Origin: Rathayibacter sp. VKM Ac-2879
GTDB taxonomy: Bacteria; Actinomycetota; Actinomycetes; Actinomycetales; Microbacteriaceae
Assembly (NCBI RefSeq): GCF_015351245.1
Contig: NZ_JADKSO010000003.1
Location: 310,001-374,000 of the forward strand
Direction of reading: 5' to 3'
DNA length: 64,000 nucleotides
In this document: one piece after another, positions 1 to 64,000 of the stretch
Position numbering within the stretch: position 1 is the first letter of the stretch
Layout of the letters: every line of letters begins with the position of its first letter
Made by a program: the position numbers and the translations under genes
Notes under the pieces: generated by a model
Database searches by the model: none
The model's input: only the letters and a program-made list of their open reading frames with translations
Told to the model about the DNA's origin: nothing

Positions 1-545
1 GCCTCCGTGCGGCCCTCTCGTGTGCGCACGCGCACCGCCTCCTCGAGGGAGGCGCCGCGGCCGTCGGCCTTGGCGACCGCCTGCGTGCGCAGCTCGGTCA
101 GCACCTCCTCCGCCGTCGCGGCCCCGGAGGCGACCCGCTCGCGGACGGACCGGGTGCGCGCCGCGTCGATGCCGACGTCGCGTCCAGTCGCCAGCACGGC
201 CACCACAGCGCCCTCGCAGTGCGCGATGCTGACGCGCATCCGCTCCAGCGCCGAGTGCTCGCCCGCGAGCCGCGGCCGACCGTGGGGGCCGCCGCAACGC
301 TCGCACCGCGCCTCGACGACGACCTCGAGCGGGTCGATGTCGAGGGCCTCGGCGGCGAGCTCACGCACCAGCACGCGGCCCAGCAGAAAACTGTCGCGGG
401 CCTCGCGACGGCTCGTCGCCTCGTAGCGCAGCCGCTCCGCGAGGGTGAGGAGACGGAGCATGCGGTGGCGAGCCGAGTCGAGGACCTCGGGTCGCGCCCA
501 GCGCAGCTGCACGTCGTCGGTAGCGAGGAGGGGGAGTCCGGTCAT
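1..545 (-). CDS. 4'-phosphopantetheinyl transferase superfamily protein (partial, C-terminus off the window)
   Basis: Reading the minus strand from an ATG at 545 gives at least 181 residues with no stop before the window edge. The family transfers phosphopantetheine from CoA to a serine of carrier proteins. Visible marks are a cysteine pair before HGRPRL (the substrate-side motif), DVGIDAAR matching the GxD metal motif, and AVAKADGRG matching the WxxxEAxxKA-GxG motif. Two acidic positions usual in Sfp-type enzymes look changed: the second acid after GID is Ala, and the Glu before AxxK is Gln. It may be a divergent subfamily with altered metal binding. The family call is fairly firm; the carrier-protein target is unknown. 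Confidence 0.78.
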   Translation of the reverse strand, partial: MTGLPLLATDDVQLRWARPEVLDSARHRMLRLLTLAERLRYEATSRREARDSFLLGRVLVRELAAEALDIDPLEVVVEARCERCGGPHGRPRLAGEHSALERMRVSIAHCEGAVVAVLATGRDVGIDAARTRSVRERVASGAATAEEVLTELRTQAVAKADGRGASLEEAVRVRTREGRTE

Positions 546-642
546 GCGCCGCACGCTACGCCGCACAGGCGACATCGACGTGACGAACGAGTGGCCTGCG
601 GGAGACGGGTCGGACCTCAGGCGGCACGCAGGCCCTACCCGC

Positions 643-1104
643 TCAGGCGCGGAAGAACGGGATCGCGATGCGCGGGCGGAACACCACCCGCTGGTTGGTG
701 CGGACGAGCCCGACGATGATCAGCACGAGGTGGACCACCCACAGCACCGCGAAGATCGTCATCGGGATACCCACGGGGGAGAAGCCCCTCGCGAGCGGAG
801 TGCCCGACGCGAGGAGCAACAGCACCACATGCGCGGCGACAAGCACGACTCCGACGGACGCGACCGTGAGACCCCAGTTCGCGGCGTAGCGGGCGTTCTC
901 GGCGGCGAGCCCACCCTTCCTCCTCGCCGAGGGGTAGACCGCCGCCATCACGATTCCGGCGATGATCAGGCCAAAGAAGGGGATGGCGAACGTGAGGAAT
1001 CCGAGCGCATAGGAGAGCGCACCGGTCGGCCCGGCGGGCGCCGCGGGAGGCGCCTCCTGCTCGCTCGCGTCGACCGGACGAGGATCGACGGCGGGCGTGT
1101 CCAT
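643..1104 (-). CDS. DUF4870-type small integral membrane protein
   Basis: A 153-residue protein with a Pro/Ala-rich cytosolic N-terminus (about 1-28), then three hydrophobic segments at roughly 30-58, 78-101 and 113-136 and a basic C-terminal tail. The pattern, with a GxxSYxLGFLTFxIPFFG-like first helix and a conserved basic loop, fits the DUF4870 family found beside many Actinobacterial genes. Its function is unknown. It is transcribed on its own, divergently from the penicillin-binding protein gene; no operon partner is evident. Confidence 0.8.
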   Translation of the reverse strand: MDTPAVDPRPVDASEQEAPPAAPAGPTGALSYALGFLTFAIPFFGLIIAGIVMAAVYPSARRKGGLAAENARYAANWGLTVASVGVVLVAAHVVLLLLASGTPLARGFSPVGIPMTIFAVLWVVHLVLIIVGLVRTNQRVVFRPRIAIPFFRA

Positions 1105-1287
1105 GGCGTCGGCCTAGGAGAACAGTCGCGCTCGGGTCGCGTTCAGCGGCGGTTCAGGGCTCTGGCCTGGCCTTCGTCTTCGGGAGGTGTCAGGCTAGTC
1201 TGTCGGGATTGACCTGGGTGCGGTACGCGTGCAGGGCGTCGGCCACGGCCGTCGCGAGTTTCGGGGGGATTCAGCGAAGGAGAAGGT

Positions 1288-3876
1288 TTGGCGTCCGAGA
1301 GTAGGACCATCGGTGGCGTGGTCAAGGCGACCGTCGGCTTCCTGGGCATGAGCGTCGTGGCCGGAGTCCTGGTCACGGCGACCGTGACTCCCGCCGTCGC
1401 CCTCGCAGGCGTCGCCGCCAACCAGTCGATCGGCGTCTTCGATGGACTGCCCGAGTACCTCGAGGTCGACAAGCTCTCCGAGAAGTCCAACATCTACGCG
1501 ACGCGCGCCGACGGCTCGCCGCAGCTGCTCGCCTCCTTCTACGTCGAGAATCGCGCCGAGGTGCCGCTCGACAAGATGTCGCAGTTCGCGAAGGACGCGA
1601 CCGTCGCCGGCGAAGACCCCCGCTTCTACGACCACGGCGGCATCGATCTGCCCGGCACCCTCCGCGCGGTCGCGCAGACCTATGTGCTCGGCAACGACAC
1701 ACAGGGCGGCTCCTCGATCACCCAGCAGTACGTGAAGAACGTCCTCGTCGAGAAGGCCGTCCGCAACATCACCGACGAGGCCGAGCGCGCCGCGGCGATC
1801 GACGCGGCGACGCGCACCTCCCCGGAACGCAAGCTGCGCGAGATGAAGCTCGCGATCGGCATCGAGAAGCAGTACACGAAAGACCAGATCCTCCAGGGCT
1901 ACCTCAACATCGCCTTCTTCGGAGGCACCACCTACGGTCTCGAGACCGCCGCGAACTACTACTTCAACACCTCCGCCGCGAACCTCTCGATCGCTCAGGC
2001 CGCGAGCCTCATCGCCATCGTCAATAATCCCGCGGCCCTCCGGCTCGATCAGCCCGACAACCCCGACAACGGCGCGGCGAACGGCTACGCCCGCAACAAG
2101 GACCGCCGCGACTACATCATCGGCAAGATGCTCGAGGAGGGGAAGATCTCGCAGGAGGACCACGATGCGGCCCTCGCGACTCCCGTCGAACCGGCGATCA
2201 CGCAGCCCAGCACGGGGTGCTCGACCGCGGGCAACGCCGGCTTCTTCTGCGACTACGTCACCAACATCCTCAAGAACAACGAGATCTTCGGCGCCGACGA
2301 GGACACCCGCTGGTCGAACTTCCGCCGCGGCGGACAGGACGTCTACACGACGCTCGACGTCGATCTGCAGAACGCAGCAGTCGACGCCGTCAACGCCCAG
2401 GTGCCGCAGACATGGAACTTCGACGTGGGCGCCGTCTCGGTCAGCGTCGAGGTCGGTACGGGTCGCGTCCTTGCGATGACGCAGAACAAGAACTACTCGC
2501 AGGATCCGGACGTCCTCACCTCCGACCCTTCCTACAGCGCCATCAACCTCAACACCGACAAAGCGTACGGAGGCTCGTCCGGCATCCAGCCAGGATCGAC
2601 CTACAAGCTCTTCACCCTGGTCGAGTGGCTCAAGGAGGGACACAGCATCAACGAGTCCGTCGACGGAACCCGAAAGGCGATCTGGGGCACATTCAGGGAC
2701 TCCTGCGTGGACGGTGGAACCGTCTACGAGGGCAGCACCAGTGCGAAGAACGATGAGGGTGGGAGCGGGCAGATCGGCACCGCGGTCGACTTCACGCGGA
2801 CGTCTCTCAACACCGGATTCGTGGGGATGGCTCGCGAACTGGACCTCTGCGCCATCCGCGACACCGCGGTCACGATGGGCGTCCAGCAGGGCAGTGGTCT
2901 CGAACTCGAGCACAATCCGTCCTCTGTACTCGGCACCAACTCGGTCTCGCCGCTCTCTATGGCCGGTGCATTCGCGACCATTGCATCAGGCGGTACGACC
3001 TGCGACCCCGTTGCCATCGATCGCATCACCGACGCGACGGGCGCCGAGCAGCCGATCCCCTCGGCGAATTGCCGGCAGTCGATCGACCGCAATGTCGCTG
3101 CAACCGCCGCTATCGCGCTCCAGTCGACCTTCTCAGGGAGCGGCACGGCCTACGAGTCGCGGACCGGTGACGGGATCCCCCTGATCGGCAAGACGGGCAC
3201 GACGGACGACGCGAAGGCAACTTGGATGACCGGAGCGAGCACAAAGGTGGCGACCGCAGTCGGCGTCTTCAACATCCAGGGTGACGCCAACCTCCGCCTC
3301 GGCCGCTATTCCTTCGATTCGGGCTCCGCCGCCACTGCCCGCCACAGGATCTGGCCCGTCGTGATGCGTGCGGCGGACTCTCGCTACGGCGGAGACGCGT
3401 TCCCCGAAGCCAACGGCTCGCTCCAGGTCGTGCCCAAGGTCGACATCCCCAACGTGACCGGACTCGCCCTCGCTGACGCGAAGGCCAAGCTCGAGGCCGC
3501 CGGGTTCACCTTCGCGCAGGGCGCCAGCGAGGCCAGCGACACTCCGGCCGGCACGGTGACGCGATCCGATCCGTCCGGTTCGGCCGTCTCCGGTTCGATC
3601 GTCACGGTGTTCGCCAGCTCCGGGCCACAGCCGAAGGCGACCGAACAGCCGAATCCGGCCGGTCAGACGAAGGTGCCCGATGTCACGGGTCAAAACCTGG
3701 AGGCGGCGAAGGCTGCGTTCTCGGCGGCGGGTTTCACCGCCATCACGCTGCAGTGCACCGCCGATGACAAGGCACCGGCCGACGGGCGGGTGACTGGGCA
3801 GGATCCGGCGGGCGGCGCCTCCGTCGCCCCCACCGCGACGCTGAAGGTCGCGATCGCCGCCAAGAAGTGCCCGTGA
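1288..3876 (+). CDS. Class A penicillin-binding protein (transglycosylase/transpeptidase) with two PASTA domains
   Basis: An 862-residue bifunctional peptidoglycan synthase. Residues about 10-43 form the single membrane anchor. The glycosyltransferase (GT51) domain follows with catalytic Glu109 in EDPRFYDHGG and the GGSSITQQ motif near 140. The transpeptidase domain has the nucleophile Ser437 in STYK, the SLN triad at 506-508 and KTG at 635-637. Two C-terminal PASTA repeats begin near residues 718 and 790 (IPNVTG and VPDVTG). The start is TTG at 1288, placed behind the strong ribosome site AAGGAGAAGG at 1277-1286. Length and domain order match PonA-type proteins of Actinobacteria. PASTA domains usually bind muropeptides or beta-lactams. 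Confidence 0.95.
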   Translation: MASESRTIGGVVKATVGFLGMSVVAGVLVTATVTPAVALAGVAANQSIGVFDGLPEYLEVDKLSEKSNIYATRADGSPQLLASFYVENRAEVPLDKMSQFAKDATVAGEDPRFYDHGGIDLPGTLRAVAQTYVLGNDTQGGSSITQQYVKNVLVEKAVRNITDEAERAAAIDAATRTSPERKLREMKLAIGIEKQYTKDQILQGYLNIAFFGGTTYGLETAANYYFNTSAANLSIAQAASLIAIVNNPAALRLDQPDNPDNGAANGYARNKDRRDYIIGKMLEEGKISQEDHDAALATPVEPAITQPSTGCSTAGNAGFFCDYVTNILKNNEIFGADEDTRWSNFRRGGQDVYTTLDVDLQNAAVDAVNAQVPQTWNFDVGAVSVSVEVGTGRVLAMTQNKNYSQDPDVLTSDPSYSAINLNTDKAYGGSSGIQPGSTYKLFTLVEWLKEGHSINESVDGTRKAIWGTFRDSCVDGGTVYEGSTSAKNDEGGSGQIGTAVDFTRTSLNTGFVGMARELDLCAIRDTAVTMGVQQGSGLELEHNPSSVLGTNSVSPLSMAGAFATIASGGTTCDPVAIDRITDATGAEQPIPSANCRQSIDRNVAATAAIALQSTFSGSGTAYESRTGDGIPLIGKTGTTDDAKATWMTGASTKVATAVGVFNIQGDANLRLGRYSFDSGSAATARHRIWPVVMRAADSRYGGDAFPEANGSLQVVPKVDIPNVTGLALADAKAKLEAAGFTFAQGASEASDTPAGTVTRSDPSGSAVSGSIVTVFASSGPQPKATEQPNPAGQTKVPDVTGQNLEAAKAAFSAAGFTAITLQCTADDKAPADGRVTGQDPAGGASVAPTATLKVAIAAKKCP

Positions 3877-3911
3877 CGCGCCGGGTCTGCTGACCCGCCG
3901 CCTTCGTCACA

Positions 3912-3952
3912 CGTTCGGCCCGCGGAATCCACGGATTCCTGCGGGCCGAACG
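3912..3952. repeat. Palindrome family 2, copy 1 (terminator-like)
   Basis: Arms CGTTCGGCCCGC and GCGGGCCGAACG flank a second short inverted pair (GGAATCC/GGATTCC). It lies between the convergent ends of the penicillin-binding protein gene and the small membrane protein gene, so it can act as a bidirectional terminator. A near-identical element is found at 51777-51816, so it is also a dispersed repeat. Confidence 0.8.
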
Positions 3953-3963
3953 CGTCGTGCCGC

Positions 3964-4215
3964 CTACTGGCCGCGGCCGCGGATGGCACCGACGACCGCG
4001 ACCGTCGCGAAATAGGCGATGAGCGCGAGGATCCCGAAGGAGGCCAGCGTTCCGCTCGCATCGGCGTAGGGCCGGCGTGCGTCGCTCATCGTGCCGGGGG
4101 TGACGATGTCGAGAGCGAAGAGGCCGACGGCCAGCCCGAAGCAGACGAGGCTGAGCACGAGCAGTGCCCGCACAGCCTTGCCTACCGGATCGTAGTAACG
4201 CGGGTTCGACATCAT
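3964..4215 (-). CDS. Small two-helix membrane protein, unknown function
   Basis: An 83-residue protein with two hydrophobic helices at about 15-37 and 58-78, separated by a polar stretch (TPGTMSDARRPYAD). The first residues MMSNPRYYDPVGKAVR are basic and cytosolic. Such short proteins are common in Microbacteriaceae but I cannot name a family. Its stop lies 12 bp from the palindrome at 3912-3952, and upstream sits the larger palindrome at 4278-4342. The start could also be the second ATG. Confidence 0.7.
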   Translation of the reverse strand: MMSNPRYYDPVGKAVRALLVLSLVCFGLAVGLFALDIVTPGTMSDARRPYADASGTLASFGILALIAYFATVAVVGAIRGRGQ

Positions 4216-4277
4216 GCCTCCGGTTCTCGTCCCCCCGGTCTATCCCCCCGCCCGCTCCCCGGCAAGCACTTCCCCCT

Positions 4278-4342
4278 CCCGCGAGATGCCACTTATGCGC
4301 ACCCGACACGGCGTGTCGTGCGCATAAGTGGCATCTCGCGGG
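4278..4342. repeat. Palindrome family 1, copy A (REP/MITE-like)
   Basis: Perfect 25-bp arms at 4278-4302 and 4318-4342 share the core GAGATGCCACTTATGCGC, around a 15-bp centre that itself holds GACAC/GTGTC. Two more copies occur at 53692-53756 and 56806-56874, in the same orientation judged by the shared GGCGTGTCG to the right of the centre. It lies between two minus-strand genes. Confidence 0.9.
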
Positions 4343-4367
4343 GCGGAGGGGGAGGGCGGGAGGCGCG

Positions 4368-6893
4368 CTAGGCGGCTAGGGGGAGGGTGGAGGTGACGAC
4401 CAGCTCGCCGGCGAGCGCGTCGACGCGCACCGCGCCTCCGTCGGACACCTCGCCTGCGACGAACAGGTCGGCGATGCGGTCGTCGACCGAGCGCTGCACG
4501 AGCCGGCGCAGCGGGCGCGCCCCGTACTGCGGCTCGTAGCCGTGCTCGGCCAGCCAGTCGATCGCCGACTCCGTCACCTCGAGCGAGACCTCGCGCGGGG
4601 CGAGGCGGGCCCGGGTCGCGTCGAGCACGATCGAGACGATCTCGCGGAGCTGCTCACGACCGAGGCGGCGGAACAGCACGATCTCGTCGATGCGGTTCAG
4701 GAACTCGGGCCGCATCGCCTCGCGGAGGCGACCCATGACGCGATCGCGCAGGTCCTTCTCCGAGGCGAAGCCCTCGGCACGGTCGTCGCTGTGCGCGACG
4801 AAGCCGAGCGCTCCCGACCTCGACGCGAGGAACTCCGACCCGAGGTTCGAGGTCATGATGATCACCGTGTTGCGGAAGTCGACCGTCCGGCCCTGACCGT
4901 CGGTGAGACGCCCGTCGTCGAGCACCTGCAGCAGCAGGGTGAAGACGTCGGGATGCGCCTTCTCGATCTCATCGAAGAGGATCACGGAGTACGGGTTCCG
5001 CCGCACCCGCTCGGTGAGCTGGCCCGCCTCGTCGTAGCCGACGTACCCGGGAGGGGCACCGACCAGGCGGGAGACCGTGTGGCGCTCACCGAACTCGCTC
5101 ATGTCGAAGCGGATCACCGACTGCTCGTCGGCGAAGAGCGAGCCCGCGAGAGTCTTCGCCAACTCGGTCTTGCCCACTCCGGTCGGGCCGAGGAACAGGA
5201 ACGACCCGACCGGGCGCGACGCGTCGCCGAGCCCGGTGCGGCTGCGGCGCACGGCGCGGGCGACCGCGGTGACCGCGTCGTCCTGGCCGATCACGCGCTG
5301 GTGCAGCTCGGTCTCGAGCTGCGCGAGGCGGTCGCGCTCCCCCTCGGTCAGCCGCGACACCGGGATGCCGGTGGCACGGGCGATGACCGCAGCGATCTCG
5401 GTCTCGCCGACGACCGCCTCCGGAGTCGTGTGCCCGGTCGCGGCGTCGAGCTCGGACTGCACGGCGAGGATCTCGTCGCGCAGTCGCGACGCCTCCTCGT
5501 AGTGCTCGCCCGAGACGGCGGCGTTCTTGTCGGCCTCCAGCGTCGCCAGCTTCGCGAGAAGAGCGGCGGTGTCGGCCGCGGTGCCGAGTGTCAGGCGGAG
5601 GCGTGCCCCTGCCTGGTCGATCAGGTCGATCGCCTTGTCGGGCAGCACCCGGTCGGTGAGGTAGCGGGCCGAGAGCTCGACGGAGGCGCGGAGGGCTTCA
5701 TCGGTGTACCGCACGCGGTGGTGCTCCTCGTACGCCGGGCGCAGGCCGTGGAGGATCGCCACGGCATCCTCGACGCTCGGCTCGCCGACGCGGACGGGCT
5801 GGAAGCGGCGCTCGAGGGCCGGGTCCTTCTCGATCGTGCGGTACTCCTTGAGCGTCGTCGCACCGACGAGGTGCAGCTCGCCGCGAGCGAGGCGGGGCTT
5901 GAGGATGTTCCCCGCGTCCATGCCGCCCTCCCCGCCTCCGCCCGCGCCGACGACGGTGTGAACCTCGTCGACGAAGACGATCAGCTCGCCCGCGTGCGCG
6001 GCGATCTCGTCCATGGTTCCGGTGAGACGCTCCTCGAAGTCGCCGCGGTAGCGGGTGCCCGCCAGCATGGCCGGGAGGTCGAGCGAGACGACGCGCTTGC
6101 CGCGCAGTTGCTCGGGGACCTCCTCCGCCACGATCGCGCGGGCCAGGCCCTCGACGATCGCGGTCTTGCCGACGCCGGCCTCACCGACCAGCACCGGGTT
6201 GTTCTTGGTGCGGCGGCTGAGGATCTCGATGGTCTGCTCGATCTCGTCGGCGCGCCCGATCACGGGATCGAGTCGGCCCTCGCGGGCGAGGGCCGTGAGG
6301 TCGGTGCCGAACTTGTCGAGCAACGGGGTCTCGGAGGCGCGCTGCGCCGGCTCCTGCTGCGGCGGCGCCTCGGCCTCACGCATGCCCTGGGTGAGAGCCT
6401 CGGCGGTGACACCGGCGCGCGCGAGGACCTGCCCCGCGGGGGCGTCCTGACCGAGCACGAGCGCGAAGAAGAGGTGCTCGGGATCGATGTAGGTCGAGCC
6501 GCTGGAGCGAGCGACCTGATAGGCGTGGAACAGCGCACGCTGGGCGCTGTTCGTGATAGTCGCGGCGTTCTGCGAGGCACCGGACTCGGTGGCCTGAGGG
6601 AGGCGCGCCTCCGTCGCCGTCACGATGGCGCCCGGGTCGATGCCGACGCGGCGAATGGCCTGCGAGACGGCCTCGTCATCGACGAGGACCCGCAGCACGT
6701 GCAGGGCGTCGAGCTCGGTCTGGCCGCGCTCGAGGGCGAAGCGTCCTGCGGACTGCAGGATGCTCTGAGTGCGAGCGGTGAGGAAGCGGCTGAGGTCGAT
6801 CGATCGCGCTGCGCGGGCTCGCTCGCCCTCGAGGTAGCGAGCGAGGAAGTCGTCGAACGAGCTCGATCCGGCCTCGCTGAAGTTGTCGGGCAC
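4368..6893 (-). CDS. Clp/Hsp100 AAA+ ATPase, ClpC-like, heat-shock type
   Basis: An 841-residue unfoldase. The N-terminal Clp repeat domain (about 30-165) contains the paired alpha-helical repeats. AAA-1 has Walker A GEAGVGKT and AAA-2 has GPTGVGKT with [11 protein letters not shown]. The middle region is short and UVR-like ([11 protein letters not shown]), as in ClpC, rather than the long coiled coil of ClpB. It could feed ClpP or refold aggregates. Start is GTG at 6893 behind AGGAGGA. A HAIR operator at 6909-6929 implies HspR control, which in Actinobacteria is typical of clpB and dnaK. It is therefore either a heat-shock ClpC paralogue or a ClpB substitute. Confidence 0.92.
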
Positions 6894-6908
6894 CTGTCCT
6901 CCTGGAAA

Positions 6909-6929
6909 GTTGAGTCACTTGCACTCAAG
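6909..6929 (-). promoter_or_regulatory. HAIR operator (HspR-associated inverted repeat)
   Basis: Read on the minus strand the site is CTTGAGT, seven bases, ACTCAAC. This matches the HspR consensus CTTGAGT-N7-ACTCAAG at 13 of 14 positions with exact spacing. It is 16 bp upstream of the Clp ATPase start, just before its ribosome site. Binding there would repress transcription until heat shock. Confidence 0.85.
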
Positions 6930-7014
6930 TCCAACGCGGGGCGCGGCGTCCTATTCCCGACGGCCTCCACGCTTCTCGCTGTACACCTCGCCGCGGGGTC
7001 GTTACGGTCGGAGG

Positions 7015-7347
7015 ATGAGCAGTCTGACGGTGAACCATGCACCTCGACGGACTACTGCGCCAACCCTCGACGCGATTCGAGCGCGCCGCGCAGAGCTCCT
7101 CGCCCTCGCGGCACGCTCCGGTATCACCGGAGTCTCGGTCTTCGGCTCCGTAGCCCGCGGTCAGGCGACCGATGCGAGCGACATCGACCTGGTGGTCGAT
7201 GCTGAAGCGAACATCAGCTACTTCTCCCTGGCGGCGTTCGCCCTCGAAGCTGAATCGCTACTCGGCCATCCGGTCGACGTGATTTTCAGGTCCGGGCTGA
7301 GGGACATCCGCGACGACAGCATTCTCGCGGACGAGGTCTCTCTGTGA
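7015..7347 (+). CDS. mntA: MntA-type nucleotidyltransferase antitoxin
   Basis: A 110-residue minimal nucleotidyltransferase. The catalytic signature GSX10DXD is exact: Gly44-Ser45, ten residues, Asp56-Ile-Asp58. In characterised MntA/HepT pairs the antitoxin AMPylates the HEPN toxin and so neutralises it. The gene overlaps the next by four bases (GTGA), as expected for a coupled pair. The ATG at 7015 touches GGAGG with no spacer, so an in-frame GTG at 7030 is a possible start. No promoter was assigned; the gene is divergent from the Clp ATPase. Confidence 0.88.
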   Translation: MSSLTVNHAPRRTTAPTLDAIRARRAELLALAARSGITGVSVFGSVARGQATDASDIDLVVDAEANISYFSLAAFALEAESLLGHPVDVIFRSGLRDIRDDSILADEVSL

Positions 7348-7691
7348 CGGGACGCGCAGAGCGATGGCTGTCACTGCTCGCCGACGATTGCGAGAATGCT
7401 CGACTTCTCGTCTCGAGGGGACGGCATGCGTTCGACTCCGACCCGGCACTGCCACTCGCCTTCGAGGCACTCGCCAACCGGATCGGCGACATCTCTAAGC
7501 GGCTGATGAACGACGACCCGGCTCGCTTCTCCGAGCCGCTCTGGTCGCTCGCGGCGCGGAACCGCGACTTCGTCGTTCACCACTACGACGTCGTCGACCG
7601 GAATCGCCTGTGGCTGACTGTCGTGAACGACTTCCCCTCGGTCGCAGCGCTCGTGGCGGAGAAGCTCGCTCACAAATCACCTGACGACTGA
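7344..7691 (+). CDS. hepT: HepT-type HEPN ribonuclease toxin
   Basis: A 115-residue mostly helical protein. The HEPN signature RX4HXY is present at Arg74-DFVV-His79-His-Tyr81. HepT toxins cleave RNA and are held inactive by tyrosine AMPylation from MntA. Starting with GTG at 7344 it overlaps mntA by 4 bp. The gene ends abruptly next to a fragment of another reading frame, suggesting that the module arrived by insertion. The HEPN call rests on the motif and the partner gene. Confidence 0.88.
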   Translation: MTGRAERWLSLLADDCENARLLVSRGRHAFDSDPALPLAFEALANRIGDISKRLMNDDPARFSEPLWSLAARNRDFVVHHYDVVDRNRLWLTVVNDFPSVAALVAEKLAHKSPDD

Positions 7692-7946
7692 TCGACTTCT
7701 GGCCGTGGAGCTGGAGCACGTGGACGACATCGCTCTGGCCGAAGGACGGCAGCTTCCTCGTGCCGATCAGATCGTGGTGGTCCGCGATGCGCAGACCGCG
7801 CGAGCAGAGGCGGGAGCTCCGAGGGCGAGACGAGCCTCGACGAGCCCTCGGGAGAGACGGAGTCCCCCGGCTACACCGAGCTCCCCATCACACCGCTCGA
7901 GATGCCTCCGGCGCCCCCGATTCCGGACCTTCCGACGCTCGGCTGA
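7691..7946 (+). pseudogene. 3' remnant of an unidentified gene, frameshifted
   Basis: Right after hepT a frame with no start codon reads LIDFWPWSWSTWTTSLW and continues to about 7810. A second frame then carries an acidic, proline-rich tail ending in IPDLPTLG and a TGA at 7944-7946. A terminator hairpin follows 26 bp later. Neither piece has a plausible start, and together they look like the C-terminal part of one protein joined by a one-base shift. The parent family is not recognised. It could also be non-coding sequence that happens to be open. Confidence 0.35.
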
Positions 7947-7971
7947 TGCCGGAGCGACCCGGAGACGGGAA

Positions 7972-8003
7972 GGAGGCACGGGCCCTGTCCGGTCCGTGCC
8001 TCC
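7972..8003. terminator. Bidirectional terminator hairpin
   Basis: Perfect 10-bp stem GGAGGCACGG/CCGTGCCTCC with a 12-base loop. It lies between the remnant ending at 7946 and the aldo/keto reductase stop at 8041 on the other strand. Confidence 0.75.
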
Positions 8004-8040
8004 CTGTGCGCCGACGCGCGTCTTCTCCGGGGTGGGAGCT

Positions 8041-8973
8041 CTAGGGGACGATGTGTCCGGCCGCGCGGAACAGCTCGTACCACTCCGGGCGCGTCAGAGG
8101 GATGTCGGAGCCGAGGGCTGCCTCGCGGACGCGCTGGGCGTTGGTGGTGCCGAGCACGACCTGCATCTTTGCCGGGTGGCGGGTGATCCACGCCGTCGCG
8201 ATCGCGAGCGCGGGCACGTCGTACTGCTTCGCGAGCCGGTCGATGACCGCGTTGAGGTCGGCGAACTCGGGATTGTCGAGGAAGACGCCGGTGAAGAACC
8301 CGCTCTGGAACGGCGACCAGGCCTGCACGGTGATGTCGTTCAGGCGGCAGTAGTCGAGGATGCCCGCATCGCGCATCGTCGACTGGTCCTCGGCGAGCAT
8401 GTTCGAAGCGACGCCCTGCGCGATCATCGGCGAGTGCGTGATCGAGAGCTGCAGCTGGTTGGCGACGATCGGCTGGTTCAGTGACTTCTTCAGCAGCTCG
8501 ATCTGGTACGGCGTCTGGTTCGAGACTCCGAAGTGCTTCACCTTGCCGGCCGCGTGCAGCTCGTCGAACGCGCGCGCCACCTCATCGGGCTCGACCAGCG
8601 CGTCGGGCCGGTGCAGCAGGAGCACGTCGATGTAGTCGGTGCGAAGCGCCTTCAGCGACCCCTCGACAGACTCAATCAGGTGCTCGTACGAGAAGTCGAA
8701 GTACGGGCCGTCGCCGACGATGCCGGCCTTGGTCTGCAGCACGATCTCGGCGCGCTCGCTCGGCGTGAGCGCGAGCGCCTCGGCGAAGCGCTCCTCGCAC
8801 TGGTGCAGCGAATTGCCGTAGACGTCGGCGTGATCGAAGAAGTCGATGCCGGAGTCGCGGGCAGTGCGGACGAGGTCGCGGATGGCGTCGTCGGTCATGT
8901 CGGGGATGCGCATGACGCCGAGGACGACGTTCGGGGAGTCGAGGCCGGAGGCGCCGAGGGGGACGTGCTTCAA
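8041..8973 (-). CDS. Aldo/keto reductase (YdhF-like)
   Basis: A 310-residue NAD(P)H-dependent oxidoreductase with a TIM-barrel fold. The catalytic tetrad of the superfamily is visible as Asp47 (FDHADVYG), Tyr52, Lys82 (QTKAG) and His121 (LLLHRPD). The C-terminal half carries the nucleotide-binding GTTNAQRV segment. It resembles E. coli YdhF-type reductases, whose physiological substrate is undefined. It is monocistronic, with a terminator shared with the remnant downstream, and its promoter lies in the stretch that also carries the 9086-9171 inverted repeat. Confidence 0.9.
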   Translation of the reverse strand: MKHVPLGASGLDSPNVVLGVMRIPDMTDDAIRDLVRTARDSGIDFFDHADVYGNSLHQCEERFAEALALTPSERAEIVLQTKAGIVGDGPYFDFSYEHLIESVEGSLKALRTDYIDVLLLHRPDALVEPDEVARAFDELHAAGKVKHFGVSNQTPYQIELLKKSLNQPIVANQLQLSITHSPMIAQGVASNMLAEDQSTMRDAGILDYCRLNDITVQAWSPFQSGFFTGVFLDNPEFADLNAVIDRLAKQYDVPALAIATAWITRHPAKMQVVLGTTNAQRVREAALGSDIPLTRPEWYELFRAAGHIVP

Positions 8974-9085
8974 GGGAGTGCTCCTTCGTTGGATACCTCG
9001 TCCACGCTAGGCCGGGTGCCTGGATGGCGTCCAACAGCGGGTGCTGGTGCGATTCATGCGCCGGAGTGGTGAATCGAGTCGAGAT

Positions 9086-9171
9086 GTTCACAACGTAGGA
9101 AGAATGCGGTCAACCGACACCGCTCAAGCGGATCGGAGCGGATTCTCCGAGGTTCTTCCTACGTTGTGAAC
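9086..9171. repeat. Long-arm inverted repeat between divergent genes
   Basis: Two perfect 19-bp arms, GTTCACAACGTAGGAAGAA at 9086-9104 and its complement at 9153-9171, are separated by 48 bp. The element sits between the divergent aldo/keto reductase and GNAT genes. No similar arm was seen elsewhere in the window. Confidence 0.85.
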
Positions 9172-9208
9172 GCTTGTCCGCCCGGTGGAACGGTGGAAGG
9201 CTGCCGGC

Positions 9209-9781
9209 ATGACCATCGAGGTGCGACCCGCCACCGACTTCGACGATCTGGCGACGATGAACGGCCCGAAGCGCCCCGATGCGAGCTCGTGCTGGTGCCT
9301 CAGCTACCGCCTGCTCTCCTCGACCGAGAACAACGCACTGCGGGGCCCGGCCCGCGGCGAGCGGATGCGCGAGCTCGTCGCCGAGGACCCGCCTCCCGGC
9401 GTCCTCGCCTACGACGGCGACGACGTGGCCGGCTGGGCGGCCGTGCACCCGAGAGCCGACACGAGCTATGCGAAGAACCGCCGCATCCCGCGCGTCGACG
9501 ACCTCGACGTCTGGAGCGTCTGGTGCATCCGCGTCCGCCCCGGCTTCCGCAAGCGCGGGATCTCGCACGCTCTGCTCGCCGGTGCCGTCGACTTCGCTCG
9601 CGCTCACGGCGCTCCGGCGATCGAGGGCTACCCCGTCGACAACGCCGGCGCGAAGGTCGAGCAGACGATGGCCTATGTCGGCACGCGCGCCCTCTTCGAG
9701 CGCGCGGGCTTCTCGTGGGCGGCCGACACGACCTCCGTGCTGAACGGGTTCCCGCGCGTCGTGATGCGCCTGGCGCTCTGA
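9209..9781 (+). CDS. GNAT-family N-acetyltransferase
   Basis: A 190-residue acetyltransferase. The N-terminal IEVRPATDFDDLA and the core VWCIRVRPGFRKRGISHALLAGAV form the acetyl-CoA pyrophosphate loop (R-x-x-G-I/L-x-x-A type). An early CWCLSYR motif is characteristic of a subgroup in Actinobacteria. The substrate is unknown. The ATG at 9209 fits the usual domain start; an in-frame upstream codon at 9185 would add eight residues. A strong terminator follows at 9794-9828. Confidence 0.85.
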   Translation: MTIEVRPATDFDDLATMNGPKRPDASSCWCLSYRLLSSTENNALRGPARGERMRELVAEDPPPGVLAYDGDDVAGWAAVHPRADTSYAKNRRIPRVDDLDVWSVWCIRVRPGFRKRGISHALLAGAVDFARAHGAPAIEGYPVDNAGAKVEQTMAYVGTRALFERAGFSWAADTTSVLNGFPRVVMRLAL

Positions 9782-9793
9782 CCCATTGGTCAC

Positions 9794-9828
9794 GAAAGGC
9801 CCCTCACCCGGAGGCGGAGGGGCCTTTC
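9794..9828. terminator. Bidirectional terminator between the GNAT gene and nrdF
   Basis: Stem GAAAGGCCCCTC/GAGGGGCCTTTC with an 11-base loop, 13 bp past the GNAT stop and 20 bp from the nrdF stop. Both convergent genes can use it. Confidence 0.85.
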
Positions 9829-9847
9829 GCAACGGATCGGAGTATCG

Positions 9848-13006
<3,159 letters not shown>

Positions 13007-13022
<16 letters not shown>

Positions 13023-13423
13023 AACGTGTCCAATCCTTCATCGACGGCGCGGACGTCGTCGGGGGTTCCGAATACTTCGAATCGATAGAGGTGCGGCACC
13101 GCGCACTTGCGGGCGATGATGTCGCCGGCGAGGCAGTAGGCCTCGCCGAAGTTGGTGTTGCCTGCGCCGATGACGCCGCGGATCAGCGTGCGGTTGCGCG
13201 GGTCGTTGAGGAATCGGATGACTTGCTTGGGGACGGCGCCCCCGTCGTTGCCGCCTCCGTAGGTGGGCAGCACGAGCACGTAGGGGTCGTGCACGGAGAA
13301 CGTGTCGAGGGCGACCCCGTCGCGTCGAGTGTGGAGCGGGATCCGCTGCGCCGGTCGGCCGAGCTTCTCGATGAACCGGTGTGTGTTGCCCGAGGTGCTC
13401 GAGAAGTACACGAGCCCACCCAT
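13007..13423 (-). CDS. nrdI: NrdI flavodoxin-like protein
   Basis: A 138-residue FMN protein that supplies the oxidant for assembling the dimanganese-tyrosyl radical of NrdF. The phosphate-binding loop [10 protein letters not shown] near residue 9 and the flavin-contacting [14 protein letters not shown] stretch are present, as is [10 protein letters not shown]. The ATG at 13423 (MGGLVYFSS) starts exactly at the first beta strand. It sits between nrdH and nrdE as in other class Ib clusters. Confidence 0.95.
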
Positions 13424-13552
13424 CCGCCGACCCCGCCTTTCCCTTTCTCGATGCACCGCGTCTGCCCTCTGAGGTGTCTGCGCGGTGCGCCGCACGGCGG
13501 AGGAGGACGCCGTGGCGGAGCTGGGGCGCCCGGCGGACACGCCGCGCAGGCC

Positions 13553-13771
13553 TTAGAGCGTGGCGATCTTGTCGGGCCGGAAGCCGGACCAGTGGTCGTC
13601 GTCCGTGATGACGACCGGCGCCTGGAGATAGCCGAGCGCCTTGACGGCCTCGAGGGCCTTCTCGTCGACGGAGAGGTCGAAGACCTCGTAGTCGATGCCC
13701 TTGCTGTCGAGGGCCCGGTAGGTCGCGGTGCACTGCACGCAGGAGGGCTTCGTGTAGACCGTCACAGCCAT
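13553..13771 (-). CDS. nrdH: Glutaredoxin-like NrdH redoxin
   Basis: A 72-residue thioredoxin-fold electron donor for NrdEF. The active site is Cys11-Val-Gln-Cys14 after VTVYTKPS, and the WSGFRPDKI segment near the C-terminus is the usual NrdH mark for reduction by thioredoxin reductase. It is the first gene of nrdHIEF. Upstream lies a 420-bp control region with NrdR boxes. Confidence 0.96.
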   Translation of the reverse strand: MAVTVYTKPSCVQCTATYRALDSKGIDYEVFDLSVDEKALEAVKALGYLQAPVVITDDDHWSGFRPDKIATL

Positions 13772-13912
13772 GGGTGTCGTCCTTTCCGAGGAGGTGTCCG
13801 GGGCCGCTCCTCAGGGCCGGCCCGGCGAGCGGGAGGGCGGAGGTGGCGGTCGTAGGGGGTGTGGAGGGAGGTTCTGGGGGCGGGCGGGGCTCTCGCTCCG
13901 GCCTGCTTAGCA

Positions 13913-13960
13913 ATACTACATATAGGGGGGCGGGCGAGGACAGCCCACTAGACGTAGTAG
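13913..13960 (-). promoter_or_regulatory. Tandem NrdR boxes of nrdHIEF
   Basis: Two 16-mers, 13913-13928 (core CTACATATAG) and 13945-13960 (core CTAGACGTAG), align with the NrdR consensus acaCwAtATaTwGtgt, box 1 at about 12 of 16 positions. They are exactly 32 bp apart, three helical turns, the spacing known for NrdR box pairs. NrdR represses ribonucleotide reductase genes when ATP/dATP is bound. They lie about 140-190 bp upstream of nrdH. Confidence 0.75.
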
Positions 13961-13974
13961 TTACATCCGTGTAG

Positions 13975-14059
13975 TTATCCACCGGTTCCTCCCCCGTTCA
14001 TCCACAGGCCGAGGCCCGCGAAGCCGCGGAAGGACGCGGGTCGTGGCGAGTTATCCACC
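13975..14059. promoter_or_regulatory. Cluster of three DnaA-box-like 9-mers
   Basis: TTATCCACC at 13975-13983 and again at 14051-14059, and TCATCCACA at 13998-14006. Each differs by one base from the DnaA box TTATCCACA. All have the same orientation. They lie directly upstream of the NrdR boxes in the 13772-14193 intergenic region, where no gene is seen. There is no AT-rich unwinding element, so a regulatory role is more likely than an origin. Confidence 0.5.
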
Positions 14060-14193
14060 GCTGTGGAGAGCGGCGAACGGATCCCTGGGTACAACGCGCC
14101 CCGGCGTGTCGCCATGCCCGACATGTGGGTGCGGGAGCAGCGACAGACCACCAGATGTGGGATCGATCGAGAAGCGGGTCCATAGGGGCGACG

Positions 14194-15315
14194 CTACGCC
14201 CGACCACCGACACGGGAGGAGGGCGTCGCGAGCGCGAGCCTCGCGCCGACCGCTCGCAGAGCGGGGAGCGGCTCGGCCATCGCCGCGGCCACCGACCCCG
14301 CCGCCTCCGCGAGCGACGCCGACACCGCGAACCCGGTCGGGGGCGCCTCGAGAGAGCCCGCGACGAGGTAGGCCCACGCTCCCGCCGCCTCCGCCAGCGC
14401 GAGGACAGAAGACGGCACCTTGCCCGCCTGGGACTGCTCGTCGAAGCGCCCCTCCCCGGTCACGACCACATCGGCGCCGGCGACCGCGGCGGCGAGCCCG
14501 AGCGCCTCCGCGACCGCCGCCGACCCGAGGCTCAGGCGCGCACCCCAGGCGAGGAGCCCGAAGCCGGTGCCGCCCGCCGCGCCGGCACCCGCCGCCTCCG
14601 GATCGGCGTCGAGATGCGCGGCGAGGTGGCGCAGCCCGTCCTCCAGGCGCAACACGTCGTCGGGCGACGCTCCCTTCTGCGGTCCGAAGACGCGCGCCGC
14701 GCCGACGTCGCCGAGCAGCGGAGAGGTGACATCGCTGAGGATGCGGGCTCCGCCGGGCGGCAGCGGACGCATGCCGCGCAGATCGACGGCGGCGAGTGCG
14801 CGCAGTGCGCCGCCTCCGTCGCCGAGCTCACGCCCGGACACGGTGACGAACCGCGCGCCGAGCTCGCGCAGGGCTCCAACGCCTCCATCGGTCGAGGAGC
14901 TGCCGCCGATCGCGAGAAGGAGCGCACGGGCCCCCGCGTCGAGGGCATCGGCGATCGCGCGGCCGAAACCGCGCGTGTGCGCGGTGAGCGGGCGGAGGGG
15001 ATCGAGCAGCGAGAGCCCGCTGGCCGAGGCGAGCTCGACCACCGCGGTGGCGTCGGGGAGCATCAGCCACGCGGCCTCGACCGGCCGATCGTCCGGCCCG
15101 GGAACGGTGACGAGGTGGCGCCGCGCGCCGGGAAAGGCGACCGCGAACGCATCGACGGTCCCCTCCCCTCCATCGGCCATCGGAACGAGCACGAGCTCGT
15201 CGTCCGGTCGCACCTCGCGCCAGCCCGCGGCGAGCGCCTCGGCGACGTCGACCGCGCGAGCCGAGCCCTTGAACGAGTCGGGGGCGACGACCACCCTGCG
15301 CGGCACGCTTCCCAT
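14194..15315 (-). CDS. Glycerate kinase
   Basis: A 373-residue protein of the GarK/GlxK fold that phosphorylates D-glycerate using ATP. Hallmarks are the N-terminal VVVAPDSFKGS, ADGGEGTVDAF near residue 50, GGSSSTDGG near 145 and VVTGEGRFDEQS near 285. The ATG at 15315 puts the first strand immediately at the N-terminus; an upstream GTG at 15363 is less likely. It stands alone between the nrd control region and hemD. Confidence 0.93.
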   Translation of the reverse strand: MGSVPRRVVVAPDSFKGSARAVDVAEALAAGWREVRPDDELVLVPMADGGEGTVDAFAVAFPGARRHLVTVPGPDDRPVEAAWLMLPDATAVVELASASGLSLLDPLRPLTAHTRGFGRAIADALDAGARALLLAIGGSSSTDGGVGALRELGARFVTVSGRELGDGGGALRALAAVDLRGMRPLPPGGARILSDVTSPLLGDVGAARVFGPQKGASPDDVLRLEDGLRHLAAHLDADPEAAGAGAAGGTGFGLLAWGARLSLGSAAVAEALGLAAAVAGADVVVTGEGRFDEQSQAGKVPSSVLALAEAAGAWAYLVAGSLEAPPTGFAVSASLAEAAGSVAAAMAEPLPALRAVGARLALATPSSRVGGRA

Positions 15316-15363
15316 GCCCCTCAGTGTGCCAGCGCTCGAGACACCCGGCTCCGTTCGCGGCAC

Positions 15364-16497
15364 CTACAGGGGAGTCGCCAGCCGGTACCCGCGCTTGATC
15401 ACCGTCGCGACGAGCCGCGGCTCCGGCAGCGCCTGGCGCAACCGGCTGATCGCGACGTCGACGGCGTGGTCGTCGAGCGCCTCGGGGGCGGAGGCGGCCA
15501 GCACGTGACGCGCGACTGTCGCGCCCTCCGCGGCCACGAGGGTGCGGAAGAGGGCGAGCGCGACGGGTGTGAGCGGCATACGCTCGCTCCCGAGGACCAC
15601 GTGCCGGCCGCGCAGCTCGAGCAGGCCGAAGGCCGTCTCGATGCGGGGAGCCGACTGCTCGAGGTGCTCGCAGAGGAGGCGGATGAGGGCGCCCATGCGA
15701 AACCGGTCGGGCACGATGGGCAGGATCTGCGCCTCCACGAGGGGGGCCGCTGTGACCGGGCCGACGGCTGCCGCGACGACCGTCTCCCGGAAGGCGGCCT
15801 GCACGTCGTCGAGACGACCGGCGCCCTCCGCGACGGTGAACAGCGCCTCGACGGCCGGCGCGCTGGTGAAGGTGACCGCGTCGATGCCTCCGCCGCATAT
15901 GGCCTCGATCAGGCGGAGCACGCGGGCGGTGTCCTCGTGGAGGGTCCACCGGTAGGGGGCGACGGTGAGCACGGTGGCGCCGGCGTCGGACAGCCGTCGC
16001 AGCTGGGCGGGGTCGGTGAAGCCGTGCAGCTGCACGGCGATCGTGCTGCCGTCGACTCCCTCGCGCAGAGCGAGGTCGACCAGGGAGGTCGTCGTCTCGC
16101 GCTCGCTCATGCCGTGGTCGTCCAGGCCTGCGGCACGGACGGCTCCCCGCGCCTTCGGGCCGCGCACGAGGATGCGGGAGGAGGAGAGGGCGGCGGTGAG
16201 CCCGTCGCCCAGGCCTGCCGCGTCGGCAGCCTCGAGCCATCGCCGCAGCCCGTAGGAGGTGGTGGCGAGCAGAACGTCCGGCCGCGCGGCCACGATGGCG
16301 CGCGTCTCGTCCTCGAGCACGCCCTCGGTGTCGACGCCGCGCATCCGGATGGTGGGTGCGTGGGTGACGTCGGCTCCGCGGCGCTCGAAGGCGGCGATGA
16401 GATCCTCGGAGCGGCGATCGGAGGTGACGCCGATGCGGAAGCCGTCGAGCTGATCGGGCCGGAACGCCGGGGAGGCGTCGAGGTCGGTGCCGGTCAT
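15364..16497 (-). CDS. Uroporphyrinogen-III synthase fused to an OmpR-type winged-helix domain
   Basis: A 377-residue two-part protein. Residues about 15-270 form the bilobed HemD fold (IGVTSDRRSEDL, VTFTSAPAVEAL), which closes hydroxymethylbilane to uroporphyrinogen III. Residues about 280-377 form a winged helix of the OmpR/PhoB C-terminal type (LTPVALALFRTLV, DHAVDVAISRLRQAL, VIKRGYRLA). Such hybrids are known in Actinobacterial nitrite-reductase loci. It could supply siroheme precursor, act as a regulator of the nir/nas genes, or both. Retained catalytic activity is not provable here. It follows the methyltransferase gene on the same strand after 19 bp. Confidence 0.88.
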   Translation of the reverse strand: MTGTDLDASPAFRPDQLDGFRIGVTSDRRSEDLIAAFERRGADVTHAPTIRMRGVDTEGVLEDETRAIVAARPDVLLATTSYGLRRWLEAADAAGLGDGLTAALSSSRILVRGPKARGAVRAAGLDDHGMSERETTTSLVDLALREGVDGSTIAVQLHGFTDPAQLRRLSDAGATVLTVAPYRWTLHEDTARVLRLIEAICGGGIDAVTFTSAPAVEALFTVAEGAGRLDDVQAAFRETVVAAAVGPVTAAPLVEAQILPIVPDRFRMGALIRLLCEHLEQSAPRIETAFGLLELRGRHVVLGSERMPLTPVALALFRTLVAAEGATVARHVLAASAPEALDDHAVDVAISRLRQALPEPRLVATVIKRGYRLATPL

Positions 16498-16516
16498 TCT
16501 CGGCCCCCTCCGGCGG

Positions 16517-17572
16517 TCACGGGGTCAGCGCATCGACCGCGCGGGCGATGCTCTCGGGATCCGAAGCATCATCGCACGCCGTCTGACGCACGACCTCACC
16601 GATCACGATGACGGCGGGCGAGCGGGGCGCGAGGGCCGGGAGCAGCCCCATCACGCCTCCCACCGAGGAGATGGTGGTGCGCTGGGCGTGCGACCATCCG
16701 CGCTCGACGATCGCGAGCGGCATGTCGGCGGCCATGCCGGCGCGCTGCAGTCCCGCGACCAGGTGCGGGAGGGTGTTCACGCCCATCAGGACCACGAGCG
16801 TCCCGCCGAGCCCGGCGAGGTGCCCCAGCTCCTCCTCGCTGAAGGGCGCATGACCCGAGACGACCGTGAAGGCACGGCTGACCTCTCGGTGCGTGACCGG
16901 GATGCCGGCGGCCGCAGGCACCGAGATGGCGCTGGTCACTCCGGGGACGATCGTGAACGGGACGCCGGCGAGGCGGCACGCGCGCACCTCCTCGGAACCG
17001 CGGCCGAAGACGAAGGGGTCGCCGCCCTTGAGGCGGACGACGTCGAGGCCGTCGAGGGCGCGCGCGACCATCAGCCGTTCGATCTCGTGCTGGGGCACCG
17101 CGTGGTGTCCGGGAGTCTTGCCGACATCGATCAGTTCGGCGCCGGGCGCCCAGTCGGCGAGCCCCTCGTGGGGGCCGAGGCGGTCGAAGAGCACGACGTC
17201 GGCCTCGTGGAGCGCGCGACGGGCGGCGAGCGTCATCAGCTCCGCGTCGCCAGGGCCGCCGCCGACGATGCTGACGTGGCCGACGGCGCGGGTCGCGGCA
17301 GCCGCCTCCTCGACCACCCAGACGCCGTGACGCGCCGCCTCCGCCGATGCCTCGGCGCGGAGGGAGGCGGGACCCTCCACCCACACCAGCAGGGCGGGAC
17401 GGCTCGCGGGCAACAGCGCGGCGGAGGCGACGCGCAGCGGCACGCGCTCCTCCGCCTCCCAGCGCTCCACCACGGCGCCGGCGGCGCGGTACCGGGCGAG
17501 CACGCGGCGGGTGGCGGCGACGGCGCCCACCACGATCACACGGCGGCCGGTGAGATCGACGGTGAGCTGCAT
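16517..17572 (-). CDS. cobA: Uroporphyrinogen-III C-methyltransferase (siroheme pathway)
   Basis: About 351 residues. Residues 100-340 form the SUMT domain, with GGGPGDAELMTLAA, the GGDPFVFGRG loop and PGVTSA, which methylates uroporphyrinogen III to precorrin-2. The first 95 residues look like the NAD-binding precorrin-2 dehydrogenase part of CysG but lack a clear GxGxxA motif and may be degenerate. Start is ATG at 17572 in a TGATG overlap with the nirB stop; a GTG at 17575 is equally possible. Translational coupling to nirB fits siroheme supply to that enzyme. Confidence 0.9.
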   Translation of the reverse strand: MQLTVDLTGRRVIVVGAVAATRRVLARYRAAGAVVERWEAEERVPLRVASAALLPASRPALLVWVEGPASLRAEASAEAARHGVWVVEEAAAATRAVGHVSIVGGGPGDAELMTLAARRALHEADVVLFDRLGPHEGLADWAPGAELIDVGKTPGHHAVPQHEIERLMVARALDGLDVVRLKGGDPFVFGRGSEEVRACRLAGVPFTIVPGVTSAISVPAAAGIPVTHREVSRAFTVVSGHAPFSEEELGHLAGLGGTLVVLMGVNTLPHLVAGLQRAGMAADMPLAIVERGWSHAQRTTISSVGGVMGLLPALAPRSPAVIVIGEVVRQTACDDASDPESIARAVDALTP

Positions 17573-20178
17573 CACGCCTCCTGTCCGGGAGCCGCGGCGG
17601 GCCCCACGGGGATCCTCGGCCCGGCGACGAGGACCGGGCCGTCCGGCCGCTCCGACCGGCCGGCCGGCCGCGACTGGCCGCGTTCACGGACGGTCACGAC
17701 GCGCGGATCGGCGGCGTCGGGAGCGTTGACGAAGGAGCGGAAGCGGCGGAGGCGGTCGGGGTCGGCCAGCGTCGCGGCCCACTCGTCGACGTAGGTGCCC
17801 ACGTGCGTCGCCATCGCCGCCTCCAGCTCGGCCCCGATGCCGAGCGAGTCCTCGCAGACCACCTCGCGCACGTGGTCGAGGCCGCCGGGGAGCTCCTCCT
17901 GCCAGCGCGCGGTGCGTTGGAGGCGCTCGGCCGTGCGGACGTAGTACATGACGTAGCGGTCGATGTAGCGGATGAGCGTCTCGTCGTCGAGATCCTGCGC
18001 GAGCAGCTGCGCGTGCGCGGGCTGATAGCCGCCGTTGCCGCCGACGTAGAGGTTCCAGCCGGTGTCGGTCGCGATCACGCCGATGTCCTTGCCGCGCGCC
18101 TCCGCGCACTCGCGCGCACAGCCGCTGACACCGAGCTTGAACTTGTGCGGCGAGCGCAGGCCGCGGTAGCGCTCCTCCAGGCGGATCGCCATGCCGACCG
18201 CGTCCTGCACGCCGTAGCGGCACCAGGTCGAGCCGACACACGACTTCACGGTGCGCAGCGACTTGCCGTAGGCCTGGCCCGACTCGAAGCCCGCGTCGAC
18301 GAGCAACGTCCAGATCTCGGGCAACTGCTCGAGGCGAGCGCCGAACATGTCGATCCGCTGACCGCCGGTGATCTTCGTGTAGAGGCCGAACTGCTCCGCG
18401 ACCTCGGCGATGACCTTGAGCTTCGCGGGGGTGATCTCTCCGCCGGGGATGCGCGGGACGACCGAGTAGGTGCCGTCCTTCTGCATGTTGGCGAGCGCGC
18501 GGTCGTTGGTGTCCTGCAGCGGAGCCTGCCCCTTGTCGAGGATGTAGGCGTTGGTCTGGGTGGCGAGCACGGAGGCGATCACCGGCTTGCACACGTCGCA
18601 GCCGAGCCCGGAGCCGAAGCGCTCCATGACGTGCTCGGCCGAGTGCAGGCCGAGGATGCGCACCGACTCGAACAGCTCGCTGCGGCTGAGCGAGACGTGC
18701 TCGCACAGCGCGCGCGACACCTCTACCCCCGCGCGAGTGAGCTCGATGTCGAGCAGCTTCTTGACCAGCGGCACGCACGAGCCGCACTGGGTGCCCGCGC
18801 GGGTGCAGGCCTTCAGGGGCCCGAGCTCGGTGCAGCCCTCGCCGATCGCATGGCGCACCTCACCGACCGAGACGGCGTTGCACGAGCAGAGTTGCGCATC
18901 GTCCGGCAGCTCCCCCGAGGGTGCCTCGGCGCCGGCCGCCGCGAAGTAGGCGCTGGGCTCCGCGGGCAGCTCGCGACCGAGCAGCGGGCGCAGGGAGGAG
19001 TAGGGGCCGGCGTCGCCGACGAACATGCCGCCGAGGAGGGTGCGGGCATCGTCCGAGACGACGATCTTCTGGTAGAGCCCGCGGGCGGGATCGGCGTAGA
19101 CGACCTCGAGCGCACCCTCCCCCGCGCCGAGCGCGTCGCCGAAGCTCGCGACCTCGACCCCCGAGAGCTTGAGCTTGGTGGCGTCGTCGACGCCCGGGAA
19201 CGTCGCATCGCCGCCCAGGAGGCGGTCGGCGACGACCTCGGCCATCGCGTTGGCGGGAGCGACGAGGCCGACGGTGCGACCCTCGATCGCGGCGACCTCG
19301 CCGATCGCCCAGACGTGCTCACGGCTGGTGCGGCAGGCGCTGTCGACCACGACGCCTCCGCGCGGGGCGACCTCGATGCCGACGGCGCGCGCGAGCTCGT
19401 CGCGGGCCGTGATGCCGATCGAGAAGACGACGAGATCGGCGCTGACGCTGCTCCCGTCGGTCATCGTGACTCCCAGGACCGTGCCGGTCGGCGAGGTGAG
19501 CACCGCCGTCGGCCGGGTGCCGAGGTGCAGAGCGATGCCCTGCGCGGCGATGATCCGGCCCAGGGCCTGGCCCGCGCCCTCGTCGAGCTGCGCATTCATC
19601 AGCCAGCGGCCGGAGTGGATGAGCGCGGTGCGCGCGCCCAGCCGGTGCGCACCTCCCGCGGCCTCGAGCCCCAGCAGACCGCCGCCGACGACGACCACGT
19701 TCGCCGGCCGACCCCGGCGCGCACGGAAGGAGGCGAGCTCGGCGACCAGGCCGTCGACGTCGTCGAGAGTGCGGTAGACCCTCCCGTGCTCGGCGCCCTC
19801 GATGGAGGGGACGGTCGCGGAGGAGCCGGTGGCGAGCACGATCTCGTCGCCGTCGAACACACGGCCGTCGGCGAGCTCGACACGGCAACGCTCGGGATCG
19901 ATCGCCGTCACGCGGGAGGAGGTGACCAGGCGCGCCGACTCCCAGAGCGCGGCGTCGCCGAGCGTGAGGTCGACAGCACCCTCGAGGCGGCGCGAGAGCG
20001 CGACGCGGTCGTAGGGACGGTGCAGCTCCTCGCCGAAGACCGTGATGTCGAGCGCTCCAGCGTCGGCGCGGGCCAGGAGGGCGTCGACGAGGCGGTGGGC
20101 GGCGGGCCCCGCTCCGACCACGAGCACGCGGCGGGGAGGCGCGGTGCTCGCGTCGGGGTTCGCTCCTGCGGTTGTCAT
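17572..20178 (-). CDS. nirB: NADH-dependent nitrite reductase large subunit
   Basis: An 868-residue assimilatory nitrite reductase, nitrite to ammonium, in the cytoplasm. The N-terminal FAD/NAD Rossmann part starts RVLVVGAGPAAHRLVDAL. A BFD-like [2Fe-2S] domain has CSCNAV and CGSC. The sulfite/nitrite reductase repeats follow, with the siroheme/[4Fe-4S] cysteines in CVGSTWCRYG and GCARECAEARGKD. The ATG at 20178 is preferred over one 36 bp upstream because homology begins MTTAGANP. It is divergent from the NirD-CbiX gene, and the shared 207-bp region carries GlnR-like half sites. Confidence 0.96.
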   Translation of the reverse strand: MTTAGANPDASTAPPRRVLVVGAGPAAHRLVDALLARADAGALDITVFGEELHRPYDRVALSRRLEGAVDLTLGDAALWESARLVTSSRVTAIDPERCRVELADGRVFDGDEIVLATGSSATVPSIEGAEHGRVYRTLDDVDGLVAELASFRARRGRPANVVVVGGGLLGLEAAGGAHRLGARTALIHSGRWLMNAQLDEGAGQALGRIIAAQGIALHLGTRPTAVLTSPTGTVLGVTMTDGSSVSADLVVFSIGITARDELARAVGIEVAPRGGVVVDSACRTSREHVWAIGEVAAIEGRTVGLVAPANAMAEVVADRLLGGDATFPGVDDATKLKLSGVEVASFGDALGAGEGALEVVYADPARGLYQKIVVSDDARTLLGGMFVGDAGPYSSLRPLLGRELPAEPSAYFAAAGAEAPSGELPDDAQLCSCNAVSVGEVRHAIGEGCTELGPLKACTRAGTQCGSCVPLVKKLLDIELTRAGVEVSRALCEHVSLSRSELFESVRILGLHSAEHVMERFGSGLGCDVCKPVIASVLATQTNAYILDKGQAPLQDTNDRALANMQKDGTYSVVPRIPGGEITPAKLKVIAEVAEQFGLYTKITGGQRIDMFGARLEQLPEIWTLLVDAGFESGQAYGKSLRTVKSCVGSTWCRYGVQDAVGMAIRLEERYRGLRSPHKFKLGVSGCARECAEARGKDIGVIATDTGWNLYVGGNGGYQPAHAQLLAQDLDDETLIRYIDRYVMYYVRTAERLQRTARWQEELPGGLDHVREVVCEDSLGIGAELEAAMATHVGTYVDEWAATLADPDRLRRFRSFVNAPDAADPRVVTVRERGQSRPAGRSERPDGPVLVAGPRIPVGPAAAPGQEA

Positions 20179-20223
20179 GTACGCCACCGTAGGCAGGCGC
20201 GGTTTCGCCGCCATTGCCCGTGC

Positions 20224-20293
20224 GTAACGTCGTGTGACGGGCGCCTCACGCTCGATGCCCGACTCCGTGAGAGCTTCGTTACGCCGACGTCAC
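20224..20293. promoter_or_regulatory. Possible GlnR-binding region between divergent nir operons
   Basis: GTTAC, six bases, GTCAC at 20278-20293 and GTAAC at 20224-20228 resemble the Actinobacterial GlnR pattern GTNAC-N6-GNAAC. A further GTGTTCCCGTGAAAC lies at 20301-20315. Nitrogen control of nitrate assimilation by GlnR is known in Streptomyces and mycobacteria. The match is imperfect. Confidence 0.4.
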
Positions 20294-20385
20294 GGCGCAC
20301 GTGTTCCCGTGAAACGTGGCGTCCCTACCGTGGCCTCACCGCCTCCGACCGGATGCGACACCACCCCTTGGGAAGAGACGGGACG

Positions 20386-21444
20386 ATGACCCTCCTCGAT
20401 CACGCCGCCTCCGCGACGACCACCGCCTGGGTGCCCGTCTGCGGCCGGGTCGAGCTCGAGCCGCTCTGGGGCGAGGCCGCGCTCGTCGGAGGCGTGCAGC
20501 TCGCGCTGTTCCTCCTCCCCGACGGCCGCGTGTTCGCGGTGTCGAACCTCGACCCGGCGACGGGCGCGGCCGTGCTCTCGCGCGGCATCGTCGGCTCGCG
20601 TGACGTCGACGGCGTGCAGCGGCCCACGATCGCCTCTCCTCTGCACAAGGACGTCTTCGACCTCGAGACCGGCCGCTGCTACACCTCCGAGTCGCTGCAC
20701 CTGGCGACGTGGAACGTGCGCGAGCGCGACGGGATGATCGAGGTGGCGCAGCGCACGGCGCTCGTCGCCGCCTCCCACGGCACCTCGGACGACGCCGGCC
20801 GACGTGCCGTCGCTGCGCTCGTCGAGGCCGTACGGCAGGCGAATCCGGCGCTCGACGTGCTCGACTCCTTCGTCGACGTGCAGGAGCCGGACGTGCCCGC
20901 CACTCTCGACACCCTCGAGCCCGGGCGTCCCGCGGTCGTCGTGCCCCTGCTGCTCTCGGCCGGCTACCACGTGCACGTCGACCTGGCGGAGGCGGCGGCC
21001 GAGGCCGACCGGCCCGTCCGGGTCACCGGGGCGCTCGGCCCCGACCCGCGGCTCGCCCGTGTGCTCGCGCGGCGACTCGAGGAGGCGGGACTCGACGACG
21101 ACGACCGCATCGTGCTCGCCGCGGCCGGCTCGAGCGACGCCGGAGCCGTCGCCGACTGCTGGAGCACCGGGCGGCTGCTCGCGGCAGAGCTGGATCGCGA
21201 CGTGAGCACCTCCTTCCTCTCGGCGGCCGAGCCGCGGGTGGCGGAGGCGGTGGCCGCCGAGCGCGCGGCCCACCCCGATGCCCGCGTGATCGTCGCCACC
21301 TACTTGCTCGCGCCCGGCTACTTCGCCGACCTGGCCGCCGCCGCCGGGGCCGACCGCACCAGCGCTCCGCTGCTCACCGCCGTCGATGCACCTCCGCACG
21401 AGCTCGTCGACATCGTCTCGGAGCTCTTCGGCCGCAGCGCCTGA
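20386..21444 (+). CDS. Fusion of nitrite reductase small subunit NirD with sirohydrochlorin ferrochelatase CbiX/SirB
   Basis: 352 residues. Positions 12-115 are a NirD Rieske-like domain (WVPVCGRVELEPLWGE, LFLLPDGRVFAVSN) without the Cys-His cluster ligands, as usual for assimilatory NirD. Positions 123-350 are a class II chelatase. His131 in ASHGT and His195/His197 in GYHVHVDL are candidate metal ligands, and the second half repeats the fold with YLLAPGYFADL. The chelatase inserts iron into sirohydrochlorin to give siroheme, the NirB cofactor. One polypeptide thus joins an enzyme subunit to the last step of making that enzyme's cofactor. The ATG at 20386 follows GGGACG. Confidence 0.92.
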   Translation: MTLLDHAASATTTAWVPVCGRVELEPLWGEAALVGGVQLALFLLPDGRVFAVSNLDPATGAAVLSRGIVGSRDVDGVQRPTIASPLHKDVFDLETGRCYTSESLHLATWNVRERDGMIEVAQRTALVAASHGTSDDAGRRAVAALVEAVRQANPALDVLDSFVDVQEPDVPATLDTLEPGRPAVVVPLLLSAGYHVHVDLAEAAAEADRPVRVTGALGPDPRLARVLARRLEEAGLDDDDRIVLAAAGSSDAGAVADCWSTGRLLAAELDRDVSTSFLSAAEPRVAEAVAAERAAHPDARVIVATYLLAPGYFADLAAAAGADRTSAPLLTAVDAPPHELVDIVSELFGRSA

Positions 21445-21542
21445 GCGCCTCTTTCTCGCCTCTCACCCGCACCACCACCGCTCCACCTCCCCACCTCGAC
21501 CGCGCCCGCTCGACGAGCCACGCCACTCCCCCGGAGGACACG

Positions 21543-22931
21543 ATGACCGCTGCACCCCCCACCACAGCTCCTCCGACCGCGCCCAGCGCTGTCGGTCTCA
21601 CCCGTCGGCCCGGCCGCTGGATCGACGGCTGGAACCCCGAGGACCCGGCGCAGTGGGAGGCGGAGGGGCGCTCGGTCGCCTCGCGCAACCTGCGGTGGTC
21701 GATCGTCGCCGAGTTCCTCGGCTTCGTCGTCTGGCAGCTGTGGTCGGTCGTGGTCGTCTCGCTGCCCGCGGCAGGCTTCTCGTTCGACACCGGCCAGATC
21801 TTCTGGCTCATCTCGATGCCGAGCCTCGTCGGCGCGACCCTGCGGATCCCCTACACCTTCATGGTCCCCCGCTTCGGTGGCCGCAACTGGACCATCGTCT
21901 CGGCGGGCCTCCTGCTCATCCCGAGCATCGGCCTGGGCCTGGCCGTCTCGAACCCCGAGACGCCGTTCGGCGTGATGCTGGCCATCGCCGCTCTCGCCGG
22001 CTTCGGCGGCGGGAACTTCGCCAGCTCCATGGCCAACATCACCTTCTTCTACCCGCACGCGCAGAAGGGCTGGGCGCTGGGGCTGAACGCGGCAGGCGGC
22101 AACCTGGGCGCCTCCGTCGCGCAGTTGATCGTGCCGATCGCGGTCACGGTCGGCGCCGCCGCGACCCTCAACCTCCCGCTCGCAGGGTTCATCTGGGTTC
22201 CGCTGATCGTGGTGGCCATGATCGGCGCCTACGCGCGCATGGACAACCTCTCGGCAGCGAAGGCCGACGTCGCCGCCTCACTTGCCGCCCTGCGCGAGCC
22301 GCACCTGTGGTTGCTGGCCGTGCTCTACATCGGCACCTTCGGCTCGTTCATCGGTTTCGCGGGAGTGTTCCCGAAGCTCATCGCCGACACGTTCCCGTCG
22401 TTCTCGGCCTTCACCGTCGGCACCGCGACCCTCTCGCTCGCCTTCCTCGGCTCGCTCGTCGGCTCGCTCTCGCGGCCCTACGGCGGGCGCTTGGCCGATC
22501 GCTTCGGCGGAGCGCCGGTCACCATCGCGGCGTTCGTCGCGATGGGTCTGGGCATTCTCGGCGTCATCGCCACCCTGCCGCTCGCGAGCTTCTGGCTGTT
22601 CCTGCTCTGCTTCCTGGTGCTCTTCGCGGCCGCCGGCGTCGGCAACGGCGCGACCTACCGCATGATCCCGACCGTGTTCGCCCTCCGCGCCCGCCAGAAG
22701 GGCGACGACGGGATCGGAGCGCAGCGCACCTCCGCCGCCGCTCTCGGCCTCATCTCCGCGATCGGCGCCTACGGCGGCTTCGTGATCCCTCAGCTGCTCG
22801 GATTCTCGAAGACGACCTTCGGCGACTACACCACGGCCCTGGGGTGGTTCGTGGGCGCCTATGTGGTGATGCTCGCGATCACCGCCGGCGTCTACCTCCG
22901 CCTGGCCGCCCAGACCGGGACCCGGATCTGA
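21543..22931 (+). CDS. narK: NarK-type nitrate/nitrite transporter (MFS)
   Basis: A 462-residue major facilitator protein with about 12 transmembrane segments. The N-terminal RWIDGWNPEDPAQWE, the nitrate-signature glycine-rich helices (AGFGGGNFASSMANITFFYP and NAAGGNLGASVAQ) and RPYGGRLADRFGG are typical of NarK/NasA transporters. It probably imports nitrate for the reductase encoded next. The ATG at 21543 has GGAGGA 5 bp upstream. The molybdoenzyme gene starts 2 bp after its stop. Confidence 0.93.
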   Translation: MTAAPPTTAPPTAPSAVGLTRRPGRWIDGWNPEDPAQWEAEGRSVASRNLRWSIVAEFLGFVVWQLWSVVVVSLPAAGFSFDTGQIFWLISMPSLVGATLRIPYTFMVPRFGGRNWTIVSAGLLLIPSIGLGLAVSNPETPFGVMLAIAALAGFGGGNFASSMANITFFYPHAQKGWALGLNAAGGNLGASVAQLIVPIAVTVGAAATLNLPLAGFIWVPLIVVAMIGAYARMDNLSAAKADVAASLAALREPHLWLLAVLYIGTFGSFIGFAGVFPKLIADTFPSFSAFTVGTATLSLAFLGSLVGSLSRPYGGRLADRFGGAPVTIAAFVAMGLGILGVIATLPLASFWLFLLCFLVLFAAAGVGNGATYRMIPTVFALRARQKGDDGIGAQRTSAAALGLISAIGAYGGFVIPQLLGFSKTTFGDYTTALGWFVGAYVVMLAITAGVYLRLAAQTGTRI

Positions 22932-22933
22932 TC

Positions 22934-25030
22934 GTGAGCGCGGCGCCCGCCTCGACCGACTCCCACTGCCCCTATTGCGCCCTGCAGTGCGCGATGTCGC
23001 TGACGCGCTCCGCCGCGGGCAGTACGGGCGCTCCGGTGTCGATCGCGGGACGGGAGTTCCCCACCAACCGGGGCGGGCTCTGCGCGAAGGGCTGGACCGC
23101 GGCCGAGCTGCTCGCGAGCGGGCAGCGCCTGACGGCTCCGCTGCGGCGCACCGCCGACGGCTTCGTCGAGATCTCGTGGGAGGAGGCGCTCGACGCGGTC
23201 GCCGCGGCTGTGCGCACCACCCGAGAGCAGCACGGCGCCGACGCGGTCGCGGTGTTCGGCGGCGGCGGCCTGACCAACGAGAAGGCCTACCAGCTGGGCA
23301 AGTTCGCCCGGATCGCCCTCGGCACCTCGCGCATCGACTACAACGGTCGATTCTGCATGTCGTCGGCGGCCGCGGCAGGCAACAGGGCCTTCGGCGCGGA
23401 CCGCGGGCTCCCCTTTCCCGTCGCCGACCTCGACGACGCCGACACGATCCTCCTGCTCGGCTCGAACGTTGCCGCGACGATGCCGCCGTTCCTCGCGCAC
23501 CTGGCCGGGGCGCGCTCCCGCGGAGGCCTGATCGTCGTCGACCCCCGCCGCTCCGCGACCGCCCGCCTCACCGAGGACGGCGCGGGCACGCACCTGCAAC
23601 CCGCCCCCGGCACCGATCTGGCGCTCCTGCTCGGCCTGACGCATCTCGTTCTGGCCGAGGGTCTGGCCGACCACGCCTACCTCGAGGAGCGCACGAGCGG
23701 CTTCGACACGGTGCGGCGGAGCGTCGCCGCGTGGTGGCCCGAGCGCACGTCTTCCGTCACCGGCGTGCCGACCGCTCTGCTACGGCACACGGCACGACGG
23801 CTGGCGGAGGGGCGCGTGTTCGTGCTCACGGGGCGTGGCGTCGAGCAGCACGTCAACGGCACCGACACCGCGACGGCCGCCATCAATCTCGCGCTCGTGC
23901 TCGGGCTGGTCGGGCGACGCGGCTCGGGCTACGGCACCCTCACCGGGCAGGGCAACGGCCAGGGCGGCCGCGAGCACGGTCAGAAGGCCGACCAGCTGCC
24001 GGGCTATCGGTCGATCCGCGACCCGGAGGCGCGCCGCCACGTGGCGAGTGTCTGGGGTGTGGATCCGGCCTCGCTCCCGGGACCCGGGCTCCCCGCCGTC
24101 GCGCTCCTGGGCGAGCTCGGTCGCTCGGTGCGGTGCCTGCTCGTGCACGGCTCGAACGTGGTCGTCTCGGCGCCCGACGTGGCCGCCGTGCGCGCCGGTC
24201 TCGAGGCGCTCGACCTGCTGGTGGTGTGCGACTTCTTCCTCTCCGAGACGGCGGCCCTCGCCGACCTCGTGCTCCCGGTGCCGCAGTGGGCGGAGGAGGA
24301 GGGGACGATGACGTCGCTCGAGGGCCGCGTGCTCCGGCGCCGGCGAGCGATCGAGCCGCCGGCCGGGGTTCGCAGCGAGCTGTGGATTCTCAGCGAGCTA
24401 GCCCGCCGGCTCGAGGCCCCCTCGCGCTGGCCGACCGATCCCGCGGAGGTCTTCGACGAGCTCGCCCTCGCCTCGGCGGGAGGCATCGCCGACTACTCGG
24501 GGCTCTCGCATGCGCTCCTCGACACGGGAGTCGCGGCGCACTGGCCGTACCCCGTGGGGAGCAGCGGCACCCCGCGCCTGTTCGCCGAGCGCTTCGAGCA
24601 CCCCGACGGTCGCGCGCGAATGGTCGCCGTCTCGCCCACGCCCGTCGACGCGAGCGATCGCGGGGAGGAGCTGACCCTCATCACCGGGCGCTACCTCCAG
24701 CAGTACCAGTCGGGCACCCAGACCCGCCGGGTCGCCGAGCTCGACGCGGCGCGGCCGGAGGCGCGGCTCGAGATCCACCCGGCCACCGCCTCCCGGCTCG
24801 GCGTGCGCGACGGCGCCCCAGTCGCCATCGGCAACGGGCGCGGAGTCGTGCGGGCGCGTGCCAGCGTGACGGCGGACATCCGGCATGACACGGTCTTCCT
24901 CCCGTTCCACTACGCGGGCGAGCAGTGCGCCAATCTGCTGACCGAGTCGCTCGTCGACCCGGTGTCGTCGATGCCCGAGTTCAAGCGCACGCGGGTTTGG
25001 ATCCGTGCGGAAGGAGCAGCGGATGACTGA
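22934..25030 (+). CDS. nasA: Assimilatory nitrate reductase catalytic subunit (molybdopterin oxidoreductase)
   Basis: A 698-residue bis-MGD enzyme reducing nitrate to nitrite. The N-terminal [4Fe-4S] ligands are Cys12, Cys15, Cys19 and Cys50. Cys141 in NGRFCMSS is the likely molybdenum ligand. The GQGNGQGGREHG stretch and the C-terminal molydopterin-dinucleotide domain (LITGRYLQQYQSGTQTRR) follow. GTG at 22934 is 2 bp after the narK stop, so translation is probably coupled. The stop overlaps the next gene by 8 bp. Its genomic setting (NirB, NirD, NarK) makes nitrate reductase far more likely than formate dehydrogenase. Confidence 0.93.
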   Translation: MSAAPASTDSHCPYCALQCAMSLTRSAAGSTGAPVSIAGREFPTNRGGLCAKGWTAAELLASGQRLTAPLRRTADGFVEISWEEALDAVAAAVRTTREQHGADAVAVFGGGGLTNEKAYQLGKFARIALGTSRIDYNGRFCMSSAAAAGNRAFGADRGLPFPVADLDDADTILLLGSNVAATMPPFLAHLAGARSRGGLIVVDPRRSATARLTEDGAGTHLQPAPGTDLALLLGLTHLVLAEGLADHAYLEERTSGFDTVRRSVAAWWPERTSSVTGVPTALLRHTARRLAEGRVFVLTGRGVEQHVNGTDTATAAINLALVLGLVGRRGSGYGTLTGQGNGQGGREHGQKADQLPGYRSIRDPEARRHVASVWGVDPASLPGPGLPAVALLGELGRSVRCLLVHGSNVVVSAPDVAAVRAGLEALDLLVVCDFFLSETAALADLVLPVPQWAEEEGTMTSLEGRVLRRRRAIEPPAGVRSELWILSELARRLEAPSRWPTDPAEVFDELALASAGGIADYSGLSHALLDTGVAAHWPYPVGSSGTPRLFAERFEHPDGRARMVAVSPTPVDASDRGEELTLITGRYLQQYQSGTQTRRVAELDAARPEARLEIHPATASRLGVRDGAPVAIGNGRGVVRARASVTADIRHDTVFLPFHYAGEQCANLLTESLVDPVSSMPEFKRTRVWIRAEGAADD

Positions 25031-26615
25031 GTCGGCCCTTCGGGTGGTCCTGATCGGCTACGGCCCGGTCGGCGCCCGCCTCGTCGACGAGCTCCTGCCG
25101 GCCGTCCGCGCCGGTGGCGTCGCGCTGACCGTCGTCGGTGCCGAGCTCGACGACGCGTACAATCGCGTCCTGCTCGCCGAGTACGCCGTCGGCCGCGCCT
25201 CCCGGGAGCGCCTCGAGCTCGGCGACCGCGCCGCTGCCGAGGAGGCGGGGGTCCTCTTCCGTCTCGGCCGCGCCGCCGTCGGCCTCGACCGTGCCCGCCG
25301 TGTGCTGCGGCTGCACGACGACGAGCGCCTCCCCTACGACCGCCTGGTGTTCGCCACCGGGGCGCGCGCCAACGTTCCGACGCTCGCCGGGATGGAGCGG
25401 GCGCGACGCGATCGCCGCGTCCGCTCCGCCTCCCCCGAGGCCCTTGACCGCGGCACCGAGCCCCTGCCTGAGCGTGTGGTCGCGTTGCGCGACCTGGACG
25501 ATGCGCGCGTGGTGCGCGAGGCGGTGGCCGCCGGCTCGCGGATCGTCGTGCTCGGCGCGGGCGTGCTCGGGGTCGAGTTCGCCCTCGCCGCCGCGGAGCA
25601 GGGCGCTGAGGTCGTCGTCGTCTATCACGGCGACATCCCGATGGCTCGCACTCTCGATCACGGCGGCGGGAGGATGCTCGCCGCGACCGCGCGCGCCGCG
25701 GGCATCGAGATGGTGTCGCATGCGCGCTCCGAGAGCGTCCTGCTCGCGCACGACGAGCTCGGCCGCGCGTACTTCCAGGCGCTGGTCTGTGCCGACGGCA
25801 AGCAGATCGAGGGCGACCTGCTCGTGCTCTCGTGCGGTGTCGGCGCGCGCATCGAGCTCGCGGCGAGCGCCGGTCTCGCCGTCTCGACCGGCCTCCTCGT
25901 CGACGAGGAGCTGCGCAGCTGGAGCGATCCCGATGTCTTCGCGATCGGCGACTGCGCGCACGTGGCGCCTCGCGGCTCCGCGCTGCCGGACGGGAGGGTA
26001 GCGGGCGGCCCGAGCGGACTGATCGGGCCGGGCTGGCAGCAAGCCGACCATGTCGCCGCTCGGCTGCGGGCGGAGTCGGAGGGTAGGGCCGGCGACGGGC
26101 GGGGGGCTGCCGCGCGCCCCGCTGTCGTGATGCTGAAGGCCGAGGGAGTCGACCTCGTGGCGGGCGGCGACACCTCCGCCGAGCCGTGGGACGCGCATGT
26201 GCCCGGGCAGGAGCACACGGAGGTGACGGTGTGGGCGGATCCGGCCCGCGGCGGCTACGCCAAGCTCGTGACCGTCGGTGGAGTGCTGCGCGGCTTCGTC
26301 TCGGTGGGGCTGCCGCGCGCGGGGGCTGAGCTGACGCTACTGTTCGAGCGGGGCTCGGAGCTGCCCGCCGACCGATCGAGCCTGCTGCGCCTCGACGCGC
26401 CCGACGCGGGTGCAGCTCCGACCGGCGACCCGTTCGCTCCTGACGCCACGATCTGCTGGTGCAATGGTGTCTCGGCGGGGACCATCGCCGCCGCGGTCGC
26501 CGGGGGCGCGGACTCGGTCGCGTGCGTTGGCAGCGCCACTCGCGCGGGCACGGGCTGCGGCGGCTGCGCTGGGCGCATCGCGGAGCTGCTCGCGCGCGCT
26601 CCGGTCACGGCCTGA
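25023..26615 (+). CDS. FAD-dependent electron-transfer protein of nitrate reductase, with BFD-like [2Fe-2S] domain
   Basis: 530 residues, related to the N-terminal half of NirB and to NasC-type subunits. The FAD motif VVLIGYGPVGARLVDELL starts at residue 7 and a second NAD(P)-binding site IVVLGAGVLGVEFALAAAEQG lies near 175. The last 55 residues carry CWCNGV and CGGC, four cysteines of a BFD-type [2Fe-2S] cluster. It likely passes NAD(P)H electrons to the nitrate reductase whose gene it overlaps by 8 bp. It is the last gene of the plus-strand operon. Confidence 0.9.
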   Translation: MTESALRVVLIGYGPVGARLVDELLPAVRAGGVALTVVGAELDDAYNRVLLAEYAVGRASRERLELGDRAAAEEAGVLFRLGRAAVGLDRARRVLRLHDDERLPYDRLVFATGARANVPTLAGMERARRDRRVRSASPEALDRGTEPLPERVVALRDLDDARVVREAVAAGSRIVVLGAGVLGVEFALAAAEQGAEVVVVYHGDIPMARTLDHGGGRMLAATARAAGIEMVSHARSESVLLAHDELGRAYFQALVCADGKQIEGDLLVLSCGVGARIELAASAGLAVSTGLLVDEELRSWSDPDVFAIGDCAHVAPRGSALPDGRVAGGPSGLIGPGWQQADHVAARLRAESEGRAGDGRGAAARPAVVMLKAEGVDLVAGGDTSAEPWDAHVPGQEHTEVTVWADPARGGYAKLVTVGGVLRGFVSVGLPRAGAELTLLFERGSELPADRSSLLRLDAPDAGAAPTGDPFAPDATICWCNGVSAGTIAAAVAGGADSVACVGSATRAGTGCGGCAGRIAELLARAPVTA

Positions 26616-26641
26616 GCCGGGAGTCGTCACCGCGCAGACCC

Positions 26642-27073
26642 TCAGGCGCGGTCCAGCACCTCCGCGAGACGCCTGGTCGCCGCCCGTAGCTCCAGTTCGA
26701 GCCCGCGCACCCGCTCCTCGAGCACCTCGTACCGCTCGTCGAGAGCGGAGGTACGAGCGCCCTCCGCCGCGAGAGCCTCCTCCGACGCCGTTCGCAGCGC
26801 GGCCAGCGAGGACGTCACCTCGTCGATCCCCGCCCGCAACTCGTCGAGCGAGGTAGCGGTGTCGGCGCGCGCACACTCCAGCTCTCCGCGCACGGCCGCG
26901 AGCTCCTCCCGGAGGGCCGCCGTCTCAGCGCGCACCTCCTCGGTGCGCAACCGCTCCTGCTCGAGCCACGGCGCGATCAGGCCGTGCACGGCGGAGCGCA
27001 ACGCCACACCACCGCGACCGAATCGGGAGGGCGCGGAGGCGGGGTCGTGGAGGAAGTCGTGGTCACTGGTCAT
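26642..27073 (-). CDS. Coiled-coil protein, unknown function
   Basis: 143 residues. After an N-terminal 40 residues, an almost uninterrupted heptad-rich coiled coil runs from about 38 to 142 (EEVRAETAALREELAAVRGEL and onward). No enzyme motif is present. It overlaps the end of the upstream glycosyltransferase gene by 11 bp and is therefore probably made with it. It may be a scaffold for surface-glycan enzymes, which is inference from position only. Confidence 0.75.
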   Translation of the reverse strand: MTSDHDFLHDPASAPSRFGRGGVALRSAVHGLIAPWLEQERLRTEEVRAETAALREELAAVRGELECARADTATSLDELRAGIDEVTSSLAALRTASEEALAAEGARTSALDERYEVLEERVRGLELELRAATRRLAEVLDRA

Positions 27074-28352
27074 CGTCGTCGTCCCGTCCGGAGAAGCGGC
27101 GATGGAGCACGTCCATCGCTCGCTCGTTCTTGTCCATGATGTCGGCTTCGAGGGTGGTGTCGGCGGCGCGCTCGGCCAGGCTGCCCGGTCGCGTGCGCCG
27201 CTCGAGGGAAGCCTCGATCAGCTCGATCGAGCGCTCGAACGAGAGCGGCCCGCGGGCGGAGGCGCGCCCCCGCCTGCCCAGCGTCTCGAGGTCGGTGACT
27301 CCCGTCACGACATCGCGCAGCGCGTCGAGCAGGGCCGAGGCCGAGCGGGTGATCTTGATGCAGTCGACCCCGTCGAGGAGGAACTCCGCCACTCCGCTGG
27401 TCGCCGTCACGATCGGCACGCACCCCGCCGCCGCCGCCTCCACCGGCGCGACGCCGAAGGGCTCGCCCTCCCAGGTGGGGAACAGGAACGCGTCGGCGCT
27501 CCCGTGCGCCGCCAGCACCTCATCGTGGGGCGTCGCCCCGTGGAACTCGACCAGGCCCTCGAGCCCCGCCTCCCTCGCCTTCGCGCGATACCCGTCGACG
27601 TCGCCGTCGCCGTAGAGGTCGATGCGGAACTCGCGCGTCTCGTCCGCGAGCGCGGACGCCGCCTCGAGGACGAGCCCGACACCCTTGTGCTCGCCGAGCG
27701 AGGCGGCGAACGTGAAACGCGTGATGCCGTCGCGGCGATAGCGGCGCGGCTCGTCCGACTCCGGGGGCGCCGACACGCCGCGCCCGATGACCTCGACCTC
27801 ACCGAGATCGAGACCGCCCTCCTCGATGGCCTCGACGAGCGAACGGCTGACGGCCACGATCTCGCCGCGCGCGAAGTGGTCAGGGGCCTGGGCCCCGTAT
27901 ACCGCGAGCACCCGCTCGGGCAGGCCGTCGACGAGGGCGTTCGGCGTGCGGTCGCCGAGGTTCCACATCCACGGCGCGTCCACGGTGCGCAGCAGGTCGA
28001 TGAGCGCGAGGCCGCCGAGTCCCACGAGGTTGAAGGCGACGACGTGCGTCGGCGCGAAGTCGCGCAGTTCCTCGAGCAGGATCCGCGTGTTCTCGAAGCG
28101 GGACACGGCACTCTCGTGGTGCAGCAGCTGGGCGATCTCGCCCCCCGTTTGCGGCAGCGGGAAATACGTGCGCAGCCCGAGCGTGCGATGCACCTCGACC
28201 CCGGCGGGCTCGGGAGGGAGGTAGGTCGGGCTTGTGAGCACGCGCACGGCGTGTCCGCGCGCGGCCATCGCCTCCGCGACACGGGCGCAGGTCATCTCGT
28301 AGCCGCCGAGCACCTGTGGGGGGTACAGGTTGCTGATGAAGAGCAGGCGCAT
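27063..28352 (-). CDS. GT4-family glycosyltransferase
   Basis: A 429-residue GT-B retaining glycosyltransferase. The N-terminal MRLLFISNLYPPQVLGGYE is the acceptor-side glycine loop, and EGEPFGVAPVEAAAAG near 310 is the EX7E nucleotide-sugar motif. The C-terminal 60 residues are charged. ATG at 28352 overlaps the upstream stop as TGATG; a GTG at 28355 is an alternative. It forms an operon with the DXD-type glycosyltransferase upstream and the coiled-coil protein downstream. Donor and acceptor are unknown. Confidence 0.9.
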   Translation of the reverse strand: MRLLFISNLYPPQVLGGYEMTCARVAEAMAARGHAVRVLTSPTYLPPEPAGVEVHRTLGLRTYFPLPQTGGEIAQLLHHESAVSRFENTRILLEELRDFAPTHVVAFNLVGLGGLALIDLLRTVDAPWMWNLGDRTPNALVDGLPERVLAVYGAQAPDHFARGEIVAVSRSLVEAIEEGGLDLGEVEVIGRGVSAPPESDEPRRYRRDGITRFTFAASLGEHKGVGLVLEAASALADETREFRIDLYGDGDVDGYRAKAREAGLEGLVEFHGATPHDEVLAAHGSADAFLFPTWEGEPFGVAPVEAAAAGCVPIVTATSGVAEFLLDGVDCIKITRSASALLDALRDVVTGVTDLETLGRRGRASARGPLSFERSIELIEASLERRTRPGSLAERAADTTLEADIMDKNERAMDVLHRRFSGRDDDDDQ

Positions 28353-29374
28353 CACGACCGTGCCTCCTGCTCGGTCTGGATGCGGGCGGTCACCTCGGGC
28401 GAGTAGGCGGCGGCGGTCTGGCGGTCGTTACCGCCGTCCCAGTAGTTGACGAGGTAGAGCCCGGTCTGTTGCGTGCGAGGCACGAAGGGGAACAGCTGCG
28501 CGCGTGGCTCGATCTGGGCGATACGGTAGCCAGCCTCGACCGCGCGCACGTGCAGCCAGATGTCGTCGGCGTCGGGCGCGATCTCGCGGAACGCGTCCCC
28601 GTGCGTCGCCACCGTCTCCATGAGCTCGCTCGGGAAGAGCTGCCCCGAGACGGAGGTGCCGAACACCTCGAAGCCCGCCCGCGTGTCCTCGACGGGCCTC
28701 CAGCTCGTGTACGGCGCGACCGCGCCCTCCACGATCCCGACCCGGTGCGCCCGGTAGCAGAGCACCGTCTCGCGCGGGTAGCGGGACCGGGCGTCGAGCA
28801 GGCCGCGCAGCCAGGTGCGCGGGTAGACGATGTCATCGTCGGAGGTCACGAGGTCGCGCTCGCCCGCGCGGCCCGACAGCAGATGCGGGAAGTACTTGGT
28901 GTGCACGCGGTAGCCCTCGACGAGGCGGATCTCGACGCCCCTGCCGCGGAGGCGGCGGAGCGGAGCGGGCAGCTCGGCGTACAGCGCCGGGTCGTCGAGC
29001 CAGAGCACGAGGCGCGCGGGTCGGGCCTCGCCGCGCGCGATCGACTCGAGCGCCACGTGCACGCGTCGGAGGCGTTCGCCGTGCGTGGTCATGGTCACGA
29101 CGACCGAACCCGCGGGATCGATCGCGGATCGGCGCGAGAAGCGGTTGGCGAGCGCGAGCACCAGCAGCTCGCCCCGGAACGCGAGCGAGGAGGGGTAGTC
29201 GATCGGTCGAGCGGCGACCGCGGCGACGCGTCGGGCCTGGAGGCGCTGCGGCACGCCGACCGCCGCTCGCGTCGCCTGCAGAAGGCGGGTTCTCGGCCGC
29301 ACGCGACGGCCGAAAGCCGCAAGGCGGGTGCGGGGGCGCACGCGACGACCGAGGGCGGCGAGGGCGGGATGCAT
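28352..29374 (-). CDS. Glycosyltransferase with DXD-type motif
   Basis: 340 residues. From about 88, VVVTMTTHGERLRRVHVALESI begins a GT-A-like fold, and SDDDIVYP near 180 looks like the metal-binding DXD. The C-terminal RTQQTGLYLVNYWDGGNDRQT is a conserved feature of this uncharacterised family. The first 50 residues are Arg-rich and contain a 13-residue tandem duplication (GRRVRPRTRL twice), so the true start may lie further in. It is first in the operon with the GT4 gene. Confidence 0.78.
   Translation of the reverse strand: MHPALAALGRRVRPRTRLAAFGRRVRPRTRLLQATRAAVGVPQRLQARRVAAVAARPIDYPSSLAFRGELLVLALANRFSRRSAIDPAGSVVVTMTTHGERLRRVHVALESIARGEARPARLVLWLDDPALYAELPAPLRRLRGRGVEIRLVEGYRVHTKYFPHLLSGRAGERDLVTSDDDIVYPRTWLRGLLDARSRYPRETVLCYRAHRVGIVEGAVAPYTSWRPVEDTRAGFEVFGTSVSGQLFPSELMETVATHGDAFREIAPDADDIWLHVRAVEAGYRIAQIEPRAQLFPFVPRTQQTGLYLVNYWDGGNDRQTAAAYSPEVTARIQTEQEARS
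29283..29360. repeat. Imperfect 39-bp tandem duplication inside the glycosyltransferase gene
   Basis: Two diverged 39-bp units at about 29283-29321 and 29322-29360 encode the repeated GRRVRPRTRL segments at the N-terminus. The shared reading frame and diverged bases suggest an older in-frame duplication. Confidence 0.6.
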
Positions 29375-29415
29375 CGGACCAGGATAGCCAGCGGGTCCTG
29401 TGCGCCCGGTGGCCG

Positions 29416-30096
29416 TCAGCTGCCGTCGACCACTGCGAAGGCCCGCACCGGGAAGGTCCCGAAGCCCTTCACCTTCGGCGGTACCGCGGTGAAGTGCGCT
29501 CCCGTCGCGGGTAGCGCCTCCAGCCCGGTGAGGTGCTCGACGACGTGCACTCCCGCGGCCAGGAGGAGGCTGTGCGCCGGTCGCGCGCCTCCCGATTCGG
29601 TGTCGTCGATGTTGACGGAGTCGATGCCGACGAGCACCGCGCCGGCCGCGATCAGGGCCTGGGCGCCCGCCTCGCCGAGGAACGGGGCGCCGCGGCCGTA
29701 CTCGGGCGTGCCGAAGCGCGCGTCCCAGCCGGTGCTCATCAGCACCGCCGCCCCGCGCACGTCTCGCCCGGCGAACGCCTCCGGCCCGATCTCGCGTGCG
29801 GAGGCTCCGCGCGCGTCGATCACGACGGCCGGGAGCCCGACGAGGGTCTCGAGGTCGAGGGCGGCGAGGTCGGCGCCGCCCTCGTAGCGGTGGAAGGGGC
29901 TGTCGAGGTAGGTCCCCGTGTTGCCGATCATCTCGATGACATCCATCGCGAACTCGGTGCCCGGCTCGTAGGAGGCGCGCGACGCCTCACGGGTGAGGTG
30001 CGGTCGGATGCGCGGCGCCGGTAGCCCCGGGTAGGTGACCAGCCCCTCCGCGATCGTGTGGCTGAGGTCGACGATACGGCGGGACACGGGGGTCAT
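29416..30096 (-). CDS. Cyclase-family hydrolase (kynurenine formamidase-like)
   Basis: A 226-residue metal-dependent hydrolase. The family motif HGTHxDxPxH appears in altered form as GNTGTYLDSPFHRYEGG near residue 57-73; the first His is replaced by Asn-Thr. DLSHTIAEGLVTYPGLP at the N-terminus is typical. Members hydrolyse N-formylkynurenine, isatin or related amides. The changed first ligand means the substrate should not be assumed. It stands alone on the minus strand. Confidence 0.85.
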   Translation of the reverse strand: MTPVSRRIVDLSHTIAEGLVTYPGLPAPRIRPHLTREASRASYEPGTEFAMDVIEMIGNTGTYLDSPFHRYEGGADLAALDLETLVGLPAVVIDARGASAREIGPEAFAGRDVRGAAVLMSTGWDARFGTPEYGRGAPFLGEAGAQALIAAGAVLVGIDSVNIDDTESGGARPAHSLLLAAGVHVVEHLTGLEALPATGAHFTAVPPKVKGFGTFPVRAFAVVDGS

Positions 30097-30148
30097 GTAG
30101 TCGATGCTGCCAGTGCCCGCCGTCTCGTGTCCACGCGGCGGGGTGTCG

Positions 30149-31300
30149 CTATCTCTTCGGCAGCGCTCCCGCGAGGTCCGCGATCAGGTCGTCCGCGTCC
30201 TCGATGCCCACCGAGAGCCGCACCAGCGACTCCGAGACCTCGAGCGGCGTGCCCTTGACCGACGCGTGCGTCATCTCGCTCGGGTAGCCGATGAGGGACT
30301 CGACCCCGCCGAGCGACTCGGCGAGCTGGAACAGCTCGGTCGACTCCGCGAACTTCCTGGCCGCTCGGGGAGTCGCGAGCTCGAGCGAGAGCATCCCGCC
30401 GAAGCCGGACATCTGCCGCTTCGCCAGCTCGTGTCCGGGGTGGCCCGGCAGCCCCGGGTAGTGGACCGCGCTCACCGCGGGATGCTCGGCGAGGAACTCG
30501 GCGACCGCCTGCGCGTTCGAGGAGTGCCGCTCCATGCGGACACCGAGCGTCTTGATGCCCCTGACCGTGAGCCAGGCATCCATCGGGCCCGAGATCGCCC
30601 CGACCGCGAACTGGAGGAACGCGATCTTCTCGGCGAGCGGCCCCGAGCGCAGGGCCAGAGCGCCGCCCACCACGTCGGAGTGGCCGCCGAGGTACTTCGT
30701 CGTCGAGTGCACGACCACGTCGGCACCGAGCGCGAGCGGCTGCTGCAGCGCCGGGGAGGCGAAGGTGTTGTCGACGACCACGATCAGGTCGTGTGCGTGG
30801 GCGAGGTCCGCCAGCTCGGCGATGTCGCTGATCGTCATCAGCGGGTTGGACGGCGTCTCGACCCACAGCATCGATGTCTCACCGGGGACGATCGCCTTCT
30901 GCACCTCGCGCAGGTTCGACATGTCGACCGCCGTGTTGCGGATGCCCCACGCGCCGTGCACCCGATCGATCAGGCGATGGCTCCCCCCGTAGGCGTCGTT
31001 GCCGAGCACGATGTGATCGCCGGGCGAGAGCGCCGCGCGCAGCAGGGTGTCCTCGGCGGCGAGGCCGGACGAGAAGGAGTACGCCACGTCGGCGCCCTCG
31101 AGCGAGGCGATGAGGTCTTGCAGCGAGTCGCGGGTCGGGTTGGCCGAGCGCGCGTACTCGTAACCGCCGCGCAGACCGCCGATGCCGTCTTGCACGAACG
31201 TCGACGTCAGGTACACGGGAGGAACGACGGCTCCCGTCGTCGGGTCGAACTCCTGTCCAGCGTGGATGGCTCGGGTGTCGAAGTGCTGCTTCCTGGGCAT
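30149..31300 (-). CDS. metB: Cystathionine gamma-synthase/gamma-lyase (PLP)
   Basis: A 383-residue Cys/Met-metabolism PLP enzyme. Key segments are YEYARSANPTRD, FSSGLAAEDTLL, the PLP aspartate in VVDNTFASP and the Schiff-base lysine in STTKYLGGHSD. The enzyme either condenses O-acyl-homoserine with cysteine or cleaves cystathionine; sequence alone does not decide. Beside a cystathionine beta-synthase gene the pair suggests transsulfuration between homocysteine and cysteine, with this protein possibly acting as the gamma-lyase. Confidence 0.93.
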   Translation of the reverse strand: MPRKQHFDTRAIHAGQEFDPTTGAVVPPVYLTSTFVQDGIGGLRGGYEYARSANPTRDSLQDLIASLEGADVAYSFSSGLAAEDTLLRAALSPGDHIVLGNDAYGGSHRLIDRVHGAWGIRNTAVDMSNLREVQKAIVPGETSMLWVETPSNPLMTISDIAELADLAHAHDLIVVVDNTFASPALQQPLALGADVVVHSTTKYLGGHSDVVGGALALRSGPLAEKIAFLQFAVGAISGPMDAWLTVRGIKTLGVRMERHSSNAQAVAEFLAEHPAVSAVHYPGLPGHPGHELAKRQMSGFGGMLSLELATPRAARKFAESTELFQLAESLGGVESLIGYPSEMTHASVKGTPLEVSESLVRLSVGIEDADDLIADLAGALPKR

Positions 31301-31346
31301 GGCGCGGGGCTCTCTGGGTCGGAGGTGTCGGGAAGGTCGCGAGCGG

Positions 31347-32762
31347 TCAGGCCGTCGCGTAGGTGAGGAGGTCCTGGCGGGTGATCACGGCGACCGGCTT
31401 GCCCTCGTCGATCACGAGCAGCGCGCTACCGTCACGCAGCGCCACCCTGGCCGCCGAGATGCTCTCGCCGAGGCCGATCAGAGCGAGCGGCGCCCCGACG
31501 CTCGAGCCGAGCGGATCGTTGAGCGACGCCGAACCGCTGAACACCCGGTCGAGCAGCTCGCGCTCGTCGACGGCTCCGATGACCTCGCCCATCACCACGG
31601 GCGGCTCGGCGCTCAACACCGGCAGCTGAGAGACGCCGTACTCGGCCATGATGCCGATCGCGTCGCGCACCGTGTCGCTCGGATGCGCGTGCACGAGCGC
31701 CGGCAGCTCGTGAGGGGTCGAGGCACGGGCCCGGAGCACGTCGCGGACCGTGCCCTCGTCCCGCATCTCGAGGAACCCGTAGGAGCGCATCCACCGGTCG
31801 TTGAAGATCTTGCCGAGGTAGCCGCGCCCCCCGTCGGGCAGCAGCACGACCACCACGTCGTCCGGCCCGAGCTCCGCCGCGGCCTTGAGCGCCACCGAGA
31901 CGGCAAGGCCGCTCGAGCCGCCGACCAGCAGCCCCTCCTCGCGGGCCAGGCGCCTGGTCATCGCGAACGACTCGGCATCGCTGGAGGCGATGATCCGGTC
32001 GACCACGCTGGGGTCGTAGGCGCTGGGCCAGAAGTCCTCTCCGACGCCCTCGGTGAGGTACGGGCGACCGCCGCCTCCCGAGTAGACGGAGCCCTCGGGG
32101 TCGGCGCCGACGATCTGCACGCGGCCCTCCGAGACCTCCTTGAGGTAGCGGCCGACCCCACTGATCGTGCCGCCCGTGCCGACCCCCGCGACGAAGGCGG
32201 TGACACGTCCCGCGGTGTCGCGCCAGATCTCGGGACCGGTGGTCTCGTAGTGGCTGAGCGGACCGTTGAGGTTGGCGTACTGATTGGGCTTGAACGCGCC
32301 GGGGATCTCGCGCGCGAGGCGATCCGAGACGGAGTAGTAGGAGGCCGGGTCCGCGGGAGCGACGGCCGTTGGCGTCACCACGATCTCGGCCCCGTAGGCG
32401 GTCAGCACGTTGCGCTTGTCCTCGCCGACCTTGTCGGGCAAGACGAACACGCAGCGGTAGCCGCGTTGCTGAGCCACCAGCGCCAGGCCGATCCCGGTGT
32501 TGCCGCTCGTCGGCTCGACGATCGTGCCACCGGGCTTCAGCAGCCCGTCACGCTCGGCCGCGTCGATGATGCGCGTCGCGATGCGGTCCTTCGAGGAGCC
32601 TCCGGGGTTGAGGTACTCGACCTTGACCAGCACGGTCGCCTGCACGCCCGCCGCGACCGGACCGAGCTTCACGAGAGGGGTGTCGCCGATCAGATCGAGC
32701 ACCGAGTCGGCGTAGACCATCCCGGTGTCCGGGCGGGCTGGCAGGGTTCGGTCGAGGCTCAT
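31347..32762 (-). CDS. Cystathionine beta-synthase
   Basis: 471 residues. The PLP fold-type II domain (about 1-330) has the Schiff-base lysine in GGSSKDRIA and the phosphate loop SGNTGIG. Two CBS modules follow, at about 340-400 (VHAHPSDTVRDAIGIMAEYGVSQLPV) and 410-471. It makes cystathionine from serine and homocysteine; the C-terminal pair is regulatory in relatives. The gene is 46 bp upstream of metB on the same strand, so an operon is likely. No SAM or cobalamin riboswitch was seen upstream. Confidence 0.93.
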   Translation of the reverse strand: MSLDRTLPARPDTGMVYADSVLDLIGDTPLVKLGPVAAGVQATVLVKVEYLNPGGSSKDRIATRIIDAAERDGLLKPGGTIVEPTSGNTGIGLALVAQQRGYRCVFVLPDKVGEDKRNVLTAYGAEIVVTPTAVAPADPASYYSVSDRLAREIPGAFKPNQYANLNGPLSHYETTGPEIWRDTAGRVTAFVAGVGTGGTISGVGRYLKEVSEGRVQIVGADPEGSVYSGGGGRPYLTEGVGEDFWPSAYDPSVVDRIIASSDAESFAMTRRLAREEGLLVGGSSGLAVSVALKAAAELGPDDVVVVLLPDGGRGYLGKIFNDRWMRSYGFLEMRDEGTVRDVLRARASTPHELPALVHAHPSDTVRDAIGIMAEYGVSQLPVLSAEPPVVMGEVIGAVDERELLDRVFSGSASLNDPLGSSVGAPLALIGLGESISAARVALRDGSALLVIDEGKPVAVITRQDLLTYATA

Positions 32763-32938
32763 GCCGTCAGCGTAGCAACCGGTTCTTGGCGTGTGACGGG
32801 AGTCGTGAGGTTCGCTCGACCGCGCGTTGGCGGCCTCCCCGCTGCCCTCGGCGCGACCTCCGTGAGCGCTGTCGCCGAGCCCGAGAGTGCCTTATCGTGG
32901 GGGTCCGCGAGCGCCACCGTCGACCCGGAACGGACCCC

Positions 32939-34183
32939 ATGACCACTCCGATCGCCGCACCGCCGCAGCGTCCGGCCGAAGGACATCTCCTGCGCCTGCT
33001 CGGCCCGGCCCTGGTCGCCGGAGTCGCCTACCTCGATCCGGGGAACGTCGCCAGCAACATGACGGCCGGCGCCCGCTTCGGCTACCTCCTCGTGTGGGTC
33101 GTCGTGCTCGGCAACCTGATGGCCTGGCTCATCCAGTACCTCTCGGCGAAGCTCGGCCTGATGACCGGCCGCAGCCTGCCCGAGCTCCTCGGCGAACGTC
33201 TCCGCGGGCGCTGGGGCCGTCGCGCCTACTGGTTGCAGGCCGAGACCGTGGCGATGGCGACCGATCTCGCCGAGGTCATCGGCGGCGCGATCGCTCTGAA
33301 CCTCCTCTTCGGCCTGCCCTTGCTCGCGGGCGGATTCGTCACCGGAGCCGTCTCGCTCGTACTCCTGCTCGTGCAGACCCGCGGCGGAGCGCGGCCGTTC
33401 GAGCACGTCATCACGGGACTGATGGTGCTGATCGCCGTCGGCTTCACGGTCGGCGTCGTCGTCGATCCGCCGGACGCGGGGGCGACGATCGCCGGCCTCG
33501 TCCCGCGTTTCGACGGCTCGGAGTCGGTACTGCTGGCCGCGTCCATCCTCGGCGCCACCGTCATGCCGCACGCTATCTACGCGCACTCCGCGCTCGCCCG
33601 CGATCGCTTCGGCCACGTCCAGGGTCTCGGCGCCCGTCGGAGGATCCTCGTCGCAACCAGGATCGACGTCACCGTCGCGCTCGCCATCGCCGGCACCGTG
33701 AACCTCGCGATCCTCCTCCTCGCCGCGCACTCGCTCGCCGGGGTCGCCGGTACCGACAGCCTCGAGGGGGCACACGCGGCGATCGCGGCGGCGCTCGGGC
33801 CCGTCGTCGCGACACTGTTCGCCATCGGCCTGCTCGCCTCCGGACTCGCCTCGACCTCGGTAGGGGCCTATGCCGGAGCCGAGATCATGCACGGGCTGCT
33901 GCACCTGCGCGTGCCGCTGGTCGCCCGACGGCTCGTCACCCTGCTCCCGGCACTGCTCGTCCTGGCGCTCGGGATCGACCCCACGCGCGCGCTCGTGCTG
34001 AGCCAGGTCGTGCTGTCGTTCGGGATCCCGTTCGCCCTGGTGCCGCTCGTGGCCCTGACCCGCGACCGTCGCCTGATGGGTGAGCAGGCCAACCGCTGGT
34101 TCACGACTCTCGCGGCCACGCTCGCCGCCGCCTTCCTCATCGTGCTCAACGCCCTGCTCCTCTGGCTGACCTTCTCCTCCTGA
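32939..34183 (+). CDS. mntH: NRAMP-family divalent metal (Mn2+/Fe2+) transporter
   Basis: A 414-residue membrane protein with about 11 helices. The metal-binding signatures DPGNVASN in helix 1 and MPHAIYAHS in helix 6 are both intact. It imports manganese or iron with protons. The ATG at 32939 begins just ahead of the cytosolic N-terminus; earlier in-frame codons lack family support. Manganese supply would suit the dimanganese NrdF in this genome. It is divergent from the cystathionine beta-synthase gene. Confidence 0.93.
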   Translation: MTTPIAAPPQRPAEGHLLRLLGPALVAGVAYLDPGNVASNMTAGARFGYLLVWVVVLGNLMAWLIQYLSAKLGLMTGRSLPELLGERLRGRWGRRAYWLQAETVAMATDLAEVIGGAIALNLLFGLPLLAGGFVTGAVSLVLLLVQTRGGARPFEHVITGLMVLIAVGFTVGVVVDPPDAGATIAGLVPRFDGSESVLLAASILGATVMPHAIYAHSALARDRFGHVQGLGARRRILVATRIDVTVALAIAGTVNLAILLLAAHSLAGVAGTDSLEGAHAAIAAALGPVVATLFAIGLLASGLASTSVGAYAGAEIMHGLLHLRVPLVARRLVTLLPALLVLALGIDPTRALVLSQVVLSFGIPFALVPLVALTRDRRLMGEQANRWFTTLAATLAAAFLIVLNALLLWLTFSS

Positions 34184-34225
34184 CGTCCCCACTGTGAGCC
34201 GTTCCGAAGCCCAGCTCGTTATCCT

Positions 34226-34242
34226 CTGAGAGCGCCTCTCAG
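34226..34242. promoter_or_regulatory. Short palindrome CTGAGAG-CGC-CTCTCAG
   Basis: A perfect 7-bp inverted repeat with a 3-base centre between mntH and the DUF3105 gene. It may be a weak terminator of mntH or an operator for the following pair; the sequence alone does not decide. Confidence 0.4.
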
Positions 34243-34296
34243 GCGCCCGCGCGCTCCTTACGGGCGCCGTCCGCCCGCCGAACGAGAGACCACGCC

Positions 34297-34926
34297 GTGC
34301 CCCGAGACACGATGTCCGCGAAGAACCGCGCCCGCCAAGAGAAGCTCGAGAGCTACAAGCGCGAGCAAGCGCGCCGCAAGCGCAACAGCCGCATCTGGAT
34401 CGGGACGCTCTCGGCCCTCGCCGTGCTCGCCGTCGGTGGGATCATCGCCGTCACCGTCTTCGGCAACCAGCAGATCGTTCAGGCGCGCCAGATCGACGGC
34501 CTCCAGACCTTCGAGAACGACGCCACACACGTCACCGGCTCGGTCGACTACGCGCAGACGCCTCCGGCGGGCGGCCCGCACAACGCGGTCTGGATGAACT
34601 GCGGCGTCTACGACCAGCCCGTCCCCAACGAGAACGCGGTGCACGACCTCGAGCACGGTGCCGTGTGGGCCACCTACGACCCTTCGCTCCCGACGAGCGA
34701 CGTCGATGCGCTGATCGCCGCCCTGCCGAGCACCTACTCGGTCGTCTCGCCCTACGAGGGCCTGAAGTCCCCCATCGTCCTGAGCGCGTGGGACGCGCAG
34801 GTCGCGATCGACTCCCCCGACGATCCGCGACTGAAGGCCTTCGTCGAGCGCTTCTGGCAGTCCTCGAGCGCGCCCGAGCCCGGCGCCCCCTGCACGGGAG
34901 GCCTCGATGCGCCCGGCAAGCAGTAG
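34297..34926 (+). CDS. DUF3105 membrane-anchored protein
   Basis: 209 residues. A basic N-terminus (KNRARQEKLESYKREQARRKR) is followed by one transmembrane helix at about 35-57. The extracytoplasmic DUF3105 domain contains HNAVWMNCGVYDQPV and the HDLEHGAVW motif with conserved His and Glu residues, which look like metal ligands. The function is unknown. GTG at 34297 is listed; ATG at 34312 is an equally good start. It overlaps the DUF305 gene by 20 bp, a pairing common in Actinobacteria. Confidence 0.88.
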   Translation: MPRDTMSAKNRARQEKLESYKREQARRKRNSRIWIGTLSALAVLAVGGIIAVTVFGNQQIVQARQIDGLQTFENDATHVTGSVDYAQTPPAGGPHNAVWMNCGVYDQPVPNENAVHDLEHGAVWATYDPSLPTSDVDALIAALPSTYSVVSPYEGLKSPIVLSAWDAQVAIDSPDDPRLKAFVERFWQSSSAPEPGAPCTGGLDAPGKQ

Positions 34927-35581
34927 AGGGCGCCTCCTCGTCGCCGCCGTCGCGGTGGTCGCGCTGCTGCTCGGTGCGGCCGGCGGCTACCTCGTGGGCG
35001 CGCTCGCCCCGTTCGCGCCCACGACGACCCCGTCGAGCACCAGCGCGGAGGCGGGCTTCGCGCGCGACATGCAGGTCCACCACCTGCAGGGCGCCCAGCT
35101 CGCGATGATCGCGCGCGAGCGCAGCGCCGACGGGGAGGTGCTGACGGTCTCGAAGGACATCCTGCTCACGCAGCAGCAGCAGGCCGGCCAGCTCTTCGGC
35201 TGGCTGACCTCGTGGGGTCTGCCGCAGGCCTCCCCCGAGCCCTCGATGACCTGGATGGGCCGTCCGACGCTCGCCGGGGCTGCTGACGAGCACTCGGCGA
35301 TGGGGATGTCGACCGAGGAGGGCGTGGTGCCCACGAGGATGCCCGGCCTCGCGACTCCCGAGCAGATTGCGGCCTTGAGCGCCGCCTCGGGCCGCGACTT
35401 CGACCGGATGTTCCTCGAGCTGATGATCGCCCACCACCGTGGTGCCATCGACATGGCCGAGGCTCTGCTCGCTCGGAGTCGGCTCGGCGTCGCGACGAAC
35501 TTCGCTTCCTCCGTCGTCACGGCACAGGAGGCCGAGATCTCGCTGATGGAGCAGATGCTCGCCGACCGGCCGGCGGAGTGA
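34907..35581 (+). CDS. DUF305 ferritin-like exported protein
   Basis: 224 residues with an N-terminal signal anchor (about 8-36) and the DUF305 domain. The paired motifs FARDMQVHHLQGAQLA and LELMIAHHRGAIDMAE each carry neighbouring His residues and resemble a four-helix metal-binding bundle. DUF305 proteins are often linked to copper or other metal handling, which has not been shown here. The start overlaps the end of the DUF3105 gene, so the two are probably translated together. Confidence 0.9.
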   Translation: MRPASSRGRLLVAAVAVVALLLGAAGGYLVGALAPFAPTTTPSSTSAEAGFARDMQVHHLQGAQLAMIARERSADGEVLTVSKDILLTQQQQAGQLFGWLTSWGLPQASPEPSMTWMGRPTLAGAADEHSAMGMSTEEGVVPTRMPGLATPEQIAALSAASGRDFDRMFLELMIAHHRGAIDMAEALLARSRLGVATNFASSVVTAQEAEISLMEQMLADRPAE

Positions 35582-35606
35582 CGGGCTCGGCGGGCGCCGG
35601 CGCACA

Positions 35607-35670
35607 CAACGTCAGCTGAGTCGGCTTCTCGCGCACGATGGTGCGCGACGGCACGTCTCCGCTGACGTTG
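35607..35670. repeat. Nested inverted repeat
   Basis: Outer arms CAACGTCAGC (35607-35616) and GCTGACGTTG (35661-35670) enclose an inner hairpin TCGCGCAC-GATG-GTGCGCGA (35629-35648). It lies 25 bp after the DUF305 gene. The outer-palindrome-plus-inner-hairpin design resembles the family 1 elements, but the sequence is different. Confidence 0.7.
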
Positions 35671-35804
35671 GGCGGCCATCGACGTCCACGATGGCGCGGA
35701 TCGGGGGCCGACTAGGTGGTATCACCTTGCTTTCGCCGACATCTGCCGCTGAGATGCTCGAGGCCCCTTTCTGAGGGCGCCATCCGCCCCTGAGGAGTCC
35801 CGCC

Positions 35805-36431
35805 ATGACCGACCCCACCACCTCCATCGCCGCACCCTGGCCGCCGCCGGTCCCAGAGAAGACGCCGAAGACGCGCCGCCGGGTTCCCCTGCAGGCACTC
35901 GTCTGGACGTCTCTCGGAGCTCTGATCCTCGGCGCCCTGATCGGCGGCTCTGGCTCGGGCCGTGGCTCCCAGAGGACCGAGGCCCAGCTGAGCGCCGTCC
36001 AGGAGCAGCTGGACGCCGCACAGGCGTCGGTGCAGGAGCAGAGCGAGGCGCGCGCGAAGGCCGACTCGGATCGCTCGGCAGCGGAAGCGACGGCGTCGGA
36101 CCTCCGCAAGACGGTCGACTCGATGACGGCGGAGGCCGCGACAGCGTCGACGACGCTGGCCGGCCGAGACGCGCGCATCGCCGAGCTCGAGGCCGCAGCA
36201 TCGTCGTCCTCGGCAGCATCGTCGTCCTCGGCAGCGAAGCCTGCCGCCGCAGAGCCCGCGGCCGAGACCGCCCCCGAGCCGGCCGCCGTACCCGCGGAGC
36301 CCGCGAGCTCCTCGGTGTCGTACGCGAACTGCGCCGCTGCGCGCGCGGCGGGCGTCGCTCCCCTGTCGACGGGCGACCCCGGCTACAGCCGCAAGCTCGA
36401 CCGAGACGGCGACGGGATCGCCTGCGAGTAG
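35805..36431 (+). CDS. Membrane-anchored coiled-coil protein with C-terminal excalibur domain
   Basis: 208 residues: a cytosolic Pro-rich start, a transmembrane helix at about 27-46, a coiled coil at about 54-125, a low-complexity Ser/Ala/Pro/Glu linker, and an excalibur calcium-binding motif at the end (YSRKLDRDGDGIACE). Excalibur motifs are found on cell-surface proteins of Gram-positive bacteria. Its partner is unknown. A terminator hairpin follows at 36439-36472. Confidence 0.88.
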   Translation: MTDPTTSIAAPWPPPVPEKTPKTRRRVPLQALVWTSLGALILGALIGGSGSGRGSQRTEAQLSAVQEQLDAAQASVQEQSEARAKADSDRSAAEATASDLRKTVDSMTAEAATASTTLAGRDARIAELEAAASSSSAASSSSAAKPAAAEPAAETAPEPAAVPAEPASSSVSYANCAAARAAGVAPLSTGDPGYSRKLDRDGDGIACE

Positions 36432-36438
36432 CAGACTC

Positions 36439-36472
36439 GTCCTGCGCGGCGCGAGGAGGCGTCGCGCAGGAC
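36439..36472. terminator. Terminator hairpin after the excalibur gene
   Basis: Stem GTCCTGCGCG/CGCGCAGGAC with a 14-base loop, 8 bp after the stop and between convergent genes. Confidence 0.75.
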
Positions 36473-36519
36473 GACCGTCTTGGCGTCGAGACCCTGCGAG
36501 GCGGCTGTCCGCGCGGCGG

Positions 36520-38400
36520 TCACGCGCTGAGCGCCGAGTCCGCCTGCTGTGCGTAGAGCGAGGCGTAGAGCCCGCCCCTCTCGATCAGTCCGTGGTGGGT
36601 CCCCGACTCGACGATCCGACCGCCGTCGACGACGTGGATCGTGTCGGCCGAGACGACCGTCGAGAGACGGTGGGCGATCGCGATGGTCGTGCGGCCTCGG
36701 GAGGCGTCGTCGAGCGCGGTCTGCACGATCCGCTCCGAGACGGTGTCGAGCGCGCTCGTCGCCTCGTCGAGGATGAGGACGGCGGGATCCTTGAGAAGCA
36801 CTCGAGCGATGGCGAGGCGCTGCTTCTCGCCTCCCGACAGGCGATAGCCGCGTTCGCCGACGAGGGTGTCATAGCCGTCGGGGAAGGACGCGATCGTGTC
36901 GTGGATGTTGGCGGCTCGCGCGGCGGCCTCGAGCTCCTCGTGAGTGGCCTCGGGTCGTGCGTAGCGGAGGTTCTCGGCGATCGTCGCGTGGAAGAGGTAG
37001 GTCTCCTGGCTCACGATGCCGATGTGCGACACGAGCGACTCCTGCGTGAGCTCGCGCACGTCGGTGCCGGCGAAGCGCACCGCGCCGCCGGTGACGTCGT
37101 ACAGTCGCGGCACGAGGTACGAGATCGTGGTCTTGCCCGCGCCCGACGGGCCGACGAAGGCCACGAACTGCCCGGGCTCGATCGACACCGAGACGTGGTC
37201 GAGCGTCGGGCGGGCGTCCTCGGCCTGGTCGGGGTAGCGGAACACGACCTCGTCGAGCTCGACCCGACCGAGCTCGCCGGACACCTCACGGGCCGAGGCG
37301 CGGTCGCGGATCGAGGGACGCAGGTCGAGGTATTCGAAGATGCGCGCGAAGAGGGCTCCGGCCGTCTGCAGGTCGAGCGCCACACGCAGGAGACCGAGCA
37401 GGGGCCACATGAGTCGAGCCTGCACCGTCGTGAAGGCGACGACGGTGCCGGCGGTCACCGTGGTGCCGCCGAGGATGAGCCACGCCGCGACGAGGTAGAC
37501 GATCACCGGGATGACCGAGAGGAAGATCTGCACCATCGCGAAGAACCACTGGCCCGACATCTGCTGACGCACCTGCAACTCGATCTGGCGGCCGTTCTCG
37601 TCGGCGTAGCGGGCGACCTCCGACTCCTGCCGTCCGAAGCTCTTGGCCAGCAGGATGCCGGAGACGCTCAGGGTCTCTTGAGTGATCGCTGTCATCTCGG
37701 AGAGCGATTCTTGCGTCTTCGTCGCGATGCGGGCGCGCACCTGGCCCACCCGCCGCTGCGCGACGACCAGGACGGGAGTGAGCACGACCGCGACGATGGT
37801 CATCTGCCACGACAGCAGGAGCATCGCCACGACGGCCGCGATCACCGTCACGGTGTTGCCGAGCACGCTCGAGACGGTGTTGGTGAGCACGCTCGCCACC
37901 CCGCCGACATCGTTCGCGAGGCGCGACTGGATCACGCCCGTGCGAGTTCGGGTGAAGAAGCCGAGCTCCATGGCCTGGAGATGACGGAACAGGCGGATGC
38001 GCAGCTCGCCCATCACGGTGTTGCCCACGGTCGCGGTGAGGTAGGTCTGCCAGACGCCGAGGATCGCCGAGATCGCCCAGACGAGCACCATCACGCCGAC
38101 GAGCTCGAGCAGAACGGGCAGGTCGGGCGTGCCGGAGGTCGGGAACAGGCCGTGGTCGAAGGCGAGCTGGGTGAGCAGCGGCGGGACGACCGTGAGGGCC
38201 GCGCCGACGAGGACGAGGACGACCGTGAGGGAGAGCTTGGCGCGGTGGAGGCGGAAGAGCTCGGCGATCCGGCGGAGAAGTCCGGGGATGCGCGGGGCCT
38301 CGGCGTTGCTGCGGCGTTGGCTGTCGGGGTCTCCGCCGGAGATCTTCCCGGGGCGTGCACCTCCGCCCCGCATCCCGCCGCCTGCCGCGACGTCGCCCAT
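36520..38400 (-). CDS. ABC exporter, fused membrane and ATPase domains
   Basis: 627 residues. A six-helix type I exporter domain (about 50-345) precedes the nucleotide-binding domain with Walker A GPSGAGKTT, signature LSGGEKQRLAIARVLL and Walker B VLILDEATSALD. As a half-transporter it should dimerise. Substrate is unknown; such proteins are often labelled multidrug or lipid exporters. The ATG at 38400 (MGDVAAGGG) is preferred to the more upstream codon at 38484, which would overlap the terminator region of the neighbouring operon. Confidence 0.92.
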   Translation of the reverse strand: MGDVAAGGGMRGGGARPGKISGGDPDSQRRSNAEAPRIPGLLRRIAELFRLHRAKLSLTVVLVLVGAALTVVPPLLTQLAFDHGLFPTSGTPDLPVLLELVGVMVLVWAISAILGVWQTYLTATVGNTVMGELRIRLFRHLQAMELGFFTRTRTGVIQSRLANDVGGVASVLTNTVSSVLGNTVTVIAAVVAMLLLSWQMTIVAVVLTPVLVVAQRRVGQVRARIATKTQESLSEMTAITQETLSVSGILLAKSFGRQESEVARYADENGRQIELQVRQQMSGQWFFAMVQIFLSVIPVIVYLVAAWLILGGTTVTAGTVVAFTTVQARLMWPLLGLLRVALDLQTAGALFARIFEYLDLRPSIRDRASAREVSGELGRVELDEVVFRYPDQAEDARPTLDHVSVSIEPGQFVAFVGPSGAGKTTISYLVPRLYDVTGGAVRFAGTDVRELTQESLVSHIGIVSQETYLFHATIAENLRYARPEATHEELEAAARAANIHDTIASFPDGYDTLVGERGYRLSGGEKQRLAIARVLLKDPAVLILDEATSALDTVSERIVQTALDDASRGRTTIAIAHRLSTVVSADTIHVVDGGRIVESGTHHGLIERGGLYASLYAQQADSALSA

Positions 38401-38487
38401 CCTGCTCACCGCTCGACCATAGCCCCGGGCACCGAGATCCCTCGCCGCTTCCGCCCACGGCGAATCCGTGCTTTCGACGTGCACAGA

Positions 38488-38524
38488 GAGGGGGCCTCGA
38501 CACGGGATGTCTCGAGGCGCCCTC
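38488..38524 (-). terminator. Terminator of the sugar ABC permease operon
   Basis: Near-perfect 13-bp stem (GAGGGGGCCTCGA/TCGAGGCGCCCTC) with an 11-base loop, 36 bp downstream of the permease stop on the minus strand. Confidence 0.75.
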
Positions 38525-38559
38525 TTGCGGGCGAGAGCGGAGCGACCGCCGACGGTGCG

Positions 38560-39543
38560 TCAGCCCTTGGTGGCGCCGGCGAGGAGACCGCGAACGAAGA
38601 ACCGCTGCAGCGCGAAGAACACGATGAGGGGAACGATGATCGAGATGAACGCTCCGGCGGTGAGCAGCTCCCACGACTGTCCGTACGATCCCGAGAGGTC
38701 TTGCAGCGCCTTCGTGATCGGCAGACCGGCTCCCGAGGTGAAGACCGTCGCGACCAGCAGGTCGTTCCACACCCAGAGGAACTGGAAGATGCCGAACGAG
38801 GCGATGGCCGGCACCGCGAGCGGCAGCACGATGCGGAAGAAGATCTGCCCGTGTCCCGCTCCGTCCACGCGCGCCGCCTCGATGACTTCGCCGGGGATCT
38901 CCGAGATGAAGTTGTGCAGCATGAAGATCGCCAGCGGGAGGGCGAAGATCGTGTGCGCGATCCACACCTTCGCGTAGGAGCCGTCGAGCCCGTTCACCCC
39001 GAGACCGGGGAGGATGTACAGCCCTCCGATCCGCAGGCCGTCCGAGAACAGCTGCAGGAGTGGCACGAGGGCCATCTGGATCGGGACGATCTGGAGCGAG
39101 AACACGAGCACGAAGAGCGTGTTGCGGCCCTTGAAGTCGATCCACGCGAAGGCGTAGGCCGCCAGGCTCGCGATCGTGATCGGGATGAGCGCCGCGGGGA
39201 GCGTGATGACGAGCGAGTTCACGAATGCCTTGCCGAGCGTCAGGCTGTCGCCCGAGTTGAGGGCGTTCGTGTAGTTGTCGAGAGTGAAGCCGGGGTTGGC
39301 GAAGATCGTCCACCAGCCGGTGGTCTTGATGTCGTTCGCCGGTCGGAACGACGAGATGAACAACCCGAGGGTCGGGAGGGTCCAGATCGCCGCGATGATC
39401 GCCGCCGCGAGAGTGGCGCCGCGCGAGGTGGTGGCCCTCCGCACCTTGCCGCTTGCGGCCTCGATCTTCGATTCCCCGCGGAGGAGGCGGCGTTCGGTGG
39501 TGCGATCGACCGGGACCTGGATCGGAGTGGGCGTGACGCTCAT
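38560..39543 (-). CDS. Carbohydrate ABC transporter permease (MalG-type)
   Basis: 327 residues with a cytosolic N-terminal extension of about 45 residues and six transmembrane helices. The EAA loop that contacts the ATPase reads EVIEAARVDGAGHGQIFFRIVLP. It pairs with the MalF-type permease, whose stop it overlaps by four bases (ATGA). Architecture and the substrate-binding protein point to alpha-glucoside or related sugar uptake. No ATPase is encoded nearby. Confidence 0.93.
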   Translation of the reverse strand: MSVTPTPIQVPVDRTTERRLLRGESKIEAASGKVRRATTSRGATLAAAIIAAIWTLPTLGLFISSFRPANDIKTTGWWTIFANPGFTLDNYTNALNSGDSLTLGKAFVNSLVITLPAALIPITIASLAAYAFAWIDFKGRNTLFVLVFSLQIVPIQMALVPLLQLFSDGLRIGGLYILPGLGVNGLDGSYAKVWIAHTIFALPLAIFMLHNFISEIPGEVIEAARVDGAGHGQIFFRIVLPLAVPAIASFGIFQFLWVWNDLLVATVFTSGAGLPITKALQDLSGSYGQSWELLTAGAFISIIVPLIVFFALQRFFVRGLLAGATKG

Positions 39544-40679
39544 CGGATCTCCCTCTGCTTGGCGAGCTGGCGGGCGTTGTAGACGACGATGGGGAGCACG
39601 AGCAGGAACAGGATGACCGCAAGGGCCGCGCTGTAGCCGCTGCGGGCGCCGAGCTGGAACTGGCGGACCATCTCGAAGGCGAGGACGGTGGTGTCGGAGC
39701 GGCCGCCGGTCATCGCCGAGACGATGTCGAAGACCTTGAGGGAGGCGATCGAGATCGTCGTGAGGACGACGACGATCGAGGAGCGGATGCCCGGCACCGT
39801 GACGTTCCAGAAGGCCTGCCACGCGGTCGTGCCGTCGAGCGACGCCGCCTCGAGCTGTTCGGCCGGCACGCCCTTGATGGCCGCCGAGAGGACGGTCATG
39901 GCAAATCCGGCCTGGGTCCAGATCAGGACGATGACGAGGAACAGGGTGTTCCACGGCTCGAGACCGAGCCAGTCGATCGGCGTGCCTCCGAAGGCGGTGA
40001 GGATGCCGTTCAGCAGGCCGATCTGCTCACCCTGGCGCACGTCGTAGAAGAACTTGAAGATGATCGACGCGCCGACGAACGAGATCGCCATCGGCATGAA
40101 CACCAGCAGTTTGAAGAACTTCTCTCCGCGGCTCTTGTCGATGAACACCGCGTAGGCGAGGCCGATCGCGGTCGCCGTGATCGGTGCGAGGAGCACCCAG
40201 ACGACGGTGTTCAAGAACGCCGTGATGCCGTCGGGGCTCGTGAACACCCAGACGAAGTTGTCGATCCCCGCGAAGCCCGAACCGTCGTTCTTCATGAAGG
40301 CGTTGATCGCCGTGGTGATCGTCGGGTAGATCAGGCCGATGAGGATGAAGAAGGCCGCCGGCGCCATGAACGCGATCAGCTGGAGGCCGTAGCCCGCGCC
40401 TTTGCGGGATCGGAAGTCCAGGAGGAACAGCACACCGCCGAGCGCGGCGGCGACGACGGCGATCCACAGGACGGAGTTGTAGAGGCCGAAGGCGAGGAGG
40501 AGGACGACCGGCAGGATCACGGTCACGGCGAGGCGGAGCACGGTGTAGCCGGCACCGCGCCGAGGAGCGATCTCGACGAAGAAGAGAATGACCGCGACCA
40601 CGGCCGCGAACGCCAACAGGATGAGAGGGATCTGCGCGAGCGGCGGCACGCTCGCGAGCCACTGGAAGAATGCGGACAT
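39540..40679 (-). CDS. Carbohydrate ABC transporter permease (MalF-type)
   Basis: 379 residues with eight or so hydrophobic segments. Two or three extra helices precede the permease core, a MalF-like feature. The EAA loop is EQLEAASLDGTTAWQAFWNVTVP near residue 285. It lies between the substrate-binding protein gene and the MalG-type gene in the usual order. Sugar specificity cannot be read from the sequence. Confidence 0.93.
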   Translation of the reverse strand: MSAFFQWLASVPPLAQIPLILLAFAAVVAVILFFVEIAPRRGAGYTVLRLAVTVILPVVLLLAFGLYNSVLWIAVVAAALGGVLFLLDFRSRKGAGYGLQLIAFMAPAAFFILIGLIYPTITTAINAFMKNDGSGFAGIDNFVWVFTSPDGITAFLNTVVWVLLAPITATAIGLAYAVFIDKSRGEKFFKLLVFMPMAISFVGASIIFKFFYDVRQGEQIGLLNGILTAFGGTPIDWLGLEPWNTLFLVIVLIWTQAGFAMTVLSAAIKGVPAEQLEAASLDGTTAWQAFWNVTVPGIRSSIVVVLTTISIASLKVFDIVSAMTGGRSDTTVLAFEMVRQFQLGARSGYSAALAVILFLLVLPIVVYNARQLAKQREIR

Positions 40680-40764
40680 GGACGCCCTTTCGAGTGCGAC
40701 TCTGAACTCAGGTGAAGCCTAGCCCCGGGGCCCGCTCTCGCGGGGCCTGGCGCTAGGCAACGGC

Positions 40765-40800
40765 GCAGGGCCGCCGCTCGGGGTGGAGCGGCGGCCCTGC
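40765..40800 (-). terminator. Hairpin between the binding-protein gene and the permease genes
   Basis: Perfect 15-bp stem GCAGGGCCGCCGCTC/GAGCGGCGGCCCTGC with a 6-base loop, 9 bp downstream of the binding-protein stop and 86 bp upstream of malF. In importer operons such a hairpin commonly gives partial termination or protects the upstream mRNA, so more binding protein than permease is made. Confidence 0.8.
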
Positions 40801-40809
40801 ACTGTCGTG

Positions 40810-42153
40810 CTAGGAGGTGTATCCCGCTTGGATCTCCTGGAGGACCTGGTCGGTGCTCGATCCGTCGATCCAGTCCACCATTCCCTTCCAGAAGCTGTCA
40901 GAGCCGACGGACTTCGGCATGAGGTCCGAACCGTCGAAGCGGAACGTGGTGTCCGGGTTCTGCAGGATGCTGATCGAGTCCTTCAGGATGTCGCTGCCCG
41001 CGTTGGCCGGGTCGAGTCCCTTGTTCGCCGAGATGACGCCTCCGAGCTTGACGCGGCTGTTGGCCCAGTCGGCGCTCGACAGGTAGGCCTGCACCTTGGC
41101 GGTGTCGGCGTCGTTCGAGAACGCGGCGACCATCTCGCCACCACCCGTGACGGCCTGGGGGTCGTCGGCCTTCACCGGCGGGGTGAGGAACGCCCACACG
41201 TCGCCGTCCTTGGCGACCTTGGCGCCGGCCGCGGTCAGGAAGCCCTCGAAGAAGGAGGCCTGGTGGGTCAGAGCGCAGCTTCCGTTGGCCACGTTCTGGG
41301 CGACGTCGCCGAACGCGGTCGAGTTGATCGACTTGACGTCGCCGTAGCCGGCGTTGACGAGGGTCGGGTCGAGGAGGATCGAGCCGACGGAGTCGAACGC
41401 CTCCTTGATCTTGGGGTCGGTGAACTTCGTGTCGCCGGCGACCCAGGAGTCGTAGACGTCGGGCCCGGCCTCGCGGAGGACCGCGTCCTCGATCCAGTCG
41501 GTGCCCGGCCAGCCCGAGGCCTCGCCGGAGTTGAAGCCCGCGCACCACGAGGGTCCGCCGGTCTTCTGGGCGATCGTCTTGCCGAGCGCCTCCATCTCGT
41601 CCCATGTCTGGGGAACCGAGACGCCCCACTCGGCGAACTTCTTCGGCGAGTACCAGACGTAGCCCTTGACCGACGCCATCAGCGGCGCGCCGTACTGGGT
41701 GCCGTCGACCTGGCCGTACTTCTGCCAGTCCGCCGACCAGTTCTTCTGGACGTTGGCGAGCGCGTCGGCCGGGAGCTTCTGCACCTTGCCCGAGGCGATC
41801 GTGTCGGCGAGGAGCCCCGGCTGCGGGAAGATCGCGAGGTCGGGGGTGTCGCCGCCCTGGACCTTGATGCCGATCTGCTTCTCGAACTCCTTGTCGCCCG
41901 TGTACTTGATCTCGATGTTGTTCTGCTTCTCCCAGTCCGCCCAGGACTGCTCGAGAAGGGTGGCCTCGTCGCCGTTGATGGTGCCGTACACGTTGACGAC
42001 GCCGTCCGCCGTGCCGACGTTGCCGGCCGAGTTACCGCCGCCGGCGTTGGGATCGTTGGGGTCATTGCTGCTGGAGCAACCCGAGAGAGCGATGCCGGCT
42101 GCCGCGAGAACGGCGACCGGGACGGTGATACGGCGGTGCAGGGATGACCGCAT
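40810..42153 (-). CDS. Sugar ABC transporter substrate-binding lipoprotein
   Basis: 447 residues. A signal peptide ends in the lipobox LSGC, giving lipidation at Cys26, followed by a Ser/Asn/Gly-rich linker. The mature part is a cluster D/MalE-like binding protein (GDTPDLAIFPQPGLLADTI). It delivers a carbohydrate to the MalF/MalG-type permeases encoded downstream. LacI-type palindromes at 42345-42397 lie 190-245 bp upstream. The similarity in layout to alpha-glucoside systems is suggestive but not proof of substrate. Confidence 0.93.
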   Translation of the reverse strand: MRSSLHRRITVPVAVLAAAGIALSGCSSSNDPNDPNAGGGNSAGNVGTADGVVNVYGTINGDEATLLEQSWADWEKQNNIEIKYTGDKEFEKQIGIKVQGGDTPDLAIFPQPGLLADTIASGKVQKLPADALANVQKNWSADWQKYGQVDGTQYGAPLMASVKGYVWYSPKKFAEWGVSVPQTWDEMEALGKTIAQKTGGPSWCAGFNSGEASGWPGTDWIEDAVLREAGPDVYDSWVAGDTKFTDPKIKEAFDSVGSILLDPTLVNAGYGDVKSINSTAFGDVAQNVANGSCALTHQASFFEGFLTAAGAKVAKDGDVWAFLTPPVKADDPQAVTGGGEMVAAFSNDADTAKVQAYLSSADWANSRVKLGGVISANKGLDPANAGSDILKDSISILQNPDTTFRFDGSDLMPKSVGSDSFWKGMVDWIDGSSTDQVLQEIQAGYTS

Positions 42154-42344
42154 ACTTCCTCCTCATTGAGTGGTGGATCAGCCGAGGGAGCCGCCCCCTC
42201 GGTCGAGACCGGGGCCTGTGGCGGCTCGAAGCGTGTGCCGCGACAACTCGGATGGTGGTGATGGCGACGCCGGGAGGACCTGCGGTGAATCTGAAGGACC
42301 TTCGAGCGAACCATCGGGTGTGACGTGGGTGGGCTCCCACGAAG

Positions 42345-42397
42345 GGAAACCTTTCCACAAGAACGATGAAAGCACAACGAAGTCGATAGAGCGCTCT
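42345..42397. promoter_or_regulatory. Two palindromic operator candidates upstream of the binding-protein gene
   Basis: GGAAACCTTTCC at 42345-42356 and AGAGCGCTCT at 42388-42397. Both resemble LacI-family operators of Actinobacterial sugar operons. They lie in the 391-bp region between the binding-protein gene and the LacI gene, which otherwise shows no reading frame I would accept. Confidence 0.5.
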
Positions 42398-42497
42398 CTC
42401 AGGTAACGATTCGGCGTCAAACCGGGCTTGTACCGCGTGCGGCCCCCACGAACCTCCACGTGGACTGGCCGGACGCCATGCCGCGCGGTATAACTTC

Positions 42498-42513
42498 CTG
42501 GAACCGTTTCCAG
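42498..42513. promoter_or_regulatory. LacI-family operator in front of its own gene
   Basis: CTGGAACCGTTTCCAG, symmetric except for the central four bases. The reverse reading TGGAAACGGTTCCA fits the general LacI-family pattern with a central CG. It lies 32 bp upstream of the regulator start, suited to autorepression. Confidence 0.65.
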
Positions 42514-42544
42514 CATCGAGGCAGGGGGCGTGGGGAGGAACGCC

Positions 42545-43585
42545 GTGACAGGCATCGAAGAGGTCGCCGAGCTCGCCGGGGTGTCGAAGGCGACGGTCTC
42601 GCGGGCGTTGAGCGGTCGAGGCTACGTCTCGGCCGGCACGAAGCAACGGGTCGAACTCGCCGCCTCCAGCCTGGGATACGTCGTCTCGGCCAACGCGTCG
42701 AGCCTGGTCACCGGTCGCAGCAACAACATCGCGGTCATCATCCCGATCATCAACCAGTGGTTCTTCGCCGGCATCATCGAGGGCATCGAACGCGCCCTGC
42801 TCGCGGCCGGCTACGACCTGCTCCTCTACAACATCGACAAGCACCTCGAGGCGCGCCGCAGCGTGTTCGAGTACTACCTCGTGCGCAAACGCGTCGACGC
42901 CATCGTCGCCGTCACGCTCGAGATCTCGCCACACGAGACCGAGGCGCTGCTCGCCCTCGGCAAGCCGATCGTCGGCATCGGCGGCGAGCTGCCCGGGATC
43001 CCCACCTTCAGCATCGACGACGTCGCCGCCGCTCGACTGGCCACCGAGCACCTCCTCTCCCTGGGCCACGAGCGCGTCGTCCACATCGGCGGGCTCACGG
43101 AGGAGGAGATGGACTTCCACGTGCACACCAAGCGTCGAGAGGGCTTCTTCGAGGCGCTCGTCGCCGCTGGCCGGCAGCCGGACCCCTCCGACTTCGTGCC
43201 CACGCGCTTCGACATCCCCGGGGGCCACCGCGCCGGCCGGCAGGTCCTCGGCGATCCGCGCTCGCGACCGACCGCGATCTTCGCGGCCTCCGACGAGATC
43301 GCCATCGGCATCATCCTCGCCGCACGCGAACTCGGCCTGTCGGTGCCCGAGGACGTCTCGATCATCGGTATCGACGACCATCCGCTCGCTGAGCTGTTCG
43401 GGCTCACCTCGATCCGACAGGACCCTCGTCAGCAGGGCGAGCTCGCGGTCGAGCTGGTCCTCGGCGCGCTCGCAGCGGGAGCGCGCGGCGAGGAGCCTCC
43501 GCCCGCACGCCACACGATGATCCCCGCCTCCCTCGTCATTCGCACGAGCACCTCGGTTCCACGGGGAGCGAGAATCGGAGCATGA
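42545..43585 (+). CDS. LacI-family transcriptional regulator
   Basis: 346 residues. The N-terminal helix-turn-helix IEEVAELAGVSKATVSRALSGRGYVS is followed by a hinge and a periplasmic-binding-protein-like effector domain. GTG at 42545 has GGGGAGGA 6 bp upstream, which is better than the GTG at 42530. It is divergent from the sugar ABC operon and is its likely repressor, with operators at 42345-42397 and 42498-42513. The stop overlaps the following small gene by four bases. Confidence 0.93.
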   Translation: MTGIEEVAELAGVSKATVSRALSGRGYVSAGTKQRVELAASSLGYVVSANASSLVTGRSNNIAVIIPIINQWFFAGIIEGIERALLAAGYDLLLYNIDKHLEARRSVFEYYLVRKRVDAIVAVTLEISPHETEALLALGKPIVGIGGELPGIPTFSIDDVAAARLATEHLLSLGHERVVHIGGLTEEEMDFHVHTKRREGFFEALVAAGRQPDPSDFVPTRFDIPGGHRAGRQVLGDPRSRPTAIFAASDEIAIGIILAARELGLSVPEDVSIIGIDDHPLAELFGLTSIRQDPRQQGELAVELVLGALAAGARGEEPPPARHTMIPASLVIRTSTSVPRGARIGA

Positions 43586-43884
43586 CCGACACCGACTCCC
43601 CCGCCGTCCGCGACGTTCCCGAGCGCTCCCGATTCGAGATCGAGGTCGGCGGCACGGCGGCCGGCTTCGCGGCCTACGTGCGGCACGACGACGAGGTCGT
43701 GCTGACCCACACCGTCATCGACGAGGGCTGGGAGGGGCGCGGGCTCGGCGGCGTTCTCGCGCGCGCGGCCGTCCTCGCCATCACGGAGGCGGGAGGCACC
43801 GTGGTTCCGCGCTGCCCGTTCATCGCGTCGTGGCTGCGCAAGCACCCCGACGTCCCGGCGCGCGTGCGCTGGCCCGAGGACTGA
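43582..43884 (+). CDS. Small GNAT-like N-acetyltransferase (YjdJ type)
   Basis: 100 residues. This is the minimal Gcn5-related fold: FEIEVGGTAAGFAAYV, then LTHTVIDEGWEGRGLGGVLARAAV with the acetyl-CoA loop, then the PRCPFIASWLRKHPD ending typical of the family. Substrate unknown. It overlaps the regulator gene by ATGA, so the two are co-translated. Confidence 0.92.
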   Translation: MTDTDSPAVRDVPERSRFEIEVGGTAAGFAAYVRHDDEVVLTHTVIDEGWEGRGLGGVLARAAVLAITEAGGTVVPRCPFIASWLRKHPDVPARVRWPED

Positions 43885-43915
43885 GCCCGGCACCCGAGCC
43901 CTCCCGCGTCCGCGC

Positions 43916-44293
43916 TCAGGCGGGAGGCGTCGTGACGGCGATCTCCTGCAGCGCCCACGAGTTGCCGTCGGGGTCGCCGAAGTAGGCGTACTTCACGCCG
44001 CCCATGTCGTACACCTCGCTGACCTCGAGCGAGCGGGCGGCGAGCTCGGCTCGAGCGGACGCGATGTCGTCGACGACCAGGTGGAGATTGCGGACGACGC
44101 CCTCCTCCGGCCCGGGACCCATGCCGGTGCCGATCACGATCGAGCAGGCAGAGCCGGGCGGTGTGAGCTGCACCACCCGCATCGTCGGCGACGGGCGGAC
44201 GTCGTGATCCAGGTGGAAGCCGACGACCTCGGTGTAGAACGCGAGGGAGCGATCGACGTCGGTGACGGGAAGGGGAACGAGCTCGAGACGCAT
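43916..44293 (-). CDS. VOC (glyoxalase/bleomycin-resistance) family protein
   Basis: 125 residues with two beta-alpha-beta-beta-beta modules (LVPLPVTDVDRSLAFYTEVVGF and NLHLVVDDIASARAELAA). Potential metal ligands include His in NLHL and Glu in ALQEI. The FGDPDGNSWALQE ending is typical. Such proteins bind metals or small toxic compounds; the substrate is unknown. ATG at 44293 is used, GTG at 44299 is possible. It sits downstream of the MarR gene on the same strand. Confidence 0.85.
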   Translation of the reverse strand: MRLELVPLPVTDVDRSLAFYTEVVGFHLDHDVRPSPTMRVVQLTPPGSACSIVIGTGMGPGPEEGVVRNLHLVVDDIASARAELAARSLEVSEVYDMGGVKYAYFGDPDGNSWALQEIAVTTPPA

Positions 44294-44352
44294 CTGCACG
44301 CGACCAGTCTGCCGGCCGCCCACGGTGACACGCGCATGCCCGGCGACCGCGG

Positions 44353-44838
44353 TCAGGCGCGAGGGGCGACGACCAGTCGCTCGTGCATGATCTCGACGGC
44401 ACGTTCGAGCACACGTCGATCGCCGGGCGCCAGATCGGCGAAGATCGGAGTGAGTGCCTCGCCGAGATGCGTGCGCCAGGAGGCGAGCGCCTCGGCTCCC
44501 GCCGGCGCCAGACAGATCTGCCACGCTCGCGCGTCGACCGGATCGGCGACCCGGTCGAGCCAGCCGGCATCGACGAGGTTCTTCACGATCTTGGTCATCG
44601 TGGGCTGCGACACGCGGCTCTGGTTGGCCAGCTCTCCGAGCCGCATCGGCCCGATCGAGAGCAGCACCGAGAGCGTGCGCCACACGGCCTGCGACTCCTG
44701 GTTGTCGGTCGCCTGAGCGGCGAGACGGACGAGGCGATGCGTCACCGAGACGAAATCGCTCAGGAGCTCGCTGAGCGAGACCTCGCTCGGAGGCACGTCG
44801 CGCGCGGGGAGCCCGGCAAGCGGATCGATCACAGTCAC
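44353..44838 (-). CDS. MarR-family transcriptional regulator
   Basis: 161 residues, winged helix. The recognition region reads RLGELANQSRVSQPTMTKIVKNLVDAGWLDR, and the wing contains DARAWQICLAPAG. It starts with GTG at 44838. It may control the VOC gene 59 bp downstream. Ligand unknown. Confidence 0.9.
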   Translation of the reverse strand: MTVIDPLAGLPARDVPPSEVSLSELLSDFVSVTHRLVRLAAQATDNQESQAVWRTLSVLLSIGPMRLGELANQSRVSQPTMTKIVKNLVDAGWLDRVADPVDARAWQICLAPAGAEALASWRTHLGEALTPIFADLAPGDRRVLERAVEIMHERLVVAPRA

Positions 44839-44879
44839 CTTCCGATTTTAGAGGCGCCTGCCCGCGCCAACGCGGGAAC

Positions 44880-44919
44880 GACACAGGGCGCCACCCCCGA
44901 AGAGGTGACGCCCTGTGTC
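44880..44919. terminator. Terminator downstream of rplL
   Basis: Stem GACACAGGGCG/CGCCCTGTGTC with a loop that itself pairs CACC/GGTG, 65 bp beyond the rplL stop. It should end the rplJ-rplL transcript before the MarR gene on the same strand. Confidence 0.85.
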
Positions 44920-44984
44920 TGCGCGAACCGCCCGGAGGCGGACTCGCTTCACCCGTGCGGGTGACCGGCCGGAGCCGGCGGGGA

Positions 44985-45371
44985 CTACTTGACGGTGACG
45001 GTCGCGCCGGCGCCCTCGAGCTGAGCCTTGGCCTTGTCGGCGGTCTCCTTGTTGACGGCCTCGAGGACAGCCTTGGGAGCGCCATCGACGAGAGCCTTCG
45101 CCTCACCGAGGCCGAGGCTGGTGAGCGCGCGCACCTCCTTGATGACCTGGATCTTCTTCTCGCCGGCCGACTCGAGCACGACGTCGAACTCGGTCTGCTC
45201 CTCGACCTCTTCGGCGGGGGCAGCAGCGCCGCCACCGGCCGCGGCGACCGCGACGGGAGCAGCAGCGGTGACCTCGAAGACCTCTTCGAACTTCTTGACG
45301 AACTCCGAGAGCTCGATGAGCGTGAGCTCCTTGAAGGCCTCGATGAGCTCGTCCTGCGTGAGCTTTGCCAT
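44985..45371 (-). CDS. rplL: 50S ribosomal protein L7/L12
   Basis: 128 residues. The N-terminal dimerisation region ([29 protein letters not shown]), an Ala-rich hinge and the globular C-terminal domain [30 protein letters not shown] are complete. Multiple copies bind L10 to form the ribosomal stalk that recruits GTPase factors. It is 63 bp downstream of rplJ, in the usual order. Confidence 0.98.
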
Positions 45372-45434
45372 GATTTTTCTCCTTGTTTTTCTTTGTCTAC
45401 GAACCGCGCGCGCACTGCCTCCCTAGGGAAGACG

Positions 45435-45950
45435 TCAGCTCGCGGACTCCTGCTTTTCACGCAGCGCCTCGACCGTGCGAACGGCCTTGGACAGCGGTGC
45501 GTTGAACAGATATGCGGCACCGAACAGCGAGGCCTTGAAGGCGCCGGCAAGCTTGCCGAGCAGAACTTCGCGGGACTCGAGGTCGGCGAGCTTGCCTACC
45601 TCTTCTGCGGTCAGCGGGTTACCGTCGAAGTAACCGCCCTTGACCACGAGGAGAGGGTTTGCCTTGGCGAAGGCACGCAGCGACTTCGCGACGGCGACAG
45701 GGTCGCCGTGCACGAACGCGATGGCCGAAGGGCCAGCGAGCTCGTCGTCGAAGGACGAGATACCGGCGTTGTTCGCCGCGATCTTGGTCAGCGTGTTCTT
45801 CACCACGGCGTAGGTTGCGTGCTCACTGATGTCCTTGCGCAGCGTCTTGAGCTGAGCAACGGTGAGACCGCGGTACTCGGTCAGCAGAACGGCCGTCGAG
45901 CTCTGGAACTTCTCCGTGAGTTCGGCAACCGAGGCTTCCTTGTTCGCCAT
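45435..45950 (-). CDS. rplJ: 50S ribosomal protein L10
   Basis: 171 residues, starting [31 protein letters not shown], typical for L10. It anchors L7/L12 to 23S rRNA. ATG at 45950 follows AGGAGT by 5 bp. L10 or the L10-L12 complex usually represses its own mRNA through the leader; a long leader with a hairpin and U-tract is present here (45994-46027). Confidence 0.98.
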
Positions 45951-45993
45951 GGCTACTCCTGTGAATTCTCGTGCCGGTAGCCCGAAGGCAGGC

Positions 45994-46027
45994 AAAGAAA
46001 AAAGCTCCGACGCAGGGGCGCGGAGCT
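45994..46027 (-). promoter_or_regulatory. Attenuator-like hairpin in the rplJ leader
   Basis: On the minus strand AGCTCCG, an 11-base loop, CGGAGCT and then a run of T interrupted once (TTTTTTCTTT). This is a textbook intrinsic terminator, placed only 44 bp upstream of rplJ. It is part of the 364-bp gene-free stretch 45951-46314, which also holds the rplJ promoter and that of the divergent MarR gene. L10-leader RNAs with this layout are known; the L10-binding fold itself was not modelled. Confidence 0.7.
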
Positions 46028-46314
46028 GGGGAGACGCAATGATTGCGATTCGTGACTCGTGCACCTGCGCGGGCAATTCGCTTCGCGAATCCTTCGTCCG
46101 GTGCAGTCCTCGCGGGGCCGGGGCCCTGCTCGCACGCACACCGGAAACCGGCGGTCTTTGGCTCCAGACAGAGTACGACGCGGAAGGCGTGGGCGCAAGT
46201 CGGGGACGGCCGCTCGTGACCTCCGGAGGCAGAGAGGACCGATCGGACGGTCCGCTCCCCGGCAGCGACGTGCCGCTCCACGCACCGCGGGTCCCGACGG
46301 GGGATGCTGGTCGC

Positions 46315-46779
46315 ATGACCGCTCCGTCTCCGCAGCCCGACAGGAGCCGAGTCGACTCCGCCATCGCCTCGGTCGAGGGCGAGTTCGGCACCTTCTTGCA
46401 CCGCGTGCGCGCCGCGATGCGCTCGTACGCCGAGCGGCTGCATCCCGAGCTCGGCGCTCTGGGCTACCGGACGCTCTCGACGCTCGAGCGCTACGGCCCG
46501 ATGCACGCGGGCGCGCTGGCCGAGCTGCTCGAGATGGACAAGTCGGCGTTGAGCAGGCAGCTCACGGCGCTCGACAGGCTCGGCTTCCTCGTCCGAAGGC
46601 CTGACCCTCAGGACGGGCGCGCGACGATCCTCTCGCTGACGCCCGCGACGGCCGAGCGGCTGAGCGAGATCCGCAGCTCCAACCAGGCGATCATGCACGA
46701 GGAATTGCGGGCGTGGGATCCCGCTGACGTCGAGCGCTTGGCCGTCCTGCTGCACCGGATCAACGCACTCGACATCTGA
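46315..46779 (+). CDS. MarR-family transcriptional regulator
   Basis: 154 residues with the winged-helix core [40 protein letters not shown], which includes the conserved wing DPQDGR. It is divergent from rplJL and upstream of the acyl-CoA dehydrogenase-like operon, which starts 122 bp later on the same strand. It might regulate that operon, or lie in a transcript of its own. Ligand unknown. Confidence 0.92.
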
Positions 46780-46901
46780 GCGGCAGGCCCGGACCGCCTC
46801 CGCTCGACGAGACCCGCGCCGTCGACGGCAGGCCTAGCACCCTCGCAGCGCCGGGACAATCAGCCGACACCTGTGAGGAGGACTGCGTAGCGTCGAACGC
46901 G

Positions 46902-47900
46902 ATGGATCCGCTCACCTCCGCCTCGCTCCCCACCGATGTCGACGACGCCCTCACGTTCGCGCGCGCCCTCGGGGCCGCCGCACCGCGTCCCGGAACCGGC
47001 CGCACCGCGGAACTGCACGGACTCCTCCTGCGAGTGGCGCGCCGAGACCTGGGCGCCGCCCGCGCCCTCGAGCCGCACCTCGATGCGCTCGCGATCCTGG
47101 GGGAAGCGGGGGTGCATTCCCCTGAGCTCGGGATCGCCGCCGACGCGTCGTGGGGTGTCTTCGCCGCGGAGGGCGGCGACGAGCCACTCGTCGCCCGCGA
47201 GCGTGATGGCGCGTGGACCCTCGACGGCGTGAAGCCGTGGTGCTCGTTGGCCGACCGCCTCGACGCGGCCCTGGTCACCGCCCACCTGGGCGACGCCTCC
47301 GGCGAGCGCAGGCTCTTCGCCGTGCCGCTGCGGGAGGCGACGGTGGCGCCCGAGGCCGGCGCCTGGCATGCACGGGGGCTGGTCGAGGTGCCCAGCGGGC
47401 CCGTCCGCTTCGGCGGCGCCTCCGCCGCGCCCGTCGGCGAGACCGGGTGGTACCTCTCGCGTCCGGGATTCGCGTGGGGCGGCATCGGCGTCGCCGCCTG
47501 TTGGCTCGGTGGCGCGCTCGGGGTCGCCGCTACGGTCGCGTCGGCGGCGGCACGGCGCGACGAGCCCCACCTCCTCGCGCACCTCGGCGCGATCGACACG
47601 GCCGTCGCAGCATCGCGGCGAGCGCTGGCGGAGGCGGCGACCGCCATCGACGCGGGAGAGGCCCAGGGCGCCCGTGGCTCGCTCCTCGCGCAGCGCGTCC
47701 GGGCGAGCGTCGCGTGGGCCGTCGAGGAGATTCTGGTGCGCGCCGGACGCGCCCTCGGACCAAGCCCCCTCGCCCTCGACGCCGAGCACGCCGCCCGCGT
47801 CGCCGATCTCACCCTGTACGTGCGCCAGCACCACGCCGAGCGCGACGACGCGGCGCTCGGGCGGGCCTTGCTCGCCTCGGGAGAGACGGAGCTGTGGTGA
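46902..47900 (+). CDS. Acyl-CoA dehydrogenase-like protein, first gene of a NodS/PIG-L/GT2 operon
   Basis: 332 residues, shorter than typical acyl-CoA dehydrogenases (about 380). The middle domain (WTLDGVKPWCSLADRLDAALVTA, LFAVPLREATV) and the C-terminal helical domain are recognisable. No clear catalytic Glu could be placed, so dehydrogenase activity is uncertain. The gene overlaps the deacetylase gene by GTGA. In this operon it may act on a lipid or acyl chain. The Shine-Dalgarno-like GAGGAGG is about 20 bp from the ATG, unusually far. Confidence 0.8.
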   Translation: MDPLTSASLPTDVDDALTFARALGAAAPRPGTGRTAELHGLLLRVARRDLGAARALEPHLDALAILGEAGVHSPELGIAADASWGVFAAEGGDEPLVARERDGAWTLDGVKPWCSLADRLDAALVTAHLGDASGERRLFAVPLREATVAPEAGAWHARGLVEVPSGPVRFGGASAAPVGETGWYLSRPGFAWGGIGVAACWLGGALGVAATVASAAARRDEPHLLAHLGAIDTAVAASRRALAEAATAIDAGEAQGARGSLLAQRVRASVAWAVEEILVRAGRALGPSPLALDAEHAARVADLTLYVRQHHAERDDAALGRALLASGETELW

Positions 47901-48646
47901 GTCGTCCCTTCGACGGACGCCTCGAGGGCACGCCCGTCGAGCGATGGCGCGAGGACGGCCGCCGCGACCGCCTCCCCCGCCTCGAGCTGCCCGAGCCGGT
48001 CGAGCGACTGCTCGTGGTCGTCGCGCACGCCGACGACGAGACGCTGGGCTGCGGCGGCACCCTCGCGCTCGCTCGGAGAAGAGGGCTCGCCGTCGACGTG
48101 GTGATCGTGACCGACGGAGCCGCCGCGCACGGCGCTCCCGACACGACCCTCGCCTCCACCCGACGCGACGAGGCCGCCGCCGCACTGCTGCAGCTCGGTG
48201 CCGGCATCGGCCTGGAGTTCCTCGAGGTGCCGGACTCGACGACCCCGGAGCACCGCGACCGCATCGCGGCGCACGTGCGCCGGCGCGCAGCGGGAGCGCC
48301 GGGCACCGTCCTCCTGCTCTCGACCTGGACCAGCGACGGGCACCGCGACCACCGCGTGGTCGGCGAGGTCTGCGCCACGATCGCTGCCGAGTACGCCCAT
48401 CCGCTGCTCGCCGCACCGATCTGGCTGTGGCACTGGGCCGACCCCGACGACGACGAGGTGCCGTGGAGCGCGCTCGCTCGGGTCGCGCTCGACGAGGAGG
48501 CACTCGCGCGGACACGGCGGGCGCGTGCCTGCTACCGGAGCCAGACGGAGCCCGGGCCGGACGGGTCGGCTCCCGTGCTGCACCCCCTGTTCGTCCGCAC
48601 TTTCGCGGGCGACGACCGACTCGTCCGGGTGCGGGGGTGGACATGA
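47897..48646 (+). CDS. PIG-L/LmbE-family N-acetylglucosamine deacetylase
   Basis: 249 residues. The zinc-binding motifs AHADDETLGCGG near residue 42 and DGHRDH near 150 are intact, so deacetylase activity is likely. Family members remove acetyl groups from GlcNAc in GPI, mycothiol, bacillithiol and antibiotic pathways. Start GTG at 47897 overlaps the previous stop and its own stop overlaps the methyltransferase gene. Context points to a sugar conjugate rather than mycothiol. Confidence 0.92.
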   Translation: MSRPFDGRLEGTPVERWREDGRRDRLPRLELPEPVERLLVVVAHADDETLGCGGTLALARRRGLAVDVVIVTDGAAAHGAPDTTLASTRRDEAAAALLQLGAGIGLEFLEVPDSTTPEHRDRIAAHVRRRAAGAPGTVLLLSTWTSDGHRDHRVVGEVCATIAAEYAHPLLAAPIWLWHWADPDDDEVPWSALARVALDEEALARTRRARACYRSQTEPGPDGSAPVLHPLFVRTFAGDDRLVRVRGWT

Positions 48647-49227
48647 GCTCGTTCGACGAGCTGTACGCCCGGCACGAGGACCCGTGGGGCTACACCAGCC
48701 GCTGGTATGAGGAGCGCAAGCGGGCCCTGACCCTCGCGTGCCTGCGTGAGCGGCGCTATGCCTCCGCGCTCGAGGTGGGAGCGTCGATCGGCGTGCTGGC
48801 GGAGGCGCTCGCGGGGCGGGTCGACCGTCTGCTCGCCATCGACGTCGCGGAGGCGGCCGTCGAGCGCGCCGCCCGGCGACTCGCTCACCTCCCCCACGTC
48901 CAGGTCCGCCGGCACGATGTCACGACCGGCGTCCCGGAGGGCCCGTTCGACCTGATCGTGCTCTCGGAGGTCGGCTACTACCTGGGACGCGAGGCGCTCG
49001 AGTCGACGCTGGTCGGCCTCCGCGACCGGCTCGCGGTCGACGGGGAGCTGGTGACCGTGCACTGGCGGCACCCGATCATGGGGCTCGAACTTGACGGGGA
49101 CGCGGTGCAGCAGGCCGTCGCCAGGCTCGGCCTCCCGCGCGTCGTGCGGCATGAGGAGGAGGACCTGCTGCTCGAGGTCTACGCGCGCGACGGCGACTCG
49201 GTGGCGAGGCGGGCGGGGCTGGTGTGA
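48643..49227 (+). CDS. NodS-like SAM-dependent methyltransferase
   Basis: 194 residues. The start FDELYARHEDPWGYTSRWYEERKRALTLACL is the mark of the NodS family. The SAM site is ALEVGASIGVLAEALAG, followed by LLAIDVAEAAVERAA and HDVTTGVPEGPFDLIVLSEVGYYL. Rhizobial NodS N-methylates the de-N-acetylated terminal GlcNAc of Nod factors. An adjacent deacetylase gene makes an analogous deacetylation and N-methylation step plausible. Overlaps on both sides are four bases. Confidence 0.92.
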   Translation: MSSFDELYARHEDPWGYTSRWYEERKRALTLACLRERRYASALEVGASIGVLAEALAGRVDRLLAIDVAEAAVERAARRLAHLPHVQVRRHDVTTGVPEGPFDLIVLSEVGYYLGREALESTLVGLRDRLAVDGELVTVHWRHPIMGLELDGDAVQQAVARLGLPRVVRHEEEDLLLEVYARDGDSVARRAGLV

Positions 49228-49940
49228 GGCACGGTATCGAGGAGGTCGTGGTCGTCGTGCCCGCGCACGACGAGCACGAGCGGGTCGGGGCGCTCGTCGC
49301 CTCCGTGGCCGCGAGCGCGCGACACCTGCGCTCCGGTGCGCCCTCCGTGTGCGTGCGGATCCTGGTGGTCGCCGACGGCTGCTCCGACGCCACCGCAGCG
49401 GTGGCCCGCTCGAGGGGAGCCGAGGTGCTCGAGCTCGATCGCCGCGGTGTCGGAGCAGCCCGCGCGGCGGGGATCGCGCACGTCCTCGCCTCCGCCCTCG
49501 TCCCGCACGAGCGCCTCTGGATCGCGAACACCGACGCCGACTCGGTAGTCCCCTCCGACTGGCTGCTCGCGCACATCGAGCACGCGCGCCGCCACGACGC
49601 CCTGCTGGGCACGGTGCGCCCCGACCCTGCCGATCTCGCTCCGGAGGCGTACGGCCGCTGGCGCGAGACCCGGGAGCGCGAAGAGGCGGTCGGCAGCATC
49701 CACGGGGCGAACCTCGGAGTACGCGCGAGCGCCTACCTCGCCGCCGGCGGCTTCGGCACGGAGACTCTGCACGAGGACGTCCGGCTCGTCGAGCGCCTGC
49801 GCACGACGGGCGCGCGAGTGGGCGCGAGCGACCGCGGCGAAGTGGTCACCTCTGGTCGACGTGACAATCGGGTGTCCGGCGGATACGGGCGCTACCTGCA
49901 CGAGCGCTTCGCCGGCGACGAGGTCACGGCTTCAGCCTGA
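49224..49940 (+). CDS. GT2-family glycosyltransferase
   Basis: 238 residues, GT-A fold. VVVVPAHDEHERVGALVASV opens the donor site, VVADGCSDAT follows, and NTDADSVVPSDW holds the DXD. There are no transmembrane helices, unlike NodC. It starts with GTG at 49224 inside the methyltransferase stop. It is the last gene of the four-gene operon. Confidence 0.9.
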   Translation: MRHGIEEVVVVVPAHDEHERVGALVASVAASARHLRSGAPSVCVRILVVADGCSDATAAVARSRGAEVLELDRRGVGAARAAGIAHVLASALVPHERLWIANTDADSVVPSDWLLAHIEHARRHDALLGTVRPDPADLAPEAYGRWRETREREEAVGSIHGANLGVRASAYLAAGGFGTETLHEDVRLVERLRTTGARVGASDRGEVVTSGRRDNRVSGGYGRYLHERFAGDEVTASA

Positions 49941-50106
49941 GCCCTTGGAGGCGGATCGCTGCGCGCGACGGACCCGAGAGGCGCGCCCGCGGACACGACG
50001 AAGGGGGTCGCTGTCAATGGTCAGGCCGCGGTTTGTCATGAAGTGCGCAGGAGAGTCAAATGGGTGACGAGCACAGCCGTGTGCTCTCCGATGGAAGGGT
50101 CACCGC

Positions 50107-50340
50107 ATGAATCCCCGCCTCGTCCTGCTGGCACTCGTCGCCTTCGCCGCGTACGTCTTCGGCGCACGTGCCGGGCGCGCTCGGTACGAAGAGCTGCGTC
50201 ACCTGGCACTCGGTGTGTGGAACGACCCTGCCACGAAGAAGACACGCAAGAAGCTCAAGAAGACCTCGAAGCGCGAGGCCAAGCAGCTCACCGCCATCGC
50301 GAGCAAGGCCCGCGACAAGGTGCAGCGCTCCCTCCGCTGA
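50107..50340 (+). CDS. Small single-pass membrane protein with Lys-rich tail
   Basis: 77 residues. One transmembrane helix at about 4-20 is followed by RAGRARYEELRHLALGVWNDP and a strongly basic tail (KKTRKKLKKTSKREAK). Family not recognised. A ribosome site GAAGGG lies about 10 bp upstream. It may share a transcript with the GlsB-like gene 103 bp downstream. Confidence 0.75.
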   Translation: MNPRLVLLALVAFAAYVFGARAGRARYEELRHLALGVWNDPATKKTRKKLKKTSKREAKQLTAIASKARDKVQRSLR

Positions 50341-50443
50341 CCACCGCATCGGGACGGAAAACCGCTTTGAGAGACGCCAGCATCATCGGCGTCGTCGCTC
50401 GCATCGGAACGGCCGGTCGAGCACCACAAGAAGGAGAAACATC

Positions 50444-50710
50444 ATGGGCATCATCAGCTGGATCATCCTCGGCCTGATCGCGGGAGCGCTCGCCAAGCTC
50501 ATCCTCCCGGGTCGTCAGGGCGGTGGCTGGATCATCACCATCGTCCTCGGCATCGTCGGCGCGCTGCTCGGCGGGTTCCTCAGCTCGCTCTTCGGCATCC
50601 GCGACGCGGTCACCGGCATCAACATCGTGAGCATCATCGTCTCGGTCGTCGGCGCCATCGTGGTGCTGCTGATCTACGGCGCGGTCACGGGCCGCAAGTC
50701 CCGCGCGTAA
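50444..50710 (+). CDS. GlsB/YeaQ/YmgE-family stress-response membrane protein
   Basis: 88 residues with three hydrophobic helices. The IISWIILGLIAGALAKLILPG start and GWIITIVLGIVGALLGGFLSSLFG are diagnostic of this transglycosylase-associated family. The role is unknown, though members are often stress-induced. ATG at 50444 has AAGGAGA 7 bp upstream. A terminator follows at 50721-50754. Confidence 0.92.
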   Translation: MGIISWIILGLIAGALAKLILPGRQGGGWIITIVLGIVGALLGGFLSSLFGIRDAVTGINIVSIIVSVVGAIVVLLIYGAVTGRKSRA

Positions 50711-50720
50711 TCCGCGCCCT

Positions 50721-50754
50721 GAAGTCCCTCCGGCCTCCGCGCCGGGGGGACTTC
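50721..50754 (+). terminator. Intrinsic terminator of the GlsB-like gene
   Basis: Stem GAAGTCCC...GGGGACTTC with inner CCGGC/GCCGG pairing and a short T-rich tail. Confidence 0.8.
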
Positions 50755-50904
50755 GTCGTTTCCAGACACACGCAAATCGGCGGACGCTGGGCGTTCGCCG
50801 AGCGCACAAGGGGTTGATGCGGGGAGCGGTCGGCGGTGGACTGAAGACACGACGCCGCGGCTCCGCCGCGCCCGTCGCCCCCGACGAAAGGACGTGACTC
50901 CGTC

Positions 50905-51753
50905 ATGAGCAACGAGACCGGAACGGTCCCCACGATCACCCTGAACAACGGCGTGGAGATCCCGCAGCTGGGCTTCGGCGTGTTCCAGATCGACCCCGCC
51001 GAGACCAAGGACGCCACCCTCGCGGCCCTCGAGGTCGGCTACCGCCACATCGACACGGCCGAGATGTACGGCAACGAGGCAGGCGTCGGAGAGGCAGTGC
51101 GCGCCTCCGGGCTCGACCGCTCCGACGTGTTCGTCACGAGCAAGCTCAACAACGGCTTCCACGCCCGCGAGGACGCGCTCGCAGCGATCGACTCGACCCT
51201 CGCCGAGCTGAAGTTCGACTACGTCGACCTCTTCCTCATCCACTGGCCGCTGCCGAAGGTGGGCGACTACGTCGAGACGTGGAAGGCCATGGAGGAGATC
51301 TACCGCAGCGGCAAGGCGAAGGCGATCGGCGTCTCCAACTTCCAGACGAACCACCTCAACCGCCTCCGCGCGGAGGCGACCATCGTGCCCGCGGTCAACC
51401 AGATCGAGGTGCACCCGTACCTCGTCCAGGAGGAGCTGCGCGCGTACGGCATCGAGCACGGCATCGCGACGGAGGCGTGGTCGCCGATCGCGCAGGGGCT
51501 CGTCCTCGACGACGAGACGATCGTGCGCATCGCCCGCAACGTCGAGCGCACCCCGGCCCAGGTCGTGCTCCGCTGGCACCTCCAGCGGGGCGACATCGTG
51601 TTCCCGAAGTCGGTGACCCGTGCGCGGGTCGAAGAGAACTTCGCGCTCTTCGACTTCGAGCTCGACGACGAGGCGATGACCGACATCGCGGCCCTCGACC
51701 GCGGACACCGCACCGGACCGGACCCCGACACCTTCAACTACATCCCCCGCTGA
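50905..51753 (+). CDS. Aldo/keto reductase (2,5-diketo-gluconate reductase type)
   Basis: 282 residues, AKR5-like. The tetrad is Asp50 (YRHIDTAEMYGN), Tyr55, Lys80 (VTSKLNN) and His113 (FLIHWP). NADPH-binding is marked by FPKSVTRARVEENF near residue 235. Reduces aldehydes or ketones; natural substrate unknown. It is a different subfamily from the reductase at 8041-8973. ATG at 50905 follows GAAAGGACGTG. A palindrome (51777-51816) follows the gene. Confidence 0.93.
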   Translation: MSNETGTVPTITLNNGVEIPQLGFGVFQIDPAETKDATLAALEVGYRHIDTAEMYGNEAGVGEAVRASGLDRSDVFVTSKLNNGFHAREDALAAIDSTLAELKFDYVDLFLIHWPLPKVGDYVETWKAMEEIYRSGKAKAIGVSNFQTNHLNRLRAEATIVPAVNQIEVHPYLVQEELRAYGIEHGIATEAWSPIAQGLVLDDETIVRIARNVERTPAQVVLRWHLQRGDIVFPKSVTRARVEENFALFDFELDDEAMTDIAALDRGHRTGPDPDTFNYIPR

Positions 51754-51776
51754 TCGGCCGAGAGGCCTCTCGGCGG

Positions 51777-51816
51777 CGTTCGGCCCGCAGAGTCCATAGA
51801 TTCTGCGGGCCGAACG
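51777..51816. repeat. Palindrome family 2, copy 2 (terminator-like)
   Basis: The same outer arms as the element at 3912-3952 (CGTTCGGCCCGC/GCGGGCCGAACG) with a diverged inner part (AGAGTCC/AGATTCT). Again it lies between convergent gene ends. Confidence 0.8.
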
Positions 51817-51832
51817 TGTATGCGGCAACCGG

Positions 51833-52684
51833 TCAGGCGCGGCGGGAGTCGCGCCACGAGTGTTCCGGTGCGAAGCCGAGCACCTCGCGGGCGTGGTCGA
51901 TCGAGAGCAGGGTGTCGTTCACTCCGAGATCGCCGCGCACCTCGACTCCCGGGAACACCTCCTCGACCAGTTCGGCGTTGGGCCGCGACATCACCGTGTC
52001 GGCCGCCGCGATGATGAAACGGTCGAAGCCGGTCTCCTTGCGCAGCAACGCCTTCTCGACCGCCTGCGCCCCATCGCGACCGTCGATGTAGGCCCACAGG
52101 TTCCACTTGCGCAGCATCGCGTCGGAGTCGAACGACGGGAACTCCGCGTAATCCTCCTCGTCCATCACGTTCGAGAAGCGCAGCCCGGTGATCGCGAGAT
52201 CCGGATGCCAGCGGCACAGCTCGATCGCCATGTGCTCCTCGAGGTGCTTGGTCAGCGAGTAGACGGTCTCGGGGCGCGCGGGGTACTTCTCGTCGACGGG
52301 AATGTAGGGGGGCGGCACGTCGAAGGGCAGCCCCAAGACGGTCTCGCTGGAGGCGTAGACGATGGTGCGGATGCCCGCGCGGATCGCTCCGTGGAACGCG
52401 TTGAACGTCGCGATCATGTTGTTGTGGAAAGTGGCGATGTCGGGGACCAGGCCCGGCGCGGGGATGGCGGCCAAGTGGACGAGCGCGTCGACTCCGTCGT
52501 GCTGGTCGCCGACCGCCTGGAGCGCGTCGACCACCTGGCCATAGTCGGTGATGTCGATGCGGACGAAGCCGAGGCCGCGCTCGCCGGCGCGATCGAGAGT
52601 GACGACCTGGTGCCCGGAGGCGCGAAGACGGGTGACGACACTACGGCCGAGCTTGCCGGATCCTCCGGTGACTGCGATTCTCAT
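51833..52684 (-). CDS. NAD-dependent epimerase/dehydratase (extended SDR)
   Basis: 283 residues. The Rossmann motif TGGSGKLG (Gly-x-x-Gly-x-x-Gly) is at residues 6-13, and the active-site YSLTK is near 170 with an upstream Ser (VYASSETVLG). It is likely an NAD(P)-dependent sugar or nucleotide-sugar epimerase; the substrate is unknown. It has its own transcript, 47 bp from the HAD-like gene on the same strand. Confidence 0.9.
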   Translation of the reverse strand: MRIAVTGGSGKLGRSVVTRLRASGHQVVTLDRAGERGLGFVRIDITDYGQVVDALQAVGDQHDGVDALVHLAAIPAPGLVPDIATFHNNMIATFNAFHGAIRAGIRTIVYASSETVLGLPFDVPPPYIPVDEKYPARPETVYSLTKHLEEHMAIELCRWHPDLAITGLRFSNVMDEEDYAEFPSFDSDAMLRKWNLWAYIDGRDGAQAVEKALLRKETGFDRFIIAAADTVMSRPNAELVEEVFPGVEVRGDLGVNDTLLSIDHAREVLGFAPEHSWRDSRRA

Positions 52685-52731
52685 GCTCGAACGCTAACGG
52701 GCCGCGAGCGGTCGGGGCGAGGGCTGGCGGA

Positions 52732-53652
52732 TCAGCCCCGAGCGTGGAGCGAGATGCCGCCGCCGACCTCGGGAGTCGTCTCGTCGGCCACGAGCCGCGT
52801 CCAGCGACGCAGGACCGCTGCACCTGCCGCATCGTTCACGAGATCGTCGACGACGATCACGGGGTAAGGCTTCTCGGGCACGCCCTCGGCCGGGCGGACG
52901 TCGACGTGGGCGACGTCGTAGGCGTGCTCGAACAGCCAGTCGGCCATGGCGTAGTCGCTCCGGGAGTCGCCGACCGTCCGCCAGCGCTGCGGGATGGCGC
53001 CGGTCGCGCCGAGCAGCTCGACGGCGCGCTGGGCGCCGAGGTCCTTGCCGAGCCGGTTCGACTCGATGTCGGTGGAGATGACCGTGGGGTCGATGCGGTA
53101 GTCGACCGCCCCCCGATCGTTCGGGTAGCGGATGCCGCGGCGCTCGACTCCGAGGCCTGCCGCCGTCATGATCTGCAGGGCGTCGGCGTCGAAGACGAGC
53201 TGGCGCTCGAGGTAGTCCTCGCTGTCGAGGTCGACGAGTTGCTCGGCCGAGACCATCGCGCGCTTGGTCTCGTCGAAGAAGACGAGGTCGTCGTAGTCCT
53301 GGCGGATCATCCGCTCGAGATCGTCCGCGACGGCGGGCGGAATCGCCAGCGACCGGTCGACGATCGGCTCGGAGGTGCCGCGGTAGTCGACGGTGAACCA
53401 GACCGCGCCCTTCTCGCAGACGCACACGATGCGCGCCTCCGCCGAGACACCGCGCTCGAGCAGTGCCGGCAACACGCGCTCGCGCAGGAAAGCGTCGGAA
53501 CGCCCCGTGTTGAACACGATTGGGATCCCGGCGTTCGCGAGCGCGACGAGGTCGTCCGCGATCTCGGGGATCGCGATGGTACGGGTGATCGGGCTCGCGA
53601 TGGGCCCGTCGACGTCGAGGAGAAGGCCGAGCGGAGGAGGTGTGGCAGTCAT
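52732..53652 (-). CDS. HAD-superfamily-like protein, unknown substrate
   Basis: 306 residues. LLLDVDGPIASP near the N-terminus matches HAD motif I, with the DxDG pair of aspartates, and TVGDSRSDYAMADWLFEHA near 245 matches motif IV. VFNTGRSDAFL is the motif II Thr. It is therefore a probable phosphatase of the Cof/trehalose-phosphatase type. ATG at 53652 is chosen because the DVDG motif then lies at the usual depth. Family palindrome copy B is just upstream. Confidence 0.82.
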   Translation of the reverse strand: MTATPPPLGLLLDVDGPIASPITRTIAIPEIADDLVALANAGIPIVFNTGRSDAFLRERVLPALLERGVSAEARIVCVCEKGAVWFTVDYRGTSEPIVDRSLAIPPAVADDLERMIRQDYDDLVFFDETKRAMVSAEQLVDLDSEDYLERQLVFDADALQIMTAAGLGVERRGIRYPNDRGAVDYRIDPTVISTDIESNRLGKDLGAQRAVELLGATGAIPQRWRTVGDSRSDYAMADWLFEHAYDVAHVDVRPAEGVPEKPYPVIVVDDLVNDAAGAAVLRRWTRLVADETTPEVGGGISLHARG

Positions 53653-53691
53653 CGCGCACCATTCTGCCGTGCCGGACGCGCGGTGAGCACC

Positions 53692-53756
53692 GCCGCGAGA
53701 TGCCACTTGTGCGCGGCTTTACCGGCGTGTCGTGCGCACAAGTGGCATCTCGCGGC
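53692..53756. repeat. Palindrome family 1, copy B
   Basis: Perfect 23-bp arms at 53692-53714 and 53734-53756. The core reads GAGATGCCACTTGTGCGC; the A-to-G change relative to copy A is matched by the complementary change in the other arm. It sits between two minus-strand genes. Confidence 0.9.
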
Positions 53757-53759
53757 GGG

Positions 53760-56645
53760 TCAGCGCGGCTGGCGGCGGGGGCGGCGAGCGAGGAGGAGGG
53801 AGATGAGGCCCAGGGCGACGGCGGCTCCCGAGAAGAGCAGCCACGGGGCGGGCTCCGTGCCCGTCGAGGCGAGGCCGCCAGAGTCCGCGGGCCCCGCGAT
53901 CGGAACGGCGGTCGGCTCGGGGCTCGTGGTGGGGCCGGGGTCGACGGTGGGCTCCGGTGACGGCCCGGGGGCGGCCGTGGGGTCCGGCGTCGGAGTCGGC
54001 TCCGGACTCGGGGTCGGCTCCGGCGTCGCCGTCGGGGTCGGGGTCGGCTCCGGAGTCGTCGGGAGCGTGACGGCCGCGCCCTCCGGCGCCACCGCGAGCA
54101 GCGCCCGAGCGAGGTCGCTGAACGCACCGACAGGGTGGTTGCGAAAGACCGGTGACGTGCCGAAGAGGAACCCCTCAGTGCCCGACGCCGTCGAGAACGA
54201 GACGGCCGAGGGCTGCCCGGCCGCATCCCCCCTGGACCCGCCCTCGGAGTCGACCCAGTGCCCAGCGAGCAAGGTGCGGTCCACGGCATATCTCTGCTCG
54301 ACGACGACGGAGCTGTCGAGGTCCGAGAACCAGAACGCCGGCGAGACGAAGGCGGTGTCCTGCGGATAGTCGCCGAGCACACCCTCGGCCGGAGTCTCGA
54401 CCGAGACGATGCCGTTGGAGCCCCACGTGCCGCCCCGCAGGGCAAGGCCCGCGAGACCGAAGTCGGACACGAACGCGGCCCCCGCCTCTCCGCGGCCGAC
54501 CACGTCGCCGCCCCTCGCGAGGAACGCCTCCACGGCGGCGCGCCCCGCGGACTGCTCAGGACTGAACCAGAGCGGACTTCCGACGAAGAGAACATCGACG
54601 CCCTCCAGCGAGACGGCCCCCGAGACGAGGGAGTCGGCGGAGATCGCGACGGTGTCGGTGAAGCCCAGCTTGGCCAGAGCATCGCGGTCCTCGTGCGTGC
54701 CGGAGAAGGCGATACGGAGGGCATCGAGGGCCGTGCCATCCTCGGCGCGCACCCGGTCGGCCGTTGTCGCGGTGAAGTCGACTCCGAAGACGGCGGCGGC
54801 CTGCTCGGCCGCGCGCCGCCCGACCGCATCGGCATGGAGGGCGATGGTGCCGTCCTCGAACTGCTCGAGGGCGACTCCGTCGGCGAGGAGCGCCGTGACC
54901 GCCTGGTACTCCAAGACGCCGCGAGGCTCGAAGGCGAGGTATTCCCCCGCGGGGACCGAACCCGTCGGAGCGACCGCGGTCACCGGCTCAAGGCCGATCG
55001 GCGGCAGCTCGTCCGTCGTGGATCCGATCGCCGCGACATCGGCACCCCAGAGGAGCGAGAGACTCCAGGCCGAGACGTCGTACATCTCGGGAACCCGGCT
55101 CGAGATGTCACTGCCGTCGGCGAGGAGCACGTTGGCGAGCCCCCGCACCGGCTGATGCATGTCGACCAGATACGTGCCTGCAGGGTAGCTCGTGCCTGCG
55201 AGGGTGGTCGCCGAGGTCGTGCGCGACACCTCGACGCCGTGTGCCAGGAGCTGGGCGACGAGGGTCTCGGCGTCCGAGACGGAGCGCTGACGGTCGTCGA
55301 CGGGGATGACGTAGGCGCGCGGATACTCCGTCGCGGAGACGTCGGTCTCGTCCCAGATCTCGGTCCACTCGCTCGGCATGCCCTCAGGAAGATCGGCCGG
55401 GGTCACGTCGGCGGGGATCTCGACGGCAGGCGCACCGGTGACGCCACGCTCGAAGATCGCCGCCTGGTTGCCCAGCAGCGCGTCGCGGTGGGTGGCGACG
55501 TAGTCGACGGACGCGTCCATGACGATCCCGGCGACCTCGATGTCGATGTCGGCGTTCGCCTGGCCCTGCGCGACGTCATCGGTCCGGCCGAGGGGCAGCT
55601 CCACCGTGTTCGTGATCGCGCCCTGGAACGCGACGTACTGCGGCGCGAAGATGGGCGGCCAGTCGTCCCAGCCGGCGCGGATGTCGCGGTAGGGGATCAG
55701 GATCTTGCCTGTGTTCTCGGTCGTCGCGCTGCCGTCCGCGGCGAGGTAGGTGTTGCCGGGCACCTCGGCCTCGACCACGCGGCGCTCGACCTCGAGCGCG
55801 GTCGCGTAGGCGTGCGGGAGGAAGAGGTCGTACTCGTAGTTCTCCCCGTGCGGCGGCCCGCACGGCTCGACCTGGAGGATGCCGGTGTACCCGTGGAGGT
55901 CGATGAAGGAGATCGGCTGGAGCAGGCTCGACAGGTCGCGGATCACGGCGGCCTCGTTGGTCGCCCCGGTGATCATGTCGCGGTTCGGGTCGTAGCCGGC
56001 GGCCACGGCGCGCTGGCCGAGAGCCCGCCCATCGGGGTTGTTGGTGACGGTGAAGTAGAGGCGGTTGCCCTCGAGCAGAGCCGCTGTCTCGGGATCCTCG
56101 GCGGCGGCGAGACGCTCGATGTAGTCGAGGATCGCGTCGCTTCCCTCCCACTCGTTGCCGTGGATGTTGCCGTTGAACCAGAGAGGGAGCTTGTAACCCT
56201 CCCGCAGCTCCGTGTCGACGGCGGCAGCCGCGGGCTCATGCTTGAGCCGATCCCGCCACTCGGCCTGCTGGGCCGTCTCGGCGGCGGTCTCGGGAGCGGT
56301 GACGGTGACCAGGTAGATGTCGCGACCGAGACCGGACTTCCCGACCACCTGCGTCGAGACGCGGTCCGAGCGTTCCGTGAGCGCGTTGAGCTGCGGCGCA
56401 ATGGCGTCATAAGGCGTGACTCCGCGCACGAGAGAGGCGTCGCTCGGGTCGACCGGCACCTCCGTGAGCGGCACCTGCAGCGGGTAGCTGCTCGGCAGCG
56501 TGAGGGGCGCGGAGGCGGGGCGCACGAGGTCCACGCGGCTGTAGTCGGCGGAGGTCGTGGCGGTCGCGGGCGGCGTGACCAGCAGTCCGCCGGCGGCGAG
56601 CGCGAGCGCTGCGCCTCCCGAGACGAGGACGGTTCGAGATCTCAA
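53760..56645 (-). CDS. Secreted M14 zinc carboxypeptidase with C-terminal LAxTG wall-sorting signal
   Basis: About 961 residues. A TTG start at 56645, behind AAGGGAAG, gives a compact signal peptide ending near ATATTSA; an upstream GTG at 56696 would add 17 residues. The M14 catalytic domain follows with HGNE (zinc His and Glu) near residue 162 and the third His in IDLHGYTG. A middle region resembles a glutamine-amidotransferase-like fold (about 620-790). A Pro/Thr/Glu-rich repeat linker then leads to GGLASTG, a hydrophobic helix and RRPRRQPR, the layout for sortase E. Predicted to be wall-anchored, acting on peptides or cell-wall peptides. Confidence 0.9.
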   Translation of the reverse strand: MRSRTVLVSGGAALALAAGGLLVTPPATATTSADYSRVDLVRPASAPLTLPSSYPLQVPLTEVPVDPSDASLVRGVTPYDAIAPQLNALTERSDRVSTQVVGKSGLGRDIYLVTVTAPETAAETAQQAEWRDRLKHEPAAAAVDTELREGYKLPLWFNGNIHGNEWEGSDAILDYIERLAAAEDPETAALLEGNRLYFTVTNNPDGRALGQRAVAAGYDPNRDMITGATNEAAVIRDLSSLLQPISFIDLHGYTGILQVEPCGPPHGENYEYDLFLPHAYATALEVERRVVEAEVPGNTYLAADGSATTENTGKILIPYRDIRAGWDDWPPIFAPQYVAFQGAITNTVELPLGRTDDVAQGQANADIDIEVAGIVMDASVDYVATHRDALLGNQAAIFERGVTGAPAVEIPADVTPADLPEGMPSEWTEIWDETDVSATEYPRAYVIPVDDRQRSVSDAETLVAQLLAHGVEVSRTTSATTLAGTSYPAGTYLVDMHQPVRGLANVLLADGSDISSRVPEMYDVSAWSLSLLWGADVAAIGSTTDELPPIGLEPVTAVAPTGSVPAGEYLAFEPRGVLEYQAVTALLADGVALEQFEDGTIALHADAVGRRAAEQAAAVFGVDFTATTADRVRAEDGTALDALRIAFSGTHEDRDALAKLGFTDTVAISADSLVSGAVSLEGVDVLFVGSPLWFSPEQSAGRAAVEAFLARGGDVVGRGEAGAAFVSDFGLAGLALRGGTWGSNGIVSVETPAEGVLGDYPQDTAFVSPAFWFSDLDSSVVVEQRYAVDRTLLAGHWVDSEGGSRGDAAGQPSAVSFSTASGTEGFLFGTSPVFRNHPVGAFSDLARALLAVAPEGAAVTLPTTPEPTPTPTATPEPTPSPEPTPTPDPTAAPGPSPEPTVDPGPTTSPEPTAVPIAGPADSGGLASTGTEPAPWLLFSGAAVALGLISLLLARRPRRQPR

Positions 56646-56805
56646 GCGCGGTTCTTCCCTTGTCGAGGCGTGTCGGGACGGGTGGGCGCGGTCCACGATC
56701 GAGACGTCGACGATGATGTGAACCCTCTCAGGAAGATAGGCCGTCCGTGTTTCCGCGACGTGTCGCGCTGATTCCCGTCACCGACACGTTCCGCACCGGC
56801 GCCGA

Positions 56806-56874
56806 CCTCCGCGAGATGCCACTTATGCGCACGTCCGTCGGCGTGTCGCGCGCATAAGTGGCATCTCGCGGAGG
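56806..56874. repeat. Palindrome family 1, copy C
   Basis: Perfect 25-bp arms at 56806-56830 and 56850-56874, with flanks CCTCC/GGAGG that differ from copies A and B but remain complementary. It lies in the 277-bp region between divergent genes, where a terminator is not expected. No reading frame is accepted in that region. Confidence 0.9.
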
Positions 56875-56922
56875 GGGGAGGGCGGGGGCGGGCAGGGGGG
56901 AGGCGGGCCGTAGCGTGGGGGC

Positions 56923-57945
56923 ATGGCAGTGACGCTCCCGGAGCCGCGGCTCCCTTCCCTCCTCGACTCCCCCGTGATGCGCTGGGGGGTCCTCGCGCCC
57001 GGCTCGATCGCGGGCTCCTTCGTCGACGCGCTCCAGAAGCACACGCGGCAAAGGGTGGTCGCGGTCGGCTCGCGCTCGCTCGAGAGGGCACAGCGATTCG
57101 CCGGCCGCTTCGGGATAGACCGCGCCTCGGCCGGCTACGAGGCCGTCGTCGACGACCCGGAAGTCGACGTCGTCTACATCGCCTCGCCGCATTCGGAGCA
57201 CGCGCGCCACGCACTGCTCGCCATCGCCGCGGGAAAGCACGTCCTCGTCGAGAAGCCGTTCGCGCCGACTCCGGGCGAGGCCGAGATGATCGTGCACGCC
57301 GCGCGCGACGCCGGGGTCTTCGCGATGGAGGCGATGTGGATGCGCTACCTGCCGCACATGGACGTGGTCCGCCAACTGCTCGCCGACGGGGCCGTCGGCA
57401 CGCCCGTCCTCGTGTCGGCCGACTTCGGAGCCGCCTTCGCGTTCGACCCGAGCAGCCGTATCTTCGACCCGGCCCTCGCGGGAGGCGGCCTGCTCGACGT
57501 GGGCGTGTACGCCTCCTCGTTCGTCTCGATGGTGGCGGGGACGCCGCAGAGCACGGTGGTGGCCGGCAGTCTCGCCTCGACCGGTGTCGACGCGACGGCG
57601 ACGATCGTCGGCAGCCATGCGAGCGGCGTCCAGTCGGTCGCCACCTCGACGGTGCTGGCCGACACGCGGCATGCGGCGAGCGTCGCCGGGAGCGAGGGGC
57701 GGATCGATGTGCATCCGTCGTTCTGGACACCGAGCGGAGTCACGCTCACACGCGGCTCGGAGAGCGCCTCCTGGAACGACGGGTCGGCGCTGCAGGGCGG
57801 CGAGGGGCTCGCGTGGGAGGCGCTACACCTCGCCCAGTACGTCGCGGAGGGGCGCACCGAGTCGCCCCTCCACCCGCTCGACGAGGTGGTGCACGTGGTG
57901 CGGACCCTCGACGACGCACGACGTCGGCTCGGGGTGACGGCCTAG
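56923..57945 (+). CDS. Gfo/Idh/MocA-family oxidoreductase
   Basis: 340 residues. The N-terminal dinucleotide fold starts RWGVLAPGSIAGSFVDAL near residue 22, and VLVEKPFAPTPGEAEMI near 108 is the conserved EKP motif. The C-terminal domain contains GGGLLDVGVYASSF. NAD(P)-dependent, probably on a sugar or inositol derivative. It stands alone. Confidence 0.93.
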   Translation: MAVTLPEPRLPSLLDSPVMRWGVLAPGSIAGSFVDALQKHTRQRVVAVGSRSLERAQRFAGRFGIDRASAGYEAVVDDPEVDVVYIASPHSEHARHALLAIAAGKHVLVEKPFAPTPGEAEMIVHAARDAGVFAMEAMWMRYLPHMDVVRQLLADGAVGTPVLVSADFGAAFAFDPSSRIFDPALAGGGLLDVGVYASSFVSMVAGTPQSTVVAGSLASTGVDATATIVGSHASGVQSVATSTVLADTRHAASVAGSEGRIDVHPSFWTPSGVTLTRGSESASWNDGSALQGGEGLAWEALHLAQYVAEGRTESPLHPLDEVVHVVRTLDDARRRLGVTA

Positions 57946-57974
57946 CGCGCTAGTGCCCGCGCATCCGACCCCGA

Positions 57975-59522
57975 CTAGTGGGCCGGCAGCTCGACGCGGA
58001 AGCTCGTCCGCCCCGGAGCCGACTCGACGAGCACGCGCCCGCCGTGGGCGTCGACGACCGCCGCGACGATCGCGAGTCCGAGGCCCGTCGATCCCGTGGC
58101 GCGCGTGCGCGAGGAGTCGCCGCGCGCGAAACGCTCGAACAGCACCGGCACGAGCTCCGGCGCGATGCCCGGCCCCGAGTCGGTGACCGTGATCACGGCG
58201 ATCGGCGCCCCGGAGGCGTCGCGCTCCTCCGCGAGCGCCGCGACGACGGCCGTGCCGGCGGGCGTGTGGACGGTCGCGTTGCGCAGGAGATTCGCGACCA
58301 CCTGGTGCAGTCGGAAGCCGTCGCCGCGGACCTCGATCGGCTCCTCCGGGAGCTCGAGGTCCCACTCGTGGTCGGGCCCGGCGACATGGGCGTCCGAGAC
58401 GGCCTCGATCAGCAGCAGCGTGAGGTCGACGGGCTCCTTCTCGAGGTCTCGGCCTTCGTCGAGGCGGGCAAGGAGGAGGAGGTCCTCGACGAGCGAGGTC
58501 ATGCGAGTGGCGGCCGACTCGATCCGGTCGAGGGAGTACGCGGCGGCCTCCGGGAGCTCGATCTCGCCGTGGCGGGGCAACTCGGCGTATCCGCGGATGG
58601 CGGCCAGCGGGGTGCGCAGCTCATGGGAGGCGTCGGCGACGAACTGCCGCACTTTGTTCTCGCTGGCCTGACGCGCCTCCAGTGCACCGGTGACGTGGTC
58701 GAGCATGCGGTTGAAGGCGTCGCCCACCCTGCCGACTTCGGTACGCGTGTCGGCATCCCCTTCGGCGACGCGCTCGACCAGCTCGACCTTGCCGCGCTCG
58801 AGGGGAAGCTCGGCGACGCGGGTCGCGGTCGCCTCGACGCGTTCGAGGGGGCGCAAGGCCACGCGGATGATCGCGGTGGCGATCAACGCGACGAGCAGCA
58901 TCGCGAGCAGGACGACGGCGACGACGATCCACGCCAGGGAGCCGATCGTCGCGTTGACCATGCCCAGAGGCACTCCGACGATGACTACGGAGCCGTCGAT
59001 GATGCTCGCCTGGGCGCGGTAGTCGCCCAGCGCTCCCGGCAGGACGATGCTGACTGCTCGTCCCTCGGCCGAGACTGCCGCAGCGAGGACCGAGTCGGGG
59101 TCTTCCGCGAACTGGCGACAGGTGCCGTCGGCGTCGATGTAGGCGCCGACGAAACTGCCGTCGTCCGTGCGCACCGCGGTGATGGTGCTGAGGTCCTGAT
59201 TCGGCCCGTTGCCAAAGGATCCGGAGGAGCACGTGGTCGCCCGCTCGAGGCCGCTGGGGCCCGCGAAGCGGCTGGGGCCGTCGAAGTTCTGGAGACGCGA
59301 GAGCGACGCGTCGAGCCGCGCATCGGTGCTGTCGTAGAGGATCCTCTGGAGCGAGAACACGCTGACCGCCCCGACGATGCCGGCGGTCACCGCGACGAGG
59401 GCGACCACGGCGACGACCATCCGACGGCGGAGCGTCCACGGCGCACGGCGCCCCCGACGCGAGCGCCGCAGCGCCGAGCGCGTCGCGAAGTCGCCGAGCG
59501 TGGGGCGCGGGCGCGAGGCCAC
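57975..59522 (-). CDS. Sensor histidine kinase
   Basis: 515 residues. Two transmembrane helices at about 35-57 and 190-215 flank an extracytoplasmic sensor region containing two Cys (CSSG and CRQF). A HAMP domain follows, then HisKA with phospho-acceptor His300 in DASHELRTPLAAIRG, then HATPase_c (NLLRNATVHTP, DSGPGIAPELVPVLFERF, GLGLAIV). GTG at 59522 overlaps the response-regulator stop by one base, so the pair is co-translated. The signal is unknown. Confidence 0.95.
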   Translation of the reverse strand: MASRPRPTLGDFATRSALRRSRRGRRAPWTLRRRMVVAVVALVAVTAGIVGAVSVFSLQRILYDSTDARLDASLSRLQNFDGPSRFAGPSGLERATTCSSGSFGNGPNQDLSTITAVRTDDGSFVGAYIDADGTCRQFAEDPDSVLAAAVSAEGRAVSIVLPGALGDYRAQASIIDGSVVIVGVPLGMVNATIGSLAWIVVAVVLLAMLLVALIATAIIRVALRPLERVEATATRVAELPLERGKVELVERVAEGDADTRTEVGRVGDAFNRMLDHVTGALEARQASENKVRQFVADASHELRTPLAAIRGYAELPRHGEIELPEAAAYSLDRIESAATRMTSLVEDLLLLARLDEGRDLEKEPVDLTLLLIEAVSDAHVAGPDHEWDLELPEEPIEVRGDGFRLHQVVANLLRNATVHTPAGTAVVAALAEERDASGAPIAVITVTDSGPGIAPELVPVLFERFARGDSSRTRATGSTGLGLAIVAAVVDAHGGRVLVESAPGRTSFRVELPAH

Positions 59523-60280
59523 TAGTCGGCGGGCTTCAGCATGTAGCCCGCGCCGCGCACGGTATGGATCATCGGCGAGCGTCCGGCGTCGATCTTCTTG
59601 CGCAGGTACGAGATGTAGATCTCGACGACGCTCGACTTGCCGCCGAAGTCGTACGACCAGACCCGGTCGAGGATCTGCGCCTTGCTGAGGACGCGCCGCG
59701 GGTTGCGCATCAAGAACCGCAGCAGCTCGAACTCGGTCGCCGTCAGCTCGATGTCGGAGTCACCCCGGCGCACCTCGTGGCTGTCCTCGTTGAGCACGAG
59801 GTCGCCCACGATCACCTCCGGGTCGTCGAGGTCGTTCGCGAGCAGGGTCGAGCGGCGGATGAGGCCGCGCATCCGGGCGACGAGCTCCTCGAGCGAGAAC
59901 GGCTTGGTGACGTAGTCGTCGCCTCCCGCGGTGAGGCCTGCGATGCGGTCGTCGAGGGAATCTTTCGCTGTGAGGAAGAGCACCGGCGTCTCGCTGCCGT
60001 CGGCGCGGACCCTCTGGAGCACCTGGAGACCGTCGATGTCGGGGAGCATCACGTCGAGGACGATGACGTCGGGCCGAAACTCCCGCGTGAGCGAGATCGC
60101 GGCGCGCCCCTCGGCAGCCGTGCGCACCTCCCAGCCCTCGTAGCGCAGCGCCATCTGGAGGAGGTCGGTCAGGGTGCTCTCGTCGTCGACGACGAGGACG
60201 CGGATGGGGGATCCATCGGCGCGCTTGAGCCGGGCGCGCTGCGCTGAGGCGAGGTGCTTCGAGGGGGCGGGGGTCGACAT
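59522..60280 (-). CDS. OmpR/PhoB-family response regulator
   Basis: 252 residues. The receiver has acidic Asp32/Asp33, the phosphorylation site Asp76 (VIVLDVMLPD) and Lys in DYVTKPF. The C-terminal winged helix has LTATEFELLRFLMRNPRRVLSK and VRGAGYMLK. It is the partner of the kinase downstream. The adjacent divergent MacB-type ABC cassette is a likely target. Confidence 0.95.
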   Translation of the reverse strand: MSTPAPSKHLASAQRARLKRADGSPIRVLVVDDESTLTDLLQMALRYEGWEVRTAAEGRAAISLTREFRPDVIVLDVMLPDIDGLQVLQRVRADGSETPVLFLTAKDSLDDRIAGLTAGGDDYVTKPFSLEELVARMRGLIRRSTLLANDLDDPEVIVGDLVLNEDSHEVRRGDSDIELTATEFELLRFLMRNPRRVLSKAQILDRVWSYDFGGKSSVVEIYISYLRKKIDAGRSPMIHTVRGAGYMLKPAD

Positions 60281-60303
60281 GCCCCTCAGTATCGAGAGGT
60301 TTT

Positions 60304-60319
60304 CTATGACTCCGCTATG
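60304..60319. promoter_or_regulatory. Possible response-regulator binding site
   Basis: CTATG occurs at 60304-60308 and 60315-60319, an 11-bp direct repeat. It is 24 bp from the regulator start and inside the 240-bp divergent region to the ABC permease. OmpR-type regulators bind 11-bp tandem repeats. The motif is short. Confidence 0.3.
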
Positions 60320-60520
60320 GGCGATCGATGACTGCGCTGATCGTGCCGCCCGGCACGAGCCTCGAACGTCCGTGCCAGCAGGGCGGCGCGGAAGGAGCAG
60401 CCGGCGCCACGCTCATCGGCGACTCATAGCCGTCCGCGACACCGCGCATAGCGCGGGTTCCTACGGTCAGGGCGTTCGAGCGGACACCCACCGCTCGGTG
60501 CCCACCGAACGAAGGACGCC

Positions 60521-61975
60521 ATGTTCGCCACGTACCTCCGGCGCGAGCTCACCCACCGCCGACGGCAGACGATGATCGTCGCCGCCGGCATGGCTCTCGC
60601 CATCGCTCTCGTCATCCTCGTCAGCGCGTTCGCCGCCGGCGTCCGCAACGCCCAGGCCTCGGTGCTCCAGGCGGTCTACGGAGTCGGCACCGACGTCACG
60701 GTGACGCAGCCCGCGACCGCGCCCGCCGCCGGCGGCACGCGCCAGCGCTTCGACTTCGGCTCCTCAGACGGCACGACGCAGGGAGGCACCACCTCGGTGA
60801 GCCGTACGCGGCTCGAACCCGTCCGCGGCGCGACCACCTTCGACGCCTCGGCACTCGGCACCGCCCAGGGCGTTGCGAACGTCGAGTCGGCCATCGGCGT
60901 GCTCTCGCTCAACGACACGACGTTCTCGGGCCAGCTGCCGGAGCGGAACCGCAGCGGCACGGGCGCCGGTCAGGCCGCGCCCACTCCGTCCGCGGGCGGA
61001 TCCGATGGCGCCGGCGGCTCCTCCTTCGGCGTCGACTCCTTCTCCGTGCTCGGCCTCGACCCCGCCGGCTCGGCGATCGGTCCGCTCGCCGACGTCTCGC
61101 TCACCGTCGGCCGCACCTTCACCGCCGCCGACGCGGGCAAGGACGTGGTCCTGGTCGACTCCACCTACGCCACCACCGCGAGCCTCTCGGTCGGCTCGAG
61201 CGTCTCGATCGGAGGCACCGACTTCTCGGTCATCGGGATCGTGACGAGCGACTCCACCGACACGAGCACCGCCTCCGACACCTACGTCCCGCTCGACGTC
61301 GCGCAAACCCTCTCGGGCCAGACCGGCAAGCTCTCGGCCGTCTACGTCCAGGCCGCGTCCTCCAGCGACATCGGTCAGATCCAGTCCGCGCTGCAGGCCG
61401 CGCTGCCCTCGGCGACGGTCTCGACGCAGGCGCAACTCGCCTCTACCGTCTCGGGCTCGCTCTCGACGGCGAGCGACCTCGTCGCGAACCTCGGCACCTG
61501 GCTGTCGCTGATCGTGCTGGCCGCCGCCTTCCTCATTGCCACCCTCTTCACGGTCTCGGGAGTCACCCGCCGCACGCGCGAGCTCGGCACCCTCAAGGCG
61601 CTCGGCTGGACGGATGGCGCGATCGTCCGCCAGGTCGCGGGTGAGTCGGTCGTGCAAGGCCTCCTCGGAGGCGTGGCCGGCATCGTGCTCGGACTGATCG
61701 GCATCGCGATCGTGAACATCCTTGCGCCGACCCTCTCGGGCTCGTCGCGAGCGGGCGCCCTCGCGGCAGGATCCGGTGGCTTTGGCGGCCCGGGTCGCGC
61801 CGCCGCGCGCGCCGCCACGACCGCGACGGACGTGACCCTCTCGCTCCCCATCACGGTTCCGGTGATCCTGCTCGCGGTCGGCCTAGCGGTTCTGGGCGGC
61901 CTGCTCGCCGGCGCTTTCGGAGGCTGGCGCGCGGCTCGACTCCGCCCCGCAGCCGCGCTCCGCTCCGTCGCCTGA
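60521..61975 (+). CDS. MacB/FtsX-type ABC transporter permease
   Basis: 484 residues. One N-terminal helix (about 18-40), a large extracytoplasmic domain of about 300 residues rich in Ser/Thr/Gly, and three C-terminal helices near 325, 380 and 445 follow the FtsX layout. ABC systems of this type export peptides or lipoproteins or transmit mechanical signals. It is 26 bp upstream of its ATPase gene. The ATG at 60521 follows GAAGGACGC. Confidence 0.9.
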   Translation: MFATYLRRELTHRRRQTMIVAAGMALAIALVILVSAFAAGVRNAQASVLQAVYGVGTDVTVTQPATAPAAGGTRQRFDFGSSDGTTQGGTTSVSRTRLEPVRGATTFDASALGTAQGVANVESAIGVLSLNDTTFSGQLPERNRSGTGAGQAAPTPSAGGSDGAGGSSFGVDSFSVLGLDPAGSAIGPLADVSLTVGRTFTAADAGKDVVLVDSTYATTASLSVGSSVSIGGTDFSVIGIVTSDSTDTSTASDTYVPLDVAQTLSGQTGKLSAVYVQAASSSDIGQIQSALQAALPSATVSTQAQLASTVSGSLSTASDLVANLGTWLSLIVLAAAFLIATLFTVSGVTRRTRELGTLKALGWTDGAIVRQVAGESVVQGLLGGVAGIVLGLIGIAIVNILAPTLSGSSRAGALAAGSGGFGGPGRAAARAATTATDVTLSLPITVPVILLAVGLAVLGGLLAGAFGGWRAARLRPAAALRSVA

Positions 61976-62001
61976 CCCCTCCCTCCTCGAAAGGACCCCT
62001 C

Positions 62002-62673
62002 GTGTACACCCTCACCGACGTCAGCAAGCGATACACCGGAGCGAAGACCGCGGTCACGGCGCTCGACCACGTCACCCTCACCATCCCCGACGGCCAGATG
62101 GTCGCGATCCAGGGCCCGACGGGAGGCGGTAAATCGACCCTCCTCCAACTGCTCGGAGCGCTCGACCGCCCGACCTCGGGAACGGTCGTGCTCGGCGACC
62201 GCGAGATCTCCTCCGCCGGAGACAGGGCCCTCGCGTCGGTGCGGGCGACGGAGGTGGGGATCGTGTTCCAGAGCTTCAACCTGATCCCGACGCTGACCGC
62301 GCTCGAGAACGTCGAGACGGCCCTCGCCCCGCAGCATGTGCCCGCCCGCGAACGGGCCGACCGCTCGCGCGCGGCCCTCGACTCCGTGGGACTGGGCGAC
62401 CGCCTCGACCACCTGCCGGCGGAGCTGTCGGGCGGCCAGCAGCAACGCGTCGCGATCGCGCGCGCCCTCGTGAAGAACCCGCGCGTGCTGCTCGCCGATG
62501 AGCCCACGGGCGCCCTCGACGAGGACACGCGCGACGACATCATGCTGCTGCTCGAGACGCTGTGGCAGGAGCTCGGACTGACGCTGGTGATCGTCACCCA
62601 CGACTCCGCCGTGGCGCGGCGGGCGCAGCGACGGCTGCACATCAAGGGCGGGCGGGTCAGGGAGGCGGCGTGA
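62002..62673 (+). CDS. MacB/LolD-type ABC transporter ATPase
   Basis: 223 residues. Walker A is GPTGGGKST, with three glycines instead of the common GPSGSGKST. The signature LSGGQQQRVAIARAL and Walker B VLLADEPTGALD are intact. It pairs with the FtsX-like permease. GTG start at 62002. A strong hairpin follows at 62697-62748. Confidence 0.93.
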   Translation: MYTLTDVSKRYTGAKTAVTALDHVTLTIPDGQMVAIQGPTGGGKSTLLQLLGALDRPTSGTVVLGDREISSAGDRALASVRATEVGIVFQSFNLIPTLTALENVETALAPQHVPARERADRSRAALDSVGLGDRLDHLPAELSGGQQQRVAIARALVKNPRVLLADEPTGALDEDTRDDIMLLLETLWQELGLTLVIVTHDSAVARRAQRRLHIKGGRVREAA

Positions 62674-62696
62674 TGCGCCGACGACGGAGCTGAGGT

Positions 62697-62748
62697 GGAG
62701 GCGGCTCCTCGACCAGCGGGCATCCCTGCCGGTCGAGGAACCGCCTCC
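62697..62748 (+). terminator. Terminator of the ABC cassette
   Basis: Stem GGAGGCGG(CT)CCTCGACC/GGTCGAGGAACCGCCTCC around a 16-base loop, 23 bp after the ATPase stop. Confidence 0.8.
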
Positions 62749-62857
62749 GCCGTGCGCGGCCGCCAGCCCGAGTGCGCCCGGAGGAACGCGACGGTCCGGA
62801 CGCCATGCTCGTAGGGAAGACCGGCGCGAGGACGGTGCGCAGCTCAGACCCGCGCGG

Positions 62858-62991
62858 TCAGTCGGCGGAGGCGATCACGATGTCGTCCCACTCCAGAGCG
62901 CGCTCGCGCGGAGCGACCGCCCGGAGCTCCGCGAGCGGCGCCGCGTCGTCGGGAGTCGCGGCACGCAGCGACCACGGCTGCCCGGAGATCA
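62858..62991 (-). pseudogene. Truncated GNAT-family remnant
   Basis: Directly after the LysR-like gene stop (TGATC), a frame reads ISGQPWSLRAATPDDAAPLAELRAVA, a good N-terminus of a GNAT protein. It then ends after 43 residues with a TGA at 62858-62860. The start codon would be ATC; a TGATG overlap, common in this window, with one base changed would restore ATG. It lacks the acetyl-CoA motif. This fits a gene inactivated by deletion. The rest of the 62674-62988 stretch holds only the terminator. Confidence 0.45.
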
Positions 62992-63813
62992 GCGCCCCCT
63001 CGGCTTGCGGGTGCGTCGGACGGACGGCGCCGAGGGCTGCGAGCGGGCCGGCCTCTTGCGGCCGCCGCCCGCCTTCTCGGCTTTCTCGCGCGCCTCGCGA
63101 GCCTTGGCCTTCGCGGCTTTGGCCCGCGACTCGACCTTGGGCGGGGCGGCCGTGCCGCGGGTCGTACTGCTGCTGCGGCCTCGCACCACGCCGATGAAGT
63201 CCTCCGTGTCGTCGGTCTTCTCCTCCGTCACCCACGCGAGACGGACGGGCCACGGCGCCACGCCCGACAGGGGGACGGCGACCACGTCCTTGCGCGAGTG
63301 CACGCGCGCGAGCGATTGCGGGACGATCAGCACGCCGACGCCGGCCGCCACCTGCTCGACGGCGTCGTCGAGACCGGCCATGCGGGGCAGCGGGAGACGC
63401 GTGCCGTCGGCCACCTCGACCGCGGCCTCGGCCCACTCCGGCACCTCGCTCGGCTCCTGCAGGAGGTGCTCGCCGGCCAGCTCGGCGACGTCGAGCCCCT
63501 CGGAGTCGGCGAGCGCGTGCTCGCGGCCCAGGATGACCACCGGCTGCTCGTCGTAGAGGTGGATCGAGCTGAGGTCGTCGGAGCCGAGGGCGCCACGGAC
63601 GAACGCCAGGTGCGCGCGGCCCTCGCGCAGCACTGCCTCCTGCTCGGCCTCGTCGACGACGGTGATGCGCAGAGGCAGCTCGGGGCGGCGCTCGCCCCAG
63701 ACCCTCGTCCACTTCGTGGGGGTCACCCCGGCGACCAGGGCGACGGTCAGCGCCGGCCCGGTCACGGCGGCCTCCTCGTCGTCGGCCGGCTCGTGGTGGG
63801 GAGTGTCGCTCAT
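62989..63813 (-). CDS. LysR-type substrate-binding domain protein without a DNA-binding domain
   Basis: 274 residues. From residue about 22 the fold is the LysR effector-binding domain (LTVALVAGVTPTKWTRVWGERRPELPLRITVVDEAEQEAVL). No helix-turn-helix precedes it, and the first 20 residues are acidic. The last 55 residues are Lys/Ala/Arg-rich (KAAKAKAREAREKAEKAGGG) and could bind nucleic acid. Start is ATG at 63813. It is divergent from the DUF5997 gene 44 bp away, a pair seen together in related genomes as far as I recall. Function unknown. Confidence 0.85.
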   Translation of the reverse strand: MSDTPHHEPADDEEAAVTGPALTVALVAGVTPTKWTRVWGERRPELPLRITVVDEAEQEAVLREGRAHLAFVRGALGSDDLSSIHLYDEQPVVILGREHALADSEGLDVAELAGEHLLQEPSEVPEWAEAAVEVADGTRLPLPRMAGLDDAVEQVAAGVGVLIVPQSLARVHSRKDVVAVPLSGVAPWPVRLAWVTEEKTDDTEDFIGVVRGRSSSTTRGTAAPPKVESRAKAAKAKAREAREKAEKAGGGRKRPARSQPSAPSVRRTRKPRGR

Positions 63814-63857
63814 CCCCTCAGGGTAGGGGCAGCGCGGCGCGCCGGTAGGGTTGCCGC

Positions 63858-64000
63858 ATGGCCAAGGCGACACAGACGATGAAGGCTGCGACCGCGGCGA
63901 AGAAGCTGCAGGTCTACCTGCCCGCGACTCCCGCGGAGTTCCAGGAGTCGGCGATCACGCGTGAGCAGTACGACGAGCTGGTCGCGAACCCGCCGGCGTG
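63858..64000 (+). CDS. DUF5997-family protein (partial, C-terminus off the window)
   Basis: The first 47 residues are visible: MAKATQTMKAATAAKKL, then QVYLPATPAEFQESAITREQYDEL. This is the conserved start of the Actinobacterial DUF5997 family, a small protein of unknown function. ATG at 63858. It is divergent from the LysR-like domain gene. The frame is open to the window end. Confidence 0.85.
   Translation, partial: MAKATQTMKAATAAKKLQVYLPATPAEFQESAITREQYDELVANPPA

What the first reader, a model, noticed from the sequence alone, without database searches (positions are those of the whole stretch)
4278..4342. Three dispersed intergenic palindromes with covarying arms (4278-4342, 53692-53756, 56806-56874)
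Each element has perfect 23-25 bp arms around a 15-19 bp centre and shares the core GAGATGCCACTT(A/G)TGCGC. The outer flanks differ (CCC, GCC, CCTCC) and one core base differs (A/G), yet both arms change together, so self-complementarity is preserved. All three have the same orientation. One lies between divergent genes, so they are not simply terminators. This fits a REP/MITE-like family spread as hairpins, possibly by a RAYT-type transposase elsewhere in the genome, or a conserved structured RNA/DNA site.
Basis: seen in the sequence. Interest (0 to 1): 0.8.

Follow-up and report, generated by a model that had tools for sequence, protein, structure and literature searches.

The report
Dispersed palindromes paired with nuclease gene
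The three perfect DNA palindromes belong to a large repeat family scattered behind genes in Rathayibacter-type bacteria, and in related genomes matching palindromes bracket a gene for a Vsr-like DNA-cutting enzyme, suggesting a partnership that works like the known REP/RAYT repeats but with a different enzyme.

Summary
The three palindromes are real and far beyond chance. They share a 57-bp core, CGAGATGCC-N39-GGCATCTCG. The tip pattern (gap 25-55) has 90 and 93 matches in the two genomes whose loci are named Rathayibacter. Copies sit behind genes: median 17 bp from a stop codon, 61 of 140 between convergent genes. No RAYT-type transposase reached cut-off (0 of 15 and 0 of 11 genomes).

What is linked is a PD-(D/E)XK, Vsr-like endonuclease (DUF559/MTES_1575) with an AbiEi-like front half. 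Same-arm palindromes lie on both sides of 54 of 82 such genes, or 48 of 76 leaving out loci fetched through palindromes. Mispaired flanks gave a mean of 2.2 of 82; ordinary genes 3 of 219. The window's arm type flanks one orthologous nuclease locus in six Rathayibacter genomes. A second arm family occurs only where its cassette is (6 of 15 genomes).

Best reading: a REP-like system of Actinomycetes, unreported as far as my searches show, with a Vsr-like nuclease in RAYT's role. That the nuclease acts on the palindromes is inferred. The window's own genome is not held, so its nuclease could not be checked.

The parts
4278..4342 (.). Palindrome 1: perfect 25-bp arms, 15-bp centre; 57-bp core CGAGATGCC...GGCATCTCG at 4282-4338; between tandem minus-strand genes, 25 bp from the stop end of the gene call 4368-6893
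   Evidence: occupied at the corresponding place in 5 of 5 relatives compared (placed by coordinates of the aligned blocks)
53690..53758 (.). Palindrome 2: perfect 25-bp arms, 19-bp centre; 57-bp core at 53696-53752; right behind the stop of gene call 53760-56645 (-) and upstream of gene call 52732-53652 (-)
   Evidence: occupied in G001, G002, G009, G011, diverged copies in G004, G006, G005, empty in G007 and G014
56806..56874 (.). Palindrome 3: 28-nt arms with one mismatch, 13-bp centre; 57-bp core at 56812-56868; between divergent gene calls
   Evidence: occupied in G001, G002, G009, G011, not in G005
4309..4318 (-). Directional loop motif of palindrome 1 (CGGCGTGTCG on the + strand, i.e. 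CGACACGCCG on the - strand); reversed relative to the 5 copies at the corresponding place
   Evidence: orientation in relatives read by eye
53723..53732 (-). Directional loop motif of palindrome 2 (CGGCGTGTCG on +)
56839..56848 (-). Directional loop motif of palindrome 3 (CGGCGTGTCG on +)

Best explanation
The palindromes are copies of a REP-like repeat whose partner is not a RAYT but a two-part protein: an AbiEi-like front half and a Vsr-like PD-(D/E)XK (DUF559/MTES_1575) nuclease. Shown by computation: in relatives the nuclease gene often stands in a cassette of about 1.1 kb, bracketed by two palindromes with the same arms; lineages have their own arms; further copies are scattered in the genome, mostly behind genes; for a second arm family, copies occur only in genomes with the cassette; the nuclease's active-site residues are conserved; in Rathayibacter the gene evolves faster than its neighbours at one fixed locus. 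Inferred: the nuclease recognises its palindrome (as duplex inverted repeat or extruded hairpin), nicks it, and repair or replication from the nick copies the palindrome to new places and keeps its arms matched. Copies survive mostly behind stop codons because insertions elsewhere are harmful, and there they form strong 3'-end hairpins for one or both neighbouring genes.
For: Same-arm palindromes on both sides in 54 of 82 group-A nuclease genes; 48 of 76 leaving out six loci fetched through palindromes; family and class samples, drawn by protein score, 17 of 28 and 19 of 27. Controls: mispaired flanks mean 2.17, max 7 of 82; ordinary genes with the same settings 3 of 219, the three with shared arms of simple GC-rich type in two cases, plus one flagged gene that is itself a DUF559 gene; with the narrower settings, 28 of 43 against 0 of 220 ordinary genes. 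The window's arm type flanks the nuclease at one orthologous locus in G001, G002, G005, G008, G009 and G013. Second arm family CCGAGAAGGC: 6 of 15 Rathayibacter genomes, each with two copies 964 or 984 bp apart (the cassette) and 0-3 others. Another family in G317 has four palindromes away from its cassette. Arm similarity follows protein identity: 0.01 of pairs alike below 40% identity, 0.68-0.82 above 60%; 0 of 1000 permutations reach the correlation. E193, D226, E237 and H243 in 52-53 of 54. dN/dS 0.14-0.54. Nuclease nucleotide identity 0.58-0.87 vs 0.84-0.96 in flanks. Empty sites for a dispersed copy in G007 and G014.
Against: No cleavage, binding or transposition was shown. The window's genome is not held, and no group-A gene lies in the window. 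28 of 82 group-A genes lack same-arm palindromes on both sides at my threshold. The 82 are not independent: two orthologous loci give 12 of the 54, and the profile was built from ten bracketed genes. Copy number does not simply follow the gene: G008 has the window-type cassette but only 4 matches to the tip pattern. No target-site duplication of 3 nt or more (0 of 140). The cassettes compared sit at fixed loci in Rathayibacter, so the cassette itself is not shown to move. The closest protein has the best-matching arms in only 12 of 54 cases. Vertical co-inheritance could produce the arm-protein correlation. Proximity to stops would also fit host-selected terminators.
Confidence: 0.6

Rival explanations
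1. Host-selected bidirectional 3'-end hairpins: the palindromes end or stabilise transcripts of neighbouring, often convergent, genes, and insulate the nuclease gene on both sides.
For: 61 of 140 convergent against 19% of intergenic bases, 7 divergent against 28%; median 17 bp to stops. Element plus remainder in convergent gaps (median 36 + 57 bp) is about as long as gaps without an element (median 96.5 bp). Strong RNA folds. Loop orientation ignores gene direction, 23 same and 19 opposite.
Against: No TTTT within 20 nt after the core, nor AAAA before it, in 0 of 140. Terminators need not share one 57-bp sequence per genome, nor the arms that flank the nuclease. Only 3 of 219 ordinary genes are bracketed by palindromes sharing 10 nt.
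Confidence: 0.2
2. Operator sites: the AbiEi-like half binds the palindromes to control its own gene, and dispersed copies are a regulon or a sink for the protein.
For: Weak AbiEi matches in PADLOC for some of the 10 aligned proteins. A palindrome lies upstream of the gene, median 106.5 bp before the profile start.
Against: A second palindrome sits behind the gene, median 7 bp from the stop. Dispersed copies lie mostly behind genes, not before them.
Confidence: 0.1
3. Covariation made by mutation alone: template switching at quasi-palindromes (a mechanism recalled, not looked up) keeps arms matched and flips loops, with no selection on structure and no enzyme.
For: Loop orientation differs between copies at corresponding places (palindrome 1 in the window, site 3 in G011; read). 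Outer-flank pairing is no more than composition gives.
Against: Does not explain shared arms at the two ends of nuclease genes, spread to tens of copies, or copies confined to genomes with the cassette.
Confidence: 0.05
4. RAYT-mobilised REP/REPIN or a DDE-type MITE.
For: Dispersed extragenic palindromes with tens of copies. The two bases on either side of the core are identical in 100 of 140; in the listings they are mostly CG or AT, themselves palindromic, so a 2-bp duplication cannot be told from a longer stem.
Against: PF01797 not over cut-off in 15 and 11 genomes; no consistent GTAG head and no duplication of 3 nt or more; no transposase recognised among the proteins encoded between close element pairs (by eye from protein starts; only two were scanned with Pfam).
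Confidence: 0.03

Closest known systems
REP sequences with RAYT (REP-associated tyrosine transposases), PMC2817692 (abstract and passages read)
   Same: Gene bracketed by two palindromes; further copies scattered outside genes; arms go with the protein; gene evolves faster than neighbours; gene presence and copies linked (here shown for one arm family).
   Different: Enzyme is PD-(D/E)XK DUF559 with AbiEi-like front, not Y1/HUH; no consistent GTAG head; palindromes 36-72 bp in my scan rather than 20-40; ends inverted in 19 of 35 decidable cassettes, while the paper says always inverted.
CGTC-tagged REPs without a linked transposase, PMC3733652 (passages read)
   Same: Dispersed palindromes without a linked RAYT.
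   Different: No consistent CGTC tag (23 of 140 within 12 nt of either end); here a specific nuclease gene is linked. The main text has 0 occurrences of Actinobacteria.
DUF559 / Vsr-like endonucleases such as VsrA of Caulobacter, PMC12907096 (passages read)
   Same: Same DUF559 PD-(D/E)XK domain; VsrA is responsible for an SOS response in cells lacking a methyltransferase.
   Different: The main text has 0 occurrences of 'palindrom'; the AbiEi-like front half was not compared.
Endonuclease annotated as mobile intron protein (PDB 3r3p)
   Same: Weak profile match of the nuclease domain, E = 0.011.
   Different: No intron known here; the protein is longer and bracketed by palindromes.
ERIC, Correia and similar MITE-like intergenic palindromes (recalled)
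   Same: Short palindromic intergenic repeats.
   Different: Fixed 57-bp core, no duplication of 3 nt or more, a linked nuclease gene of its own.

Membership tests
REP/RAYT system | Y1 (HUH) tyrosine transposase gene in the genome, flanked by REPs | tested here: not met
   PF01797: 0 of 15 at E 0.001; 0 of 11 over cut-off, one at E = 0.145 below it. Control rang in 5 and 10 of 14 known genomes. Not testable in the window's own genome
REP/RAYT system | Conserved GTAG-type head next to the stem | tested here: not met
   GTAG within 12 nt of either end in 4 of 140
REP/RAYT system | Tens to hundreds of extragenic copies | tested here: met
   90, 93, 72, 52 matches; 138 of 140 outside called genes
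REP/RAYT system | Associated gene bracketed by two copies of its repeat | tested here: met
   54 of 82, 48 of 76 unselected, but with a different protein
REP/RAYT system | Gene presence correlates with repeat abundance | tested here: inconclusive
   Second arm family: 6 of 6 genomes with copies have the cassette. Window type: G008 has the cassette but 4 matches; gene presence not tested in all 15
DDE-type MITE | Target-site duplication and terminal repeats of a parent IS | tested here: inconclusive
   0 of 140 with identical 3, 4, 5, 6 or 8 nt on both sides; 2 nt identical in 100 of 140, ambiguous with stem pairing; no parent IS was searched for
Intrinsic terminator | G+C-rich stem followed by a T-run | tested here: not met
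   Stem present; TTTT within 20 nt after the core in 0 of 140, AAAA before it in 0 of 140
DUF559 / MTES_1575 endonuclease (Pfam) | Profile match and PD-(D/E)XK residues | tested here: met
   10 of 10 match PF18741 and PF04480 at E 0.01; the first member is over Pfam's cut-off for PF04480 (26.2 vs 20.6 bits) and under it for PF18741 (31.4 vs 38.2); E, D, E, H conserved
AbiEi antitoxin | AbiEi domain and a partner AbiEii toxin gene | tested here: inconclusive
   Weak PADLOC AbiEi matches in some of 10; partner gene not searched
Known Rfam RNA | Match above a gathering score | tested here: not met
   0 matches in the window

The most novel reading that the evidence does not exclude
Actinomycetes have a second, independent kind of REP system, in which a Vsr-like nuclease both spreads and repairs its palindrome. 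The enzyme recognises mismatches (such as G-T) in the extruded hairpin of its own family, nicks there, and resynthesis copies one arm from the other. This would make palindromes self-perfecting and explain matched arms, flipped loops, one arm sequence per lineage and the fast evolution of the nuclease.
Probability: 0.25. Interest if true: 0.95.

Novelty: categorically new. Interest (0 to 1): 0.85.

Why it matters
If true, a widespread gene family matching only DUF559 and AbiEi-like profiles (group A found in 183 of 296 sampled genomes of the class) gets a partner and a testable substrate. Bacterial palindrome families would no longer depend on one kind of enzyme: an unrelated nuclease would have arrived at the same gene-plus-repeats design. 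Genomes carry natural pairs of enzyme and palindrome, so recognition can be tested directly by swapping palindromes in a test tube.

Tried and rejected
RAYT/Y1 transposase: searched twice, none over cut-off. Rfam: no match. Plasmids (two element queries) and phages (one): no match. Viral contigs: 45 stretches with the 16-nt arm pattern, none with a whole element at up to 6 mismatches; 8 stretches with the tip pattern were not examined; no relative of the group-A protein. Class-wide, besides G001 only five of 394 genomes have the tip pattern, once each, and one of them (G155) was also in the family sample. Loop orientation against gene direction: no bias. Outer-flank covariation: no more than composition. 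I first took group-B DUF559 genes as negative controls, 0 of 10 flanked at a strict threshold. A looser test found palindromes with 13-17 nt shared arms and 79-90 bp overall at 5 of them, so they are not controls. From one search's list I count 16 true group-B genes by their loci; that list came from a loose motif and also holds unrelated ORFs. My first control (narrower settings) flagged 1 of 221 genes, a group-B DUF559 gene; repeated with the settings it flagged 4 of 220: that gene and three ordinary ones. My automatic scan misses imperfect pairs (for example L297, L319, L320, L337, L349). Structure prediction was not run, because the group-A proteins come from loci that the tool does not accept. 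Literature: ten searches listed no paper on DUF559 with palindromes as far as titles and abstract starts show. I read only three papers, in parts; most subscription journals are not held.

Full report
OBSERVATION. Their arms are perfect over 25 bp at 4278-4342 and 53690-53758, and 28 nt with one mismatch at 56806-56874. The arm motif occurs six times in the window against 0.07 expected. All three contain the same 57-bp frame, CGAGATGCC-N39-GGCATCTCG, and the loop motif CGGCGTGTCG in one orientation. Folded as RNA they give -57.6, -57.9 and -57.9 kcal/mol, better than all 200 shuffles each.

SPREAD. The window's own genome is not held. An exact long pattern in the genome collection hit two contigs, both Rathayibacter. 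Their whole genomes (G001, G002) have 90 and 93 matches to the tip pattern with a gap of 25-55. Among 15 genomes of the genus, the 15-mer arm GAGATGCCACTTNTG occurs 86/85, 79/82, 79/83, 61/62, 34/34 and 16/14 times (forward/reverse) in six, and 0-2 times per strand in nine, with 0 in the reversed control. In 398 Microbacteriaceae, 29 match the tip pattern, some only once and probably by chance; the reversed control is 0 in all. Lineages differ in their inner arms (for example ACTTTCCGTCCC in G317, ACCTGGTGC in G082), while the 57-bp length is kept in nearly all listed family-like matches (lists are capped); G350 and G287 have 56 bp. With the gap fixed and two mismatches allowed, G317 has 37, G082 42 and G283 20, control 0. 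In a class-wide sample of 394 genomes only G001 has many copies and five have one.

POSITION. With my own gene caller, 140 elements from eight genomes and the window fell 61 between convergent, 70 between tandem and 7 between divergent genes, 2 inside calls. Intergenic bases in the same loci split 19, 53 and 28%. The median distance to a stop is 17 bp and to a start 73 bp. Most of these loci were chosen because they hold elements, and 2 of the 140 are duplicates (138 distinct). Loop orientation does not follow gene direction (23 vs 19). No element has TTTT within 20 nt after it or AAAA before it (0 of 140).

CONSERVATION AND EMPTY SITES. Corresponding stretches of five genomes show palindrome 1 in 5 of 5, and palindromes 2 and 3 in 4 of 5 (placed by the coordinates of aligned blocks). 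At site 3 the four relatives have 1.7-3.0 kb more DNA on the right, so the divergent setting in the window may be due to a missing gene. At site 2 diverged copies occur in G004, G006 and G005; G007 and G014, which keep the same right-hand gene, are empty. Other genomes have no element in the printed stretch but also other neighbours. The loop is reversed in the window's palindrome 1 and in G011 at site 3, read by eye.

COVARIATION. Among 138 distinct elements, several core positions use three or four kinds of Watson-Crick pair (for example pair 14/44: GC, TA, AT; pair 18/40: four kinds). Pairing is 81-100% at the outer 17 pairs and 75-85% at pairs 18-20. The set was chosen by pairing (at least 15 of 20) and by tips, which raises these figures. 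Identical flanking bases: 2 nt in 100 of 140, mostly CG or AT in the listings and so ambiguous with stem pairing; 3 nt or more in 0 of 140.

THE LINKED GENE. No Y1 transposase was over cut-off. I looked at the genes lying between closely spaced elements. In two genomes, G317 and G005, such a gene encodes a related protein with DUF559/MTES_1575 matches. DUF559 genes in 11 genomes were then examined, and many had same-arm palindromes on both sides, of other arm families too. Ten such proteins were aligned (A1). All ten match PF18741 and PF04480, some weakly match AbiEi profiles, and the best solved relative is 3hrl (E = 1.1e-4) followed by 3r3p, a mobile intron protein (E = 0.011). At E 1e-20 the profile matches in 83 of 120 Microbacteriaceae and 183 of 296 class genomes.

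TEST OF THE LINK. In all held loci, 82 group-A genes have full flanks. 54 have palindromes on both sides sharing at least 10 nt of arm: 18 of 27 in element-bearing genomes, 17 of 28 in the family sample and 19 of 27 in the class sample, the last two being the loci returned for the best protein matches. Six of the 18 (L132, L177, L231, L339, L342, L343) had been fetched through palindromes; without them it is 48 of 76. Orthologs count apart, and the profile itself comes from bracketed genes. Re-pairing upstream flanks with other genes' downstream flanks gave a mean of 2.17, maximum 7 of 82. Control genes with the same settings: 4 of 220 flagged, of which one is a group-B DUF559 gene in L301, so 3 of 219 ordinary genes. 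With the narrower settings it was 28 of 43 against 1 of 221, that one again the L301 gene. Group-B DUF559 genes also have palindromes, longer and with other arms, in 5 cases. The cassette is 1000-1517 bp, median 1093; the downstream palindrome starts a median 7 bp after the stop; ends are inverted in 19, direct in 16 and undecided in 19. By loop motif, 5 of 6 Rathayibacter cassettes are inverted.

PAIRING OF ENZYME AND REPEAT. The second arm family, CCGAGAAGGC, is in 6 of 15 Rathayibacter genomes with 2-5 copies; in all six two copies are 964 or 984 bp apart, at one orthologous place. The window-type cassette is also at one orthologous place in G001, G002, G005, G008, G009 and G013; the other nine genomes were not tested for it. 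In G317 the L296 family has four further palindromes in 210 kb of held sequence, while two other cassette families there showed none. Protein identity and arm similarity are correlated (rank correlation 0.18, 0 of 1000 permutations), though the nearest protein has the best arms in only 12 of 54 cases. The nuclease is under purifying selection (dN/dS 0.14-0.54) but diverges faster than its flanks (0.58-0.87 vs 0.84-0.96 identity). The RAYT paper reports coevolution and fast evolution for RAYT genes too (PMC2817692, abstract).

HOW IT MOST LIKELY WORKS. Shown: bracketing, lineage-specific arms, dispersal behind genes, conserved active site, fast evolution at a fixed locus, occupied and empty sites. 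Inferred: recognition and nicking of the palindrome by the nuclease, copying to new places, upkeep of matched arms, and an effect on 3' ends of transcripts. That a DUF559 protein can damage DNA in cells is supported by VsrA of Caulobacter (PMC12907096, passages). The mismatch idea in the novel case rests on Vsr recognising T-G mismatches, as described there for E. coli Vsr.

COMPARISON AND VERDICT. It works like REP/RAYT but fails that family's defining tests (enzyme, GTAG head), so it is not filed there. My searches found no report of the pairing (listed under Tried and rejected), within an open-access library. I rate it categorically new because the linked enzyme belongs to an unrelated superfamily. 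The association itself I hold at about 0.95; the claim that the nuclease drives the palindromes at 0.6.

Noticed in passing
L261, L269, L271, L281, L301: Group-B DUF559 genes bracketed by longer palindromes (79-90 bp, arms such as ACCGAATCAAGGAGTT); L261 and L271, from different genomes, share nearly the same arms.
   Followed up: partly
L167:1575, L179:5141, L180:5176, L184:1963, L185:2418 (G317): A second 57-bp palindrome type with tips CGAATTGCC in the same genome; its nuclease cassette was not identified.
   Followed up: no
L110, L112, L117, L120 (G009, G011, G001, G002): A group-A gene in the region that corresponds to the window, without same-arm palindromes on both sides; in G001 it has an in-frame stop, which suggests decay.
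   Followed up: partly
L179 and L180 (G317 contigs C3 and C4): Two loci on different contigs hold identical palindromes, printed flanks and gene spacing, so a segment of at least 2 kb seems duplicated.
   Followed up: no
L354-L369 (class sample): Cassettes in the class sample have palindromes of recurrent types such as CATGGAGAA and GTTGATCATGG; dispersed copies there were not counted.
   Followed up: no
window 9086-9104 and 9153-9171: A perfect 19-bp inverted repeat (GTTCACAACGTAGGAAGAA) with 48 bp between the arms.
   Followed up: no
G011 flank of cassette 2 (L342): Several stretches of about 42 bp beside the second-family cassette match one stretch of the G001 flank, so a short repeat seems to be present in several copies.
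   Followed up: no
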